Of a stretch of 64,000 nucleotides of DNA, positions 1 through 64,000 are shown in pieces (within the stretch, counting starts at the first letter, position 1; every line of letters starts with the position of its first letter). A program made the position numbers and the translations under genes. The DNA comes from Clostridia bacterium. GTDB taxonomy: Bacteria; Bacillota; Thermoanaerobacteria; Thermoanaerobacterales; Thermoanaerobacteraceae. Location: positions 1 to 64,000 of the forward strand of contig DULG01000077.1 of assembly GCA_012840485.1 (NCBI GenBank), read 5' to 3'. The notes under the pieces were generated by a model, which was given only the letters and a program-made list of their open reading frames with translations, made no database searches and had not been told where the DNA came from.

Positions 1-288
1 AAATATCAAGTTATTCTCCTCAATTTTAATGCCTATAATATATCCGTAATTATAATTAAATTCCAAAAGAATAGGTTTTCTTCCACCTGTAGAATCAGCC
101 TCTCCTACTTCATGAACGAGATTTTGGTTTTCTAATTCTTCAACAATGTTTGTAACAGTAGATAATCCTAAATTAAGATTTTTTGAAATATCAGTACGGC
201 TAATAGGTCCGTTCATTCTTATTTCCTTTATTACTAAAGAGCGATTAATATCTTTTATAAGTTCCTTGTTTCCTATCCTTAGTTTCAT
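1..288 (-). CDS. ROK/NagC-type repressor, N-terminal part
   Basis: Partial gene running off the left edge; the start ATG at 288 has an AGGTGATGG ribosome site. The visible 96 residues hold a winged-helix DNA-binding domain (GPISRTDISKNLNL, then GLSTVTNIVEELENQ) followed by the TGGRKP linker and the opening beta strand of a ROK sugar-kinase-like domain. This arrangement is typical of XylR/NagC repressors of sugar genes. The sugar-binding domain lies outside the window, so the ligand and targets cannot be judged. Confidence 0.85.
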   Translation of the reverse strand, partial: MKLRIGNKELIKDINRSLVIKEIRMNGPISRTDISKNLNLGLSTVTNIVEELENQNLVHEVGEADSTGGRKPILLEFNYNYGYIIGIKIEENNLIF

Positions 289-378
289 TTGCCATCACCT
301 GTATATATAATAACATACTTTTTTCACTGAATCAAGTATTTTTAATTAAAAAAATATCCACACATTACTTTGATAGGA

Positions 379-400
379 TATAAAAAACAATAGTTTTTAT
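379..400 (-). terminator. possible terminator of the tRNA block
   Basis: A short AT-only inverted repeat (ATAAAAA / TTTTTAT) ending in a T-run on the minus strand, just downstream of tRNA-Met. It is weak but correctly placed and oriented. Confidence 0.35.
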
Positions 401-409
401 GGAAGAAAT

Positions 410-486
410 TGGTAGCGGCGAGTGGATTCGAACCACCGACACTGCGGGTATGAACCGCATGCTCTGGCCAACTGAGCTACGCCGCC
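410..486 (-). tRNA. tRNA-Met (CAT), elongator type
   Basis: A 77-nt cloverleaf. The 7-bp acceptor stem is GGCGGCG/CGCCGCT, the anticodon loop TTCATAC has anticodon CAT, the T-loop is GGTTCGAATCC, and CCA is encoded. Position 1 pairs with 72 as G-U, and the anticodon stem lacks the three consecutive G-C pairs of an initiator, so this is the elongator form. A tRNA-Ile with modified CAT is a remote alternative. It is last in the Leu-fMet-Met transcript. Confidence 0.93.
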
Positions 487-493
487 ATCTTTT

Positions 494-570
<77 letters not shown>

Positions 571-574
571 ACAT

Positions 575-664
575 TGGTGCCGGAGACCGGACTCGAACCG
601 GTACGGGCTTTTAGGGCCCGCAGGATTTTAAGTCCTGTGCGTCTGCCAGTTCCGCCACTCCGGC
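575..664 (-). tRNA. tRNA-Leu (TAA)
   Basis: A 90-nt class II tRNA with acceptor stem GCCGGAG/CTCCGGC, anticodon loop CTTAAAA (anticodon TAA), a long variable arm (GCGGGCC...), and encoded CCA. It is first in the three-tRNA transcript. Confidence 0.96.
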
Positions 665-689
665 ACATCTCATTCCTGAGACAGTATTT

Positions 690-718
690 ATTATATTACA
701 TAAGATATTTTAAGTCAA
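690..718 (-). promoter_or_regulatory. sigma-A promoter of the tRNA block
   Basis: On the minus strand, TTGACT, 17 nt, TATAAT: near-consensus hexamers with ideal spacing. The -10 box ends about 25 nt before the first base of tRNA-Leu. Confidence 0.85.
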
Positions 719-756
719 TAGTTTTTTGCCCAAAAGTTATAATCTTTGGGACTCTT

Positions 757-1662
757 CTATAAGTGTACATTTCCAAACTTATATAAAACTGATCCTTCTA
801 AATTATCCCACTCGCTGACGGTGATTTCTTTTTGGTTTAACATTTCTAGTATAGTCAACAAAATTGTAGTTCCTGCAATTATTATATCTGCTCTTTGAGG
901 CTGCAATCCAGGGATATTTTTACGTTCTTCTAAAGTAACAGACATAAATTTGTCTAAAATCCTTTTGATTTCTTCTTTTTTTAGCTCATACCCATGAACT
1001 TTTTCCTGCGAATAAACCTCTAATTGTTGCGAAACAGCCGCAAGACTAGTTATTGTACCCCCTATCCCTACTACATTTTTGATTTCTTTATACTTTTCTA
1101 TTGAATTTACCAATATATCTATTATATGCAACCTAATTTCATCGTATTCTTCAGGTGTAGGAGGATCAGCCTTAATAAATTGCTCAGTGAGTTTTACTGC
1201 CCCTATATCAAAACTTTCTTTGACAAATTCCCGCCCTTTATAGGCCAGTTCAGTACTTCCTCCTCCTATATCTAAAACCAATACATTTTCCTTATTTGCT
1301 CCCTTTACAGCTCCAATATACCCAAAAAAACTTTCTGTCTCTCCATCCAAGATATCTAAATCCAAACCAAGTCTAGAAAGGTGATCAATAAAAACTTCCT
1401 TATTTTTAGCATCCCTTATAGCAGAAGTAGCAAAAGAATATATAAATTCTGCCCCCTCTTCTTGAGCCTTCCTTACAAATCGTTCAATTACTTCAATGCT
1501 CCTTTGTACTGCATTACTATTTAATTTTCCTGTTTTAGATATTCCTTCTCCAAGACGCGTTATTTCAACCTCTTTTTGTATTTTTTGAATATTGCCATCG
1601 TTTACGTCGCATAATAAGTAACGTATTGAATTTGTACCTATATCAATCGCACAAACTTTCAT
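757..1662 (-). CDS. ppx: Ppx/GppA family exopolyphosphatase
   Basis: 301 residues. It has the ASKHA-fold phosphatase layout: AIDIGTNSIRYL phosphate loop at about residue 5, the second loop DIGGGSTEL near 136, and GIGGTITSLAAV near 198. This is the short two-domain form, without the HD extension of longer Ppx proteins. The family hydrolyses polyphosphate and/or pppGpp; which substrate applies here is not visible. The ATG at 1662 is chosen because GGGGGT lies 5 nt upstream; the alternative TTG 12 nt earlier has no good site. Last gene of the yab-like string, as in related Clostridia. Confidence 0.85.
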   Translation of the reverse strand: MKVCAIDIGTNSIRYLLCDVNDGNIQKIQKEVEITRLGEGISKTGKLNSNAVQRSIEVIERFVRKAQEEGAEFIYSFATSAIRDAKNKEVFIDHLSRLGLDLDILDGETESFFGYIGAVKGANKENVLVLDIGGGSTELAYKGREFVKESFDIGAVKLTEQFIKADPPTPEEYDEIRLHIIDILVNSIEKYKEIKNVVGIGGTITSLAAVSQQLEVYSQEKVHGYELKKEEIKRILDKFMSVTLEERKNIPGLQPQRADIIIAGTTILLTILEMLNQKEITVSEWDNLEGSVLYKFGNVHL

Positions 1663-1680
1663 AATAACCCCCAACTACCA

Positions 1681-1740
1681 CAGGCAAAGCCTGTAAAATT
1701 TTTCTTCCGCTTATGAAAAATCTTCGGGTATACCCCGAAG
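1681..1740. repeat. cluster of three small hairpins between ppx and the S1 gene
   Basis: Three perfect inverted repeats sit end to end: CAGGC-AAA-GCCTG (1681-1693), ATTTTTC...GAAAAAT (1698-1721), and CTTCGGG-TATAC-CCCGAAG (1722-1740). The last abuts the stop codon of the S1 gene. None has a proper T-tract, so they may be an RNA-processing or stability signal, or a copy of a small genomic repeat. Confidence 0.5.
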
Positions 1741-2163
1741 TTAATATCCATTGCTTTTTCTATAGCCTGTGTTTCTTCTCTTAGAATCAAAATTTCTCCT
1801 AATCTGTTGCTGCCTTTCATCTGAATCCTTTAAAAATTTAAGCAGGCGCTCTTCAAAAGTGCTATTAGTATTATGATTTCGATTGCTCTGCCATACAAAA
1901 TCTTTTGGTTCCTTTTCTCTATTATTTTTAGGCAAAGCCTTTTTAATTGACAAACTTATTCTTCCATTGGTATCCATAGACAGTATTTTTACTTTTACCT
2001 TGTCATTTTCTTTTAAATGTTCCCTAATGTCTTTTACGTAGGTATTAGCAACTTCTGAAATATGCACTAACCCCGTTTTCCCCTCTGGTAGCTGAATAAA
2101 TGCTCCAAAGTCTGTAATATTTAACACAGTGCCCTCAACAACATCTCCAACTTCAAATGGCAT
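1741..2163 (-). CDS. yabR: S1 RNA-binding domain protein (YabR/GSP13 type)
   Basis: 140 residues. An S1 OB-fold fills residues 1-75 (FEVGDVVEGTVLNITDFGAFIQL, then GLVHISEVA), followed by a basic, Arg/Asn-rich, probably disordered tail. The start is the ATG at 2163 with GGGAGGAT 9 nt upstream; the frame stays open 26 codons further up but has no ribosome site. Proteins of this type associate with ribosomes/RNA in Bacillus. The position after divIC matches the conserved yabP-yabQ-divIC-yabR order. Confidence 0.85.
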   Translation of the reverse strand: MPFEVGDVVEGTVLNITDFGAFIQLPEGKTGLVHISEVANTYVKDIREHLKENDKVKVKILSMDTNGRISLSIKKALPKNNREKEPKDFVWQSNRNHNTNSTFEERLLKFLKDSDERQQQIRRNFDSKRRNTGYRKSNGY

Positions 2164-2250
2164 ATAAATAAAGATCCTCCCTTTAAAAGTTTTATTAATA
2201 AGCTTATTATATAGTAAAATACAAAATATTTCAAGATGCATTTTTTACAA

Positions 2251-2541
2251 CTATTTTTTTGAATCTTGTGACTTAGTCTTTGAAATATCTACATAAATTA
2301 TCTCCCCTTTTTTAACTAAGCCCAATTTTTGTCTTGCTTCATTTTCAATAAAATTGTCACTATTAACATACTTAAGTAATTCATTTAAATATTTATTCTC
2401 TTTTAATACTGTTGCTTCTTTTTCTTTTAAATCCCTATATTTATTATTAAGTTTCTCTAATGCTATCTGTTGTTGAAAAAAAGTAAAACCTACATATATG
2501 ATAAATCCAATAAACAAGATTTTTTTTAACTTTTTCATCAT
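2251..2541 (-). CDS. divIC: FtsB/DivIC-like septum initiator
   Basis: 96 residues: one N-terminal membrane helix (LKKILFIGFIIYVGFTFF), a coiled coil (residues about 25-60), and the short C-terminal segment (NEARQKLGLVKKGEIIYVDI) typical of DivIC/FtsB. It works in the divisome with FtsL and DivIB, outside the membrane. The start ATG at 2541 has AGGTG upstream; a GTG two codons earlier is possible. It lies between yabQ and yabR as in Bacillus. Confidence 0.88.
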   Translation of the reverse strand: MMKKLKKILFIGFIIYVGFTFFQQQIALEKLNNKYRDLKEKEATVLKENKYLNELLKYVNSDNFIENEARQKLGLVKKGEIIYVDISKTKSQDSKK

Positions 2542-2604
2542 AAACACCTACTTTTACCCATGATACCTATATATTTTTTATTCGACAAAGATTTAAAAAA
2601 TCCT

Positions 2605-3081
2605 CTATTTTTTCTTTCTAAAAATCTTAAAATATGTTAAATTTTTTTCTATTATCTTTTTAGGAAGACTCAAGACTTTTCTTATAAATCTATAAGGTAC
2701 ATAAAACAAACCAATTAAAACTCTAAAAGGATATTCTATAATTCTTGCTATTCTACTAAAAATTTTTACCATAAAATGATAAAATGCAATTAAGCCCTGA
2801 AGGATGAAATAACTTAGCAATAAATAATAAAGCAATGCTCCTATTGCAAACCCTAAAAAGCTATAAAACCTTACTTCCACATAGTTACTTAGATACATGA
2901 AATAAAGCATAATAATTGTTCCTAAAATCCAAAATATAATATCAGCAATATTAATTAATGACTTTTTAAGCTTAAATACCCGTTGTGCTACTTTAAAAAT
3001 ATCGTACATAAACCCTAATACAAAACCCCCGTATATTGTAACTAAAAAAGCGTAAATTTGGCTTTGCACAGTCATTACCAT
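2605..3081 (-). CDS. yabQ: spore cortex biosynthesis membrane protein YabQ
   Basis: 158 residues. Four hydrophobic helices cover residues 5-125 (QIYAFLVTIYGGFVLGFMYDIF opens the first), followed by a basic cytoplasmic tail rich in Lys. The order YabQ then DivIC then YabR supports the name. YabQ sits in the outer forespore membrane and is needed for cortex formation. The start ATG has GGGAGGG 6 nt upstream. Its usual partner gene yabP lies 3.1 kb away here, separated by four other reading frames. Confidence 0.85.
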   Translation of the reverse strand: MVMTVQSQIYAFLVTIYGGFVLGFMYDIFKVAQRVFKLKKSLINIADIIFWILGTIIMLYFMYLSNYVEVRFYSFLGFAIGALLYYLLLSYFILQGLIAFYHFMVKIFSRIARIIEYPFRVLIGLFYVPYRFIRKVLSLPKKIIEKNLTYFKIFRKKK

Positions 3082-3155
3082 TTACATCCCTCCCTTTATG
3101 TTATATTATATTTATATATCCGGTCAAGAATGAAATAAAATAGGAGCGATAAAGT

Positions 3156-4775
3156 ATGATTACGGTCTATGTTACAGGGCACAAAAATCCTGATACTGAT
3201 TCTATATCTTCTGCCATTGCATATGCCTATTTGAAACGAATATCTGAAGGCATAAATGCTATACCTGTCAGATTAGGACCAATAAATCGCGAAACAAAAT
3301 TTGTATTAGATTATTTTGGAGTTGAAGAACCTGTTCTTCTTGAGAATGTATACACGCAGGTTCAAGATATTAAATTTGATAAACCTCTTGTCTTTAAAGA
3401 AAAGACCTCTATGTTTGAGGCATGGAATACAATGATGGAAAAAAATATACGAACAATCACAGTTGTAAATGAGGAAAATAAATTAATAGGCATCGCTACA
3501 GTAGGAGATTTAGCAAAAGCATATTTATCTTCTTCTTATCAACTTTCAAAATATAAAATTCCTCTTGAAAATCTATTGGCGACTCTAAAAGGAGAAATAA
3601 TTTTAAAATATTCGGATTATTTGCAGGGCAATGTATTAGTAGCTGCAATGTCTAAAGAAGGTACCTCAAAGAGGATAAAAGAGGGAAATATCTTAATCGT
3701 AGGAGATAGAAAAGATATTCAAATTATTGCAATACAACAAGGAGTACAAGCCCTTATACTCACTGGAAATAATAATCCTACTGAAGAAGTTCTTGAACTG
3801 GCAAAACAAAAAAAAGTAACAGTTCTTAAAGTTTTACCAGATGCCTTTGATACTGTGAAGCTATTGAACCAAAGTCTTCCTTTAACTTATGTAATAAAAA
3901 GGGAAGACCTAGTAAGTTTTAGAATCAGTGATTATATTGACGATGTAAAAGAAGTAATGTTAAAGTACAGATATCGTAATTTCCCTATAATCGATGACGA
4001 AGGAAAGGTTGTAGGATTGCTTGCAAGAAGACATATTTTAGACTATGAAAGGAAAAATGTGATAATGGTAGACCACAACGAATTTTCTCAAGCAGTAGAA
4101 GGTATAGAACAAGCCAGAATACTCGAAATAATTGACCATCACAGACTTGGAACAATAGAAACAGACCAGCCAATACTCTTTAGAAACCATCCAGTAGGCT
4201 CTACAGCTACCATTATAAATCGAATCTTTGAAGAAAAAGGCTTAATTCCAGAACCCAAAATAGCAGGAATAATGTGTGCTGCTATTTTGTCAGACACTCT
4301 TGTGTTCAAATCCCCAACTTGTACTCCTGAAGACGTAAAAGCAGCCAAAAAACTTGCCGAAATTGCTAATATAGACATAAATGAATTTGGAAATGAAATG
4401 TTTAAAGCAGGTACTTCTTTAGAAGGAAAGACCGTTGAAGAAATATTTTACACAGATTTCAAAGAATTTACAATAAATAATTATAAAATTGGCATAGGTC
4501 AGGTAAACACCCTTACAGATACAGGAGAATTAAAGCAAGAATTGATAAGCTTTATGGAAAAAGTAAAAAAGAACAAAGGATATAACATTTTACTTCTTAT
4601 GCTCACAGACATAATAAACGAAGGGTCCGAAATACTTTTTGTAGGAAACAATAAAGAATTGTTGGAAAGAGCTTTTAATGTACAAATAAAAAACAACAGT
4701 TTTTATCTACCTTATGTCATCTCAAGAAAAAAACAAGTATTGCCACTCATTATTAAAGCGATAAACTCCCAATGA
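3156..4775 (+). CDS. ppaC: Mn-dependent inorganic pyrophosphatase with CBS-DRTGG insert
   Basis: 539 residues, a nucleotide-regulated family II pyrophosphatase hydrolysing PPi to phosphate in the cytosol. The DHH domain has HKNPDTDS at 9-16 (metal ligands H9, D13, D15), DHNE near 309 and DHHRLG near 330; DHHA2 is C-terminal (about 420-539). Between the first motif and DHNE lie a CBS motif (70-130), a DRTGG domain (140-245) and a second CBS motif (250-305), which in this family bind adenine nucleotides. AGGAGCG precedes the ATG. It is the only plus-strand gene in a minus-strand string. Confidence 0.93.
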   Translation: MITVYVTGHKNPDTDSISSAIAYAYLKRISEGINAIPVRLGPINRETKFVLDYFGVEEPVLLENVYTQVQDIKFDKPLVFKEKTSMFEAWNTMMEKNIRTITVVNEENKLIGIATVGDLAKAYLSSSYQLSKYKIPLENLLATLKGEIILKYSDYLQGNVLVAAMSKEGTSKRIKEGNILIVGDRKDIQIIAIQQGVQALILTGNNNPTEEVLELAKQKKVTVLKVLPDAFDTVKLLNQSLPLTYVIKREDLVSFRISDYIDDVKEVMLKYRYRNFPIIDDEGKVVGLLARRHILDYERKNVIMVDHNEFSQAVEGIEQARILEIIDHHRLGTIETDQPILFRNHPVGSTATIINRIFEEKGLIPEPKIAGIMCAAILSDTLVFKSPTCTPEDVKAAKKLAEIANIDINEFGNEMFKAGTSLEGKTVEEIFYTDFKEFTINNYKIGIGQVNTLTDTGELKQELISFMEKVKKNKGYNILLLMLTDIINEGSEILFVGNNKELLERAFNVQIKNNSFYLPYVISRKKQVLPLIIKAINSQ

Positions 4776-4789
4776 GTTTATCGCTTTAA
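4753..4789. terminator. bidirectional terminator shared by ppaC and the HAD gene
   Basis: A perfect 16-bp stem (4753-4768 with 4774-4789) around a 5-nt loop. It overlaps the last codons of both convergent genes: the ppaC stop lies in the loop/right arm and the HAD stop in the right arm. The arms are A/T-rich at the base, so both strands end in short T-runs. Confidence 0.85.
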
Positions 4790-5407
4790 CTTTCCCATTA
4801 TATCATCAAAATTTTTAAAAGAAATACAGGGAATACCATTTTCCTTGCAATATTTTTCCAAAACCCCTTTTGCAAAAACCTCATCAGCATATTTGGCAAC
4901 ACATAAATCTGAATAACCATCTCCTATGTATATAGTATAATATCCTTTCTTTTTATATTCCTTCAATACTTCCAGTTTGCACATGCCACATTTATCACAT
5001 TCTTTGCTCTTATAAGGAAAATCCACTTTTATTTCCCTCTTCTCAAACCAAAGCTTATTGCTATAAAACTCTACATTAAAGTTGTGTTTGTCCATGACGG
5101 CTTTTATATTAAAATCATACCCATCACTAACTATTACAACCTCATATCCTTTTTCTTTGCAAACTTTCAAAAAATCCAAAAAATATTCGTCTATTTCAAC
5201 CTCATAAAGTAAATCTAAAAGCTCTTTTTCACTCATTTCCATCAGTTTTATAATCTCAACAGCACATTCTTCAGTAGCCATTTCTCCCTTTTCCCACAAG
5301 TCTTCATAATACTGCCAACCATCTTTTGCAAACTTTCTCACCATCAAATCTACTGTATCTATTTTAGTGATAGTACCGTCAAAATCTACCAAAAGGACTT
5401 TTTTCAA
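4778..5407 (-). CDS. HAD-IB phosphatase, MtnX-like
   Basis: 209 residues. HAD motif I is DFDGTITKIDTVD (nucleophile D8, acid D10), motif II is VVIVSDGYD (near 92), and motif IV is IGDGYSDLCVAK (near 162). A helical cap lies between motifs I and II, and a CDKCGMC cluster near 137-143 could hold a metal. The closest recognisable family is MtnX-like phosphatases of methionine salvage or phosphoserine phosphatase relatives; no other salvage gene is nearby, so the substrate is open. It lies 14 nt after the next upstream gene. Confidence 0.75.
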   Translation of the reverse strand: MKKVLLVDFDGTITKIDTVDLMVRKFAKDGWQYYEDLWEKGEMATEECAVEIIKLMEMSEKELLDLLYEVEIDEYFLDFLKVCKEKGYEVVIVSDGYDFNIKAVMDKHNFNVEFYSNKLWFEKREIKVDFPYKSKECDKCGMCKLEVLKEYKKKGYYTIYIGDGYSDLCVAKYADEVFAKGVLEKYCKENGIPCISFKNFDDIMGKLKR

Positions 5408-5421
5408 TTAATTTCCTCCCT

Positions 5422-6081
5422 CTATTTTATATTCAAAAGCCATTTTACAAATCTTATAGCTAACTCTTTATGGAGACTATTAGAGATGATTGCGACAATT
5501 TTGTCATTATAGTCATATCCCAAATTTTTTAAATATTTATTATTCCATCCAACGTATATTCCGTAAACACCTGGTTTTACCTCATTAGAGGGTTCCTCTA
5601 CTTTTGCCACATTTAACCCTGATAAATTTAACTCTTTTACCTCATCCAATCGTAAAAAAGCTCCTTGACTTGCCAATATATCAAAATTATTTTTATCTAA
5701 AATAATGACATCTATATCTTGCGCTCCCATTCTGGCCATTAATTTTTGAGTTGAAGCAGGGTCAAGAGTAAAATTGCCATTTGGACCTTTTACAAGCCTA
5801 TAAAAATCAATAGAAGCTTGTTTTTTGCCTGAAGGATCACCAACCAATTCTTTCGTAACCTCTTTACTAAATTCATTTAACCTATCAAAATCCATATATT
5901 TCCCCACAAAGGCAATATTCAATACATATTCTTTTCTATTTAAGACACTGCTTGTAAAAGTGCCTAATAGATAAATCACCAATATGCCTATGATAATATG
6001 AACTTTATAATAGTCCCATATATATTCTACTTTTTCTCTTACAGTCATATTTTTAAACCAATCTTTTTTCTCTTCTCTCAT
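5422..6081 (-). CDS. single-pass membrane protein of unknown function
   Basis: 219 residues: a short charged cytosolic start, one membrane helix (VHIIIGILVIYLLGTFTSSVL, about 27-47), and an extracytoplasmic domain of about 170 residues. The outer domain vaguely resembles part of a solute-binding protein fold, with alternating beta-alpha segments such as IDVIILDKNNFDILASQG, but I do not recognise the family. The ATG at 6081 is chosen for AGAGGTG 8 nt upstream; a GTG 7 codons earlier is weaker. Located between yabP and the HAD gene, where a sporulation role is possible but unproven. Confidence 0.7.
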   Translation of the reverse strand: MREEKKDWFKNMTVREKVEYIWDYYKVHIIIGILVIYLLGTFTSSVLNRKEYVLNIAFVGKYMDFDRLNEFSKEVTKELVGDPSGKKQASIDFYRLVKGPNGNFTLDPASTQKLMARMGAQDIDVIILDKNNFDILASQGAFLRLDEVKELNLSGLNVAKVEEPSNEVKPGVYGIYVGWNNKYLKNLGYDYNDKIVAIISNSLHKELAIRFVKWLLNIK

Positions 6082-6184
6082 TTGTTTTTCACCTCTTATC
6101 ACTTTCCTTTATCCAAATTTATTATAGCAATTAAAAATACTAAAATCGAGTAGCTTAAAAATAAAATAAGCCGCGACATGCAAC

Positions 6185-6481
6185 TTATCTAAACATTCTA
6201 CTTATGAATCCCCCTGATTTTCCTATAAGGCCAATTTTGTCACTGTAATTTAAATTTACTATTTCTCCATCAATTGACACTTGTCCGTCATCAAGATTCA
6301 ATTTATTAATGTGAAGTCCTTGACCTCTTATTGTCAAAACTCCCAAATCCGTCTCCAATATTACGGTTTCTTCGTCAAAGCTTACAACATTTGTTACACC
6401 AGAAATACTGATTTTTTCTCTATTTTCAATTGTAATATTATGAGGTTTCCCCGCCCTTGAAAAGTTCCTTTTATCTTCCAT
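6185..6481 (-). CDS. yabP: sporulation protein YabP
   Basis: 98 residues of mostly short beta strands (ISISGVTNVVSFDEETVILETDLG, LTIRGQGLHINKLNLDDGQVSIDG), matching the YabP/YqfC fold. YabP is required for cortex formation with YabQ. GAGGAGG lies 6 nt upstream of the ATG. It follows the SpoIID-like gene after its terminator. Confidence 0.85.
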   Translation of the reverse strand: MEDKRNFSRAGKPHNITIENREKISISGVTNVVSFDEETVILETDLGVLTIRGQGLHINKLNLDDGQVSIDGEIVNLNYSDKIGLIGKSGGFISRMFR

Positions 6482-6544
6482 TTTAAACCTCCTCTCTTTT
6501 TAATTGACTATTATTATCTATGAATCTTGTACTTTTTCTAGAAC

Positions 6545-6568
6545 AAAAAAAATCCTCCAATAGGAGGA
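6545..6568 (-). terminator. terminator after the SpoIID-like gene
   Basis: TCCTCC-TATT-GGAGGA followed by eight T on the minus strand, starting 2 nt past the stop codon. Confidence 0.88.
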
Positions 6569-6570
6569 CT

Positions 6571-7551
6571 TCAATCCCAAATCTTGACTATATTTATGCT
6601 TTTAAAGTAATAGTTTAGTATGTCTTTCGCCTTTTTCCCCTCTTTAGCCATTTGATAAGCTCCCCATTGAGACATTCCTACACCATGCCCAAATCCTCTT
6701 CCTTTTATCACTAATTTAGTTCCATCATAGAAAACCTCATCTATCATGGTAGATTTTAGTTTTTCACTTCCAATTGCCATTCTAAAATCGGGAGCATTTA
6801 CAGAAATCTTATCAAAAAGAAGGTTTATCGTCCTGCCTGAAGCTCCTTTTGTTCCTATCTTGACAGTTTTAAACTCATTTATTCCAAGCCCCATTTTCTT
6901 TAACGCATTAATCACTTCACTTTTTGTAAAAGTAACTGTCCAATGCTTTACATTAGCCGGTGCACTAGGACTTTCATTTGACTTTACACTCACAATATAA
7001 GGAGGTTCTGGCCCTTTGTAATTAAGACCTTCTTTAGCCAAAGCAGTTTGTCCTGCTGCATGAGAGTGAAACCATGCATTTATAAATTTTCCGTCATAGA
7101 CAGCAACTACACCTCGCGTATCTTTTACGGCTTCTTTTATTTTAGAATTTATATTTGAAGGGTTCCAGGCCTGAGCCTCCTCAAAATCTGTTGATATGTC
7201 GGCTCCAGGATATTTTGACTTTTTAGTACTTACAAAATTTAAAACATATGTCCTAGCTAAAATCGCCTGGGCTTTTAAAGCCTCAATTGGCCAATAATTT
7301 TTTATCTCTCCCGCCACTGTACCTTCAACATATTTCTCCAAAGGCATATTTTCAATTTTACCTGTTTGCACAACATAAACTTTAAGAACAGGTTCTTTGT
7401 TTTCACCCACATTTATTTTTGCGGGTATTTTAGGTAGTTCCATTCGTGGCTTCCTAATAGGTTCTGGTTTTTTTGTAGGCGGCTTGCAGGAAGTCACTGC
7501 AAATATTAATGCTATCAGCAACATAATTATCCTGAATTTGTTTTTATACAA
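6571..7551 (-). CDS. SpoIID/LytB-domain lipoprotein
   Basis: 326 residues. A lipoprotein signal with lipobox VTSC places the mature N-terminus at Cys22. A Pro/Lys-rich spacer follows, then the SpoIID domain (about 60-326) with MPLEKYVEGTVAGEIKNYWPIEALKAQA..ART and the C-terminal GRGFGHGVGMSQWGA motif, the signature of SpoIID-type lytic transglycosylases. These cut denuded glycan strands of peptidoglycan. The true spoIID is usually elsewhere, so this is a paralogue. The start is a TTG with GGGAGGG 8 nt upstream. Confidence 0.87.
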   Translation of the reverse strand: MYKNKFRIIMLLIALIFAVTSCKPPTKKPEPIRKPRMELPKIPAKINVGENKEPVLKVYVVQTGKIENMPLEKYVEGTVAGEIKNYWPIEALKAQAILARTYVLNFVSTKKSKYPGADISTDFEEAQAWNPSNINSKIKEAVKDTRGVVAVYDGKFINAWFHSHAAGQTALAKEGLNYKGPEPPYIVSVKSNESPSAPANVKHWTVTFTKSEVINALKKMGLGINEFKTVKIGTKGASGRTINLLFDKISVNAPDFRMAIGSEKLKSTMIDEVFYDGTKLVIKGRGFGHGVGMSQWGAYQMAKEGKKAKDILNYYFKSINIVKIWD

Positions 7552-7606
7552 TTAAAATCCCTCCCATACTTTTGTTTATAGTATTTGAGGGATTTTTATA
7601 AATCAT

Positions 7607-7852
7607 TCATTTTTCTATCAATCTGTACATTTGATAAGCTTCATCTCTTAAAACATGTTCTTTTACATCTAATACTTCCACTCTAATAGTCCTATCGCCA
7701 AAGTTTATTTCTACTACATCTTTTTCTTTTACCTCATCACTTGCCTTTGCTTCCTTGCCATTTATAAAAACTAATCCTTTATCACAAGCCTCTTTTGCAA
7801 TTGTACGCCTTTTTATAAGCCTTGAAACCTTTAAAAATTTATCTACCCTCAT
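7607..7852 (-). CDS. rqcP: S4-domain RNA-binding protein RqcP (YabO)
   Basis: 81 residues. The S4 fold starts at once (MRVDKFLKVSRLIKRRTIAKEACDKGLVFINGKEAKAS) and fills the protein. RqcP/YabO binds stalled 50S subunits and supports Ala tailing by RqcH in Firmicutes. GGAGGAG precedes the ATG. The mazG-hup-rqcP order is conserved in Clostridia. Confidence 0.88.
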   Translation of the reverse strand: MRVDKFLKVSRLIKRRTIAKEACDKGLVFINGKEAKASDEVKEKDVVEINFGDRTIRVEVLDVKEHVLRDEAYQMYRLIEK

Positions 7853-7874
7853 CTTATCTCCTCCTAATAAAGTG

Positions 7875-7906
7875 AGAAAATCAGGTCGTAAAGACCTGAT
7901 TTTCTT
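7875..7906 (-). terminator. terminator after hup
   Basis: A 12-bp perfect stem (7876-7887 with 7893-7904, GAAAATCAGGTC arm) directly behind the HU stop codon. The T-run is partly inside the stem, so termination may be incomplete and let RNA polymerase read into rqcP. Confidence 0.75.
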
Positions 7907-8182
7907 TTAAGAATTTACTAAGTCCTTCAATGCCTTTCCTGCTTTGAAAATAGGAGCTTTTGAAGCAGGAATTGTTATTTCTTCTCTCGTCTGAGGATTT
8001 CTGCCCTTTCTCTCTGCTCTTTCTCTAACTTCAAATGTTCCAAAACCTACTAATTGAACTTTGTCACCGCTTTTCAATGCCTCTTCTACTGCTTCAATGA
8101 AAGCATTCAATGCCTTTTCGGCATCCTTTTTTGTTAACTCACTTTTCTCTGCAATTTTCGCAACAAGATCTGCCTTATTCAC
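7907..8182 (-). CDS. hup: HU-type DNA-binding protein
   Basis: 91 residues, the standard HU length: [28 protein letters not shown] helices, the [24 protein letters not shown] strand pair, and the basic DNA-gripping arm with [15 protein letters not shown]. It is the nucleoid protein that bends and compacts DNA. GTG start with AAGGAGG 7 nt upstream. Confidence 0.95.
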
Positions 8183-8260
8183 AACAATACCTCCTTAGTT
8201 TTAAATATGTTTTACTCTTATTTATTCTTCACAAAATCGAAAAATCCTGCTAATTTAAGC

Positions 8261-9748
8261 TTATTTTTCATTTTTTTTATCAAAATTATTCATTTTTGCT
8301 TCATTCCACAGCTTATCCATGTCACTTAATGTCATATCTTCTAATTTTTGTCCATTTTTCATTGCACTGTTTTCAATATAGGAAAATCTCTTTATGAACT
8401 TTTCTACTGTCTTATGAGTAGCATCTTCTGGATCTACTTCCAAAAACCTAGCAACATTAACTACAGCAAAAATCAAATCACCTATTTCCTCAATTACCTT
8501 TTCTTTATTTTTCCCTTTATACACCTCCTTTAATTCCTCTAATTCCTCATAAATTTTAGAAAATGCATCCTCAACCCTATCCCAATCAAAACCTACCTTT
8601 GCTGCTTTTTCCTGTACTTTATAACTTCTCATAAGAGCAGGCATATACCTTGGCACATCTTTTAACACTTCAGTGTAAGAATTTAAATCCTTCTCTTCTT
8701 TTTTTAACTCATCCCATTTCTCCAGCACAGCTTTAGAAGTTTTTATTTCTTCTTTGCCAAAAACATGAGGATGCCTCCCAATCATTTTCTTGCATATGCC
8801 GTCTACTACCTCATCAAAATTGAATGTTCCCCTTTCCGCGGCAATCTGAGAATGAAAAACTACTTGTAAAAGAACATCTCCTAATTCTTCAGCAATTTTA
8901 TCATCCGATTCCTTTTCTATCGCATCAATTACTTCATAACTCTCTTCAATTAAATATTTTTCAAGACTTTTATGGGTTTGTTCTTTATCCCAGGGACATC
9001 CCTTTTCACTTCTTAAAATTTTCATAATTTCTAAAAGGTCATATATATCATATTTTTCTTGAAAAAGCCCTTCTATAGGAGGTATGTACAAAGAAGTTAG
9101 GTAATCAATCCAGCTTATTCTATCAATACTATAAATGGGCATTGTTTTTATTATTTTCCTTTTTTTCATTCCTGCATTTTTTATTAAAGTCACTTCATAA
9201 TTATCTCCATATATTTCTGCTAATTTTAATTTGATTTCTGAAGCAACAAGCCTATCATATATTTGGAGAATTATATTGTGGCATCGTTTGTCCAACTTTT
9301 GTGTATCCAAAGACAAGGCATCGATTATCTTCAGTCCATAGATAGGATCAATTTTTAAATCAGCTATAATTGCATCAACAGAAGAAACAGCCGGTACAAT
9401 TTCTATTGATATATCGGCACAATCTTTACAAAAGTTTAATATGTACTCTACAGATTTTTCTCCAACATAGGGATGCCCTGGAACAGCATATACTACATTT
9501 CGATATTTTTTTACTGCATTTATTATTTCTCGGGCAATATCTTCATAGACTTTTTCAAAAACAGTATTTTTTTCATACATTTTGTCAAAAGTGTCAAAAA
9601 TAATTTCCTTCTCTTTAAGATATGAGACAATGGGATGCTTTTCCGTTCTTAAAAAAAGTTTATCTGCCTCTTCTAGTTTTGTCAATGTTCCTATTGTAAT
9701 ACTATCTGAAAGCCCTGGTCCCAATCCTACTATAAATAATTTATTCAT
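8261..9748 (-). CDS. mazG: tetrapyrrole methylase-MazG fusion (YabN)
   Basis: 495 residues. Residues 1-215 form a SAM-dependent tetrapyrrole-methylase-like domain (LFIVGLGPGLSDSITIGT; VVYAVPGHPYVGE). Residues 225-490 carry two MazG NTP-pyrophosphohydrolase repeats with the metal-binding EExxD pattern (LIEESYEVIDAIE...EELGDVLLQVVFHSQIA). It is thought to remove aberrant NTPs; the methylase substrate is unknown. The ATG at 9748 follows AGAGGTGG; the frame is open 6 codons further. Confidence 0.9.
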   Translation of the reverse strand: MNKLFIVGLGPGLSDSITIGTLTKLEEADKLFLRTEKHPIVSYLKEKEIIFDTFDKMYEKNTVFEKVYEDIAREIINAVKKYRNVVYAVPGHPYVGEKSVEYILNFCKDCADISIEIVPAVSSVDAIIADLKIDPIYGLKIIDALSLDTQKLDKRCHNIILQIYDRLVASEIKLKLAEIYGDNYEVTLIKNAGMKKRKIIKTMPIYSIDRISWIDYLTSLYIPPIEGLFQEKYDIYDLLEIMKILRSEKGCPWDKEQTHKSLEKYLIEESYEVIDAIEKESDDKIAEELGDVLLQVVFHSQIAAERGTFNFDEVVDGICKKMIGRHPHVFGKEEIKTSKAVLEKWDELKKEEKDLNSYTEVLKDVPRYMPALMRSYKVQEKAAKVGFDWDRVEDAFSKIYEELEELKEVYKGKNKEKVIEEIGDLIFAVVNVARFLEVDPEDATHKTVEKFIKRFSYIENSAMKNGQKLEDMTLSDMDKLWNEAKMNNFDKKNEK

Positions 9749-9836
9749 AAAGACCACCTCTAACATTAAAATGTACAGATAATATTATATCACTTTTCTC
9801 AATTTTATATAATTTAAATTTATTCTTTCCTTCCCG

Positions 9837-9865
9837 TTGAAAAACCCATTAAATTAAATTATAAT
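9837..9865 (+). promoter_or_regulatory. promoter of the XRE/TPR-MFS operon
   Basis: TTGAAA, 17 nt, TATAAT, with the -10 box 35 nt before the start codon at 9900. Confidence 0.8.
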
Positions 9866-9899
9866 ATATTCTAGTATACCTCATAAGGAGTGGTAGTAT

Positions 9900-11216
9900 A
9901 TGGATATGGCAGAATTAGGGAGAAGAATTAGGGAAGAGCGAAAGAGACAATTTTTAAAACAAGGAGATTTATCAGGGGATGAATTTTCAAAAGGCTATAT
10001 AAGTCTTATTGAAAAAGGGAAAATAAGTCCTTCCTTAAAAGCCTTAAACTTTATAGCACAAAAGCTAAATAAACCAGTTGTATATTTTTTAGATGAAGAC
10101 TATATAGAAAAGGAAGAGTTAAAAAAAGAACTTGCCAAATACAAAAATATTTTAGAAAAATTTTTAACTGCTCAGCAGGCCTTTGATAGCAAAAATTATG
10201 AAGAAGCTATTAGATTATATCACGATGTTTTAGCTAATTCAACAGATGAGTACTCCTCCTATTTAATAAATTTCTATTTAGCCAAATCATATTTTGCTAT
10301 AAAAGATTACATGAAAGTACTGGAAATTTTAGATAAAATACATCCTTACTTTGAAAAAAACTTCTTCAATGAAATACTGGTAGAAATCCATTACATGAAG
10401 GGTTTATCCTTGGGCAATTTGCAAAAATTTCAATCTTCTCTAGAAAATTATTTAAAAGCCCTAGCTGGTTTTGAAAAATATTATTTGAAAAATGCAGAAT
10501 TAAAGTCCCGCATATTATTTAGTATAGCAAACTTATATAGCAAAATGGGAGAATTTATAAAAGCAAGAGACTATTATATAAAATGTTTAGAATACTCCAC
10601 TCAGATTAAAGCTGTAGACTTTATCGCTCTCTCAAATAATGGACTAGGACTTGTAAATCATGAACTTAAGCAATATAAAGATGCTTTGAAATACATAAGA
10701 AGAGCCATTCTGATAAGTAAAACATTGAATTTAAAAGAAGACATTGCAAACGAATACAATTATTTGGGTTTTGTATACACTGACCTAAGAAAATACAATA
10801 TAGCTGAAAAGTACTTTTTAAAAAGCTATTCAATGTATAAAGATTTGCAAAACAAAAGGGGAATGGCATATAATCTAACAGAAATAGGCAAAATTTATTA
10901 CCTAAGAGAAGATTATAATAAAGCCTTGAAATATTTAAATGAATCTCTAGAAATCGTGAAAGAAATAGGAGAAGAAGAAGAAATGGGCAGAATTTACACC
11001 ATCCTTGGCAATTTGCACTTAAAACAAGAAGAATTTGAATTAAGTGAAAAAGAATTGCTAAAATCTGTAGAAATACTCAAAAAACTAGGGCTTAAAAAGG
11101 ATTTGTCTGAAGCCTATAAGGGGCTAGGAAATCTCTACATTGCTCTAAAAAATCCAGAAGAAGCGAAAAAATATTTTAACCAATCTATAGAACTACTGTA
11201 TGAAAACTACGCATGA
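9900..11216 (+). CDS. XRE-family regulator with TPR repeats
   Basis: 438 residues. An N-terminal Cro/CI helix-turn-helix (about 5-62; GYISLIEKGKISPSLKALNFIAQKL is the recognition region) is followed by eight or nine tetratricopeptide repeats (about 100-435; e.g. ANEYNYLGFVYTDLRKYNIAEKYF). The layout resembles Rap/NprR/PlcR-type (RRNPP) regulators whose TPR groove binds a peptide; no small secreted peptide gene is obvious next door. AAGGAG lies 9 nt upstream. It is followed after 11 nt by an exporter gene it may control. Confidence 0.82.
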   Translation: MDMAELGRRIREERKRQFLKQGDLSGDEFSKGYISLIEKGKISPSLKALNFIAQKLNKPVVYFLDEDYIEKEELKKELAKYKNILEKFLTAQQAFDSKNYEEAIRLYHDVLANSTDEYSSYLINFYLAKSYFAIKDYMKVLEILDKIHPYFEKNFFNEILVEIHYMKGLSLGNLQKFQSSLENYLKALAGFEKYYLKNAELKSRILFSIANLYSKMGEFIKARDYYIKCLEYSTQIKAVDFIALSNNGLGLVNHELKQYKDALKYIRRAILISKTLNLKEDIANEYNYLGFVYTDLRKYNIAEKYFLKSYSMYKDLQNKRGMAYNLTEIGKIYYLREDYNKALKYLNESLEIVKEIGEEEEMGRIYTILGNLHLKQEEFELSEKELLKSVEILKKLGLKKDLSEAYKGLGNLYIALKNPEEAKKYFNQSIELLYENYA

Positions 11217-11227
11217 GGTAAAACAAG

Positions 11228-12460
11228 ATGAATATCGCAGAAAGGTTAGAATATTCTTTTCCCTCTCTCACCCATAGGAATTTCAGGCTCTTCTGGTTAG
11301 GACAAATGGTTTCCCTTATAGGTACATGGATGCAAAACATAGGCCAAGGTTGGTTAGTTCTTAAACTAACAAATTCTTCTTTTTTATTAGGTCTAGTTAG
11401 TGCTGTACAATTTTTGCCTGTAATGCTATTTTCCTTATTTGCTGGAGTTATAATAGACAGGTTTCCAAAAAGAAAATTGATCTTATTTACTCAGACCAGT
11501 TTTGCAATCTCTGCCTTTATTTTGGCAACTTTGACCGCCTTAAAAATAATAAATTATTGGCAAATATTGGCTTTAGCATTATTTAACGGTTTTTTAAATA
11601 CAATTGATACCCCGGCAAGACAATCTTTTATAATTGATTTAGTCGGAAAGAAAGACTTAATGAACGCGATAGCATTAAACTCAGCAGTATTTAATGCTGC
11701 GAGAATAGTAGGCCCTGCAGTTGCAGGAATACTAATTGGCAAATTGGGATATGCAATATGCTTTTATTTAAATTCTGCCAGCTTTATAGCTGTAATAATA
11801 GGTCTTATATTAATTAATGTGGAAGGAATAACCCCAAAAATTAACGATGTAAAAGCAAAAGTCCTTGACGACTTAAGAGACGGTTTAATATACATCAAAA
11901 ATACTCCTATTATACTAAATACAATACTTATGATAGCCATTTTAAGCACTTTTTCAATGAATTTTAATATATTAGTCCCCGTCTTTACAAAAAATGTGCT
12001 TCACAGAGAAGCAACCGATTATGGCATGCTCATGTCTGCAATGGGAACAGGAGCATTAATTGGTGCATTGACATTAGCCTCAATAAGCGGAAGAGGAGTA
12101 AAGCCTATCTATCTATTTGGAGGAGGTATAGGTCTTGGAGTTGTTCAAATCCTCATAGGAATACAAAGTAATTATTTTTTAACTGCTCTGCTTCTCGCTT
12201 TATCAGGCTGGTTTATGATAACTTTTAGTTCTTCTGCCAATACTACCATACAGATTAATTCCGCAGATGAATTCAGAGGAAGAGTAATGAGCGTTTACTC
12301 TTTAGTTTTTAGTGGTGTAACTCCCATAGGTTCAATGTACGCAGGTACTATATCTCAAAGATTTGGTTCCCATATAGCCTTTATTGTAAGTGGCATAATC
12401 GCCCTAGTATATACTCTTTATGTTTTGATATTCAAATACAAAGAGATCTATGAGATATAG
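11228..12460 (+). CDS. MFS exporter, DHA3/EntS type
   Basis: 410 residues with about 12 membrane helices. The DHA3 features are LTHRNFRLFWLGQMVSLIGTWMQNIGQGWLV at the start and VIIDRFPKRKLI in loop 2-3. Relatives export macrolides or siderophores; the substrate is not visible. GAGG lies 9 nt before the ATG, and the gene is co-transcribed with the upstream TPR regulator (11-nt gap). Confidence 0.82.
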   Translation: MNIAERLEYSFPSLTHRNFRLFWLGQMVSLIGTWMQNIGQGWLVLKLTNSSFLLGLVSAVQFLPVMLFSLFAGVIIDRFPKRKLILFTQTSFAISAFILATLTALKIINYWQILALALFNGFLNTIDTPARQSFIIDLVGKKDLMNAIALNSAVFNAARIVGPAVAGILIGKLGYAICFYLNSASFIAVIIGLILINVEGITPKINDVKAKVLDDLRDGLIYIKNTPIILNTILMIAILSTFSMNFNILVPVFTKNVLHREATDYGMLMSAMGTGALIGALTLASISGRGVKPIYLFGGGIGLGVVQILIGIQSNYFLTALLLALSGWFMITFSSSANTTIQINSADEFRGRVMSVYSLVFSGVTPIGSMYAGTISQRFGSHIAFIVSGIIALVYTLYVLIFKYKEIYEI

Positions 12461-12485
12461 TACTTCTCTACTCTTCCTCATAGAT
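12446..12485. terminator. possible shared terminator of the MFS gene and hydF
   Basis: A 9-bp inverted repeat, ATCTATGAG / CTCATAGAT, with a 22-nt loop, spanning both convergent stop codons and followed by TTTTCTTT on the plus strand. Confidence 0.45.
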
Positions 12486-13691
12486 TTTCTTTGCTTCTTT
12501 AAATATTTCAATGGCTCTTGGAAAAAGCCCATTTACATATGCTATTAAAATGCCATAATTTACAATAGGAATTCCTCTTTCTTTTGCATAAGAAATCCTG
12601 TAAAGCATTTCTTTTCTATTTAACATACAAGCGCCACAGTGAACAATTAAACTACAAGTTTCCAAATCCTCCGGAAAAGTCATACCACTAGACCACTTAA
12701 ATTGCAAGTCTTTCCCCGTTTTTTGTCTAAGCCATCTTGGTATTTTAACTGTACCTATGTCGTCTTCCTGTCTGTGGTGAGTGCATCCCTCTGCAATTAA
12801 AACCTTATCTCCATCCTTTAAATTTTTAATCGCCCGAACTCCTCTCACAAGCTCCTCTAAGTCTCCCTTGTATCGTGCAAAAAGTATTGAAAAAGAAGTA
12901 AGAGACACATTAGAGGGGACAATAGTGCCAACCTTATTAAAAACCTGTGAATCTGTTATAACTAAAGAAGGTTTATCCTTTATTTTATTGAAGGCCTCCT
13001 CTAATTCCGTATCTTTTACTACCAAAGCCATAGCCCCACTATCAAGAATATCCCTTATAGTCTGCTGCTGTGGAAGTATAAGCCTTCCTTTTGGAGCTGC
13101 TTTGTCAATAGGAATGACTAAAACCACCAAATCGCCAGCTTTTATTAAATCTCCAACCAACTTTACACTCTCATCGGAAGAAGCTTTTTTTATAATCGCC
13201 ATCTTTAGTTCTTCTATTCCCTCTTTGTCTTTTGCAGAAACCTCTATCAGCTTTAAATTAAGCCTTTTCTCCCATTCTTTCTTTTGTGATTGTGAATGAT
13301 TCAACAAATCCTTTTTATTAATAACCCCTATGAGTGGAATGTTTTTCTCTCTTATAGCTTTTAAAATTTTTTCTTCAAACTCTGTAACTCCCTCTGTTCC
13401 ATCAATAACAAGAATAGCAAGGTCTGTTTTGTTTAAAACTTCATAAGTTTTCCTTATTCTCATTTTCCCAAGAGGGCCAACATCATCCAATCCTGCCGTA
13501 TCAATTATCACAACAGGTCCAATTGGAAGTATTTCCATAGCCTTTGACACAGGGTCAGTGGTAGTACCTGCAATATCAGATACAATGGCTACTTCCTGAT
13601 TTGTCAATGCATTTATAAGACTAGACTTTCCAGCATTTCTTCTGCCAAAGATAGCAATATGAAGTCTAGAAGAGGTAGGTGTTGTGTTCAT
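12468..13691 (-). CDS. hydF: [FeFe]-hydrogenase maturation GTPase HydF
   Basis: 407 residues. Residues 8-170 are a GTPase domain: P-loop GRRNAGKSS (16-24), G3 DTAGLDD, G4 NKKD. A dimerisation region follows, then the cluster-binding C-terminus with CTHHRQED (near 303) and HCGACMLN (near 351) as probable [4Fe-4S] ligands. HydF is the scaffold that assembles and delivers the 2Fe part of the H-cluster with HydE and HydG, which are not in this window. Presence implies working [FeFe] hydrogenases. Good GGAG site before the ATG. Confidence 0.93.
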   Translation of the reverse strand: MNTTPTSSRLHIAIFGRRNAGKSSLINALTNQEVAIVSDIAGTTTDPVSKAMEILPIGPVVIIDTAGLDDVGPLGKMRIRKTYEVLNKTDLAILVIDGTEGVTEFEEKILKAIREKNIPLIGVINKKDLLNHSQSQKKEWEKRLNLKLIEVSAKDKEGIEELKMAIIKKASSDESVKLVGDLIKAGDLVVLVIPIDKAAPKGRLILPQQQTIRDILDSGAMALVVKDTELEEAFNKIKDKPSLVITDSQVFNKVGTIVPSNVSLTSFSILFARYKGDLEELVRGVRAIKNLKDGDKVLIAEGCTHHRQEDDIGTVKIPRWLRQKTGKDLQFKWSSGMTFPEDLETCSLIVHCGACMLNRKEMLYRISYAKERGIPIVNYGILIAYVNGLFPRAIEIFKEAKKIYEEE

Positions 13692-13758
13692 AATTTAATC
13701 TCCTTTCAAAAAATACCCTAGATAATGAATAATACAAATTAAAAAGTTTGTCAATAAT

Positions 13759-15144
13759 TTATCTATCTTTTAAAGGCAATTCAATCGTAAAAATACTTCC
13801 TCTTCCTACATCGCTCTCTACAGCAATAGTTCCTCCATGTCCTTCAATTATCTTTTTAGAAATGGCAAGTCCCAAGCCTGTGCCACTGTATTTGCTATTT
13901 TTACCTCTGTAAAACTTGTCAAATATATGAGGCATTTCCTCCTTTGGAATCCCATGTCCTTGGTCTTTAATTTTGATAACAGCTTTTTTATCTCTTACCT
14001 CCAATAACACCTCAACTTGCTTTCCTTCATTACAAGCTTTTATACCATTATCAATTATATTTACCAACAGTTGTTTTATCCTATTTTTATCTCCACTTAT
14101 GAGGACTTTACCAACCTTTTTTTCACAAATTAAATTCACTCCATAATTAAAAGCATGTGGCTTTAAAATTGATATCGTATCTTCCACTAATTTATCCAAA
14201 TCTACATCTTCAAAATTTAACTTAATCCTATTTAGCTCTATCTTAGAAAAATCTAAAAGTTCATCAACTAAATGAGTAAGCCTATCTGCCTCTTGATCGA
14301 TAATACTTAAATACTCATACAATTCACTATTTTTATCCACTAAATCCATGGAAGTTATAGCAAATCCCTTAATAGAGGTAAGCGGAGTCTTTAGCTCATG
14401 AGAAATATTGCTTATAAACTCATTTTTCATATCTTCCAACTGAGAGAGCTCTTCTGCCATTTTGTTAAAAGAATCTGCCAAATCCCCTATTTCGTCCTTT
14501 GAGACTTTTTTGGCCCTCACTTTAAAATTTCCTTTCGCCATCTCTTGAGTGGCCTTTTTCACTATTTCAAGGGGCTTAGTCAATTTGTCTGCAATAAAAA
14601 ATCCTATTATCAAGGCAATCAAAGAAGAAGCCGTCAAAACTACTGCAAAAAATAACACCAGTTTTTTAATCATATTGTAAACTTCTTCTAAAGAAGAAGA
14701 AAGCCTTAATATTGCTACATAATTTAATTTGTTTTTTATAGGAGCAGAGACATGTAAAACTTTCTCATCACCAATTTTTTCTATATAAACTCCATTTTCT
14801 CCCTCTATAGCTTGTAAAACATCAGGTGTAAGTATTTTTACAAGTATAGGAGTGGAAGAAAGAGATGAATCCCCTAAAAGCATTCCTTCTATGTTTAGTA
14901 TTTGAACTTGGGCGTTAGTATCTGCAGCTAATTTTTTCGCTATATCCTGGCTTATTGTATATATATCCGCATCAACATAGCTGTCAAAAACATGAGAAAA
15001 AGAATTGCCCTGAGAAGTCAATATTTCAATTATATTGTCAATATAATATTTTTCTAAAGTTAAAGTAGAGATAATTCCGAAAAAAAGTATTATCATTGCC
15101 ACTAATACAATATAAGAAATAGAAAGCTTGATTCTTATACTCAT
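13759..15144 (-). CDS. sensor histidine kinase
   Basis: 461 residues: membrane helix 7-29, external sensor region 30-160, second helix 161-184, HAMP 185-238, HisKA with SHELKTPLTS (phospho-acceptor H249), and HATPase with N-box DNGIKA, G1 DQGHGI, F-box FDKFYRG and G2 GTGLGLAI. It reads an unknown extracytoplasmic signal and phosphorylates the adjacent regulator. The start codon directly abuts the regulator's stop codon, giving tight coupling. Confidence 0.93.
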   Translation of the reverse strand: MSIRIKLSISYIVLVAMIILFFGIISTLTLEKYYIDNIIEILTSQGNSFSHVFDSYVDADIYTISQDIAKKLAADTNAQVQILNIEGMLLGDSSLSSTPILVKILTPDVLQAIEGENGVYIEKIGDEKVLHVSAPIKNKLNYVAILRLSSSLEEVYNMIKKLVLFFAVVLTASSLIALIIGFFIADKLTKPLEIVKKATQEMAKGNFKVRAKKVSKDEIGDLADSFNKMAEELSQLEDMKNEFISNISHELKTPLTSIKGFAITSMDLVDKNSELYEYLSIIDQEADRLTHLVDELLDFSKIELNRIKLNFEDVDLDKLVEDTISILKPHAFNYGVNLICEKKVGKVLISGDKNRIKQLLVNIIDNGIKACNEGKQVEVLLEVRDKKAVIKIKDQGHGIPKEEMPHIFDKFYRGKNSKYSGTGLGLAISKKIIEGHGGTIAVESDVGRGSIFTIELPLKDR

Positions 15145-15834
15145 TTAGCTTCCTCCAAAATAATACCCAACACCCCACTGGGTATGTATATACTTTGGCT
15201 GTTCAGGATTTGTCTCAATTTTCTCCCTTAACCTTCTTATGTGAACATCTAAAGTTTTTGTATCCTCTATAAAAGAATTGCCCCATATAGCAGCGATAAG
15301 TTCCTCTCTCTTTACTACCCTTTTTCTATTTGCCATGAGCACCTTTAAAATCTGAAATTCCCGCGGAGTTAAAAAAACCTCTTTTCTTTTCACAAAAACC
15401 TTGCTTTGAGTTAAATCCAATCTTATATCTTCATATTCTAAAAAATCGCTGTTTTTTGCTAGTGTATTAAATTCATAAACTCGCCTTATAACAGCTCTCA
15501 CCCTCGCTACTAATTCCCGGGGATTAAAAGGCTTTGTTATATAATCATCTGCCCCTAATTCCAGACCCAATACCTTGTCCACATCCTGATTTTTAGCTGT
15601 CAATATGATGACAGGCATCTCTATTTTTTGTTCCCTTAGCTTCTTCAAAAGGTCAAATCCGCTCATATCCGGCAACATTATATCCAAAACTATCACAGAA
15701 AACCTCTCTTTCTCTAAAAGGCTAAGGGCTTTTTCTCCTTCATGAACTATTTCAATATCATAATACTTCTCCAGATTTATTTTAACAAACTTGGCTATAT
15801 TGACATCGTCTTCAACTACCAATATCCTGTGCAT
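15145..15834 (-). CDS. OmpR/PhoB-family response regulator
   Basis: 229 residues: receiver domain 1-115 (acidic pair ED 8-9, phospho-acceptor D51 in VIVLDIMLPD, switch T in LTAK, K101 in ITKPF) and a C-terminal winged helix (130-227; LTPREFQILKVL, DVHIRRLREKI). It works with the kinase immediately downstream. The ATG is the natural start. Confidence 0.93.
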   Translation of the reverse strand: MHRILVVEDDVNIAKFVKINLEKYYDIEIVHEGEKALSLLEKERFSVIVLDIMLPDMSGFDLLKKLREQKIEMPVIILTAKNQDVDKVLGLELGADDYITKPFNPRELVARVRAVIRRVYEFNTLAKNSDFLEYEDIRLDLTQSKVFVKRKEVFLTPREFQILKVLMANRKRVVKREELIAAIWGNSFIEDTKTLDVHIRRLREKIETNPEQPKYIHTQWGVGYYFGGS

Positions 15835-16016
15835 TCTACCACCTCCCCAACATTATATTATCATAGTTTTATAAAAATTGACAGTTATCTTTTCAATTCT
15901 CCGATATTTAAAACTTTTTTGTTATGAAAAATATTAGTAACCTATAGAATTTAGAATGCACATAAAAAATTTTCTTCCCTCTTGAAAGTTAAAAAATTTT
16001 AGTGTATCATAATTAC

Positions 16017-16054
16017 AGAAGATAATACATTTCCACTAAAATATATTATCTTCT
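16017..16054 (+). promoter_or_regulatory. inverted repeat in the superoxide reductase leader
   Basis: AGAAGATAATA (16017-16027) and TATTATCTTCT (16044-16054) form an 11-bp perfect stem with a 16-nt loop, 44 nt before the superoxide reductase start. It could be an operator or a 5'-UTR stabilising hairpin; it is not a PerR-type box. Confidence 0.45.
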
Positions 16055-16097
16055 AAAACTAATTTTGAATCAAATTTACATAGAAAGGGGTATCAAA

Positions 16098-16475
16098 ATG
16101 GCTGACTTATATGGCGTTTATAAATGCGAAAAGTGTGGAAATATTGTAGAAGTGCTTCATGCTGGTCAAGGGACATTGGTATGCTGTGGCGAGCCAATGG
16201 TTAAAATGCAAGAAAAAACAGGAGATGCAGGGACAGAAAAGCACACACCTGTAATTGAAAGAAATGGAAATATTGTAACCGTAAAAGTGGGAAGTGTTCC
16301 TCACCCAATGGAGGAAAAGCACTGGATTGAATGGATTTCTCTTTTAGCTGATGGCGTATACATGAGAAAAGTATTAAAACCAGGTGAAAAACCTGAAGCA
16401 GTTTTTGTAACAGATGCTAAAGAGTTAAAAGCGTGGTCCTACTGCAATTTGCACGGTCTATGGAAGTCTGAGTAA
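16098..16475 (+). CDS. dfx: desulfoferrodoxin / superoxide reductase
   Basis: 125 residues. Centre I (desulforedoxin) ligands are YKCEKCG (C10, C13) and CC near 29-30. Centre II ligands are the histidines of the EKHTPVI and [14 protein letters not shown] motifs and the C-terminal CNLHG. It reduces superoxide to peroxide without oxygen release, a standard defence in anaerobes. The ATG at 16098 with AAAGGGG upstream is the real start; the frame is open 11 codons earlier. Confidence 0.95.
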
Positions 16476-16505
16476 AAAATAAGGGCGTAAAAGCCCTTAT
16501 TTTTT
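16474..16505. terminator. bidirectional terminator between dfx and the GPH transporter
   Basis: A 13-bp perfect stem (TAAGGGC core with six A:T base pairs) and 6-nt loop overlapping both convergent stop codons; T6 on either strand. Confidence 0.9.
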
Positions 16506-17816
16506 ACTATCTAGCTTATACTTTTCTAACTCTTTTTCGGCAAGAGAGTATTTGCTAAAAACAATCAAACTTAACAAAATTATACTTCCTGCTAAAGGCC
16601 CACAAAGCTGTAAACCAAGCGGATTTTCTGCACTATACCCAAAAATCTTAAATAAAAGTGGCGTTACAAGAGAAGAAATCCCAATAACTATCTTTATAAC
16701 AAAGCCTTGGGCTCCAAAAAACATGCCTTCTCTTCTCTGCCCTGTTTTAATACCATCTAATTCCGCTATATCAGCAATCATCGCATTAGGCACTACAAAA
16801 AACACAGAAAGGGGTATGCCTGCTAATAATATTATAATTATAGAAACTGTCTTATTAAAAACAGTCCCAAAAAGTCCAGTAAGAGCTAAAATGAAAGCAA
16901 ATATAATAGAAAATACCATAAGAAGCTTTTTCTTTCCGTATAACAATGTAAGCTTTGGCACAAAAAAGCTAAACAAAACTGCTACAACAAATGCCCCTGC
17001 AATCATAAAGCCTGAATTTTCTGCTGGAGTCTTCAAAAGCACTTCCGTTATATAAGGCATCGCTATAGTCAAAGTATTCAATCCAAACCACAAAGCAGTA
17101 GCTGCAGTAAGATAATACATAAAATCTTTGTTTGTAAAAGTCATTTTTATAGAAGTAAACATCCCAACAGTAGGTATATTTTCCTCCTCTATTTTTTCCT
17201 CTTTTACAAAAATAGGAGTAAGCATCAAAGTAGCAAAAGCGAAAATACCCAATATAAGTCCCATTATTTTAAAATTAAAAATTCCAATCAAAATTCCCGA
17301 ACCAGCCTCAGCTACCATAACACCCAAAATTTGGGTTATGCCCTGCATCATGGTGAGTGTAATTCTTTCTTTTGCATCTTTACTTACCTCTGGTATAAGA
17401 GCAAGATAAGGCGCTACCACTGCAGTAAAAGACACAAAGAATAAACTCAAGACAAAAGTCAAATAGATAAAATTTACAATTGACTCCCCATCAACTGGAG
17501 GAAACCATATCATTATGAAAGAAAGAAGCAAAACTGGAGTGCCAAATAACACAAAAGGTATTCTTCTCCCCCATCTGGTCTTTAACTTGTCAGAATAATA
17601 AGCAACTATCGGGTCAGACACCCCGTCAAATATTCTCGCAACTATCATAGAAAATCCTATGAGACCTATTGGCACAAGAATCTTAAGCCCTTGAGTGTTA
17701 AAAGCCGGGGGAGTATAGTAATACTGATACCATTTCACTGCCGTTTGGGTAAATATTGATATGCCCAAATAACCCAAAGAGTACATGAAAAGCATGAAAA
17801 ACCTCTTATTTTTCAT
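16497..17816 (-). CDS. GPH-family sugar/cation symporter
   Basis: 439 residues, 12 predicted helices. Family signature near the start: RIFDGVSDPIVAYYSDKLKTRWGRRIPFVLFG. GPH proteins move glycosides or other small solutes with H+ or Na+. The start overlaps the stop of the upstream nitrilase gene by 4 nt (ATGA), so it is co-translated with two nitrilase-fold proteins. A nitrogen-containing substrate or product is a reasonable guess; nothing fixes it. Confidence 0.83.
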   Translation of the reverse strand: MKNKRFFMLFMYSLGYLGISIFTQTAVKWYQYYYTPPAFNTQGLKILVPIGLIGFSMIVARIFDGVSDPIVAYYSDKLKTRWGRRIPFVLFGTPVLLLSFIMIWFPPVDGESIVNFIYLTFVLSLFFVSFTAVVAPYLALIPEVSKDAKERITLTMMQGITQILGVMVAEAGSGILIGIFNFKIMGLILGIFAFATLMLTPIFVKEEKIEEENIPTVGMFTSIKMTFTNKDFMYYLTAATALWFGLNTLTIAMPYITEVLLKTPAENSGFMIAGAFVVAVLFSFFVPKLTLLYGKKKLLMVFSIIFAFILALTGLFGTVFNKTVSIIIILLAGIPLSVFFVVPNAMIADIAELDGIKTGQRREGMFFGAQGFVIKIVIGISSLVTPLLFKIFGYSAENPLGLQLCGPLAGSIILLSLIVFSKYSLAEKELEKYKLDSKK

Positions 17817-18889
17817 CTCTCTTCTCCTCTCTTAAAAGCCTCATACACCTTTTTGTAATAGTCTTTTTCAAACTCTTCATTTATATCTCCATAATACTCT
17901 GCCCTTTCCCTCGCCTCATACAATTTCTGAATATCTAAATCCGCAGTTATCACATAATCCCCTTCATAGTGGGGAGCAATTGCAATGATTCCATCCTCAT
18001 TTTCGGTCATATCAATAGGAGCAAAAATTCCCGCTTTTCCAGTAAAGTGGATTCCTCCTATCCACCCATTCAAAGAAGCTTTTACACCATACACGTAAGA
18101 TTCCTGCACTCTAGGCCAAATTCCTCTTAAAGCCCTCCAAAGATTGTACTCTTCCATATTGGCAATTGGCAATATCACAATTTCTGCACCCTTTTGCGCA
18201 GCTATTTTAAAAGTCTCAAAATAAGTAGCATCCATGCACACAGGACAAGCAACTTTCCCTATGTCCAATGAAAAAACTTCAAGGTTATTTCCCCTTTTAA
18301 GTCCAATTTTTTCTTCAAAATCTGTCAAATGAATCTTCTTTTGCCTTCCCAAAATTTCTCCCTCTCTTAATATAAGTGCACCGCCGTTATATAAACTTCC
18401 ATTCTCACTTATAATGTAACTTCCTGTGTAAATATAAATCCCATATTTTCTAGCAAAATCTCTCATTATTTCTTCAATTGCCCTTTGAGAAGGTTTTGAT
18501 ATAGATTTAAAGATAAACTGAAGTACCCCTTCTCCTCCACCTCCTTCTCCTGAAACTTCTTCACCACTTTGGGCTTTTTTATTCAAATAATTATTTATTT
18601 TGCTAAATCCCGGGATGAGACCAAACAAATCAAAGAAGTTGTACTCCGGGAAAACCACTATATCACTTTCTTGCATAGCTGCTTCTTCTACAAAATTTCT
18701 CATCCTTTCAGCATATTCCTCAATAGACTTCACAACTTTTATCTGCCTTTCTACACAGGATACTCTAACTTTTCCCCTTTCTTTTAAAGACAAATACTTT
18801 TTTCTTTCTATATTTATTCTTTTCAAGTAAGTATTAACTTTTCCTTGAGCCATTTTTTTGTCAAAAATAAACTCTAAAATATTTTTCAT
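17813..18889 (-). CDS. carbon-nitrogen hydrolase (nitrilase superfamily), catalytically intact
   Basis: 358 residues. The Glu-Lys-Cys triad is present: VFPEYNFFDL (Glu), GRQKKIHLTDFEE (Lys), and CPVCMDATYFE (Cys). A basic N-terminal extension of about 45 residues is unusual, as is a Gly/Glu-rich insert near 110-125. These enzymes cleave amides, nitriles or carbamoyl groups; the subgroup is not one I can name. Lies 6 nt downstream of a paralogue that lacks all three catalytic residues, and overlaps the GPH transporter start. Confidence 0.82.
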   Translation of the reverse strand: MKNILEFIFDKKMAQGKVNTYLKRINIERKKYLSLKERGKVRVSCVERQIKVVKSIEEYAERMRNFVEEAAMQESDIVVFPEYNFFDLFGLIPGFSKINNYLNKKAQSGEEVSGEGGGGEGVLQFIFKSISKPSQRAIEEIMRDFARKYGIYIYTGSYIISENGSLYNGGALILREGEILGRQKKIHLTDFEEKIGLKRGNNLEVFSLDIGKVACPVCMDATYFETFKIAAQKGAEIVILPIANMEEYNLWRALRGIWPRVQESYVYGVKASLNGWIGGIHFTGKAGIFAPIDMTENEDGIIAIAPHYEGDYVITADLDIQKLYEARERAEYYGDINEEFEKDYYKKVYEAFKRGEER

Positions 18890-18895
18890 GCCTAA

Positions 18896-19684
18896 TCACC
18901 CAAAAATCTCTTCATAAAATTCTATATTCAATTGTTTTAACACATCAAACTTAGAGACAGCCCTTTTCCTCTCTTCCTCCTCAAGGTCAGCAATTATAAT
19001 AGAAGAATCTGTCTCTTTTGCAAGAAAGCCGTCGTCATCCCTTGTCATCTCTAAAGGTGCATGGATAGCCGACTCCGAATAAAACTTATACCCCCTGTAC
19101 TCCCCTTTAAAGCCGCTTTCAACCGCAAAAAACAAATTTTGCTGTACATTCTGCCATAAACCTCCCACTTGTCTTGCAAAATTTCTCTCTCCTTTTATTG
19201 CAACAGGTGAAAGGACTAAATTTACTCCTTTTAAGGCTGCATACCTTGACACCTGAGGATAAAAAACATCTGTAGAAAGGATAATGCTGGTTTTAAAGCC
19301 CTTTATCTCAGCTATTTTAAGATAGCTTCCCCTTGATAATCCCATTTCCCTTTCCCATTTTGAAAGGTATAACTGCCTTTGAAATAATTTGACTTCCCCC
19401 TTTAGCAAGAGATAAGAAGAGTGGTAAATTTTATCCCCCTCTTTTTCAAAAAAACTTCCCGGACATATAGCAATATCTTCATATTTTGAGGAAATATCCT
19501 TCATCTTTTCTACAAAGTCCTCTCCAAAGTCGTAAATTACCCCTGTAAGTGCAGGAAAGACTACAATGTCAACTTCTTTTCCTTTACATCCTTTTAAAAT
19601 ATCTTCATACTTATCTAGAAACTCTTCTTTATCTTTTAGCCTTTCCATCTCACCCCTTTTAAAAACAGCAGAAGCTACCCTCAT
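18896..19684 (-). CDS. nitrilase-fold protein lacking the catalytic triad
   Basis: 262 residues, alignable along its length with the next gene: VDIVVFPALTG against IVVFPEYNF, FQRQLYLSKWEREMGLSRG against RQKKIHLTDFEEKIGLKRG, and LSTDVFYPQ against VCMDATYFE. The catalytic Glu, Lys and Cys are replaced by Ala, Gln and Ser. It is therefore probably inactive, and perhaps a partner subunit of the intact nitrilase. The ATG at 19684 follows GGAGGAG and lies 5 nt past the stop of the broken leading gene. Confidence 0.8.
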   Translation of the reverse strand: MRVASAVFKRGEMERLKDKEEFLDKYEDILKGCKGKEVDIVVFPALTGVIYDFGEDFVEKMKDISSKYEDIAICPGSFFEKEGDKIYHSSYLLLKGEVKLFQRQLYLSKWEREMGLSRGSYLKIAEIKGFKTSIILSTDVFYPQVSRYAALKGVNLVLSPVAIKGERNFARQVGGLWQNVQQNLFFAVESGFKGEYRGYKFYSESAIHAPLEMTRDDDGFLAKETDSSIIIADLEEEERKRAVSKFDVLKQLNIEFYEEIFG

Positions 19685-19689
19685 AAAAC

Positions 19690-20223
19690 TCACTCCTCCA
19701 AAAGTATTTTATAAAGCACCATAGCAAAATATACTCACCAGTTGCAAACCCTATCCCACTTTTAGCCTCTCCTGTGTCTTTGTCAATCCTAAACCTGAAG
19801 GTGTATTAGGATGATGGTCATAATCCATAAATCCATAATAATACCTTTTTAAGCGCACCTCTATTTCTTCAGAACCTTCAAACTCATATATAAAGCTCTT
19901 TTCCTTAATATCAGCGTAGACTTTTATTAATGCCCAACTACCATTTAAAAAATGTAATTTAATAGAAGGTATGTAGTATAATTCTTCTACTGATTCACTT
20001 TTTATTATTTCAAGTTTTTCCCCCTTTTTATAAAACACAGGTTTAAACAAAGCTTCCTCCCCAGAAAGTTCCACAAGCCCTTTATTTGAAAGAGAAACAA
20101 TGTTCAAATTCTTTATAGAAGCATCCTCTATATTTATCTCAGACAAATTTATATAGTGATTCCCTCCATATAAAACTCTGCATTTTTATCAATCTCATAA
20201 GGCCTAGTTATAATCTTATTCAT
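19690..20223 (-). pseudogene. leading gene of the nitrilase operon, broken by three frameshifts
   Basis: Reading begins at ATG 20223 (GGGGGGAG upstream): MNKIITRPYEIDKN. It then continues only if a base is restored near 20185 (CRVLYGGNHYINLSEINIED), a second near 19795 (RFRIDKDTGEAKSGIGFATGEY), and a third near 19725 (FAMVLYKILLEE), ending at a TGA just before the next gene. The rebuilt product is about 178 residues, beta-rich, with no family I recognise. Each shift looks like one lost base. Either a decaying gene or sequence errors; the 131-codon central frame alone starts at a poor TTG. Confidence 0.7.
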
Positions 20224-20319
20224 CGAACTCCCCCCTGTTAATTTTCTTTTCTTTTTCAAAAAATTGCTTCCACCTTAATTGTACTATTTTTTCTAAAATA
20301 GGTAAATAAAAAAATATAA

Positions 20320-20350
20320 AAAAGGTACACCTTAAATGGGTGCACCTTTT
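20320..20350 (-). terminator. terminator after ferritin
   Basis: AAAAGGTGCACC / GGTGTACCTTTT, a 12-bp stem with one G-T wobble, then T6 on the minus strand. Confidence 0.82.
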
Positions 20351-20357
20351 ATTTAAT

Positions 20358-20882
20358 TTACTGCTGCCCTTGAGCAAGTGGAGCAGGTAATACAAACGTC
20401 CTTTGAGCCAATTCAGCATCAAGCATGAATATAGGCTGTATGTTGTCTCCTATAAGCTCTAACTTGTCAACAAGTCTCTGGAAGCTCTCTTCTTCTTCTA
20501 CCTGCTCATTAACAAACCACTGCAAAAATGCATTTGTGGCATGGTCTTTTTCCTCAATTGCTATATCAACAAGCTTATGAATCCTTTCAGTTACAGTCTT
20601 TTCATGACTCAAAGCCTTTTTAAAAAGGTCTAAAATACTTTCAAAGTTTTCCTCTGGTTTTTCTATCGGGTACAGAGTAACTTTCCCACCCATGCGATAT
20701 ATGTACTCGTAAAAAATTCTCGCATGTGCAAGTTCTTCTTGTGTCTGGACCTTGAAGAAATTAGCAAAACCTTCTAAGTTTTTCTCTTGAAAATAATTTT
20801 CCATTGCAACATATAGATATGCAGAATAAATTTCGTAATTCAACTGTTTATTTAATCCTTCTAACATCCTGTTACTCAACAT
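20358..20882 (-). CDS. ftn: bacterial non-heme ferritin
   Basis: 174 residues. A four-helix bundle with ferroxidase residues: E in QLNYEIYSAYLYVAMENYF (about 17), E and H in TQEELAHARIFYEYI (about 50-53), and the C-site pattern FLQWFVNEQVEEEESF (near 122-130). It stores iron as a 24-mer and limits Fenton chemistry. The ATG at 20882 has AGAGGTG upstream. Confidence 0.93.
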   Translation of the reverse strand: MLSNRMLEGLNKQLNYEIYSAYLYVAMENYFQEKNLEGFANFFKVQTQEELAHARIFYEYIYRMGGKVTLYPIEKPEENFESILDLFKKALSHEKTVTERIHKLVDIAIEEKDHATNAFLQWFVNEQVEEEESFQRLVDKLELIGDNIQPIFMLDAELAQRTFVLPAPLAQGQQ

Positions 20883-20985
20883 ACAAAACACACCTCTCAT
20901 TCTATAGTATTATTGTACTTCCTTATATTTCTATTGTACACTTTTAGAAGCCAAAAAACAAGTAAAAATAAGACAAGCCAGTATT

Positions 20986-21741
20986 TTAAGAATTTCCTTG
21001 AATCTTCCCTTGTTTAGCTACTAATTCTTTTTTCTCTTTTACTTTCTCTTCATCGGCAAGGTAATAATGCCTTATAGCTTTTAAATCATCATCAAGCTCA
21101 TAAACTAGTGGAATTCCTGTAGGAATGTTCAGTTCCATTATCTCTTCATTTGAAAGATCGTCAAGGTACTTCACAAGCCCTCTTAAACTGTTGCCATGGG
21201 CAACTATGAGGACTTTTTTACCGGATTTTATCGTCGGCGCAATTGTTGATTCCCAATACGGAATAACCCTATTAATTGTGTCAATCAAGTTTTCAGTGAG
21301 GGGAATTTCATCTTCAGAAAGGTCAGCATATCTGGGGTCAAAGCCGGGGTATCTTGGGTCATCTTTTGTCAATGCAGGAGGCCTTACATCAGCAGACCTT
21401 CTCCATATTTTTACCTGTTCTTCACCATATTTCTTTGCAGTCTCAGCTTTATTGAGCCCTTGAAGTGCTCCATAATGCCTTTCATTGAGCCTCCATGATT
21501 TATAAACCGGTATCCACATCAGGTCCAATTCATCAAGAACAATCCACAAAGTCCTTATAGCTCTTTTAAGTACAGAAGTAAAAGCATAGTCAAAAGTGTA
21601 TCCTTCTGCTTTTAAAGTCTTACCGCTTTCTCGTGCTTCTTCAATTCCCTTTGGAGATAAGTCAACATCCGTCCAGCCAGTAAACCTGTTTTCCATATTC
21701 CAAACACTTTCTCCATGTCGCAGTAAAACCACTTTGTGCAT
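20986..21741 (-). CDS. gpmA: 2,3-bisphosphoglycerate-dependent phosphoglycerate mutase
   Basis: 251 residues. Phosphohistidine motif [12 protein letters not shown] (H9), [29 protein letters not shown], and second catalytic His in [12 protein letters not shown]. It interconverts 3- and 2-phosphoglycerate in glycolysis. The ATG at 21741 with AGGTGAGG is preferred to upstream in-frame starts. It appears monocistronic. Confidence 0.93.
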
Positions 21742-21859
21742 GACAACCTCACCTTTCACTATTACAAACATTTTCTGCTTTTTCATACTTTATCCTGTTT
21801 TCTTAATTATATCTCATTTACAACTCAATTACAATAGCAAGATAATAATTATCACTTAA

Positions 21860-22254
21860 TACTTATAATCCCATAAAACAAACAAAGGGATGTTTCGAAA
21901 TCGCTGAAAAAGTGCCATTTTTTAAATTCAGTCTTAGATAAGTCACATAACTTCGTATTATGATTTTAAAAATAGGGCTTTTTTCAGCAATCTTGAATCA
22001 CCCTCTTGCCTCTACGGATATCTTACTTGTAATTATTTCAAGGTTCAATGATAGGGAAACAACATTGATGTCATTTGGCAATGGGTTTATTATTTCACTT
22101 TTGGTACTGTTTTCGTCAATTTCTCACCCTTGCAAATTTAGAACTTAAGTAAAAGTCATTCGAAATATCTTAGGTTCTTGAAAGATTTACAATACTAAGG
22201 AGAAAGATTATTTCAAATGTGTTTTTTCTATAAATAGTTGGTCCCTCATATGTC
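21860..22254. other. intergenic region with structure but no supported gene
   Basis: No reading frame here has a ribosome site or a recognisable product. A 14-bp imperfect inverted repeat (21903-21916 with 21975-21988, GCTGAAAAA...TTTTTTCAGC) encloses a nested 5-bp repeat. The minus strand reads as scattered, stop-broken fragments, consistent with an old insertion-sequence remnant, which I cannot identify. Confidence 0.4.
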
Positions 22255-23751
22255 TCAATTATTGAAAATTTTTTCGTAAAGGTCTTTAGCATAGCTTGTT
22301 GGAAGAGGTTCTCCCTCTAAAATTTTAAAAGTTCTTCTTCCATCCTCTTTCCTTTCAGCACGTAGGAAAAGTACATTCTCCAGATTTTTGTCATAAAAGT
22401 GTTTTGCAAATTCATATAGGTGTGTGACATAAAATACTTCTATTTTATTTTCAATGAGTGCTTTAATGATTCCCACAGCAATTTCAGAACCTTCTCTTTC
22501 ATTTGTTGATGAAAAGCTTTCGTTTAACAATAATAGTGAATTTGGTTTTATATTACTTACTATTCTGTCAAATCTTCTAAGTTCTTCGTCGAGTTTTCCA
22601 CTTTCTAATTGTGGATCTTCCTTTCGATAAAAATGGGTAACTATCTTCTTGTTTATATTTGTGGAAAAATAAATTGCAGGAACAAATATTCCGGATTGCA
22701 TCAATATTTGAGCTTGACCAATACTTCGCAAAAATGTCGTTTTCCCACCTCGATTGGCCCCAGTGATTATAAAAAGGTCCTTGCCAGTCGCATTTAACTC
22801 ATTTCCTATAACAGTTTTTCCCTTAGCCAGAGCCAAGCTTACATCATATAATCCAGTAAATTTACGTACTCTTCTGTCCAAATCGTAGGGTTCAGGAAAA
22901 CAAAATGGTGCGTTTAAATTAGAAAGTTTTTCGTATAAATTTATTGCTCCCATGTAGAATGCTAACTCGGACCTTAACTGAATAAAGAATTCTAAAATAT
23001 GGTCTCCAGCATTCGCCAAAGTCTTCGCTATCTGATTTATTGAGCGCTCTCTAATATTTGTCAGAGTCTCTATTCCGGCATCGTCTCGCGGATGTAGGCT
23101 GAAAGTGTAAGAAGGCGGTTTTAAAAAGGCTAATTTTGAGAGCCTCTTTTTAATTAATACCTTTTTGTTAGGCTTTAATAGCTGATAATCTTTGCCTTCA
23201 ATACCTGGCCCTAATTTTGCTTTAATAAAAAACCCACTTTCAAACGTAAGGTCTTTTAATTGTTTTTCTGCGGTAGAAAAAAATTCTTCCGTGAGTTCCT
23301 TCTTTATCGTTGAAAATAATTTTCTAAATCCGGTCGAATCAAATTTTTCATAGTACTCATCAGATATACTTCTTACCTCTCTTAGAAACTTCAAAAACAT
23401 TTTCAATAGGCTAACAGAACTGCTAAGAAGTGATGATACATTTGTTGAAAATATACCAAGCCAGGATTTTTTCTTTGTCTCTATAGCATCAATCGCAAGA
23501 TTATAAATTCTTTCTACTATTGGCTTATTATTTATGCAATCTTTGAAAATATCTTGCCGATACAAGATGGTTGATAAGTCATTTTCGTAAGAAAGTAAGA
23601 CTTTTTTAACAATATCGTAAATGAAAGCATCTTTTTTTGCCATTGCCTCAAATATTACGTCAAGACCAAGGTCTCTTATTAAATCATCATTATATTCTTC
23701 ATGGGACTTAAAATTAAAATTCTGATCTGGGTAAAGCAGAAGGACTTTCAA
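22255..23751 (-). CDS. MutS-like ATPase, second of a pair
   Basis: 498 residues. The C-terminal third is a MutS-type ABC ATPase: Walker A ITGANRGGKTTF (near 330), Walker B LLLLNESFSST with Asn where MutS has Asp, and a kept His in YVTHLYEFA. The N-terminal 300 residues are helical, like MutS core/lever domains; the mismatch-binding and connector domains are absent. It starts at TTG 23751 in a TTGA overlap with the first gene, so the two are probably translated together, possibly as a heterodimer. Controlled by the fluoride riboswitch upstream of the pair. Confidence 0.8.
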   Translation of the reverse strand: MKVLLLYPDQNFNFKSHEEYNDDLIRDLGLDVIFEAMAKKDAFIYDIVKKVLLSYENDLSTILYRQDIFKDCINNKPIVERIYNLAIDAIETKKKSWLGIFSTNVSSLLSSSVSLLKMFLKFLREVRSISDEYYEKFDSTGFRKLFSTIKKELTEEFFSTAEKQLKDLTFESGFFIKAKLGPGIEGKDYQLLKPNKKVLIKKRLSKLAFLKPPSYTFSLHPRDDAGIETLTNIRERSINQIAKTLANAGDHILEFFIQLRSELAFYMGAINLYEKLSNLNAPFCFPEPYDLDRRVRKFTGLYDVSLALAKGKTVIGNELNATGKDLFIITGANRGGKTTFLRSIGQAQILMQSGIFVPAIYFSTNINKKIVTHFYRKEDPQLESGKLDEELRRFDRIVSNIKPNSLLLLNESFSSTNEREGSEIAVGIIKALIENKIEVFYVTHLYEFAKHFYDKNLENVLFLRAERKEDGRRTFKILEGEPLPTSYAKDLYEKIFNN

Positions 23752-25301
23752 CCTTTCAATCTCCTTTCTAATTGCTCGTAAGTAAGACTATATTTTTCTG
23801 CCATTGAGATAGCATATGCTTTTCCATCGGCGGATTTTCTTAAAATCTTATACGTTCTTATCGATGGATCGTGTTTAGAAACCATTGCTACCATACTTAT
23901 TACTTTTTTACCCATAGAGGCGATTTCATCAAGAAATGTTACGTATAAAGTATAACAATCTATATTGAGAATTTTTGAAATAATATTTTTAGCCAGAAAA
24001 ATAGCATCTGATACAGTTGCTGAGGAAAAAGTTTCGTTTAATATTATAAGGCTCATGGGTGTTGTCATATCAATAATTTGTTTTACTTCCAATAGATCAG
24101 ATTCTAATTTTCCCTTTAAATTTTGCACTTTTTCTTCTCTTTCAAAATGAGTAAAGATATTATCGCATAAAAAGATTTTGGCTTTTCTGCCTGGTATTGG
24201 AACTCCAAGTTTTCCGAGGTAATGTACCTGTCCAAACATTCGAGCAAAAGTAGTTTTCCCACCTTGGTTTGGACCTGTAATTACTATCAACCTCTCATCA
24301 TTTTTTAGCCAAAAATCATTTACAACAACATCCTCCTCTTTTTTGATTTTATCATATGCAAGTGCAAGGTCAAATCCTTCATATAGGTAAATTTCATCTT
24401 TACTGGTTATAACTTCTGGGTAACAAAACTTTAACCCTGACTGTTTAAACCTTTTTATGAAATCAAGATATACTATGTAAAACTGAATTTCTTCCGAAAA
24501 TCGTTCTATTACTGGATCCATAAAGCGATAATATTCTGCATAGAAAGAATCAAGCAATTCAAAGGGTTGGGGATAAAATTTTACAACAGCGTTTATAATT
24601 TCATTTTCTACATGATCCATTCCTACTATCGTTGGTATTTTTAGTTCATAATCTTTATTATCTAAGTTCTTAAATTTTTCAAAAGTCTTTATGATATCAT
24701 TTTCATATTCTTCTTCATCTTCCCATTTATATACCATTACTTTCAATCCATCAATGTTAAGACAATATGTTACCTCTTCTAAAGACTCTTTTACTCTTTT
24801 AACCATTTCCTTAAGTTTACTAAAATAGTTACTATTAGTATATTCTGTAAGATATTTTGAAAAGCTTTGTAGCCCTTGAGAAGACAAGTTTTCATTTAAA
24901 AGATATAGGGATAATTTACTGACTGTTTTGGTATACTGATCTACAGCTTCTAACCACCAGCCCTCTTTGTTGTACTGATATTCGAGTTTTTCTGAAAATG
25001 ATAAATCTCTCTTGACATTATTCATTTTATCAACAAATGTTTTGATGGTTTCAAATAAGGACTGATTATTTTCTAGCTCAATAAATACTTCATGCCTGTA
25101 TTTGATTTCTTCGACCTCATTAAGAGGCGTGTAAAAATAGTTAATTAAATTCTTATTTTCTACCCCGCTTGTAATGTTATATATAATTTGTTCTAAGTGA
25201 AGATCTTCAAAAACATTTTGGTTCCTTTCAAAAGTTAGGTTATTTTTTCTTTCAAAATCTTTGAATAATATACTTTTAAAACTGATATTATCACCTCCCA
25301 T
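23748..25301 (-). CDS. MutS-like ATPase, first of a pair
   Basis: 517 residues, related to the next gene. Walker A ITGPNQGGKTTFARMFGQ (near 340), Walker B LIILNETFSSA (Asn for Asp), and the switch His is lost (YVTFLDEIAS). A helical core precedes it; there is no mismatch-recognition domain. The ATG at 25301 is immediately followed by a perfect GGAGGTGAT, so the true start may be a non-standard codon a few bases further in, or the ATG is used with a poor site. Lies 11 nt after the terminator of the fluoride riboswitch. Confidence 0.8.
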   Translation of the reverse strand: MGGDNISFKSILFKDFERKNNLTFERNQNVFEDLHLEQIIYNITSGVENKNLINYFYTPLNEVEEIKYRHEVFIELENNQSLFETIKTFVDKMNNVKRDLSFSEKLEYQYNKEGWWLEAVDQYTKTVSKLSLYLLNENLSSQGLQSFSKYLTEYTNSNYFSKLKEMVKRVKESLEEVTYCLNIDGLKVMVYKWEDEEEYENDIIKTFEKFKNLDNKDYELKIPTIVGMDHVENEIINAVVKFYPQPFELLDSFYAEYYRFMDPVIERFSEEIQFYIVYLDFIKRFKQSGLKFCYPEVITSKDEIYLYEGFDLALAYDKIKKEEDVVVNDFWLKNDERLIVITGPNQGGKTTFARMFGQVHYLGKLGVPIPGRKAKIFLCDNIFTHFEREEKVQNLKGKLESDLLEVKQIIDMTTPMSLIILNETFSSATVSDAIFLAKNIISKILNIDCYTLYVTFLDEIASMGKKVISMVAMVSKHDPSIRTYKILRKSADGKAYAISMAEKYSLTYEQLERRLKG

Positions 25302-25311
25302 GAGAGAAATG

Positions 25312-25350
25312 AAAAAAACTCCTATATGGTAACTACATACCATATAGGAG
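25312..25350 (-). terminator. expression-platform terminator of the fluoride riboswitch
   Basis: A perfect 13-bp stem (25338-25350 with 25319-25331), 6-nt loop, then T7 on the minus strand. Its 5' arm begins with the CTCC that closes the riboswitch pseudoknot, so aptamer folding and termination exclude each other. Confidence 0.92.
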
Positions 25351-25390
25351 CTATCATCCCTTAAGGAAAATTCTGGTGAGCCCCATCACC
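25343..25390 (-). ncRNA. fluoride riboswitch (crcB motif)
   Basis: The minus strand reads GGTGATGGGGCTCACC (P1 hairpin with the conserved GATG), then a short CC-TTAA-GG stem, then GGGATGATAGCTCCTA (conserved TGAT.GCTCC). The pseudoknot GGGGCT with AGCTCC can form with one G-U pair. This matches the crcB consensus point by point in order and spacing. Promoter 20 nt upstream, terminator overlapping its 3' end: fluoride binding should keep the downstream MutS-like pair on. Confidence 0.87.
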
Positions 25391-25409
25391 AATATATATG
25401 TTAATAGAT

Positions 25410-25438
25410 ATTGTAACAAGATATAGAACAAAAGTCAA
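25410..25438 (-). promoter_or_regulatory. promoter of the fluoride riboswitch transcript
   Basis: TTGACT, 17 nt, TACAAT on the minus strand; the predicted start near 25403 is about 12 nt before the aptamer. Confidence 0.85.
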
Positions 25439-25845
25439 TATATTATAAAAAGTTTTTTTGCATTGTCCCGTTTTTAATAATTTATTTTCCAAAAATAACC
25501 TCATTATTTCTTTTGTATTTAAATAAAACTATCAAATGAATTATTTCTAAATACATCCCCTAAATTTTCAATTTCACTCCAGACAAAAAATATGTGTTGT
25601 GGTAATATTAAAATAAATATTTCCCATCTGATGAAGGTTTATACGGTAAAAGACCGGCAGCCTTTCCTTTAATATATTTCAGCTATTATTCAATTGTCAT
25701 TTATCTTTTCTACTAACAATACTAATTTCCTGATATTGCCATAAGAGTATGCAGGATTGACTTCACATGAATCTGTTAAAGGGTTTTTGCAATCTATGAC
25801 TTAAATACATATAAACTGCCTTATTCTAGCATATAAAAATGAAAT
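25439..25845. other. intergenic region, nothing further seen
   Basis: AT-rich, about 400 nt between the fluoride-riboswitch promoter and the lipoprotein stop codon. No ribosome site with a sensible frame, no strong terminator, and no RNA motif that I recognise. Confidence 0.5.
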
Positions 25846-26895
25846 TCACTCAGAAAGCAATATAAATTGTGGTACCGTCTTATCACTTTTTTCGCGAACC
25901 CATGTCATTATATCCCCATAAATTACAGGACCATTTATTATTGGTATATTGATAATTTGGGTTCTGGCGGTTTTAATATTATATAATTTTATATTACGAT
26001 TGGTATTATACCATGTAACATATTCTCTGTTTAACGAAACAGCCCATACTTCTCCGCTATATGTTGGAATTTCAATCTTCTTTTTACTCTTGATATTATA
26101 AAGCATGACTTTTTTATTACCTTCTACCCATGCAACATTATCTCCCCAAATATTTGATGAAGTACCTCTATCAGATAATTTTAAAATCCGATTTTCTGCA
26201 ATACTGTATAAATACACTCCACCGATCTCTTTTTGCCTATCTATTCTTGATTCACTCCAGACAATATAATTTTCAAAAATGTGGGGGTCACTAAAATGAT
26301 AATTATCTTTCCCTTTTAAAGTTTGTATTATTTTTTGTTTGTTCTCTTTTAAATCATATAAAAATACCGAACTCGACTTATTTTCCCCATCTGATTCATA
26401 AGTAGACCATACAAGTCGATTACCATTGAGAGATAACCGCGGTTCAACACTAAATTTGCTGCCTGAAATTTTTCCTTCTACAAATTTACTCTCAGCAATC
26501 ATTTTCACATCTCCAGTTTTTAAATCTTTAACGTATATCCTCCAATCGTCTCCCCACATCCCCTGATTATCTGATGCTTCAACCCATCCTATACATTTGC
26601 CATCTGTAACAGCACTGCCTATATTTTTACTGTAATCTACAGGTTTTACTACAATCTCAGTTTCTGTACTTTTAATATCATAAAACCCTAAACTTATTTT
26701 ATTGTTTTCATCGTATATCGCAAGCAGTACCTTCTTTTTATAAGGGTCAAAACCAACGGGAAATTGTTTTTCTTTAAGTGAAACAACTTTGTTTATGTCT
26801 ATCTCTTCATTTACTTTGGTATTTGTCTTTATGCCACAAGAAGAAAATGCAATGGAAATGATTAATAACCATAAAACTATAAGAACTTTTTTCAA
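25846..26895 (-). CDS. lipoprotein with beta-propeller-like repeats
   Basis: 349 residues. The signal peptide ends in lipobox FSSC (Cys20 acylated). The rest consists of repeated beta modules of about 45-50 residues with the pattern 'W-E/S-x-N-K-V-x-LY(N/D)IK' (e.g. NVAWVEGNKKVMLYNIKSKKKIEIPTYSG broken over two blades), as in TolB/DPP-type propellers. Surface-anchored; function unknown. TTG start with AAGGAGATG upstream. It diverges from the ECF sigma operon. Confidence 0.72.
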   Translation of the reverse strand: MKKVLIVLWLLIISIAFSSCGIKTNTKVNEEIDINKVVSLKEKQFPVGFDPYKKKVLLAIYDENNKISLGFYDIKSTETEIVVKPVDYSKNIGSAVTDGKCIGWVEASDNQGMWGDDWRIYVKDLKTGDVKMIAESKFVEGKISGSKFSVEPRLSLNGNRLVWSTYESDGENKSSSVFLYDLKENKQKIIQTLKGKDNYHFSDPHIFENYIVWSESRIDRQKEIGGVYLYSIAENRILKLSDRGTSSNIWGDNVAWVEGNKKVMLYNIKSKKKIEIPTYSGEVWAVSLNREYVTWYNTNRNIKLYNIKTARTQIINIPIINGPVIYGDIMTWVREKSDKTVPQFILLSE

Positions 26896-27146
26896 TGTTT
26901 TTCATCTCCTTTCAATACTATCTTCCTCTTTTATTCCATTATAACTTTTTAAATGTTAAAATTTATTAAAAAATTATTAAGTTTTGGTTACAACATGGTT
27001 ACAGAGTAAATTGTTCCTTCCCTAGTATCCTTAGTATAAAGTACATAGGTATACTTGTATCCTTCTAAAAACAAATCACTCATCCAACAAGATATAATCT
27101 TATCCGAGAACCAAACTCCTTTTACAAACATCTATAAAGTGAGAAG

Positions 27147-27160
27147 GTCATCCGGATGAC
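27147..27160. promoter_or_regulatory. perfect palindrome upstream of the ECF sigma gene
   Basis: GTCATCCGGATGAC, a 14-bp palindrome 31 nt before the sigma start codon. It extends imperfectly into GAGA...TCTC flanks. It may be an operator. The rest of the 26896-27190 gap holds a repeated GGTTACA (around 26986-27003), possibly part of an ECF-type -35 region, and nothing else I can name. Confidence 0.4.
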
Positions 27161-27190
27161 TCATCTCATCGCAAAATAGGAGGTGTAAGA

Positions 27191-27724
27191 TTGGAAATCA
27201 TACAAGAAGTAAAGAAAGCCAAGCAAGGAGACAAGTCTTCCTTTGCAAAACTCATATACCATTTTGAAAAAGACATGTATATAGTGGCAAAAAGCATATT
27301 GCAGGACGACAATGACTGTGCTGATGCCGTATCTGAAACTGTACTAAAAGCTTATGAGTCTATTTCTCAATTAAAACATCCAAAGTATTTTAAAACATGG
27401 CTTATGAAAATTTTAGTAAACAATTGCTACCAAATAAAACGCCTCCAGAAAAGAGTAATAACAGTAGATGACTTCCATGATATTCCTGTACCCCAGGAAG
27501 AATACAACAACACAGAATTGTATCAAGTGTTAAACAAATTAGAAGATGATTTAAAAGTAATAGTGGTAATGTATTATTTACAAGACATGTCAGTTAAAGA
27601 AATTTCTAAAATATTGGATATTCCGGCGGGTACTGTAAAGTCACGACTTTCAAGGGCACGAAAGCGAATGAGAGAAATATTAAGTTTGGAGGGAGGTAAT
27701 GTATCCTATGAACCGAAAATTTGA
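27191..27724 (+). CDS. ECF sigma-70 family RNA polymerase sigma factor
   Basis: 177 residues. Region 2 (about 20-85; SETVLKAYESISQLKHPKYFKTWLMKILVNNCY) and region 4 (about 115-165; VIVVMYYLQDMSVKEISKILDIPAGTVKSRLSRARKRM) are clear. Start is TTG with AGGAGGTG 6 nt upstream. It overlaps the anti-sigma gene by 26 nt, which suggests coupling at fixed stoichiometry. Confidence 0.92.
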   Translation: MEIIQEVKKAKQGDKSSFAKLIYHFEKDMYIVAKSILQDDNDCADAVSETVLKAYESISQLKHPKYFKTWLMKILVNNCYQIKRLQKRVITVDDFHDIPVPQEEYNNTELYQVLNKLEDDLKVIVVMYYLQDMSVKEISKILDIPAGTVKSRLSRARKRMREILSLEGGNVSYEPKI

Positions 27725-28796
27725 CAGACAAATACGTGACCTTTTACAAAAGAGCAATATTGAAGTGCCTGAAAACTTTCATAAAAGAATAGAAAATACC
27801 TTAAATATGATAAAAGAAAGGAAAGGAGACAACAAAGTGCCAAAAAATAATAATTCTAAAAAAATCACCTTAGGAGCACTTTTAAAAGTAGCTTCACTGT
27901 TAATCGTAGCAATACTAACAATAGGAATAATAGACCCTGCTATAGGAAAAAACATACCTATAATCAATTCAGTATTTGAATATCTTTCAAATAGAGGTAT
28001 AGAAAAGACTGAATATCAAAAATATACTGTAGGAATAGGTGCTTCACAAATCTCTAAAGGCGTTGAAGTGACACTGAATGAAGCGGCTTTTGATGGATCC
28101 AGATTGGTGGTGGGATATATAATAAAAGATAACCATCTCCCAAAAAAAATAGAAAAAGATAAAATTTTTGTTGATAGCAGTGCTGAAACAGCAATAAATA
28201 ATGAAAATTTATCTGCTGGTAGTAACACTGTTTCAGGAATCTTAACTAATGACAATACTTTTATAGCATCGGCAAAATATGAACTTGTAAGAGGATATCT
28301 CGATAAAATCCCCTCTTCTATAGATGTAAAAATCAATATAAGAGAAATAACTTTTTATGAAGGAACAAATAGACACACTATTAAAGGCAATTGGAATTTT
28401 AATTTTACAATTCCTGCCTCCAAAACTAAAGTAGATTTAAAAATACTCGAACCAAAAATTGTAATCAATGACAAGTTAGGTGAAATCAAATTTAATAAAA
28501 TAATTCTTTCACCCTTTTCCACCAGCATAGAAATTGAAGCTCCACAAGACCCTGTAGTAGGTTGGTACGAATACACAGACGAATATCAATATATGCAGCC
28601 AAGTCTATGGACTGTAACTGATGATAAAGGCAATATCCTAAAGTGGGAAGCAGAGTATAATCTTTTTGATATAAATGGCAAAGTAAAAAAAGACAAAGCC
28701 TATCCAAGGTTAATAAAATTCTCACCTGTAAGTCCTGATATTGCATATATAAATATCAAATCCAGTAAATTTGAAGTAAAATTGCCTGTAAAATAA
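27699..28796 (+). CDS. anti-sigma factor, DUF4179-type membrane protein
   Basis: 365 residues: a cytosolic N-terminus of about 60 residues able to hold the sigma factor, one membrane helix (LLKVASLLIVAILTIGII, about 63-80), and a large external beta-rich domain (DUF4179/DUF5643-like, e.g. VGIGASQISKGVEVTLNEAAFDG). Such proteins sequester their cognate ECF sigma until an envelope signal. Start ATG at 27699, or ATG 9 nt later; GGAGG serves both. Confidence 0.85.
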   Translation: MYPMNRKFDRQIRDLLQKSNIEVPENFHKRIENTLNMIKERKGDNKVPKNNNSKKITLGALLKVASLLIVAILTIGIIDPAIGKNIPIINSVFEYLSNRGIEKTEYQKYTVGIGASQISKGVEVTLNEAAFDGSRLVVGYIIKDNHLPKKIEKDKIFVDSSAETAINNENLSAGSNTVSGILTNDNTFIASAKYELVRGYLDKIPSSIDVKINIREITFYEGTNRHTIKGNWNFNFTIPASKTKVDLKILEPKIVINDKLGEIKFNKIILSPFSTSIEIEAPQDPVVGWYEYTDEYQYMQPSLWTVTDDKGNILKWEAEYNLFDINGKVKKDKAYPRLIKFSPVSPDIAYINIKSSKFEVKLPVK

Positions 28797-28803
28797 CACT
28801 TAA

Positions 28804-28841
28804 ATAGGAGGCCGGTTCTTTTAACAAAGAACTGCCCCTAT
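28804..28841. terminator. terminator-like hairpin between the anti-sigma and ABC operons
   Basis: ATAGG / CCTAT outer pairs and GGTTCTTT-TAAC-AAAGAACT inner stem, with small bulges. It serves convergent genes; T-runs are weak. Confidence 0.5.
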
Positions 28842-28849
28842 CTATATTA

Positions 28850-29512
28850 TTAAAACTCCCTATTTTTATAAAACTTAACAGATAATAAACATGAAACCGT
28901 CAGTATAATAAGCGCTAAAGCAGTTATAAACAACATTTTCACTGTATCTGATTGATTCATTATAAAAGATACAATATTTTGAAACCAATCATAATTTACA
29001 AGTTTTTCAAAAAGTCTTATAACATAAGATATGCCATAAGAAAATCCAAAAATCAAAATAATGTACATAATCCCAGAAAAACCATGTCCAAATTTAAACA
29101 TTAAAGGAAGGTATATGGCATTTAGAAAACTCACCGCCAGTATGCCGTAAATTACAGCTTTAAAATTGATAGGATATACATAAATAGGAAAGCCTAGTAC
29201 TTTTGTAGCTGCTGCAACTAACAAATAAATAGCTATGCCTATTGCTGAATAGACAAATATAGACAGGTATTTTGCCAATACAATTTCATGCCTTCTTAGA
29301 GGCAAACTATTTAACAAAATATCAGCTTTGTTTGTCTCATCAGCTGAGCTTGCAATTATCATTCCCATGTATGTCATACCTGCCATTATTACTACCGCTG
29401 CGAAATTTCTTGCTTCTTCTGGGAAAGTCGATACCCATACTATAAGAAAAGCAGCAGTAAGCAATAAAATTTTTTTGCTTATCAGTATATCTTTTAAAAT
29501 CAAACTGAACAT
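28850..29512 (-). CDS. ABC-2 type permease subunit
   Basis: 220 residues with six predicted membrane helices and the ABC2 pattern in which a re-entrant SSADETNKADILLNSLPLRRHEIVLAKYLS segment follows the second helix, as in YtrC/bacitracin-type permeases. It pairs with the ATPase upstream (13-nt overlap). Probably a peptide- or antibiotic-related exporter. Confidence 0.85.
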   Translation of the reverse strand: MFSLILKDILISKKILLLTAAFLIVWVSTFPEEARNFAAVVIMAGMTYMGMIIASSADETNKADILLNSLPLRRHEIVLAKYLSIFVYSAIGIAIYLLVAAATKVLGFPIYVYPINFKAVIYGILAVSFLNAIYLPLMFKFGHGFSGIMYIILIFGFSYGISYVIRLFEKLVNYDWFQNIVSFIMNQSDTVKMLFITALALIILTVSCLLSVKFYKNREF

Positions 29513-30372
29513 CTATACTCCTCCTTTGTAAAATATAACATCACATCTTCTAAAGTAGGTTTCTCAACAATGACAGTATCTTTTAAAAGCTTTTTTATTT
29601 GATTTTTATCCTTCACTAATCCTTCAAATCCAAACTTATTTTCCTTAATTCCTACAAAATATTTTTTAATATTCTCATCCAAAATGTCTTTGCTTCCTTT
29701 GACAATTCCATAATTCTCTATAATTTCATCTTTTGTGGTGCTAAATATTATTTCACCTTTATTAATCAGGGTAATGTAATCGGCAACTTTGTCTAAGTCA
29801 GAGGTTATATGAGTTGAAAAGAAAATACTTTTGTTTTCATCCTGTATTAAAGAAGAAAAAATGTCCAAAAGCTCACTTCTTATCAAAGGATCCAGCCCTG
29901 AAGTCGGCTCATCCATAATGAGAAGTTCAGCCCCATGGGACAACGCTATGGCAAGGGCAAATTTTATTTTCATCCCTCTGGATAAACTCTTTATTTTTCT
30001 CTTAGCCGGCAAATCAAATTCTTTTAAATACTTTATAAAAGCTTCCTCATCCCAGTTTTTATACAGGGGGGCTATAACTCTTTTCATTTCAGAAATAGTT
30101 AAGTCCCCATAAAAATAACTTTCCTCATATACAAACCCAATTTTCTCTTTTATTTCCTTTTCATGTTTTATATTATCTAGTCCAAAAACTTTAATTTCCC
30201 CTCCATCTCTTTTTAGCAAATTCATAATAAGCTTAATGGTCGTACTTTTACCTGCTCCATTAGGTCCAATGAAACCCATAATAAACCCTCTTGGCAGTGA
30301 AAAATTGATGTCTTTTAATGTAAACCCTTTAAAACTTTTTCTTAAATTCCTAACTTCCAAAATTGACTCCAC
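29500..30372 (-). CDS. ABC transporter ATP-binding protein
   Basis: 290 residues. Walker A GPNGAGKST (36-44), signature LSRGMKIKFALA, Walker B ELLIMDEPTSGLDP, H-loop STHIT. A C-terminal extension (about 215-290) is common in YtrB-type ATPases. GTG start with AGGAGG 8 nt upstream, 3 nt after the GntR gene. Confidence 0.93.
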   Translation of the reverse strand: MESILEVRNLRKSFKGFTLKDINFSLPRGFIMGFIGPNGAGKSTTIKLIMNLLKRDGGEIKVFGLDNIKHEKEIKEKIGFVYEESYFYGDLTISEMKRVIAPLYKNWDEEAFIKYLKEFDLPAKRKIKSLSRGMKIKFALAIALSHGAELLIMDEPTSGLDPLIRSELLDIFSSLIQDENKSIFFSTHITSDLDKVADYITLINKGEIIFSTTKDEIIENYGIVKGSKDILDENIKKYFVGIKENKFGFEGLVKDKNQIKKLLKDTVIVEKPTLEDVMLYFTKEEYRCSV

Positions 30373-30375
30373 CTT

Positions 30376-30750
30376 TTAGACCTCCTTATACAAAATCTCT
30401 AACATCTCTTTTATCTCTTCTAAGGATAAATTTATTGCTTTTGCGGCTATAACCGCTTCTATTAGTTTTTCTTCCACAATTTTTAAACGTTTTTCACGCA
30501 TTAATTCTTTGTTCTGCGCTGCTACGTAAGTGCCCTTTCCGGGAATTGTAGTAATGAATCCTTCTTTTTCAAGTTCATCATAAGCCCTTTTTGTCGTAAT
30601 TACACTAATCTGCAGCTCTTTTGCCAAATTCCTAATAGAGGGTAGCAGTTCTCCCTCTTCAAGTTCACCCTTTAAGATTGCTTCTTTGATTTGTCTGACA
30701 ATTTGTTCATATATGGGCTCTTCCGATGAATTAGAAATGATAATGTTCAT
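30376..30750 (-). CDS. GntR-family repressor, YtrA subfamily
   Basis: 124 residues: GntR winged helix (about 10-75; PIYEQIVRQIKEAILKGEL, LPSIRNLAKELQISVITTKRAYDELEKEGFI) and a short helical C-terminus without an effector domain, the hallmark of the YtrA group. First gene of an ABC operon. The long palindrome covering its promoter is the likely autoregulatory operator. Confidence 0.9.
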   Translation of the reverse strand: MNIIISNSSEEPIYEQIVRQIKEAILKGELEEGELLPSIRNLAKELQISVITTKRAYDELEKEGFITTIPGKGTYVAAQNKELMREKRLKIVEEKLIEAVIAAKAINLSLEEIKEMLEILYKEV

Positions 30751-30772
30751 CTATTACAACCATCCCCTTTGT

Positions 30773-30809
30773 GTTATTACTGTATATTAACATTATATAC
30801 AGTAATAAC
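30773..30809. promoter_or_regulatory. GntR operator: 15-bp palindrome
   Basis: GTTATTACTGTATAT (30773-30787) and its exact reverse complement (30795-30809) flank a 7-nt centre. It covers the -10 region of the repressor's own promoter. Confidence 0.88.
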
Positions 30810-30820
30810 GGTTTTGTCAA
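30792..30820 (-). promoter_or_regulatory. consensus promoter of the GntR-ABC operon
   Basis: TTGACA, 17 nt, TATAAT on the minus strand: both hexamers perfect. The -10 box sits at the centre of the palindrome at 30773-30809, so bound repressor would block the polymerase. Confidence 0.92.
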
Positions 30821-30962
30821 TATTTTATTGTGAAAATTTACCTCAGAGCGTGATACAGCAGCTATTAAAAATAAAATAGCATATTCTTTAAAAAGAGGAA
30901 CATAATAAAACGCTCAAAAATCCTTAAAAAAGCAATATTAACCAGTTTGTTAATCTTACAAT

Positions 30963-30991
30963 TTGACTTCTTTTTTGAATTGGTTTACAAT
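30963..30991 (+). promoter_or_regulatory. promoter of pepF
   Basis: TTGACT, 17 nt, TACAAT, ending 40 nt before the pepF start codon. Confidence 0.78.
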
Positions 30992-31031
30992 CAAATTGAT
31001 AAAAATTATATAAAAATGGGGGAAAAGTAAA

Positions 31032-32795
31032 ATGAGATGGTCGTTAGAAAAGCTTTATACCTCCTTTGACAGCGAAGAATTTAAAAAAAACAACGAAAAG
31101 ATACTTTCATCAATTGAACACATAAAAAAGTGGTGCGAGGAAAACCTCCAAACAGGTGAAAATGCAAAAGAAAAGCTTGAGTACTACATAAAGTTTAAAA
31201 ATGAACTGGGAGACCTTTTAGTAAAAGTGAGGGGCTTTTCTTTGCTCTCTTTAAGTGTAGATGTTAAAAATGAAAAAGCCCTCAAAGCAGTTGAAACCCT
31301 TGAAAATGTTACAACAATGCTGGCAGAGCCTGAAACAAAATTCAAAAGGTGGCTTTTAAACCTCAAAAACGTAGATGAAATAATAGAATCCTCTTCATAC
31401 CTTAAATCTCATGAGTTTTACGTAAAAGAAACAATAAAGGAAGCCGAACACCTCCTATCAGAAAAAGAAGAAATAATACTGGCAAAAATGAAAAACACGG
31501 GTTCAGAAGCATGGGCAAAGTTACATGAGTTTTTAACCTCCACACTACTTGTAGATATAAACATAAATGGAGAAGAAAAAAAACTGCCTCTTTCAGTTGT
31601 CAGAAACATGGCTTATGACAAGGACCCTTACATAAGGAAGACTGCCTACTTTGCAGAGTTAAATTCCTACAAAAAGATAGAAGAAGCCTCAGCCGCCTGT
31701 CTAAACGGAATAAAAGGTGAAGTCCTCACTGTAACAGAATTGAGAAAATACTCTTCTCCCCTCGAAATGACGTTACAGCGCTCTCGTATGGATTTTGAAA
31801 CCCTTGATGCAATGTTAAAAGCCATAGAAGAATATTTACCAGTATTTAGAAAGTATTTAAAAGAAAAAGCAAAGCTTTTAGGTCACAAAGAAGGACTTCC
31901 TTTCTATGACCTCTTTGCCCCTGTAGGAAAACTGGACAAAAAACTTACCTTTGAAGAGGCTAGAGAATTCATTGTAGAATACTTCAAGTCTTTCAGTGAA
32001 GACCTGGCAGAATTTGCAGATAACGCTTTTAGAAATAATTGGATTGATGCAGAACCTAGAGAAGGCAAGAGAGGAGGAGCCTTTTGCTTTAACCTGCATC
32101 CAATAAAAGAAAGCAGAATTCTCGCAAACTTTGATGGAAGTTTTTCTAATGTTTTGACATTAGCCCACGAATTAGGACATGGATACCACGGCCATCTACT
32201 GGCAGATGAAACATTAATCAACTCAAGGTACCCTATGCCCATAGCTGAAACTGCCTCTATCTTTAATGAGCACATAATAGTAAACTCCGCATTAAAAACG
32301 GCAACTAATGAAGAAAAACTGTCAATTATAGAAAATTCTCTCCAGCGCTCCACTCAAACCATAGTCGATATTTACTCAAGATTTTTATTTGAAGATGAAC
32401 TCCTAAAAAGGCGAAAAGACCATTCCTTATCTGTGGAAGAACTAAAACAAATGATGATAGATTCTCAGAAAAAAACTTATGGAGATGGACTTGACCAAAA
32501 TTATATGCACCCTTACATGTGGATAAATAAACCCCACTATTACGATGCTGACTTAAACTATTACAATTTCCCTTACGCTTTTGGTGAACTATTTGTAAAA
32601 GGCCTAATTTGCAAGTACAATCAAGAAGGAGAAAAATTCGTAGAGGAGTACAAAGAACTTTTATCCCAAACAGGCAAGAAAAATCTTTACGAATTAGGAA
32701 AAATCGTGGGATTTGACATACATTCTATCGATTTCTGGAAAAAATCTCTCGATGTCATAAAAGAAGAAATAGAACAATTTATTTCACTGATATGA
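31032..32795 (+). CDS. pepF: oligoendopeptidase F (M3 metallopeptidase)
   Basis: 587 residues. Zinc motif AHELGHGYHG (HExxH near 379-383) with the downstream Glu in MPIAETASIFNEH, and the C-terminal LNYYNFPYAFGELFVKGL. A helical N-terminal half encloses the channel. It cleaves short peptides in the cytosol. GGGGG lies 8 nt upstream. Monocistronic. Confidence 0.93.
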   Translation: MRWSLEKLYTSFDSEEFKKNNEKILSSIEHIKKWCEENLQTGENAKEKLEYYIKFKNELGDLLVKVRGFSLLSLSVDVKNEKALKAVETLENVTTMLAEPETKFKRWLLNLKNVDEIIESSSYLKSHEFYVKETIKEAEHLLSEKEEIILAKMKNTGSEAWAKLHEFLTSTLLVDININGEEKKLPLSVVRNMAYDKDPYIRKTAYFAELNSYKKIEEASAACLNGIKGEVLTVTELRKYSSPLEMTLQRSRMDFETLDAMLKAIEEYLPVFRKYLKEKAKLLGHKEGLPFYDLFAPVGKLDKKLTFEEAREFIVEYFKSFSEDLAEFADNAFRNNWIDAEPREGKRGGAFCFNLHPIKESRILANFDGSFSNVLTLAHELGHGYHGHLLADETLINSRYPMPIAETASIFNEHIIVNSALKTATNEEKLSIIENSLQRSTQTIVDIYSRFLFEDELLKRRKDHSLSVEELKQMMIDSQKKTYGDGLDQNYMHPYMWINKPHYYDADLNYYNFPYAFGELFVKGLICKYNQEGEKFVEEYKELLSQTGKKNLYELGKIVGFDIHSIDFWKKSLDVIKEEIEQFISLI

Positions 32796-32796
32796 C

Positions 32797-32861
32797 CCCA
32801 AACCCAAACAAAAGGGATGGTTCCTTTTGTTTGGGTTCTGAACTGTCCCCTTTGTTTGGGG
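32797..32861. repeat. palindromic 'GTCCCCTTTGTTTGG' intergenic repeat
   Basis: A 13-bp perfect stem (32803-32815 with 32823-32835) is followed by TGTCCCCTTTGTTTGGGG (32844-32861), which can pair with the CCCCAAAC at the left end instead. A relative of the same sequence is at 55012-55040. The element lies directly behind pepF and may double as its terminator. Confidence 0.65.
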
Positions 32862-32873
32862 AGGTCTAAGTTT

Positions 32874-34190
32874 TTATATCTTTGGTGCACCTATAGTTTT
32901 TCTTTTCTTCAATATATTTTTAAGATCTATCGCCTCATATACATCTTCATCTATCACATCGCTGAATTTTTTAAGTTCATTAAGTGGCAAATCTTCAATA
33001 GCTAAGTTTCTCTCTATTGCGTATAAAACGACTTTGCCTGCAATTTCATGGGCGGTCCTAAAAGGAATACCTTTTTGTACAAGATAGTCTGCAAAATCTG
33101 TAGCATTCATGTAACCATATTTTGCGGCTCTTTCCATGTTGTCAGTCTTTACTTTAATTGTCTTTATCATCTCAGTAAATACTTTCAAAGACATTTTTAA
33201 AGTGTCTATTCCGTCAAACAAAGCCTCTTTATCTTCCTGCATATCTTTGTTATATGCAAGAGGGAGTCCTTTCATCACAGTAAGTATTGTAATCAAATCA
33301 CCGTAAACTCTCCCAGTTTTGCCCCTTATTAGTTCTGCTGCATCAGGGTTTTTCTTTTGCGGCATCATACTGCTTCCTGTTGAGAATCTGTCGTCCATCT
33401 CAATAAAATCAAATTCTTTGGTGGACCACAAAATTAATTCTTCTGAGAACCTACTTAAATGCATCATTGTTATAGAGGCAAAGCTTAAAAATTCTATTAC
33501 AAAGTCTCTATCGCTTACACCGTCCATACTGTTTAAAGTTATATCATCGAACCCTAAAAGAGATGCCACGTATTTTCTATCAATATCAAAGGTGGTACCC
33601 GCAAGTGCACCGGAGCCCAAAGGCATTACATTGACTCTTTTCACCATATCCTCAAGCCTTGATAAATCTCTTTTAAACATTTCAACATAGGCAAGAAGAT
33701 GATGGCCAAAAGTCACAGGCTGTGCCCTTTGCAAATGCGTATATCCCGGCATAATCGCCTTTTTATAAGTTTCAGCCATTTCTTTTAAGGTATCTATAAG
33801 TTTTATTAAATCCTCTTTTATTTTGTCTATCTCATCTCTCAAATAAAGCCTTTCATCCGTCGCAACCTGGTCGTTTCGACTTCTTCCTGTGTGAAGTTTG
33901 CGCCCTGTATCGCCTATTTTCTCAGTTAAAAGCCTTTCAACATAAGAATGAACATCTTCATCATTTGGTATCTCTCCAACATTGGTTTCATCAAGAATTT
34001 CCTTTAACCCTTTTTCTATTAAATTGAGTTCATCTTCTGTCAGCACTCCAGCTTTATAAAGCCCTTTTGCATGGGCAATTGAGCCTAATATGTCATGCTT
34101 TAAAAGCCTTATATCAAAAGAAATGGAGGAATTAAACTCCTCCATTAGTTTGTCCGTCTCGCTTTTAAACCTACCTCCCCACAGCTTCAT
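32874..34190 (-). CDS. argH: argininosuccinate lyase
   Basis: 438 residues. Fumarase/aspartase superfamily: signature [12 protein letters not shown] near 274, [10 protein letters not shown] near 105, and HLQRAQPVT. Final step of arginine synthesis: argininosuccinate to arginine and fumarate. The start overlaps argG by 20 nt; last gene of the arg operon. Confidence 0.96.
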
Positions 34191-35403
34191 CCATATCCTT
34201 CCTCTCCATTTCCATCAACGCCTTAATTTTTAAAGAAAGTCCAAAGAGATTTATGAATCCTTCTGCGTCTTTCTGGTTGTAGACCTCATCCTTTCCAAAA
34301 GTCACAAACTCTTCGTTATAGAGTGAATAAGGAGATTTTACTCCTGCGTTTATGACATTTCCTTTATAAAGCTTTAGCCTTACAACACCCGTTACATTTT
34401 TTTGCGTTTCCTCCACAAAAGCGTCTAGCGCGGCTTTAAGTGGTGAAAACCACAAACCGTTGTAAACAAGGTCTGCATATTTTTGTGAAACCAAATCCTT
34501 AAACCTCATTGTTTCCTTATCAAGCACAAGATATTCAAGTTCTTTGTGAGCAGCGTGAAGCAGTGTCCCTGCAGGAGTTTCATAAACACCGCGAGATTTC
34601 ATCCCTACAAGCCTATTTTCAACAATGTCGGCTATCCCCACACCGTTTCTTCCTGCAATTACGTTTAATTCTTCTATTAATTTGACAGGTTCTAAAACTT
34701 TGCCGTTTACTTTTACAGGTATGCCCTTTTCAAATTCTATAACTACATATTCCGGCTTATCTGGGGCTTTGTCAGGTGGGGTGATTATATCGTAAAGGTC
34801 ACTTTTAGGCTCATTCCACGGGTCTTCAAGGTCTCCTCCTTCATGGCTTATATGCCACAAGTTATTATCGACACTGTATATTTTTTCTTTAGTAACAGGG
34901 ATAGGTATTCCCTTCTTTTCTGCATAGTCTATTTCATCTTCCCTTGATTTTAAATCCCATATCCTCCACGGGGCTATGATTTTTATTGACGGGTCAAGAG
35001 CATGTATTGATACCTCAAATCTCACCTGGTCATTGCCTTTTCCTGTTGCACCATGAGCTATTGCCTTTGCACCCTCTTTGTGGGCAATTTCCACAAGTTT
35101 TTTGGCAATTAAAGGCCTCGCCATAGAAGTGCCTAAAAGGTATTTCCCTTCGTAAACAGCACCAGCCTTTAAAGTAGGAAATATATAATCTTTGACAAAT
35201 TCTTCTTTTACGTCTTCAATATATACCTTGCTGGCACCACTTGCCAAAGCTTTATCTTTTATATATTTAACTTCTTCTCCCTGTCCTACATCAATACAAG
35301 CGGCTATTATCTCACATTCATAGTTTTCTTTAAGCCATGGTATAATTACTGATGTGTCAAGTCCTCCTGAATAAGCAAGTACCACTTTTTCGCCTTTTAA
35401 CAT
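34171..35403 (-). CDS. argG: argininosuccinate synthase
   Basis: 410 residues. ATP-binding [11 protein letters not shown] at 9-19, [13 protein letters not shown], and [12 protein letters not shown]. It joins citrulline and aspartate using ATP. AAGGAG precedes the ATG; 13 nt after carB. Confidence 0.97.
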
Positions 35404-35416
35404 TTTTAAACACTCC

Positions 35417-38400
35417 TTATAAAACTAAATTTTTGACATTATCCTTTTGTATTTCTTGATATTCATTTACAGATAAAATGGACAAGCCGTTCACATTTAC
35501 CTTTGACGCAGCATTTAATGCCGCTTTTATAGTATCTATAGATGTAAAAAGAGGAATTCTATATTCTACCGCGGTTCTTCTTAGTTTAAATCCTGCATTA
35601 TCAGGTTTTTTCCCTTTTGTTGGTGTATTCACTACAGCATCAAAATATCCATCCTTCAACAATTTTATTGCATGATCAAGAGACATAATATTTACATGAA
35701 TACCAATCAAACTCAAATACTTCCCCGTCCTGTATGTGGCATATATTTCATACCCTAAGCCCTGCAATTTTTCTACTAAAGATACCGCTTCTTGAAAATC
35801 TCTTTCCGCTATTGAAAGAAGTATTTTTCCTTTTTTAGGTATTTTAAGTCCTGCTCCTTCTAAAGCTTTGTAAAGTGCTCCTTCATAAGTTAAATCTATA
35901 CCCATTATCTCTCCTGTTGATTTCATTTCAGGACTTAGTGAAACTTCAACATATGTCAATTTTTCCATAGAAAATACAGGAGCTTTTACAACTGTATAAG
36001 GCGTTTTTGGCAAAAGGCCATTTTTGTATCCCAAATCTTTAAGTTTTTTCCCTAAAGCCACTTCTACCGCCAGTTTCACCATAGGTACACCCGTTGCTTT
36101 GCTCATAATAGGTACCGTACGCGAAGCTCTGGGATTTACTTCTAACACATATACAGTACCTTCTTTTACAGCAAATTGAATATTTATAAGTCCTTTTACA
36201 TTTAAAGCTTTTGAAATCTTTTCTGTGTATTCGATAATAGTGTTTATCTCCCGTTCAGACAAACTTCTTGCAGGATATATTGAAAAACTATCTCCTGAAT
36301 GCACTCCAGCTCTTTCTATGTGTTCCATTATTCCGGGTATTAATACACACTCACCATCTGAAACTGCATCAACTTCTACTTCTCTTCCATCTATATATTT
36401 ATCTATTAAAACAGGTTTGCCGGGAGATACTTGGGTTGCATTTGAAACATAGTCGATTATCTCTTGAAGTGTGTTAACTTTTTCCATGGACTGACCGCCT
36501 ATAACATAGGATGGCCTTACAAGAAGTGGAAAACCAAGTTTTAAGGCTATATCTTTTGCATCTCCTACTGTTAATGCATATTCACCTTTAGGTTGATTGA
36601 TGTTTAGCACTTTTAAAAGTTTTGAGAATTTTTCTCTATCTTCACTTATATCAATGCTTTCATGGGATGTACCTATTATTTTCACTGCATTTTTAACTAA
36701 CTCTTCTGTAAGATTAATTGCTGTCTGGCCGCCAAACATTACCATTACACCAAGTGGTTTTTCTTTTTCATATATGTTTAAAACATCCTCCAATGTAATA
36801 GGCTCAAAGTACAACCTGTCTCCCGTGTCAAAGTCTGTGCTGACAGTTTCAGGATTGTTGTTTATTATGATAGATTTAATTCCAGCATCTCTTAAAGCCC
36901 ACAAGGCTTTAACAGAACAGTAATCAAACTCAATTCCCTGACCAATTCTTATAGGACCAGAGCCTATTACAATTACTTTTGGTATGTCATGGGTCTCAAC
37001 TTCGTCTTCTTCGCCATAAGTTGAATATATATATTGTGTAACTGATTCAAATTCCGCTGCACAGGTATCTACCATTTTATAGGAAGGATATATGCTATAT
37101 TCTTTTCTTAATGCTCTCACATCTTCTTCTTTAATTCCCTTTATTGTTGCAATTTCTCTGTCTGAAAATCCCATTCTCTTTGCTTTTTTAAGAATCTCTT
37201 CCCTTAACTCATTTTTCTCTATTTCCCTTTCCATATTTATAATATTTAAAAGCTTATTTAAAAACCATTTGTCTATTTTTGTAACGTCATTAATATAATC
37301 AATGTCTATATCGCGGCGAAGAGCTTCTGCTATATAAAATAGCCTCATGTCATTAGGAACTGATATGCCTTTTAGTATTTCTTCTGTTTTCATGCCTTTT
37401 ATATTGTTTAATCGAAGGCCGTAAGCTTTTATCTCTAATGACCTTACGGCCTTCAAGAGGGAGGCTTCAAAAGACCTTTCTATTGCCATTACTTCTCCTG
37501 TCGCCTTCATCTGTGTTCCTATTTTTCTATCAGTAGTATAAAATTTGTCAAAAGGCCATCTTGGTATTTTTGTCACAACATAATCCAGTGCAGGTTCAAA
37601 AAATGCAGTTGTTTTACCTGTTACAGGATTTTTTATTTCATCAAGCCTAAGCCCTATTGCAATTTTTGCAGCAATCTTTGCAATAGGATATCCCGTTGCT
37701 TTTGATGCCAGTGCACTTGAACGACTAACCCTTGGGTTTACTTCTATAACATAGTATTTGTGGCTTTGGGGATCTAAAGCAAATTGGATATTACATCCTC
37801 CCTCAATTTTTAAAGCCTTGATTATTTTAATGCTTGCACTTCTTAACATTTGATATTCGTAATCTGACAAAGTCTGCACTGGCGCTACAACTATACTATC
37901 TCCTGTATGAACTCCTACTGGATCAAAATTTTCCATGCTGCAAATCGTAATACAATTATCAGCGGCATCTCTCATTACCTCAAACTCTATTTCTTTCCAT
38001 CCGTACAGAGATTTTTCAACAAGCACTTCTTGAGCCATGCTTTTTTTAAGGCCTAAGTCCACAATCGATATAAGTTCTTCGTCATTGTGGGCTATACCAC
38101 CGCCTGTACCTCCGAGTGTATATGCAGGCCTTATTATCAAAGGATAACCGTAATTTTTAGCAAATTTTAAGGCATCCTCTACATTTGTGACTGTAATACT
38201 TTCAGCAACTGGCTCTCCTATTTCCTGCATTTTTCTTTTAAAAAGTTCTCTATCTTCTGCAGTTTTTATTGACTCAAAAGAAGTTCCTAAAAGTTTTACA
38301 TTATATTTATCTAAAATTCCTTCTTCTTTAAGTTTGACAGCAAGATTAAGCCCTGTCTGTCCTCCTAAGGTAGCAAGAATTCCATCGGGTTTTTCTTTAG

Positions 38401-38635
38401 CTATGATTTTTTCAACTACAGAAACAGTAGGATTTTCAATATAAACAATATCTGCTATATCAGTATCAGTCATTATGGTAGCTGGATTGTTGTTTACCAG
38501 AACGACTTGTACCCCTTCTTCTTTTAAGGATTTACAGGCTTGGGTTCCTGAATAATCAAACTCCGCTGCTTGCCCTATTATAATAGGGCCTGAGCCTATT
38601 ACCAGAACCTTACTAATATCCTTATACTTCGGCAA
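35417..38635 (-). CDS. carB: carbamoyl-phosphate synthase, large subunit
   Basis: 1072 residues, full length. Two homologous ATP-grasp halves, each starting with a VLVIGSGP / VIVIGSGP motif (near 10 and 556) and containing the IEVNPR catalytic loop; the C-terminal MGS-like allosteric domain starts near 935. It makes carbamoyl phosphate for citrulline. Starts at TTG with AAGGAGG; overlaps carA by 14 nt. In this operon it probably serves arginine rather than pyrimidine supply. Confidence 0.97.
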
Positions 38636-39692
38636 AATAAGACCTCCTTTTGTAAACCATGACTATATCCATGAATTTATCAAAAATATCTGTTGAATCA
38701 CGGGGTCCAGGACATGCCTCAGGATGATACTGTACAGAAAAAACTGGCAGAAACTTATGCATAATGCCTTCTACTGTTCCATCGTTTAAGTTTATATGGG
38801 TTACAGTTATCTTGTCTTTATCTATTGACTCCTCTTCAACAGCGTATCCGTGGTTTTGAGAAGTTATATAGTCTTTATTTGTCAGCAAATCTTTAACAGG
38901 TTGATTTGCACCTCTGTGGCCAAATTTCATCTTTACTGTATTGCATCCAAGAGCAAGGGCTATTATTTGATGCCCTAAGCATATCCCCAGCACAGGTTTC
39001 ATACCCATAAAGTGTTTAGTAAGTTCTATTGCATCAACTGCATCTTTAGGGTCTCCCGGTCCATTTGAAAGAAATATTGCATCGGGATTTATTTGCATAA
39101 CATCATCATAACTTGCATTATAAGGAAACACATAAATGTCAAATCCAACTGAATTTAGCATTTTTAAAATGCTCTTTTTTGTGCCAAGGTCAATAAAAGC
39201 AAGTTTTGGACCAATACCCGCTATACGGTATAACCTTTTCGTAGAAACTTCTTCCAAAAGATTTGTCTGGTCAAATTCTATATTGTCATCAGGATTATAA
39301 GTTATAATTCCTCTCATAGTTCCATTTTCTCTAAGCTTTTTTGTCAAAGCCCTTGTATCAATTCCCGATAATACTGGTATGTTGTGTTTATCAAGATAGC
39401 TTAAAAGCGACTCCTCACTTTGGAAATTGCTAGGCTTATCGCAATATTCCCGTACCACAAATCCCCTTATATGAGGCTTTTCTGATTGAAAGTCGTATTT
39501 GTTAATACCGTAATTCCCTATTAAAGGGTATGTCATGACAACTATTTGGCCTGCATAGGAAGGATCTGTTATGGCTTCTTGATAGCCTGTCATCCCTGTG
39601 GTAAAAACAACCTCTCCATATCCTTTTTTGTTTTTGCTTATTAACTCACCTTCAAATATACTTCCATCCTCAAGCTTAAAATAACCTTTCAT
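38622..39692 (-). CDS. carA: carbamoyl-phosphate synthase, small subunit
   Basis: 356 residues. N-terminal CarA fold ([27 protein letters not shown]) and a class I glutamine amidotransferase with GICLGHQ (Cys nucleophile) and SVQYHPEA. The ATG at 39692 has GGGG upstream and sits 1 nt after the argD stop; upstream in-frame starts lie inside argD. Confidence 0.95.
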
Positions 39693-39693
39693 A

Positions 39694-40881
39694 CTAAAAC
39701 CCCATTTCGTGAAGTACATCATCCAGTATTATTATCGCCGTATCTATTTCCTCTTCTGTCACAGTAAGAGGAGGAACGAACCTTAAAACATTGTGGCTGA
39801 TACAATTTATAAGAAGTCCTTTTTCCATTGCCTTTGTCACAATACCCGACGCCTCTTCCATATCCATTTCGCAGCCTATCATAAGTCCTTTCCCTCTCAC
39901 TTCTTTTATGACACTGTGTTTCTCCTTTAAACTTTCAAGGTTTCCCTTAAAATACTCACCTTTTTGAGCCACACTTTCTAAAAAGCCTTCCTTTGTTACT
40001 TCATTCATAACTGCAATTCCTGCGGCACAAGCAAGGGGATTTCCTCCAAATGTGGAAGCATGGTCTCCTGGTTGAAAAACAGCTTTATCCTCTTTTGCGA
40101 CAATAGCTCCTATTGGGAAACCTCCTCCCAACCCCTTTGCCAAAGTCATAATGTCAGGAGTTATACCGTAATGTTCATATCCAAAAAGTTTTCCCGTCCT
40201 TCCTATACCTGTCTGGACTTCGTCTATTACAAAGAGAATATCATTTTCATCGCATATTTCTCTTACCGCCTTTATATATTCGGGTTTAGCTTCATGGATA
40301 CCACCTTCCCCTTGCACTACTTCCAGCATAATTGCACATATTTCATCATCAATTGCTTCATAAAGAGCATCAATATCATTAAAAGGTACATATTTAAAAC
40401 CAGAGAGAAGTGGGCCAAAACCTTTGTGATACTTCTTTTGACCTGTCGCAGTAAGTGCCCCAAAAGTTCTTCCGTGAAAAGAATTTTTGGCAGATATAAC
40501 TTTATACCTTTTATCACCGTATTTTAATGAGGCATATTTTCTGGCAAGTTTTATTGCGCCTTCATTTGCTTCTGCACCACTATTTGCAAAAAATACCTTA
40601 TTCCCAAAGGAGTTTTCCGCGATTATCTTTGCAAGTTGTATCTGATTCTCATTCCAATAAAGATTAGAAGAGTGTATAAGTTTTTCGGATTGGTTCTTTA
40701 TAGCATCAACTAATGCCGGATGACAATGCCCCAATGAATTTACTGCAATGCCTGCAACAAAATCGAGATAAACATTCCCTTTGTCATCCCACACTTTTGT
40801 CCCTTTCCCCTCCACCAGGGTAATAGGGTATCTGCTGTAAGTATTCATTACATATTTCTTATCATCAACGCTTATCATCAT
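39694..40881 (-). CDS. argD: acetylornithine aminotransferase
   Basis: 395 residues. Class III aminotransferase: FANSGAEANEGAIKLAR, HGRTFGALTATGQ, DEVQTGIGRTGKLF, and PLP lysine in TLAKGLGGGFPIGA. It makes N-acetylornithine. ATG at 40881 (another ATG follows directly) with AGGAAAGGAA upstream; overlaps argB by 17 nt. Confidence 0.95.
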   Translation of the reverse strand: MMISVDDKKYVMNTYSRYPITLVEGKGTKVWDDKGNVYLDFVAGIAVNSLGHCHPALVDAIKNQSEKLIHSSNLYWNENQIQLAKIIAENSFGNKVFFANSGAEANEGAIKLARKYASLKYGDKRYKVISAKNSFHGRTFGALTATGQKKYHKGFGPLLSGFKYVPFNDIDALYEAIDDEICAIMLEVVQGEGGIHEAKPEYIKAVREICDENDILFVIDEVQTGIGRTGKLFGYEHYGITPDIMTLAKGLGGGFPIGAIVAKEDKAVFQPGDHASTFGGNPLACAAGIAVMNEVTKEGFLESVAQKGEYFKGNLESLKEKHSVIKEVRGKGLMIGCEMDMEEASGIVTKAMEKGLLINCISHNVLRFVPPLTVTEEEIDTAIIILDDVLHEMGF

Positions 40882-41764
40882 CAAAACATTCCTTTCCTAT
40901 CATAGTTCCTATTCCTTCATCAGTAAAAATTTCAAGAAGCAGTGAATGGGTAAGCCTTCCGTCAATAATGTGGGCCCTTTTTACGCCATTTTCAATAGCC
41001 TTTACACAACATTCAAGTTTTGGTATCATTCCACCGTTTATACGGCCTGAATTCATGAGTTCTTTTGCGTGTTCCAAATCCATTCGGGATATTAGGCTGC
41101 TTTTATCATCTATATTTGATAAAATTCCTTCTACATCTGTAAGTAAAATTAGTTTTTCTGCTTTTAATGCTTCTGCAATCTTTCCTGCTGCAGTATCCGC
41201 ATTTACATTGTAAGTTTTTCCGTCATCTCCAAAAGAAACTGGTGCAATAACAGGTACATAGCCTCTTTCCAGTATCATCTTTATAACATCAATGTTTACA
41301 TCTACAATATTTCCCACATATCCTATATCTCCATTTGAAATGTCTTTTTCCGCTTTTAAAAGCCTTCCATCTTTTCCACTTATGCCAATCGCCTGACCGC
41401 CTAATTCATTGATCATAGATACAATTTCCTTATTAATGCGCCCCACTAGTACCATTTCAACAACTTCCATAGTTACCTCGTCAGTAACCCGCAGTCCCTT
41501 CACAAACTTTGACTCTATGCCTAATCTTTTTAGCATGTTATTTATCTCTGGTCCACCGCCATGTACAACTATAGGATTTAATCCTACAAATTTCATCAAT
41601 ACAATGTCCTGCATTACCATTTTTTTTAAATTGCAGTCTAACATTGCACTACCGCCGTATTTTATTACAATTGTCTTGCCAGAAAACTTCTTAATGTATG
41701 GGAGTGCTTCTATTAAAACATGGGCTTTTGCAATTTCATCGCCAAACTTCTCTTTTCTAATCAT
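40865..41764 (-). CDS. argB: acetylglutamate kinase
   Basis: 299 residues. Amino-acid-kinase fold: TIVIKYGGSAM, VVHGGGPEINNML, and YNVNADTAAGKIAEAL. The length with the N-terminal helix is that of the arginine-inhibited hexameric type. Overlaps argJ by 4 nt (ATGA). Confidence 0.96.
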   Translation of the reverse strand: MIRKEKFGDEIAKAHVLIEALPYIKKFSGKTIVIKYGGSAMLDCNLKKMVMQDIVLMKFVGLNPIVVHGGGPEINNMLKRLGIESKFVKGLRVTDEVTMEVVEMVLVGRINKEIVSMINELGGQAIGISGKDGRLLKAEKDISNGDIGYVGNIVDVNIDVIKMILERGYVPVIAPVSFGDDGKTYNVNADTAAGKIAEALKAEKLILLTDVEGILSNIDDKSSLISRMDLEHAKELMNSGRINGGMIPKLECCVKAIENGVKRAHIIDGRLTHSLLLEIFTDEGIGTMIGKECFDDDKR

Positions 41765-42981
41765 GTCCTGTAACTCCCATTGATTTTCACATAGTCATAG
41801 CTTAAATCGCACCCCCAAGAAGTTGCAGTACATTCCCCGGTTTTCATATCTACAGTTACAGTAATTTCTTTTTCTTTTAAAATTTCTTTGGCTAAAGCCT
41901 CATTAAAAAAGATGTATCCGCTATTTTCACAAACTTTAATTTCTCCTTTCACGCTTTTTAAATATATGTCAAGTGTATTTGCGTCAAAATCTGCTCCTGA
42001 ATATCCTACTGCTGCTAGAATCCTTCCCCAGTTGGCATCTTCACCAAATATAGCTGTTTTTACAAGATTTGAATTTATTATAGATTTTGCAACCAACCTT
42101 GCATCTTTTTCAGTTTTTGCATTTATTACATTTACTTCTATAAGCTTAGTTGCTCCTTCCCCATCCTTCACAATAAGTTTTGCAAGAGTTTTATTCACAT
42201 ACTCTAAGGCTTTATAAAACACATCAAATTCATGAGTCCCTTCTTCTATTGTTTTGTTTTGCGCTTCCCCATTTGCAAGTATTATCGCTGTATCATTTGT
42301 GCTCATATCTCCATCAACAGAAATCATGTTATAAGTTTTGTCTACAGTTTCTTTAAAAGCTTTATTTAATGCAACCTTAGTTATATTAGCATCTGTAAGT
42401 ATAAAAGAAAGCATTGTGGCCATATTTGGATGTATCATACCTGACCCTTTTGCAAACCCTGTCATTGTAACAATTTTACCTTCTATTACAAACTTGGCTG
42501 TCACACCTTTTAAAAAAGTATCTGTTGTCATTATAGCTTCAGCCGCCTGGTACCCACCCTCTGTTGAAAGATTTTCTGCCGCAGCCTCAATCCCTTTTAA
42601 AACTCTTTCCATAGGAAGAGGTGCACCAATAACCCCTGTCGAACATACCAGCACATTTTCTTCATCTATTTTAAGAAGTTGTGACACTTTTTTTGCCATG
42701 TTAACCGCATCCTCAAAGCCTTTTTCTCCTGTGCAGGCATTGGCATTGCCACTGTTTATAATAATCGCCTGTGCCTCTCTTTTTTCTATATTTTTCATAT
42801 CAAGAAGGACTGGCGCCGCTTTAACCTTATTCGTTGTAAATACTGCTGCTGCATTTGCCACTTTTTCTGAATATATGAGTGCGACATCTTTTTTGCTTTT
42901 TTTAATTCCTGCAAAGATACCCGAAGCCAAAAAGCCTTTCGGCAGTTCAATACTTCCTTCTAAAATCTCCAACTCTTCCAT
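41761..42981 (-). CDS. argJ: bifunctional ornithine acetyltransferase/N-acetylglutamate synthase
   Basis: 406 residues. Self-cleavage motif KGSGMIHPNMATMLSF with the nucleophilic Thr near 190; N-terminal KGFLASGIFAGIK. It recycles the acetyl group between ornithine and glutamate. The ATG at 42981 has GGAGG 8 nt upstream; the TTG five codons earlier does not. Confidence 0.95.
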   Translation of the reverse strand: MEELEILEGSIELPKGFLASGIFAGIKKSKKDVALIYSEKVANAAAVFTTNKVKAAPVLLDMKNIEKREAQAIIINSGNANACTGEKGFEDAVNMAKKVSQLLKIDEENVLVCSTGVIGAPLPMERVLKGIEAAAENLSTEGGYQAAEAIMTTDTFLKGVTAKFVIEGKIVTMTGFAKGSGMIHPNMATMLSFILTDANITKVALNKAFKETVDKTYNMISVDGDMSTNDTAIILANGEAQNKTIEEGTHEFDVFYKALEYVNKTLAKLIVKDGEGATKLIEVNVINAKTEKDARLVAKSIINSNLVKTAIFGEDANWGRILAAVGYSGADFDANTLDIYLKSVKGEIKVCENSGYIFFNEALAKEILKEKEITVTVDMKTGECTATSWGCDLSYDYVKINGSYRT

Positions 42982-43025
42982 TATCAAATCCTCCAAATCC
43001 CTTTATTTTTTGTTTGTGTTTTTAT

Positions 43026-44060
43026 CTACGGATATATTGGAACTATATCAAGTCCAGTATTTTCATCTATTCCAAACATAATATTCATATTTTGCACTGC
43101 CTGGCCTGACGCCCCTTTAACGAGATTATCAATTGCAGACATCACTATTAAAGTATTAGTATGTTTATCAACTTCAAACCCTATGTGACAAAAATTCGAC
43201 CCATAAACATTTTTTGTTGCAGGGTAATCGCCAGGTTGTAACACTTTTACAAAATACTCATTTTTATAAAAATCGGTGTAAACATTATAAACAGTGTTTA
43301 CATCCATATCTTTTTTTAGTTTGCAATACATAGTACTTAAAATTCCTCTTGTCATTGGAGCAAGGTGGGGCGTAAACACAACTGACACTTTTTCACCAAA
43401 AACTTTTGAAAGCTCTTGCTCCATCTCTGGGATATGCCTGTGTTTTGCAACATTATACGCTTTTATGTTTTCATTGCATTCTGCATACATATTGTTATGG
43501 GAGGGATTGTGACCTGCCCCTGATACACCTGACTTTGAATCAACAATTACATTCCCCTCTATTATGCCATTTTTCAAAAGAGGCATAAGTCCCAAAATAA
43601 CACTTGTAGGGTAACATCCCGGATTTCCTACTACTTCAGCCTCTTTTATTTTTTCTCTGTAAACTTCCGGAAGACCATATACCCTTTTAATACCTTCATA
43701 ATTTTTATAATCTCCACCATACCATTCTTTGTAGACGGAATAATCATCAAATCTAAAATCAGCTCCTAAGTCAATCACCTTTACTCCTTTTTTCACAGCT
43801 TCTCTGGCGATTTTTGAAGCATGACCTGAAGGCAAAGCCGTAAATATGACATCGCATTCTGACATTGCCTTTTCTAGGCTTAACTCTTCCAACTCTTTGT
43901 CGCAAAAACCAATGAGGGATGAATAAACATCCGAAATTGCTTTGGTATTATAACTTTGAGAAGAAAGATATTTTATCTCTACTTTTTCATGCTTTGAGAG
44001 AATTCTTATAAGTTCGACCCCTGTATAACCCGTTGCCCCAAATATTCCTACTCTTATCAT
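43026..44060 (-). CDS. argC: N-acetyl-gamma-glutamyl-phosphate reductase
   Basis: 344 residues. NADP-binding [15 protein letters not shown] at 5-19 and the active-site motif VGNPGCYPT (Cys near 148). First gene of the eight-gene arginine operon; GAGGGAGG lies 8 nt upstream of the ATG. Promoter and ARG-like boxes are in the 150 nt upstream. Confidence 0.96.
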
Positions 44061-44164
44061 TTAAAACTGCCTCCCTCTTTTACATCCTTTTACCCTTTTT
44101 ATTTTGTTAAATATATATACAGTTTTTCTTATATTTATGCATATAAAGTTAAAAAAATATCGCT

Positions 44165-44202
44165 TCTGCATAAATAAAATATTTAACTCATAATTATACA
44201 AC
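44165..44202. promoter_or_regulatory. argC: candidate ArgR (ARG box) sites
   Basis: Two adjacent stretches resemble the TNTGNATWWWWATNCANA operator: TCTGCATAAAT (44165-44175, good left half) and CATAATTATACAA (44190-44202, good centre and right half). They lie just downstream of the arg promoter, as expected for repression by ArgR. Region is AT-rich, so chance matches are possible. Confidence 0.42.
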
Positions 44203-44213
44203 TTTTATTTAAC

Positions 44214-44241
44214 ATTATACCACCATAAAAAATTTTTTCAA
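44214..44241 (-). promoter_or_regulatory. promoter of the arginine operon
   Basis: TTGAAA, 16 nt, TATAAT on the minus strand, about 155 nt before argC. Confidence 0.75.
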
Positions 44242-44287
44242 GAGTTTTTCACAAAAAATTTTTTCTCTTTAAGTTACTAAAATCAAC

Positions 44288-44337
44288 AGACAAGAAAATG
44301 GTTTTTTGTCTCCAAATAAAAAACCATTCCCTTGTCT
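44288..44337. repeat. large two-part hairpin beside the MFS remnant
   Basis: AGACAAG / CTTGTCT outer stem and ATGGTTTTTT / AAAAAACCAT inner stem with a 10-nt loop. Probably the terminator that once served the MFS tail next to it. Confidence 0.6.
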
Positions 44338-44339
44338 AC

Positions 44340-44497
44340 TTCCACTTCAAAAATACATACCCAAAAACCAATATAGAATTACACAAAAACATAGTCTTTA
44401 TTCCGTAAATATCACTTAAAAAGCCTCCCACTAAACTTCCCGTAATCCTTAAAATTCCCATACCTATTAAATGTTCATTGTCTGTCCTGAGGCTTTA
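44340..44497 (-). pseudogene. decayed duplicate of the 3' end of the MFS gene at 52797-53939
   Basis: About 155 nt align with 52797-52982, sharing stretches such as TCTGTCCTGAGGCTTTAAG, ATATCACTTAA and CCCATACCTATTAAAT. A 19-nt deletion has occurred between two CCAATA repeats, plus scattered substitutions. No start or intact frame remains. Confidence 0.85.
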
Positions 44498-44513
44498 AGA
44501 TCATTTCTCCCTT

Positions 44514-45692
44514 CTAATAAAGCTCTATACAAACCCTCTTGCCGCATTTTTTCAGGATTTGGGCTAGTTCTTCTACAATTTTGAGCTTGTCGCTTGTGCC
44601 TATCGACAGGTATGCATCCTGATGAGCAGGATTAACAGCTCGCCCTACTATAAAACAGATATGGGTGGAATGATTGACAAGCATATCTGCCAGCATTGAA
44701 GCCCCATCCTTCTTTCCCTTCTTATTGCCAAAAAAGTTAGGAGAAAGGGAATACGGATTTATAATAGTCTTTAGTATTTCTAAACAATTGCGTAAAGTTA
44801 TCAAACCTTCGGTTACAAGATCTATCCCCTCTATTTTACCAACAGGAGGTATTGTCGATTCATTATAGCCTATATTTGTAATTATTTTCCTTCCAATTTC
44901 CCTAGAAACAATATTTGCAGTCGTACCCCCGCAGACCACCTTTTTACCTTCACTGTTGATAAGTTTTTTCACAACTTCTGCATCCTTTGACCTATCTTGA
45001 GGGGGTCCAACTAAGACCGTGATCAGCTCTAATTTTCTTAAACCTACTCCCACGACTGTGGCATCGTCTCCCGGATTGCCGGCATACAGACAGCTACATG
45101 TTTTAATTAACTGGTCTACCATCTCCGACACAAAATATCCCCTTCTATCAAGTCTCTCCAAATATTCAGCTACATTAGACCACTGCCATCCTAGGTTCAG
45201 GACAACTCCCACCCCCGCGTGTATTACTCCATCACTTACTAGAAATATTTTATCTCCCGGAAAAACTTTGAACTTATACTCTAGGACTCTTCTATTTTCC
45301 ACTATCAATTCCCTGAAAGGCAGCTTAATAATTCCCACATCTCGTATATAGATTACAGATGGATTATCAAATTCATAAAGCTCCCCTTCTCCCTCCTCGT
45401 TAATCTTGAGAATGGAAAAGGTAGAGTAAGCAATTTGCCGCACCCGGCACACTGGAAGAGTATTTATTATAGTCTTAACAACTTCTTCTATAGAAGCTCC
45501 GTTTTTTATCATGGTAGAAGCAATTCTTACTGTAAGAGTAGAAAGTATACTAGCCTTTACACCACTACCCAATCCATCAGCCATTACGACAATTATGCCA
45601 TCTTCAGACTGTACAACTTCAACACTGTCCCCACACAACTCTTCTCCTTTTTTGATAAGGCTTTTAGTAAACACTTCGGTATAAATCTTCAC
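44514..45692 (-). CDS. SpoIIE-type (PP2C) serine phosphatase
   Basis: 392 residues. Residues 1-200 are a SpoIIE/PP2C domain: VVMADGLGSGVKASILS (metal Asp), KIFLVSDGVIHAG, NPGDDATVVGVGL. Residues 210-392 form a second domain with VCGGTTANIVSREIGR, not one I can name. The start overlaps the stop of the hydrogenase-like sensor by 4 nt, a pairing known for sensory [FeFe] hydrogenases; the phosphatase may relay the redox or hydrogen signal through an unidentified phosphoprotein. Confidence 0.85.
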   Translation of the reverse strand: MKIYTEVFTKSLIKKGEELCGDSVEVVQSEDGIIVVMADGLGSGVKASILSTLTVRIASTMIKNGASIEEVVKTIINTLPVCRVRQIAYSTFSILKINEEGEGELYEFDNPSVIYIRDVGIIKLPFRELIVENRRVLEYKFKVFPGDKIFLVSDGVIHAGVGVVLNLGWQWSNVAEYLERLDRRGYFVSEMVDQLIKTCSCLYAGNPGDDATVVGVGLRKLELITVLVGPPQDRSKDAEVVKKLINSEGKKVVCGGTTANIVSREIGRKIITNIGYNESTIPPVGKIEGIDLVTEGLITLRNCLEILKTIINPYSLSPNFFGNKKGKKDGASMLADMLVNHSTHICFIVGRAVNPAHQDAYLSIGTSDKLKIVEELAQILKKCGKRVCIELY

Positions 45693-47416
45693 TTTTCCTC
45701 TCCTCTGCTTTTCACTAATTCTATAAGTTTAAGGAGCAGCATCTTGCTCTCAGCCGTCGTCTCCCCTAGCACTTCCGCTATTTCTTGTGCAACACGCATC
45801 TGCTTGTTTATCACTTCCTGGGCCTTCTCTATAGTCTCTTCCCTTACCCTTTCCATTTCCATCCTCTGCTTTTCCTGTTCGGTAATATCCTGAATAATTG
45901 TCAACAGGAGGTGCTCTTCTTCGATATAGCATATAGTCTGGAGAACAGTTAAAAATTTCTGGGGGTAGTTCACCTTTTTATCCTGCATGTCAGTTTTATT
46001 TGCCAACACCCAGGCGAAATCCCTGTCATCCAAGAGGAGGGAAAGGGGTTTCCCTTGAACGTGTTCTTTTTTAACACCGAATATTTTTTCTGCTGCTCTA
46101 TTTATTTCTTTTATATTTAAATTACTGTCTACTAGAATTATACCATTGGGTGTGTGATCTATAATCAGATTGGCTAAAGATTCAGCCTTAGACCTCATGT
46201 AGGGGATACACATGTCTGGTTCAGCCATTCCTTGGTAAACAGCTTCGGCTTTTTTACGACAGGTAGGATATCCACATGCCCCACAATTTAATTCCTTTTC
46301 GGGAGTTGTTTTACCTATTAAAGCCAGTATTTCTTTTATCTGTGATTCAGTCGGCATAGGTGCTTTAATGACCTTCAACTCAAAAGATCTCCTAAGGTCA
46401 ATACCTGCCGCATAAGCCTTTATATTCTCATATCCCTGCTGATGTTGGTTATTTTCTATAAATGAAAGCAACCTTTCCCTTCTTTCATAAAGGGAACTGT
46501 CAGACGGCATCGAGGGTCCATTGATACAGCCACCCCTACAGGCCATCATCTCAAATATGCGACCACTTACGTTTCCCATCTCCAGGGCATCTAAAAGCTC
46601 CATGCAGTTCTCTATACCGTCCACGACTACGACCTCTCGAGACAAAAAGTCACCCTCCATTGAAGAAGTCTTTAAAAGCCCTCCTGGCAAGGGATAACCC
46701 CTGGCAATAAAAGGTTCTAATACATTTTCACGCTCTCCAAAGTCTACTCCAGCTACCGTGGAGGCTTTCTCATCTATCCAATCGGTCAATTCTTGAAAAG
46801 TTAGTACTGCATCTACATCCCCTAAAACGCTTCTATCTAGGGCTTCAGCTTTTTTGGCAATGCAGGGACCTATAAAAACAACTTTAATGTCCAAGCCATA
46901 TCTTTGCTTCAATGACCTTGCGTGAGCAACCATCGGGGAAACGACCGGAGCTAGATTTCTTATAAGTCCTGGATAGTATTTCTCTACCAGATTCTTTACA
47001 ACCGGGCAAGCCGTGGTTATAATGGGACCCTTATGCCCCTTTTTGATCAGATGCTGGTACTCTATAGATACCATTTCAGCTCCCACCGCTGTTTCCTCAG
47101 CTCCATAAAACCCTAGGGCCTTCAGTATGGAAAACATCTCCTCGGGAGAAGCTACGTCAAAGACAGCAGGGTAAGAAGGAGCTATAGAGGCTATAACCTT
47201 TTCGCCGGCATTTATGAATTCTTTTACTGCATGTAGGTCGTTCCGTACTTTCTTGGCATTCTGGGGACATTCGATGACACACCTTCCACAGTATATACAT
47301 AAGCTATCCACAACTTCCGCCTGACCGTCGACTACTTTTATAGCTTTGACAGGACAATACCTAACGCACCGGTAACAATTTTTGCAGTTTGCCTTAGATA
47401 CACTGATTACATTCAA
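45689..47416 (-). CDS. sensory [FeFe]-hydrogenase-like protein with PAS domain (HydS type)
   Basis: 575 residues. Two [4Fe-4S] ferredoxin motifs (CKNCYRCVRYCP, CIYCGRCVIECP), then an H-cluster domain with altered motifs TTACPVVKN (catalytic: TSCCPAW), GPCIAKKAE, and EMMACRGGCINGP. A further Cys motif (CGACGYPTC...C) near 375-400 and a PAS domain (about 420-520) follow, with a coiled tail. The kept cluster ligands but changed surroundings fit a sensor rather than a bulk hydrogenase. The start is taken as TTG 47416, 7 nt after GGAGGAGG; the ATG six codons earlier contains that site. Confidence 0.85.
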   Translation of the reverse strand: MNVISVSKANCKNCYRCVRYCPVKAIKVVDGQAEVVDSLCIYCGRCVIECPQNAKKVRNDLHAVKEFINAGEKVIASIAPSYPAVFDVASPEEMFSILKALGFYGAEETAVGAEMVSIEYQHLIKKGHKGPIITTACPVVKNLVEKYYPGLIRNLAPVVSPMVAHARSLKQRYGLDIKVVFIGPCIAKKAEALDRSVLGDVDAVLTFQELTDWIDEKASTVAGVDFGERENVLEPFIARGYPLPGGLLKTSSMEGDFLSREVVVVDGIENCMELLDALEMGNVSGRIFEMMACRGGCINGPSMPSDSSLYERRERLLSFIENNQHQQGYENIKAYAAGIDLRRSFELKVIKAPMPTESQIKEILALIGKTTPEKELNCGACGYPTCRKKAEAVYQGMAEPDMCIPYMRSKAESLANLIIDHTPNGIILVDSNLNIKEINRAAEKIFGVKKEHVQGKPLSLLLDDRDFAWVLANKTDMQDKKVNYPQKFLTVLQTICYIEEEHLLLTIIQDITEQEKQRMEMERVREETIEKAQEVINKQMRVAQEIAEVLGETTAESKMLLLKLIELVKSRGEEK

Positions 47417-47596
47417 AATCAATCCTCCTCCCATTTACCATTTTTTTATAGCTTTTAAATCCTCGCCACATCCTGCGCGTCACAGAAGTGAAATATTTAT
47501 CGGCAACCTTAATCATTACTCTTTTGATACACCCTCATATCCAATTATAAAATCTTTACTTTTGTGTTTTTTGCAATAATTAAATACATAAAGATG

Positions 47597-47634
47597 AAAA
47601 CCCCACTTTTTGTATTGGCTAAAAGTGGGGTTTT
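47597..47634. terminator. bidirectional terminator downstream of adhA
   Basis: AAAACCCCACTTTT / AAAAGTGGGGTTTT, a 14-bp perfect stem with a 10-nt loop and T7 on the plus strand. On the minus strand it ends adhA transcripts before the hydS gene. Confidence 0.88.
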
Positions 47635-47688
47635 TTTAAATTGTTGAACTTTTCGGCACTTTGTATCAGAATAGCCTTTGGCTATGGG

Positions 47689-48900
47689 TTAAGAGATTGG
47701 GTTAAGAGATTCTTCATAAATCTTAGCAATAACAGCTTCAGTGGCTTCCACTGGTGCAATAGAAAGCAATCCATCAAGAGAAGGTGTAGTTTTGGCAAGT
47801 TTTACTAGGGTTGGAACATCATCTTCTGTAAATCCAAAGTCTGAAAGTTTTTGAGTACATCCTGCATTGAAGAGCCATTCTTCGACTTTTTTAGCTACAT
47901 ATTCTGCTTCAGCAGGCAGTCCTTTTAGTCCAGGTACGATAGGATTGTATATGTCAGCTAACACCTCTGCAACAGCGGGATAAATAGCTTTTACCACTGC
48001 AGGCAGTATAGCACCAAGCCCAAGCCCGTGGGCAATCTCAGGTTTTACTGCACTTAGTGGGTGCTCCAGTGCATGAGTAAGGTGCAAGAGACCATTGTCA
48101 AAAGAAATACCAGCTAGAGCAGAAGCATAAAGTAAATAGTATCTAGCCACAAGGTTTTCAGGGTCATTTACAGCAACAGGGAGGTAACGAACTATCAACC
48201 TCACTGTCTCTTTTGCCAATAGAATGCTGTAAGGTGACGTCACAAGAGTAGTGGCAGCTTCGGTAACGTGATTTAAAGCATCTACAGTAACAGCTATTGT
48301 CTGTTTTTTATCAAGCTTTATCATAAGAGCAGGATCATCTATAGCATACATAGGATAGAGGCACTCATAAGCTATTGCAGGCTTATAATTTTTTTCTGGA
48401 ATTGTAGCTACTGCAAATCGGTCTACCTCCGTACCAGTACCATGAGTAAGATTTATAGCTACAATAGGAGCAGCTTTTTCGGGCGTGAATTTCAGTTCAT
48501 AAAGTTCTCTTGCATTTTTATCAGTATATTCTAATAGTACAGCCACACTTTTTGCAGTATCTATAGGGCTTCCACCACCAATGCCAATAACAGCCTTCGC
48601 CCCAGTTTCCCGGCCGAATCCGGCCGCTTCATCGACCATGTCAACAGTAGGATTAGGTCCAACCTTGTCATAAAGTGAATATTTAAATCCAAGTGTATTT
48701 AAAGCCGGTTCTATCACATCCCAAGCTCCACTAACTTTGTATGAATTTTTTCCGGTTACAAAAATGACATTATCGATACCCTTATGTTTTAGAACTTCTA
48801 AAATGTCTTTTATCTTCTTTACACTACCTACTCCAAAATAAGTTGTATTCTTGCACCGAAGTTCAAAAATCTTGGTGGGATTTATTTTAGTTTCCCACAT
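47689..48900 (-). CDS. adhA: iron-type alcohol dehydrogenase AdhA
   Basis: 403 residues. Nucleotide loop GIGGGSPIDTAKS near 103-115, and metal-binding DALNHVTEA, HLTHALEHPLSA, HGLGLGAIL histidines. The overall sequence fits the primary alcohol dehydrogenase AdhA of Thermoanaerobacter, which reduces acetaldehyde (and other short aldehydes) with NADPH. The last residues, SLNPIS, come from a 13-bp tandem duplication across the stop region. Good AGGAGG site. Divergent from adhB. Confidence 0.92.
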   Translation of the reverse strand: MWETKINPTKIFELRCKNTTYFGVGSVKKIKDILEVLKHKGIDNVIFVTGKNSYKVSGAWDVIEPALNTLGFKYSLYDKVGPNPTVDMVDEAAGFGRETGAKAVIGIGGGSPIDTAKSVAVLLEYTDKNARELYELKFTPEKAAPIVAINLTHGTGTEVDRFAVATIPEKNYKPAIAYECLYPMYAIDDPALMIKLDKKQTIAVTVDALNHVTEAATTLVTSPYSILLAKETVRLIVRYLPVAVNDPENLVARYYLLYASALAGISFDNGLLHLTHALEHPLSAVKPEIAHGLGLGAILPAVVKAIYPAVAEVLADIYNPIVPGLKGLPAEAEYVAKKVEEWLFNAGCTQKLSDFGFTEDDVPTLVKLAKTTPSLDGLLSIAPVEATEAVIAKIYEESLNPIS

Positions 48901-48936
48901 TTTAATTACCTCCTTGTAAAATTTATATCAATTTTA

Positions 48937-48965
48937 ATTGTAGCATTTTGTTAAAAAATAATCAA
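48937..48965 (-). promoter_or_regulatory. adhA promoter with overlapping Rex-like operator
   Basis: TTGATT, 17 nt, TACAAT on the minus strand. The sequence TTGATTATTTTTTAACAA (48948-48965) covers the -35 box and matches the clostridial Rex pattern TTGTTAA-N4-TTAACAA at 12 of 14 fixed positions. NADH-responsive repression is plausible. Confidence 0.6.
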
Positions 48966-49162
48966 TATTAAATTTTTGATTTATTTTTAGTTATCTATCT
49001 TTATACTTTATAAAAACATTACTACGGAAATCCAATAGAAATTGCAGCATAGTAATAAATTTTGTATTTGCAAATCTTATCTTATTGTAGGTCTATTTTT
49101 TATATATTTTTATCTCCCAAAAAATTTACAACAATTTTACAATGATATCTTGATTTAATTAT

Positions 49163-49258
49163 TGACAAATTTCTAACGATGTGTTATTTTATAATTGTAT
49201 GTTGTATACTGTATTTATAATTAACAGGTAAGTTAGGATTTTCACTAATAACTTACCT
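49163..49258 (+). promoter_or_regulatory. adhB promoter region and leader hairpin
   Basis: Candidate elements are TTGACA (49163) with TATTTT 16 nt on, or the TATAAT at 49216. AGGTAAGTTA (49226-49235) and TAACTTACCT (49249-49258) form a perfect 10-bp hairpin that ends about 10 nt before the ribosome site GGAGGTG. It has no T-tract, so it is more likely an mRNA stabiliser or protein site than a terminator. Confidence 0.5.
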
Positions 49259-49283
49259 AGTATTTTAGGAGGTGTTTTAAATA

Positions 49284-50342
49284 ATGAAAGGTTTTGCAAT
49301 GCTAAGTATTGGTAAAGTTGGTTGGATTGAAAAAGAAAAACCCACTCCAGGTCCCTTTGACGCTATAGTAAGACCTCTAGCTGTGGCTCCTTGCACTTCG
49401 GACATTCATACCGTTTTTGAAGGTGCTATAGGTGAAAGACATAACATGATACTTGGTCACGAAGCTGTGGGTGAGGTAGTTGAAGTAGGTAGTGAAGTAA
49501 AAGATTTTAAACCTGGTGATCGTGTTGTTGTGCCAGCTATCACTCCTGATTGGCGTACTTCTGAAGTACAAAGAGGATATCATCAGCACTCCGGTGGAAT
49601 GCTGGCAGGCTGGAAATTTTCAAATATAAAAGACGGTGTCTTTGCCGAATTTTTCCATGTGAACGATGCTGACATGAATTTAGCACATTTGCCTAAGGAA
49701 ATTCCATTGGAAGCTGCAGTTATGATTCCAGATATGATGACCACTGGCTTTCACGGAGCCGAACTGGCAGAAATAGAATTGGGTGCATCAGTGGCAGTTT
49801 TAGGTATAGGGCCTGTAGGCCTTATGGCAGTCGCAGGTGCTAAATTACGAGGAGCAGGAAGAATTATCGTCGTCGGAAATAGGCCAGTTACTGTAGATGC
49901 TGCAAAATTTTATGGAGCTACCGATATTGTAGACTACAAAAAAGGACCTATTGATAAACAAATTATGGATTTATCTGAAGGCAAAGGCGTCGATGCTGCC
50001 ATCATCGCTGGAGGAAATGCTGACATTATGGCTACAGCAGTTAAGATTGTTAAACCTGGCGGCACTATCGCTAATGTAAATTATTTTGGCGAAGGAGAGG
50101 TTTTGCCTGTTCCTCGTCTTGAATGGGGTTGCGGCATGGCTCATAAAACTATAAGAGGCGGGTTATGCCCTGGTGGACGTCTAAGAATGGAAAGATTGGT
50201 TAATCTCGTAGTTTATAACCGTGTTGACCCTTCTAAGCTCGTAACTCACGTTTTCCACGGGTTTGATAATATTGAAAAGGCTTTAATGCTTATGAAAGAC
50301 AAACCTAAAGATTTAATTAAACCTGTTGTAATATTAGCATAA
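49284..50342 (+). CDS. adhB: NADP-dependent secondary alcohol dehydrogenase AdhB
   Basis: 352 residues, the same length and near-identical motifs to the T. brockii enzyme: zinc ligands C37 (APCTSD), H59-E60 (LGHEAVG), D150 (PDMMTTG), and NADP-binding GIGPVG near 174. Acts on secondary alcohols/ketones and on ethanol formation with NADPH. AGGAGGTG lies 10 nt upstream of the ATG. Confidence 0.97.
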   Translation: MKGFAMLSIGKVGWIEKEKPTPGPFDAIVRPLAVAPCTSDIHTVFEGAIGERHNMILGHEAVGEVVEVGSEVKDFKPGDRVVVPAITPDWRTSEVQRGYHQHSGGMLAGWKFSNIKDGVFAEFFHVNDADMNLAHLPKEIPLEAAVMIPDMMTTGFHGAELAEIELGASVAVLGIGPVGLMAVAGAKLRGAGRIIVVGNRPVTVDAAKFYGATDIVDYKKGPIDKQIMDLSEGKGVDAAIIAGGNADIMATAVKIVKPGGTIANVNYFGEGEVLPVPRLEWGCGMAHKTIRGGLCPGGRLRMERLVNLVVYNRVDPSKLVTHVFHGFDNIEKALMLMKDKPKDLIKPVVILA

Positions 50343-50415
50343 AATGTGGGGCTTAGGGCCCCTCTTTTATGTTAATAAAACTAATTTTTCATGCATCGAA
50401 AGGGAGGATTACCGC

Positions 50416-52690
<2,275 letters not shown>

Positions 52691-52697
52691 GTAAATT

Positions 52698-52744
52698 AAA
52701 GGGACGATAGCAAATTAGTAAGGTAGAAAGCTATCGTCCCTTTT
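52698..52744 (+). terminator. terminator after nfnB
   Basis: GGGACGATAGC / GCTATCGTCCC, 11 bp plus A:T flanks, 18-nt loop, then TTTT on the plus strand. Confidence 0.82.
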
Positions 52745-52796
52745 ATCTATGAATTTATTGTCTTGCCTATTCATTTATTTTCTTTTAAATAATCAT

Positions 52797-53939
52797 TTAC
52801 TTTCTCTTCAAAAAAATATACCCAAAAACCAATACCGTTGCAAAAGCCAATATAGAATTATACAAAAACATAGTTTTTATTCCATAAATATCACTTAAGA
52901 ATCCTCCCAATAGACTTCCCGTAATTCTTGAAATACCCATACCTATTAAATTATTCATCGTCTGTCCTGAGGCTTTAAGCTCCTTAGGTACCTCTTGGTT
53001 AATATATGTTGCCATGGAATAATACAAAACTATAAATATTAAGCCGTGTAAAAGCTGTAACAGCAAAAACACATAAGTCTTCGTAGCAAAAAATATCAAA
53101 AGCCACCTAATCGCAGCAACCAATGTCGCTCCTAATAACGCATACCTTGTACCTATCTTTTTAAGTATCCTATCAGCGTACAGCAAAAATGGCACTTCAC
53201 TTATAGCTGAGATAAAATATGCCCAGCCTAAAAGACTACTGCTCCCTCCTAGTTGCTTAAAATAAATAGGAAAATAAGTGTAGTAAAATCCAAGGGTTAC
53301 CTGAACCAAAAAATTTAAAGTCATAAGTATGACTAAATTTTTATTTGAAAAAAGCCTCCAAATAGGTATATGCTCTCTTCCAAATTGATGGCCTTTTACA
53401 ACAGGCAATTTAAATACAATCATAAAAGCCAAAAACATCACAATAATGTTGAGAACAAAAATGCTTCCTATGTATCTTTGCGCAAAAAAGCCTGCTATAA
53501 CTGACATTAAAGCATATCCCAATGTCCCTGCCATTCTTATAGGTCCAAACTTTTGATTAGTTTCACTTAAATATTCCAATGTTATCGTGTCACTAATGGG
53601 ACCTGTGGAAGTTTGAAAAAAAGTAAAAAGAGTAATAACAAGTATAAGATAATAAAAATTACTGGATAAAGGATATAAAGCCATTGTGAAAATACTGCAT
53701 AAAAATAAAATCTGCAATACAAAATTTTTGGATTTTGCCCTGTCACTGGTAATACCCCAAAAAGGCTGGGCGATTATAGCAACAAAAGGCCCCAATGACA
53801 TAAGTATCCCAATAGCGCCCTTACTATAGCCAAGATAATCTAAATAAACAGGTAAAAACGTACCGTAAATCGCACCACCCATGAAAAAAACGGCATAAAA
53901 TGTTATGAAATAGTAATAAAGCTTCTTATTTGTTACCAT
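52797..53939 (-). CDS. MFS transporter, MFS_1-like (LacY/nucleoside-symporter) group
   Basis: 380 residues, 12 helices, with the group's FFMGGAIYGTFLPVYLDYLGYSKGAIG start and PFWGITSDRAKSKNFVL loop. Substrate unknown. The ATG at 53939 follows GAGGTGG; an upstream in-frame start lacks a site. A decayed copy of its last 190 nt lies 8.3 kb away at 44340-44497. Confidence 0.83.
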   Translation of the reverse strand: MVTNKKLYYYFITFYAVFFMGGAIYGTFLPVYLDYLGYSKGAIGILMSLGPFVAIIAQPFWGITSDRAKSKNFVLQILFLCSIFTMALYPLSSNFYYLILVITLFTFFQTSTGPISDTITLEYLSETNQKFGPIRMAGTLGYALMSVIAGFFAQRYIGSIFVLNIIVMFLAFMIVFKLPVVKGHQFGREHIPIWRLFSNKNLVILMTLNFLVQVTLGFYYTYFPIYFKQLGGSSSLLGWAYFISAISEVPFLLYADRILKKIGTRYALLGATLVAAIRWLLIFFATKTYVFLLLQLLHGLIFIVLYYSMATYINQEVPKELKASGQTMNNLIGMGISRITGSLLGGFLSDIYGIKTMFLYNSILAFATVLVFGYIFLKRK

Positions 53940-54118
53940 ATAGTGCCACCTCTTTGTCCGTATTATTTCCCTCACGCAAAAGTCAACTTATCTCTTAACT
54001 TTATAATCTTGATTATACGAAAACTCGTTTTAAATAGCAAATATGTATTGGCACTTTATTTCATATGTAATATAATTATTACACGTGAAATAAGAATATA
54101 ATGAGGGAGGGAAAGGCA

Positions 54119-54310
54119 GTGATATTTTACCTTACGATAGCACTTTTCATTACCACGGTAGTTCTAGTGGCAGTAATTGCTTTCGAAGTATCCAAAGTCC
54201 AAAAACAAGCAACAACTCTTTTTGAAATCAATCAAAAAACTCAAGAAAAATTGACATCCCTAAAAGAAAAAACCGAATCTATTGAAAAAATACTTGAAAA
54301 CATAAAGTAA
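54119..54310 (+). CDS. small membrane-anchored coiled-coil protein
   Basis: 63 residues from the GTG at 54119 (GGAGGG 8 nt upstream). One membrane helix (IFYLTIALFITTVVLVAVIAF) is followed by a heptad-patterned charged coil (TSLKEKTESIEKILENIK). No family recognised. It resembles the next gene in layout and probably shares its transcript with an ArsR-type regulator. Confidence 0.65.
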   Translation: MIFYLTIALFITTVVLVAVIAFEVSKVQKQATTLFEINQKTQEKLTSLKEKTESIEKILENIK

Positions 54311-54340
54311 AGGGGGATTAGGATAAGCATAGCAAGCAGT

Positions 54341-54550
54341 ATGCCAATAATATTTGTAATCATAATTTGGATTTTTGTTTTTCTGATAGGTATATCCACA
54401 ATCTTATCTATATTTGCTTTTGTAAAAATTTCAAATATAAGAAAACAGAATGAGCTTCACATAAAGAAGTCTGACGAATTTTTCAATGAACTCGATATAA
54501 TAAGAGGCAAGCTAGAAAAAATAGAAAAAACTCTTAAGGAAGTTGATTAA
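54341..54550 (+). CDS. second small membrane-anchored coiled-coil protein
   Basis: 69 residues: membrane helix (IIFVIIIWIFVFLIGISTILSIFAFV) and coiled C-terminus (DEFFNELDIIRGKLEKIEKTLKEV). Similar in plan to the preceding gene. The ATG lacks a close ribosome site; a GGGGGATTAGG lies 21 nt upstream, so the real start may be an unusual codon a little earlier. Followed after 1 nt by the regulator gene. Confidence 0.6.
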   Translation: MPIIFVIIIWIFVFLIGISTILSIFAFVKISNIRKQNELHIKKSDEFFNELDIIRGKLEKIEKTLKEVD

Positions 54551-54551
54551 A

Positions 54552-54899
54552 ATGTCTGAATATAATAAGCATCCTTCAGAATCTTATGACTCTAACAAGA
54601 TTGTAAAAATTTTTGATGCCCTATCTCATCCTGTAAGGATAAAAATATTGGGTATTTTGTATGAAAACAGACAGTATATAAGTGAATTAGCAAGAAAGAT
54701 AGGTATAAGTAGACCTCTTTTATATATTCACCTCCGGAAATTGGAAGAAGCAGAACTTGTAAAAGCAAGCATGGAAATTTCCAGTGACGGAAAAGCCACA
54801 AAATACTATGAACTAATCCACTTTGACTTAAGATTAACACCCCAGCTGCTTCATGAAATTTCTAAGGATATTAATTTAGAAGAGGAAAAATCTCAATAA
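54552..54899 (+). CDS. ArsR-type winged-helix regulator
   Basis: 115 residues: KIFDALSHPVRIKILGILYENRQYISELARKIGISRPLLYIHLRKLEEAELV is a canonical ArsR-like helix-turn-helix (about 20-72). No metal-binding Cys motif is present, so it is not a classical metalloregulator. The ATG at 54552 has AAGGAAG 9 nt upstream. Last gene of a three-gene unit with the two small membrane proteins, which may be its sensors. Confidence 0.85.
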   Translation: MSEYNKHPSESYDSNKIVKIFDALSHPVRIKILGILYENRQYISELARKIGISRPLLYIHLRKLEEAELVKASMEISSDGKATKYYELIHFDLRLTPQLLHEISKDINLEEEKSQ

Positions 54900-54973
54900 T
54901 TTTGTTGTTATGTCAAATTTTGCTCCATTAATTTACATCCCATCTTATCAGGATACTTTTTCATCATAAAAAG

Positions 54974-55004
54974 CCCAGACAGTGCTTTTCTGTCTGGGTT
55001 TTTT
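54974..55004 (+). terminator. terminator of the small-protein/ArsR operon
   Basis: CCCAGACAG / CTGTCTGGG, 9-bp perfect stem, 7-nt loop, then T6. Confidence 0.92.
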
Positions 55005-55011
55005 AAACTTC

Positions 55012-55040
55012 AGACAAAAGGAACCGTCCCCTTTGTTTAG
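55012..55040. repeat. second copy of the GTCCCCTTTGTTT intergenic repeat
   Basis: CAGACAAAAGGAACCGTCC..., with AAAGG / CCTTT arms. It shares ACAAAAGG and GTCCCCTTTGTTT with the element behind pepF at 32797-32861. Confidence 0.6.
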
Positions 55041-55082
55041 AAATGGTAAGCAATTATTACAAAAATTACTGATTGAACTTTA

Positions 55083-55644
55083 TTAGGACTCAACGGGTTT
55101 ATTTTTATAAGTGACATTTTCCACTCGTTTATAATCTCTACCATAAAGTTGAGTATCTATGCCCCTTATTTTCCATTCTTTTTCCTAATTTATAAAGGTA
55201 TATTTCCGTAAGTAATAATCGTAATAAAAATGTCCGTTATAAGTTGTCACTACCTTCCCCTTTGAAAAAATGTATTTGTTTTTGCCATCATCATAAACTT
55301 TTGAAATCGCCAGTGATACTGCATTTGTACCTGCAATCTCTTCTTTCAATATCATACCTTTTTTAAATAAAAATGGGTATCATCATAAGGTAAAACTAAT
55401 TCTAGTATTACACCTTCTTTATCAGTTAACAAAAATATAAAGTTTTTAAAATCATTAATACCCCTTAAATCTTTAATGATTTTGTGAAAAGCTTTAATTA
55501 GTGAATCTTTTTCGCTATCTTCAGCAATTTTTACATTATTCAACACCATTAACCTTTTATCCGGCATTAATCCCCTTTTTAAACATCTCTCCCAAGATTG
55601 TTCAAAAAGTCTTTATGTGTCTCAAATCTTATGACCTCCCCCAT
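55083..55644 (-). pseudogene. broken AcoR-like activator fused to an unknown fragment
   Basis: From ATG 55644 (AGGAGGG upstream): MGEVIRFETHKDF, then a -1 shift into EQSWERCLKRGLMPDKRLM...DFKNFIFLLTDKEGVILEL, then another shift into KKGMILKEEIAGTNAVSLAI. This is the N-terminal GAF region of AcoR/DhaR-type sigma-54 activators. At about 55280 the sequence leaves the family (YDDGKNKYIFSKGKVVTTYNG) and runs, through one in-frame TAG, to TAA 55083. The AAA+ and DNA-binding domains are gone. Confidence 0.75.
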
Positions 55645-55830
55645 ATTATCCCTCCTATTTTACTACTTCTACATATTAATATAAATTCCTCCTTTGTTTA
55701 CCAAAACTTTATATTTTGTAACATTGTTGTAATATTTCAATCTTATAATGTGTTGTATTAAAAAGAGCAGGATTTCTCCTGCTCATGTTTTAATATATTT
55801 TTACTTGTCTGTATCCATTGTCCAAAAATG

Positions 55831-58518
55831 TTACAGCAAACTTCCAAATTTTTTTACAAATCTCGTTTTAACGTATTGCGCCAAAGTCAAGTATGCAAGA
55901 AGCGTAGCTGCCAAGAACAAGAAGTATATTGCTGGTAGAGGCGTCATCCCAAGTTTAGCTCCAAAAGAAGTAAATGGCACAATCGTTCCTACTGTAACAG
56001 CTGCTGAGGTAAAAAGTAATAGTGGCCATGAAGCAATGCTTTGTATAAAAGGAATCTTCTCGGTCCTAAGCATGTGAACTACCATTGTTTGCGTCCATAA
56101 GCTTTCTACAAACCAGCCTGTTTGGAAAAGTGAAACAAATTGGAGTTTAAGTGCTTCAGGCAACAAGAAGTAAGAGCCACCTATAACCAACGGACCAATT
56201 ACAAAAAACATCAAAGCATAAGTGGTTATATCAAAAATTGAACTAGTAGGTCCAAACCATACCATGAAATTGCCTATATTTGCAGCATCCCATTTTCTTG
56301 GCTTTTGTATATACTCTTTATCCATTGTATCCCAAGGCACTGATGTCATTGACAAATCATAAGTTAAATTAAGGAAAAGAAGTTGCAATGGCTGCATTGG
56401 CAAAAAAGGCAAAAATGCACTTGCTACTAAAACTGAAAATACATTACCAAAATTAGAACTCGATGTAATTGCAATGTATTTCATAATATTTCCAAAAATT
56501 TTGCGCCCTTCTACAACTCCCTCTTCTAATACCGTAAGACTTTTTTCTAAAAGTATTATATCTGCTGATTCTTTTGCAATATCTACTGCAGAGTCAACAG
56601 AAATTCCAACATCGGCTTCTCTTAGTGCAGACGCATCATTAATTCCGTCCCCCATATATCCAACAATGTGGCCTTTGCTTTGTAAGGCCTTTATTATTCT
56701 CGATTTTTGCATAGGAGAAAGTTTTGCAAAAATTGTCGTCTTTTCTGCTACTTCTGCTAATTCTTCATCTGTCATATTCTCTATTTCATTTCCTAATAGA
56801 ATATTCTCTACAGCAATACCCACTTCTTTACAGATTTTCTTTGTCACTATTTCATTGTCACCAGTGAGAATTTTTACATCTACTCCATGTTCTTTTAAGG
56901 CTTTTATCGCATAAGGTGCAGATTCTTTTGGCGGGTCTAGAAAACCTATATAACCCATGAGAACCATCTTACTTTCATCCGCCACACTGAAAACTCCCTC
57001 TGGTGGAACATCATTTTTTTGAGCTACGGCAAGTACCCTCATTCCGTCTTCATTTAATTTTCTTACCATTTCTCTTACTTCTTGGCGTATTTCATCTGTC
57101 AAAGGAACAACTTCACCTTTGTACTCAGCGTATTCGCAGATGGAAAGCACTTCTTCAACGGCGCCTTTCGTTACAAGCTGCCTTTTCCCACCTTCGCTCT
57201 CTAAAACTACAGACATTCTTCGTCTTACAAAATCAAAGGGTATCTCATCAACTTTTTTGTATATTTTATCTAAACCATTAAAGCCCTTTTCAACTCCATA
57301 CTCCAAAATAGCTACATCCATCAAGTTCCTTAGACCTGTTTGATAATAACTGTTAAGATATGCATGTCTTAAAACTCTGTCATCTTCATTTCCATGTATA
57401 TCAAGATGTTTTTCTACAACTATTTTGTTTAATGTCAAAGTGCCAGTCTTATCAGTACAAAGTATATCCATTGCTCCGAAATTTTGAATAGCATCTAATC
57501 TCTTGACAATTGTCTTATGTTTTGCCATTGTCACAGCACCTTTAGCAAGGTTTGTAGTGACTATCATTGGAAGCATTTCGGGAGTAAGTCCAACAGCTAC
57601 AGCCAAGGCAAAAAGCAATGCATCCAACCAATTACCCTTTGTAAGGCCATTTATCACAAAAACAATTGGAAACATAACTGCCATAAACTTGATAAGCACT
57701 TTGCTGACATTGTTAATACCCTTTTCAAAACTTGTCATTGCCCTATGCCCTACAAGGGACTTTGCCATTGAACCAAAATAAGTACGGTCACCTGTTGAAA
57801 GAACTACAGCAATAGCAGAGCCACTTACTACATTGGTACCCATAAAGCATATATTTTCTAAGTCTGAGAGGTTTAAATCCTTAGCTTTCCTTTTTTCTTC
57901 TTTTAAATCCGGATATTTCTCAACTGGTTCAGATTCTCCTGACAAGGTCGCTTGGTTTATGAATAAGTCCTTGGAAGTAATAACCCTAACATCTGCAGGT
58001 ACCATATCTCCTGCTGCCAAATGTATTATATCACCAGGTACTATTTCTTCCATTTTTATTTCTCTCTCACCTGTATCTTTGCGAATAACTGCAGCAGTCG
58101 TGTGAACAAGGGCTTTCAATTTTTCCGCTTCTATATTGGAGCGGTACTCTTGAACAAAGCGAAGCAGTCCACTAACCGTTACCATTATAGAGATAATAAT
58201 TATGGTGCTCCAATCTCTGTCTTGAGGTGCAGTAAAAAGTACATCAGTTATATATGACACAATTGCCAAAAATACCAATATACCTATGAAGGGATTAATA
58301 AAAGCTTTAATCAATTGAATATACCAAGGAGCTGGTTTTTCATGGGCTACTTCATTTAACCCATACATTTCAAGTCTATCTTCTGCTTCCTCAGAAGTCA
58401 AACCTTCTCTGTCTGTGCCTAATTGTGCCAAAACTTCATCTACATCTTTTTTCGCAAACTCAATTAATTGGGTAAGTATCGTATCTGTGAATCCATTTTT
58501 CTTTGCGATTTTGATCAT
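55831..58518 (-). CDS. mgtA: magnesium-transporting P-type ATPase
   Basis: 895 residues, P3B type. Cation-ATPase N-terminal domain, actuator TLSGESEPVEK, phosphorylation motif CTDKTGTLT, ATP-domain VTKGAVEEV, hinge MGDGINDASAL, and about ten membrane helices. It imports Mg2+ with ATP. Two or three upstream ATGs are in frame; 58518 is preferred because GGAGG is 9 nt away. Controlled by the M-box riboswitch at 58905-59040; 310 nt with a small ORF and large inverted repeat lie between. Confidence 0.93.
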   Translation of the reverse strand: MIKIAKKNGFTDTILTQLIEFAKKDVDEVLAQLGTDREGLTSEEAEDRLEMYGLNEVAHEKPAPWYIQLIKAFINPFIGILVFLAIVSYITDVLFTAPQDRDWSTIIIISIMVTVSGLLRFVQEYRSNIEAEKLKALVHTTAAVIRKDTGEREIKMEEIVPGDIIHLAAGDMVPADVRVITSKDLFINQATLSGESEPVEKYPDLKEEKRKAKDLNLSDLENICFMGTNVVSGSAIAVVLSTGDRTYFGSMAKSLVGHRAMTSFEKGINNVSKVLIKFMAVMFPIVFVINGLTKGNWLDALLFALAVAVGLTPEMLPMIVTTNLAKGAVTMAKHKTIVKRLDAIQNFGAMDILCTDKTGTLTLNKIVVEKHLDIHGNEDDRVLRHAYLNSYYQTGLRNLMDVAILEYGVEKGFNGLDKIYKKVDEIPFDFVRRRMSVVLESEGGKRQLVTKGAVEEVLSICEYAEYKGEVVPLTDEIRQEVREMVRKLNEDGMRVLAVAQKNDVPPEGVFSVADESKMVLMGYIGFLDPPKESAPYAIKALKEHGVDVKILTGDNEIVTKKICKEVGIAVENILLGNEIENMTDEELAEVAEKTTIFAKLSPMQKSRIIKALQSKGHIVGYMGDGINDASALREADVGISVDSAVDIAKESADIILLEKSLTVLEEGVVEGRKIFGNIMKYIAITSSSNFGNVFSVLVASAFLPFLPMQPLQLLFLNLTYDLSMTSVPWDTMDKEYIQKPRKWDAANIGNFMVWFGPTSSIFDITTYALMFFVIGPLVIGGSYFLLPEALKLQFVSLFQTGWFVESLWTQTMVVHMLRTEKIPFIQSIASWPLLLFTSAAVTVGTIVPFTSFGAKLGMTPLPAIYFLFLAATLLAYLTLAQYVKTRFVKKFGSLL

Positions 58519-58649
58519 TTCCATACACCTCCAAAACACAATAATAGACTAAGGCTGCTGAGTCTTTTGCAACCTTACAGTTACAGTATTTGTTTTTTTG
58601 TGAAAAACTTTCGCACTTAGACGATGGAATTAAAAGGAATTGTTTTGGA

Positions 58650-58792
58650 GGTATATGTAATAGGACACCAAAAGAAGGGATAAATAGGCATTTTAAGAAA
58701 TAGCAAAATTTATTGAAAAGGCCACGTGTGAGAAGAATGGACGTGGCCTCAAACTATGCCCATCCTTCTTCAATGTCATATTACATATACCT
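58650..58792. repeat. large interrupted inverted repeat in the mgtA leader
   Basis: GGTATATGTAATA (58650-58662) pairs with TATTACATATACC (58780-58792). Pairing continues inward with bulges through GGACA/TGTC, GAAGGGAT/ATCCTTC and GGCAT/ATGCC. The loop carries a GGCCACGT / ACGTGGCC hairpin (58719-58747) followed by TTTT on the minus strand. The small ORF lies mostly inside it. Confidence 0.75.
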
Positions 58793-58824
58793 TTATAGCT
58801 TTTACTACTACCTCCACCGTCCAT
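58693..58824 (-). CDS. 43-codon ORF between the M-box and mgtA
   Basis: ATG 58824 has GGAGGTG 6 nt upstream, the best ribosome site in the leader. The product is 43 residues, starts MDGGGSSKSYKG, has a basic middle and a hydrophobic end (FFSHVAFSINFAI). It begins just past the riboswitch terminator, so it is made only when Mg2+ is low. It could be a small membrane-associated partner of MgtA or a leader peptide. I recognise no family. Confidence 0.5.
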   Translation of the reverse strand: MDGGGSSKSYKGICNMTLKKDGHSLRPRPFFSHVAFSINFAIS

Positions 58825-58852
58825 TCTTCTCACCTCCGTTTTTTCGCAAATT

Positions 58853-58885
58853 AAAAAACCTCTCAACGAATGAAAGAGGTTTTTT
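58853..58885 (-). terminator. M-box expression-platform terminator
   Basis: AAAAAACCTCTTTC...GAGAGGTTTTTT on the minus strand. The competing antiterminator pairs CTCAACGAAT (58895-58904) with ATTCGTTGAG inside the terminator. Mg2+-bound aptamer should favour termination. Confidence 0.9.
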
Positions 58886-58904
58886 AACATTTCAATTCGT
58901 TGAG

Positions 58905-59040
58905 CTTTGGCACTATACAGCTTTGGAGCATCCTCCAGCTGCATTAAGTAAAACCTTAATTCGGTAATACTTGTTGACCCGTTAGCATCTCTCGATGTTT
59001 CCGGGCAGCAGCGTATATCTGTATAGGAGCCTCACCTAAC
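58905..59040 (-). ncRNA. M-box (ykoK leader) Mg2+ riboswitch
   Basis: The minus strand carries the M-box landmarks in order: TTAGGTGAGGCTCCTATACAG, CGCTGCTGCCCGGAAACATCG, ATGCTAACGGGTCAACAAGT, and TTAATGCAGCTGGAGGATGC, closing with GCTGTATAGTGCC. P1 is CTATACAG/CTGTATAG. It precedes a Mg2+ ATPase. Confidence 0.97.
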
Positions 59041-59066
59041 GATTGTATTAACTTGTGCCCTTCTAC

Positions 59067-59095
59067 ATTATATTCTTCTATTTACAATCTGTCAA
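59067..59095 (-). promoter_or_regulatory. promoter of the M-box-mgtA transcript
   Basis: TTGACA, 17 nt, TATAAT: both hexamers perfect. The start lies about 20 nt before the aptamer. Confidence 0.93.
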
Positions 59096-59113
59096 TCTAT
59101 TTTGAAAAATTTT

Positions 59114-59650
59114 TTACAAAAACAACTTTGTAGCTATAAAATGGGTTAGATAAGAAAAAGTAATACCTATCGTTGAGCCCATTAATACATCTGAAGGATA
59201 ATGCAGTCCAATGTATATCCTTGAAATCCCTACAAGTACTGCCAGCGAAATAAAGAACAGTGCAAGGCTTGGAAAAAACATTGAAAAAGTCATAGCAAGT
59301 GAAAAACTGGCAGTAGCGTGACCTGAAGGAAAAGAATAATCTTTTAAAAGATGTTTAAAAGTATTTGTATTAGCTAATACCATATAAGGCCTTGGTCTTG
59401 TATATTTTCTTTTTAAGAGCTGAACAAACAAATGGCTGCTTACAAGAGCAGTTAAAGCTTCTAAAGCAGAGGCTTTCACATTGTTTTTTCCGAAAAATAT
59501 TAAAGATAAGCAAGAAAATATTGTAAAAAAAGGACCTCCTATATGAGTTATTTTAGGCATTATTTTGTCCAATATATTACATTTTATTCTTTTGTTTATA
59601 TAGAAAAAAATGTTTTTGTCTTTGTCAAGAAGCACTCTTTTTATTTGCAT
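59114..59650 (-). CDS. PAP2-family phosphatase
   Basis: 178 residues, five or six membrane helices. PAP2 motifs: KRKYTRPRP, PSGHATASFS, and SRIYIGLHYPSDVLMG. Probably an undecaprenyl-diphosphate or phosphatidate phosphatase. ATG at 59650 with GGAGGGG 9 nt upstream. Directly follows the remnant of another envelope gene. Confidence 0.9.
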   Translation of the reverse strand: MQIKRVLLDKDKNIFFYINKRIKCNILDKIMPKITHIGGPFFTIFSCLSLIFFGKNNVKASALEALTALVSSHLFVQLLKRKYTRPRPYMVLANTNTFKHLLKDYSFPSGHATASFSLAMTFSMFFPSLALFFISLAVLVGISRIYIGLHYPSDVLMGSTIGITFSYLTHFIATKLFL

Positions 59651-59656
59651 CAGCAA

Positions 59657-59935
59657 AATCCCCTCCCTATAATCTCATTTCACTAATGCTTTCATCGAAA
59701 TTTTTCAGCACAATTTCACACACTCTATCAGCGGAATTTTTATAAACCAATTCTTCCATTCTTTTTTCATATACTTAAGTTTATCAAGGTTTTCAAACAA
59801 CAATTCTCTTAACTTTCAAAAGGATTTTATATTCTTTATATCTACAATTATATATACATTATCGTACTTTTCAAAAGCTTTTTCAACAGCCTTTGCTACT
59901 CTTTTATGGCCTGTTCCTATTTATCCATGGGCTTT
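59657..59935 (-). pseudogene. remnant of a glycosyltransferase-like gene
   Basis: The minus strand reads IGTGHKRVAKAVEKAFEKYDNVYIIVDI without its start, matching the Gly-rich His motif at the head of MGDG-synthase/UgtP-type glycosyltransferases. Next comes a frameshifted stretch, and then EKRMEELVYKNSADRVCEIVLKNF to a stop at 59657, likely the old C-terminus. Most of the middle is gone. Confidence 0.45.
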
Positions 59936-60063
59936 CCCATAACCTTTGATTAAATTATCTTATGATAACATTAAAAAAACATTATAGGGATGTTAATTTT
60001 ATGTTAAATTTTTTCTTACAAAATATTATACCATTATTTTGGCTATCCATTGAAAAAAAATAA

Positions 60064-60083
60064 AAAAGGGGAAATACCCCTTT
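60064..60083 (-). terminator. terminator after thiT
   Basis: AAAGGGG-TATTT-CCCCTTTTTT on the minus strand, overlapping the stop codon. Confidence 0.88.
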
Positions 60084-60720
60084 AAGCAATTGCTTTCTTT
60101 TTAATTTCCTCGATAGCATTTCTAACTTGAGGAATTAGTGAAACTGCAAAACATATTGCCACTTCTACACCTATTATGCTTCCATTAACTAAAAGTGAAT
60201 AAACTATAGGACTCATTCCTTTTGGCGCATAGCTTGCAAAAAAGAATACTCCGGATAAAAAGTGAGAGAAAAATCGTCCAAATCCGCCGACTAAAATTCC
60301 CAAACTCAGGTTTTTTCTAAAAAAGCCAGCAAGTCCTAATGCACCAAAAGCCAAAGGATAGTCAAGCAAAACTTGCACCCACTGGACTATAAAAGGGTCT
60401 TGAATGAGTTGTAAAAGCCCATAGGCCATCCCAACCACAATGCCTGGTCCTGCTCCATAATAATAGGCAAACACAAATAAAGGAAGCATACTGGCAGGTG
60501 TAATAGAACCTCCTTGAGGCCAGTGGTAAAACCTTATATAGGATAGCACAAAAGCGATGGCAATTGAAAGAGCCCCATAGACAAGCATCTTTGTGTCAAA
60601 TTTGACACTTCTTCGCATCAGATATAAAAGAAAAGCTGCCAATAAAATTGCCAATATAACTGATAAGGTCACTGGTTTTATTTTGGCAAAATCAGAAAAT
60701 ATACTTATAATGTAGGACAT
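60082..60720 (-). CDS. thiT: thiamine transporter ThiT (ECF S component)
   Basis: 212 residues, six helices. ThiT landmarks: YIRFYHWPQGGSITPASMLPLF (thiamine-binding Trp and Tyr region), GIVVGMAYGLLQLIQDPFIVQWVQVLLDYPLAF. It captures thiamine and works with a shared ECF energising module located elsewhere. ATG 60720 with GGAGGTG upstream; preceded by a TPP riboswitch. Confidence 0.95.
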   Translation of the reverse strand: MSYIISIFSDFAKIKPVTLSVILAILLAAFLLYLMRRSVKFDTKMLVYGALSIAIAFVLSYIRFYHWPQGGSITPASMLPLFVFAYYYGAGPGIVVGMAYGLLQLIQDPFIVQWVQVLLDYPLAFGALGLAGFFRKNLSLGILVGGFGRFFSHFLSGVFFFASYAPKGMSPIVYSLLVNGSIIGVEVAICFAVSLIPQVRNAIEEIKKKAIA

Positions 60721-60762
60721 AATAAAAAACACCTCCATGATATTTAGAGGCTATGTTCGCTG

Positions 60763-60792
60763 AAAAAAAATACCGCGAAATGCGGTATTTTT
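60763..60792 (-). terminator. TPP riboswitch terminator
   Basis: AATACCGC / GCGGTATT with T8 on the minus strand. Its left arm can pair instead with ATGCGG at the aptamer's 3' end (CCGCAT partner), giving the switch. Confidence 0.9.
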
Positions 60793-60793
60793 G

Positions 60794-60885
60794 AGCCGCA
60801 TTCCCTACGGAGGCATTACCCTCATCAGGTTCCAAGGGTTTGGCATCAATGCCATCTCAGCCATTAAGGCTCCCCCAGCGGACAT
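60794..60885 (-). ncRNA. TPP riboswitch (THI element)
   Basis: The minus strand has CTGGGGGAGCC, GGCTGAGATGGCA, AAACCCTTGGAACCTGATGAGG and GTAATGCCTCCGTAGGGAATG, the complete THI box. It precedes thiT. Confidence 0.97.
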
Positions 60886-60910
60886 AACCACCTATTTTGT
60901 TTTCACCTTT

Positions 60911-60939
60911 AATTTATCATTTTCTGTAGTCTGTGTCAA
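60911..60939 (-). promoter_or_regulatory. promoter of the TPP riboswitch-thiT transcript
   Basis: TTGACA, 17 nt, TAAATT on the minus strand, about 25 nt before the aptamer. Confidence 0.82.
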
Positions 60940-61008
60940 GAATAATTATCAAATGCGGATGGCCAAGCTTTGTAGGTTGCTGACGTTTTGCACACACATC
61001 AAATGGTA

Positions 61009-62892
61009 TTAACTTGCCATTTCTTCCTCTTTTTCAAACTGACTGTTATAGAGACTTGCATAAAAACCGCCTTTTTTAAGAAGCTCTTCGTGGGTACCTT
61101 GCTCTATAATATCTCCATGGTTCATGACAAGTATCAAGTCAGCATCCCTTATCGTAGAAAGCCTATGAGCGATTATAAAGCTTGTGCGCCCTTTCATAAG
61201 ATAATCCATCGCTTTTTGTATTTGTATTTCTGTAAGGGTATCTACAGAGCTTGTAGCCTCATCAAGTATAAGAATCTTTGGATCTTTCAAAATAGCTCTT
61301 GCTATAGTTAGTAACTGCTTTTGCCCTTGAGAAATATTTGTGGTCTCTTCATTTAATACCATGTTATAGCCCCCTGGCAATGTCCTTACAAAACTGTCAA
61401 CATGAGCTGCCTTAGCAGCTTTTATAACTTCCTCATCAGTAGCATCGAGACGGCCATATCTTATATTGTCCATAATAGTACCATTGTAAAGCCAAGTATC
61501 CTGAAGCACCATGCCAAAAAGTGAGCGCAAATCTTCTCTCGTAAAATCTCTTATATCATGCCCGTCAATCAAAATAGCTCCTTCATTCACATCGTAAAAG
61601 CGCATTAAAAGTTTCACTATAGTAGTCTTTCCTGCTCCAGTAGGACCGACAATTGCAACTTTTTGTCCTGCCTTAATAGAAGCTGAAAAGTTATTTATCA
61701 CCATTTTATCAGGTCTATATCCAAAACGAACATTTCTAAATTCAACATTGCCTTTTATATCTTCAACTTTTACAGGCTGTGGATTATCTGAAACTTCCTC
61801 TTCTTCCTCCAAAAACTCAAATACTCTTTCTGCACAGGCAGCAGTTTGTTGCAGTATATTGGAAATATTTGCAATCTGGGCAATAGGCTGTGTAAAAGAT
61901 CGGATGTACTGTATAAACGCCTGAATATCCCCCACTTCTATTGCATTTTTTATGACCAACCAACTACCCAAAACTGTAACCGCCACATAACCCAAGTTTC
62001 CTATTACATTCATAAGTGGCATCATAATACCTGTCAAAAACTGTGACTTCCAAGCTGCTCCATACAAAGTGTTATTTAATACATCAAACTTTTCAATGCT
62101 CTTTTTCTCTCCATTAAAAGCCTTTACTATATTATGGCCTCCATATACTTCCTCCACATGACCATTTACATGCCCTAAATAATCCTGCTGCTCTCTAAAA
62201 TACATTTGTGAATGTTTGACAATAAAGGCAATTACCAAAGAAGACAAAGGAATTATCAAAAGCGCCACTAAAGTCATAAGCCAGTTTATGGTAAACATCA
62301 TAATCAAAACGCCTACTACTGTCGTCACAGAAGTAATTATCTGAGTCAAGCTTTGATTGAGAGTCTGAGTAATTGTATCCACATCATTTGTAATACGTGA
62401 CAATATTTCCCCTTGATTTGTGCTTTCAAAATATTTCAAAGGCAGGCGGTTAATTTTTTCAGAAATTTCTTTTCTAAATCTATAGGTAACTTTCATCGCA
62501 ACCCCAGACATTATCCATCCTTGCAGGTATCCGAATAAAGCACTTAAACCATATAAGCCTATGAGAATTAGAATTATCTTTCCTACATATTCAAAGTCTA
62601 TGCCACTGCCTTGCCCTGTTATTTTATTCATTACACCTTCAAAAATTTTGGTTATGGCTTTACTGAGTATTTTAGGACCCGCAATGGAGAAGGAAGCACT
62701 AAGAGCTGCTAATATAAATACACTTATTATAGAAATTTTATAAGCTGATAAATATTTTATCAACTTTTTCACTGTGCCTTTAAAATCTCGCGCTTTTTCT
62801 CCACCGCGAACCATGCCATGGGGACCGCCTCCCATTCCTGGCCCGCGAAGTCTGGGCATCTGTTTGGGGTCTATTCTTCTATTTTCACTCAT
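61009..62892 (-). CDS. ABC exporter half-transporter, second of a pair
   Basis: 627 residues. Six-helix exporter membrane domain (about 60-345) after a Gly/Arg-rich N-terminal extension, then ATPase with Walker A GPTGAGKTT, signature ISQGQKQL (NISQG in place of LSGGQ), Walker B LILDEATSSVD, H-loop IAHRLST. The start overlaps the upstream partner by 4 nt, so the two likely form a heterodimeric multidrug-type exporter (YheI/YheH or LmrCD-like). Confidence 0.92.
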   Translation of the reverse strand: MSENRRIDPKQMPRLRGPGMGGGPHGMVRGGEKARDFKGTVKKLIKYLSAYKISIISVFILAALSASFSIAGPKILSKAITKIFEGVMNKITGQGSGIDFEYVGKIILILIGLYGLSALFGYLQGWIMSGVAMKVTYRFRKEISEKINRLPLKYFESTNQGEILSRITNDVDTITQTLNQSLTQIITSVTTVVGVLIMMFTINWLMTLVALLIIPLSSLVIAFIVKHSQMYFREQQDYLGHVNGHVEEVYGGHNIVKAFNGEKKSIEKFDVLNNTLYGAAWKSQFLTGIMMPLMNVIGNLGYVAVTVLGSWLVIKNAIEVGDIQAFIQYIRSFTQPIAQIANISNILQQTAACAERVFEFLEEEEEVSDNPQPVKVEDIKGNVEFRNVRFGYRPDKMVINNFSASIKAGQKVAIVGPTGAGKTTIVKLLMRFYDVNEGAILIDGHDIRDFTREDLRSLFGMVLQDTWLYNGTIMDNIRYGRLDATDEEVIKAAKAAHVDSFVRTLPGGYNMVLNEETTNISQGQKQLLTIARAILKDPKILILDEATSSVDTLTEIQIQKAMDYLMKGRTSFIIAHRLSTIRDADLILVMNHGDIIEQGTHEELLKKGGFYASLYNSQFEKEEEMAS

Positions 62893-64000
62893 GCCAATTC
62901 CTCCTCCGACAGCTGTGATAAAGCTATTTCTCTGTAAGTTTGACAGTTTTTAAGTAGGTCTTTGTGTTTCCCTATGCCCACAATTTTACCTTCTTCAAGC
63001 ACTATTATTTGGTCTGCATGCAAAAGAGTTGACACCCTTTGTGACACCATTATAACAGTGCTTGATTTTAGCCTTTCTCTTAAGGCTTTCCTTAAAGCTG
63101 ACTCTGTTTTGAAGTCAAGAGCTGAAAAACTTTCATCAAAAATGTATATTTCAGGCTTTTTAACAAGAGCACGAGCAATGGAAAGCCTCTGCTTTTGCCC
63201 TCCTGAAACGTTTGTTCCTCCTTGTGCAATCTCTGAATCAAATTTCTTGGTCTTTTCATTTATAAATTCCATTGCTTGTGCAATTTCTGCTGCTTCTTTT
63301 ACTTCCTCGTCCGTAGCCTGGTCATTTCCGTATTTCAAATTTGATTTAATTGTACCACTGAAAAGCCAACTTTTTTGGGGTACATATCCTATTCTGCTGC
63401 GTAAATCTTCCTGCCTTACCTCTCTTACATCTACACCATCAACCAAAACCTGTCCTTCTGTCACATCGTAAAATCTCAAGATCAAATTCACTAAGGTACT
63501 CTTTCCAGAACCTGTTCTTCCTATTATGCCTACTGTCTGCCCTGGCAAAACCTTGAAGTTTATATCCTTTAAAGCGTATTCTTCAGCACCTGGATATTTA
63601 AAAGATACATTCCTAAATTCTACAGTTCCAGCCATATTTTCATTAAATTGTTTTGGATTTTCTGGGTCTTTTATAGAAGGCTCTGTAGCCAAAACCTCAG
63701 CAATACGCTCTGCCGATACTGATGCTCTTGGTATCATTATAAACAGCATTGAGAACATCAAAAATGCAAAGATAATCTGTATAGCGTATTGCATAAATGC
63801 CATCATGTCTCCAACTTGCATGCTGGAATTTTGGATTTGGTGAGCTCCTACCCATACTATCAAAAGAGTAATTCCATTCATCACAAGCATCATAGATGGA
63901 AATATAAATGCCATAGCACGATTTACAAAAAGCCCTACTTTTGTAATATCTTGATTAGCTTTGTCAAAGCGCTCTTCTTCAAATTTTTGATTATTAAAAG
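62889..64000 (-). CDS. ABC exporter half-transporter, first of a pair (partial)
   Basis: The gene runs past the right edge; its frame stays open to 64000. Visible: the end of the membrane domain and a complete ATPase with Walker A GRTGSGKST, signature VSGGQKQRLS, Walker B IYIFDESFSALD, and a Gln instead of His in the switch loop (VSQRVST). Degenerate sites in one half are typical of heterodimeric exporters. Confidence 0.92.
   Translation of the reverse strand, partial: FNNQKFEEERFDKANQDITKVGLFVNRAMAFIFPSMMLVMNGITLLIVWVGAHQIQNSSMQVGDMMAFMQYAIQIIFAFLMFSMLFIMIPRASVSAERIAEVLATEPSIKDPENPKQFNENMAGTVEFRNVSFKYPGAEEYALKDINFKVLPGQTVGIIGRTGSGKSTLVNLILRFYDVTEGQVLVDGVDVREVRQEDLRSRIGYVPQKSWLFSGTIKSNLKYGNDQATDEEVKEAAEIAQAMEFINEKTKKFDSEIAQGGTNVSGGQKQRLSIARALVKKPEIYIFDESFSALDFKTESALRKALRERLKSSTVIMVSQRVSTLLHADQIIVLEEGKIVGIGKHKDLLKNCQTYREIALSQLSEEELA

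Follow-up and report, generated by a model that had tools for sequence, protein, structure and literature searches.

In the DNA analyzed here, a 64,000-nucleotide stretch that we call the window, a fluoride riboswitch stands in front of two overlapping genes for MutS-core ATPases, which we term MutS-A and MutS-B. This association is not a local accident; it is kept across phyla, archaea included. Further, the neighbors of the pair constitute a fluoride kit, composed of fluoride-target enzymes and known resistance genes. The best overall explanation may well be a fluoride ON switch coupled to a two-gene operon for an ATP-driven remodeling heterodimer.

The link between this aptamer and mutS genes is itself already known. 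The passage of Weinberg et al. (2010) on the crcB motif names mutS among the partner genes, as a DNA-repair gene, and suggests DNA damage (PMC2864571), which bears out the statement in a preliminary description of this locus that mutS-like genes are among the rarer partners of this RNA. The mutS-linked motif of that passage belongs to the same RNA class and has the same aptamer-terminator overlap as the window. A 2020 review repeats the account of mutS and DNA damage (PMC7266159), and a 2024 review of fluoride resistance leaves MutS unmentioned (PMC11139923). Our search of freely accessible literature found no study of this pair; prior work may exist. What is new is the subfamily, its Asn-Glu (N-E) Walker B signature and its island context: where the 2010 passage speaks of mutS as DNA repair, we find a distinct two-gene MutS-core subfamily, devoid of repair domains, in fluoride-resistance islands.

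Anatomy of the switch and its operon

The preliminary description had proposed a full promoter-aptamer-terminator unit, and all three parts were located (Table 1). The aptamer, of the crcB type, matched the Rfam fluoride model at 34.2 bits, where the gathering score is 34.0 (E-value 1.1e-5 on the window, 5e-8 on the stretch). This score is marginal, being 0.2 bits over the threshold; orthologous aptamers that precede the same pair elsewhere reach 38.6-44.6 bits with RF01734. The P1 hairpin is formed by GGTG (25390-25387) and CACC (25378-25375), and GGGGCU (25384-25379) pairs with AGCUCC (25352-25347) in a loop-to-3' pseudoknot. The conserved GATG and TGAT..CTCC are present, and the motifs and pseudoknot described earlier (GATG, TGAT.GCTCC) are thus borne out. 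Among 22 aptamers of the same order, standard pairs occupy 98.4% of the stated pair cells, covariation exceeds that of all 500 shuffles, and RNAalifold recovered the pseudoknot unprompted. The P3 of the window is off consensus yet paired, with U-A replacing G-C and U-G replacing C-G. The RNA fold of 25400-25290 has a z of -5.6.

Table 1. Features of the locus in window coordinates
Feature	Position	Strand	Basis and remarks
Promoter-like site, TTGACT-17 nt-(TG)TACAAT	25410..25438	(-)	Consensus match; expected transcript start ~25403, just before the aptamer
Fluoride riboswitch aptamer, RF01734	25338..25399	(-)	Rfam covariance model; pairs and covariation over 22 aptamers
Intrinsic terminator, AGCTCCTATATGGTA-loop-TACCATATAGGAGTT TTTTT	25317..25352	(-)	Stem search, fold, sequence
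Shine-Dalgarno GGGAGGTGAT (25299-25290) and probable start codon ATC (25286-25284)	25284..25299	(-)	Sequence, orthologue alignment
MutS-A, 517-aa MutS-core ATPase (MutS_V)	23748..25301	(-)	Walker A GPNQGGKTT; Walker B ILNE (N422-E423); H-loop VTF
MutS-B, 498-aa MutS-core ATPase, MutS-A paralogue	22255..23751	(-)	Walker A GANRGGKTT; Walker B LLNE (N410-E411); H-loop VTH
2,3-BPG-dependent phosphoglycerate mutase (dPGM)	20986..21786	(-)	468 nt downstream of the pair, same strand

The terminator-like stem has 15 pairs and a T run (0.0 expected in shuffles). Promoter-like sites are weak evidence alone, with six found against 3.0 expected in shuffles, but the position of this one relative to the aptamer fits. 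The terminator opens, at its 5' end, with the six bases AGCTCC, which also serve as the pseudoknot's 3' strand, a reuse also recognized in the preliminary description. Because the terminator begins with this strand, the fluoride-bound aptamer and the terminator would be mutually exclusive, the anatomy of an ON switch. In the RF01734 class, too, the expression platform overlaps the 3' strand of the aptamer. By this anatomy and by the behavior of its class, the element in front of the pair is predicted to be a transcriptional ON switch for fluoride; given that class, it is nearly certain that fluoride would turn on the MutS-A/MutS-B operon.

Could the window's aptamer be a decaying or chance match, such that the pair is not fluoride-controlled here? 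The narrow margin over the gathering threshold and the departures of P3 and the start codon from consensus would be consistent with this notion. However, strong aptamers occupy the same place in syntenic orthologues, the altered P3 still pairs, and both the pseudoknot and the terminator are intact. We regard a chance match as extremely improbable, and the strong orthologous copies, the intact terminator, the pairing and the covariation led us to rule it out.

The two genes overlap by 4 nt, as described previously, and both products match MutS_V (PF00488). The span originally given for the unit, 23748-25438, covers the switch and the first gene, but the second gene reaches 22255. No domain besides MutS_V rose above its Pfam cut-off in either protein. 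MutS-A probably starts at a non-standard codon, ATC 25286, and not at an ATG, since this codon has a strong Shine-Dalgarno sequence 3 nt before it and, in alignments, matches the Met of the orthologues. Neither CrcB nor CLC was found in the organism's own genome; its switches must therefore serve a response independent of the known exporters. The earlier interpretation, that the switch controls a MutS-like pair and not an exporter, is supported. The nearby dPGM is a candidate member of the fluoride module: other phyla, too, recurrently have a dPGM gene in the vicinity of the pair. The locus holds the aptamer, the pair and this gene, and nothing more of a fluoride-resistance island.

The pair among MutS-core proteins

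Six MutS_V proteins are present in the organism's own genome: MutS1, MutS2, a 583-aa relative, KamC, MutS-A and MutS-B. The latter two are paralogous over their full length (HHalign probability 100% over 456 columns). In a tree of ATPase domains, from which MutS1 was left out and in which long branches are noted, they form sister clades outside those of KamC and MutS2, and KamC groups with MutS2. HHalign comparisons also place KamC and MutS2 far closer to each other than either is to the pair. The equivalog scores of MutS-A and MutS-B fall short of the cut-offs for MutS1 (78.8 and 50.3 bits vs 641.7), MutS2 (68.0 and 63.0 bits vs 400) and KamC (41.5 and 73.3 bits vs 300). AlphaFold models based on shallow alignments had low confidence (mean pLDDT 56 and 50); with the better model, Foldseek returned MutS structures at TM-scores too low for placing domains. 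PADLOC defense matches were set aside as weak P-loop matches.

The Walker B motif is Asn-Glu in 78 of 78 MutS-A and 68 of 69 MutS-B sequences (146 of 147 proteins overall), whereas it is Asp-Glu in MutS2, KamC and the related proteins that were read, including the 583-aa relative. It is thus a simple marker separating the pair from repair MutS. The H-loop is asymmetric, lacking the His in MutS-A (VTF) and having it in MutS-B (VTH). These sequences imply that MutS-A and MutS-B would form a heterodimer whose two ATP sites are unusual and differ from each other. The Walker B Asn in both subunits and the H-loop asymmetry might also suit a regulator or a sensor of fluoride or phosphate, in which metal fluoride would affect the ATPase cycle of a protein with a natural Walker B Asn, and the protein would signal to the island. 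The pair has no known signaling domain, however, the islands are already RNA-regulated, and nothing ties the pair to transcription. We therefore consider a sensory role very unlikely.

Pfam searches detected neither the mismatch-recognition domain I nor the connector domain II in MutS-A or MutS-B. Given these absences, a clade of their own and the N-E Walker B, we conclude from sequence that they are not mismatch-repair MutS proteins; their current database names are “DNA mismatch repair protein MutS” or “hypothetical”. The MutS family name and fold nonetheless suggest DNA or nucleotides as a possible target of the pair. Fluoride would then cause DNA lesions, whether through pyrophosphatase inhibition, imbalanced dNTP pools or oxidative damage, and a MutS-like dimer would recognize or process them. 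DNA damage was the original suggestion in the crcB passage of Weinberg et al. (PMC2864571), and in several genomes of Thermoanaerobacterium a gene for DNA polymerase X (PolX) immediately follows the pair. The missing domains and the scores far under the MutS1 cut-offs cast doubt on such a role. Further, the genes found near the pair across phyla serve glycolysis, phosphate handling or transport; DNA-repair genes do not recur in the clusters examined, and the adjacency to PolX was seen in one genus only. Action on DNA is thus unlikely, and a DNA-repair operon with PolX, unsupported across phyla, was rejected.

Two other MutS-core proteins offer precedents outside of mismatch repair. MutS2 (TIGR01069), like MutS-A and MutS-B, has a MutS core without domains I and II, and both Foldseek and HHalign match it to them; the HHalign match of MutS-A to MutS2 (98.6%, ~400 columns) extends beyond the ATPase. 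The KOW and SMR domains of MutS2 recruit it to ribosomes. MutS2 differs from MutS-A and MutS-B in that the latter are ~500 aa in length, have no SMR or KOW match in Pfam, possess the N-E Walker B, occupy a separate clade and are a heteromeric gene pair. Because MutS2 splits stalled or collided ribosomes in a manner that requires its ATPase (PMC10897456), the pair could be a ribosome splitting factor as well: fluoride would trap translational GTPases or stall ribosomes, and MutS-AB would recycle them. The long HHalign match and the shared lack of domains I and II favor this idea, but MutS_V alone was found in the pair, and no translation gene recurs among the neighbors examined. We deem it quite unlikely.

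The second precedent is the lysine 5,6-aminomutase reactivase KamC/KamB (NF052383/NF052386), which, like the pair, has a MutS_V ATPase of comparable length; NCBIfam annotates the MutS-like KamC as a reactivase ATPase. Unlike MutS-A and MutS-B, KamC groups with MutS2, has a D-E Walker B and occurs in a kam operon context. The true KamC of the organism (G000:C1) lies beside KamB and aminomutase subunits. A first NCBIfam match had prompted the notion of a KamC-type reactivase by descent, which score, tree and Walker B ruled out. Since the pair falls outside both the KamC and MutS2 clades, these two precedents are analogies, and it is as an analogy that we keep KamC. Studies of KamC were not found in the literature search.

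Distribution and neighbors of the pair

A clear MutS-A gene, full or split, is present in 13 of 24 genomes of the same order; copies in G009 and G001 are broken or distant. An above-threshold aptamer directly precedes MutS-A in 10 of these genomes' loci, and the window supplies an eleventh. The aptamer before MutS-A in G021 scores 33.5 bits, and G019 has two aptamer-pair units. G006 has lost the pair, leaving the aptamer and the first MutS-A codons (MPFHSILF...) as a relic.

Relatives of MutS-A occur at no fewer than 516 loci, i.e., at least that number, in public genomes. The best 80 of these were used for cross-phylum counts; they derive from Chloroflexota, Acidobacteriota, Pseudomonadota, Thermodesulfobacteriota, Atribacterota, Nitrospirota, Thermotogae, Spirochaetes, archaea and others. 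The MutS-A reading frame was found in 78 of the 80, and MutS-B overlaps it in nearly all. We searched with R1, an RNAalifold-derived model trained on Thermoanaerobacterales aptamers; circularity is limited in that only two of the 80 loci (L107 and L149) come from the training lineage. An R1 aptamer lies on the same strand within 600 nt of MutS-A at 50 of the 80 loci (37 at E<=0.01), and ~1.9 directly upstream aptamers would be expected by chance if hits were evenly spread. At eight more loci an aptamer leads the same-strand gene run, and at seven it lies elsewhere in the examined stretch. Rfam's own model, applied to 12 loci lacking an upstream R1 match, revealed no additional upstream aptamer. 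At 34 control loci (MutS1, MutS2, KamC and other MutS-like genes), there was one weak aptamer match.

MutS-A was present in only 10 of 249 sampled genomes of the same phylum, and its tree does not track species. These facts point to a patchy, horizontally moving module. Forty-five plasmids encode MutS-A.

Recurring gene clusters within 6 kb of the pair were counted at the 80 loci, for which the rough expectation for one single-copy gene is ~0.3 loci (12 kb of 3 Mb, times 80). They encode a dynamin-like GTPase (17 loci), enolase and an MFS transporter (14 each), CrcB (nine), DUF6062 and a P-type ATPase (seven each), a CPA2-type antiporter and DUF190-CBS (six each), Usp, dPGM and a metallophosphatase (five each), and CLC and inorganic pyrophosphatase (four each). 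The preliminary description held that the pair meets some consequence of fluoride exposure. Of the consequences it listed, inhibited phosphoryl-transfer enzymes, to which we add metal enzymes, are favored by this context (enolase, pyrophosphatase, phosphoglycerate mutase) over DNA stress.

Many relatives and plasmids have a fluoride riboswitch and target enzymes or exporters in one neighborhood. In L074, a relative from Thermoanaerobacterium, a series of four riboswitches precedes, in turn, MutS-AB, antiporter-Usp-dynamin, enolase-MFS and a HEAT/MFS unit, and the island enolase is a second genomic copy. In the genomes checked, an island enolase accompanies two enolases per genome (the island copy in G022 is a fragment); most of those without an island enolase have one, and G271 and G275 have two, none in the examined stretch. 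On the E. cloacae plasmid pMB6956_1, a 59.4-bit riboswitch heads antiporter-Usp-MutS-A-MutS-B, and this operon faces ppaC-uspA-eno-gpmA-crcB-P-type ATPase. One E. coli waste-water plasmid carries the same half-island.

Fluoride raises expression of the E. cloacae FRM operon ppaC-uspA-eno-gpmA-crcB 8- to 177-fold, and the operon makes its host resistant (PMC5533749). With its final gene, orf5249, it resembles the plasmid islands in having a fluoride riboswitch, spare fluoride-sensitive enzymes, CrcB, Usp and horizontal transfer; in the related islands, MutS-AB resides in the facing operon. The FRM operon as published has no mutS genes and gives resistance without them (PMC5533749), whereas the window has the MutS pair and the nearby dPGM only.

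A possible remodeling role in fluoride resistance

Fluoride resistance is usually explained by export and by overproduction of the inhibited enzymes. A MutS-like pair that lies behind fluoride riboswitches not only in several phyla but also on conjugative plasmids suggests an additional response, one that has been without a mechanism since 2010. We think it highly probable that the pair protects against fluoride. That it does so by remodeling poisoned protein or ribonucleoprotein complexes, and not by mismatch repair, is a proposition for which we judge the balance to be about even.

In the remodeling mechanism that we propose, the terminator would form in the absence of fluoride, and transcription would stop. 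Fluoride, as a Mg complex, would stabilize the pseudoknot and keep AGCUCC within the aptamer; the terminator would be blocked and mutS-A and mutS-B transcribed. Their products would assemble into a MutS-core heterodimer without mismatch-recognition domains. This heterodimer would most likely use ATP to open or recycle complexes locked by fluoride-metal-phosphate adducts, a client and chemistry that we infer; MutS2 splitting ribosomes and KamC serving an aminomutase are our models for such remodeling. Neighboring genes would meanwhile replace poisoned enzymes and export fluoride or protons.

Several observations count in favor of remodeling: the switch, its conserved link to the pair, the adjacency of MutS-A and MutS-B, the fluoride-target neighbors, the plasmid islands, the non-DNA precedents and the N-E Walker B. 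Counting against it, no single client gene is strictly linked to the pair, with even enolase near only 14 of 80 loci; the window's aptamer is at threshold, the AlphaFold confidence is low, and PolX is a neighbor in one genus. The FRM resistance operon also works without the pair (PMC5533749).

A more specific and decidedly tentative possibility is that MutS-AB, as a heterodimer dedicated to this task and spread horizontally, reactivates or takes apart fluoride-locked complexes, the Asp-to-Asn change in Walker B allowing its own ATPase to run amid metal fluoride. If this is true, fluoride resistance would have an active repair arm, the pair, in addition to export and enzyme replacement.

Start of the first MutS gene and its surroundings

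ATC seems to be the start codon of MutS-A, the first gene of the riboswitch-headed MutS pair; it lies behind a strong Shine-Dalgarno sequence, and the orthologues have ATG at this position. A dPGM (2,3-BPG-dependent phosphoglycerate mutase) gene also occurs in the window. It is a second isoform; a cofactor-independent-type mutase gene is found upstream of enolase at G000:C90 in this genome. A dPGM gene turns up repeatedly close to the MutS pair of other phyla as well as within fluoride islands on plasmids. Elsewhere in the genome, KamC of a lysine fermentation cluster is a MutS-like reactivase ATPase. The window additionally holds an M-box magnesium riboswitch (58883-59050) and a TPP riboswitch (60784-60886, minus strand), both strong Rfam matches.

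Features of the genome (G000)
Feature	Location	Remarks
MutS-A start region, with apparent start codon ATC	window 25301-25284	behind Shine-Dalgarno sequence
dPGM gene	window 20986-21786	second mutase isoform
Tandem fluoride aptamers	L007:9558-9617 and 9689-9748 (G000:C33:15557-15747)	
Fluoride-aptamer unit	L007:3945-6635	aptamer, then DUF6062, 112-aa protein, HEAT-repeat protein, MFS transporter
Lysine fermentation cluster	L093:2356-8452 (G000:C1)	KamA, KamB, KamC, both lysine 5,6-aminomutase subunits

The riboswitch in relatives without the pair

In the relative G006, the riboswitch and the opening mutS-A codons (MPFHSILF...) are kept (L079:7943-8016 and following bases), and the remainder of the pair is gone; this site is a fossil of the riboswitch-MutS module. 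The pair is likewise absent from G016, where the riboswitch (L080:7483-7546) directly precedes PolX (DNA polymerase X) reading frames that appear frameshifted.

Fluoride export

CrcB/Fluc had no match in the whole genome, even at E<=10, nor was any CLC found there; CrcB is present in 18 of 24 relatives. Despite these absences, the genome carries four fluoride aptamers. The tandem aptamers, spaced 71 nt apart and followed by a CPA2-type antiporter and a Usp gene, are arranged as in G006, G009 and G017, and the DUF6062/HEAT/MFS set reappears in fluoride islands of other phyla. The fluoride exporter of this organism, if it has one, may be the CPA2-type antiporter or the MFS protein, both of which are riboswitch-controlled.
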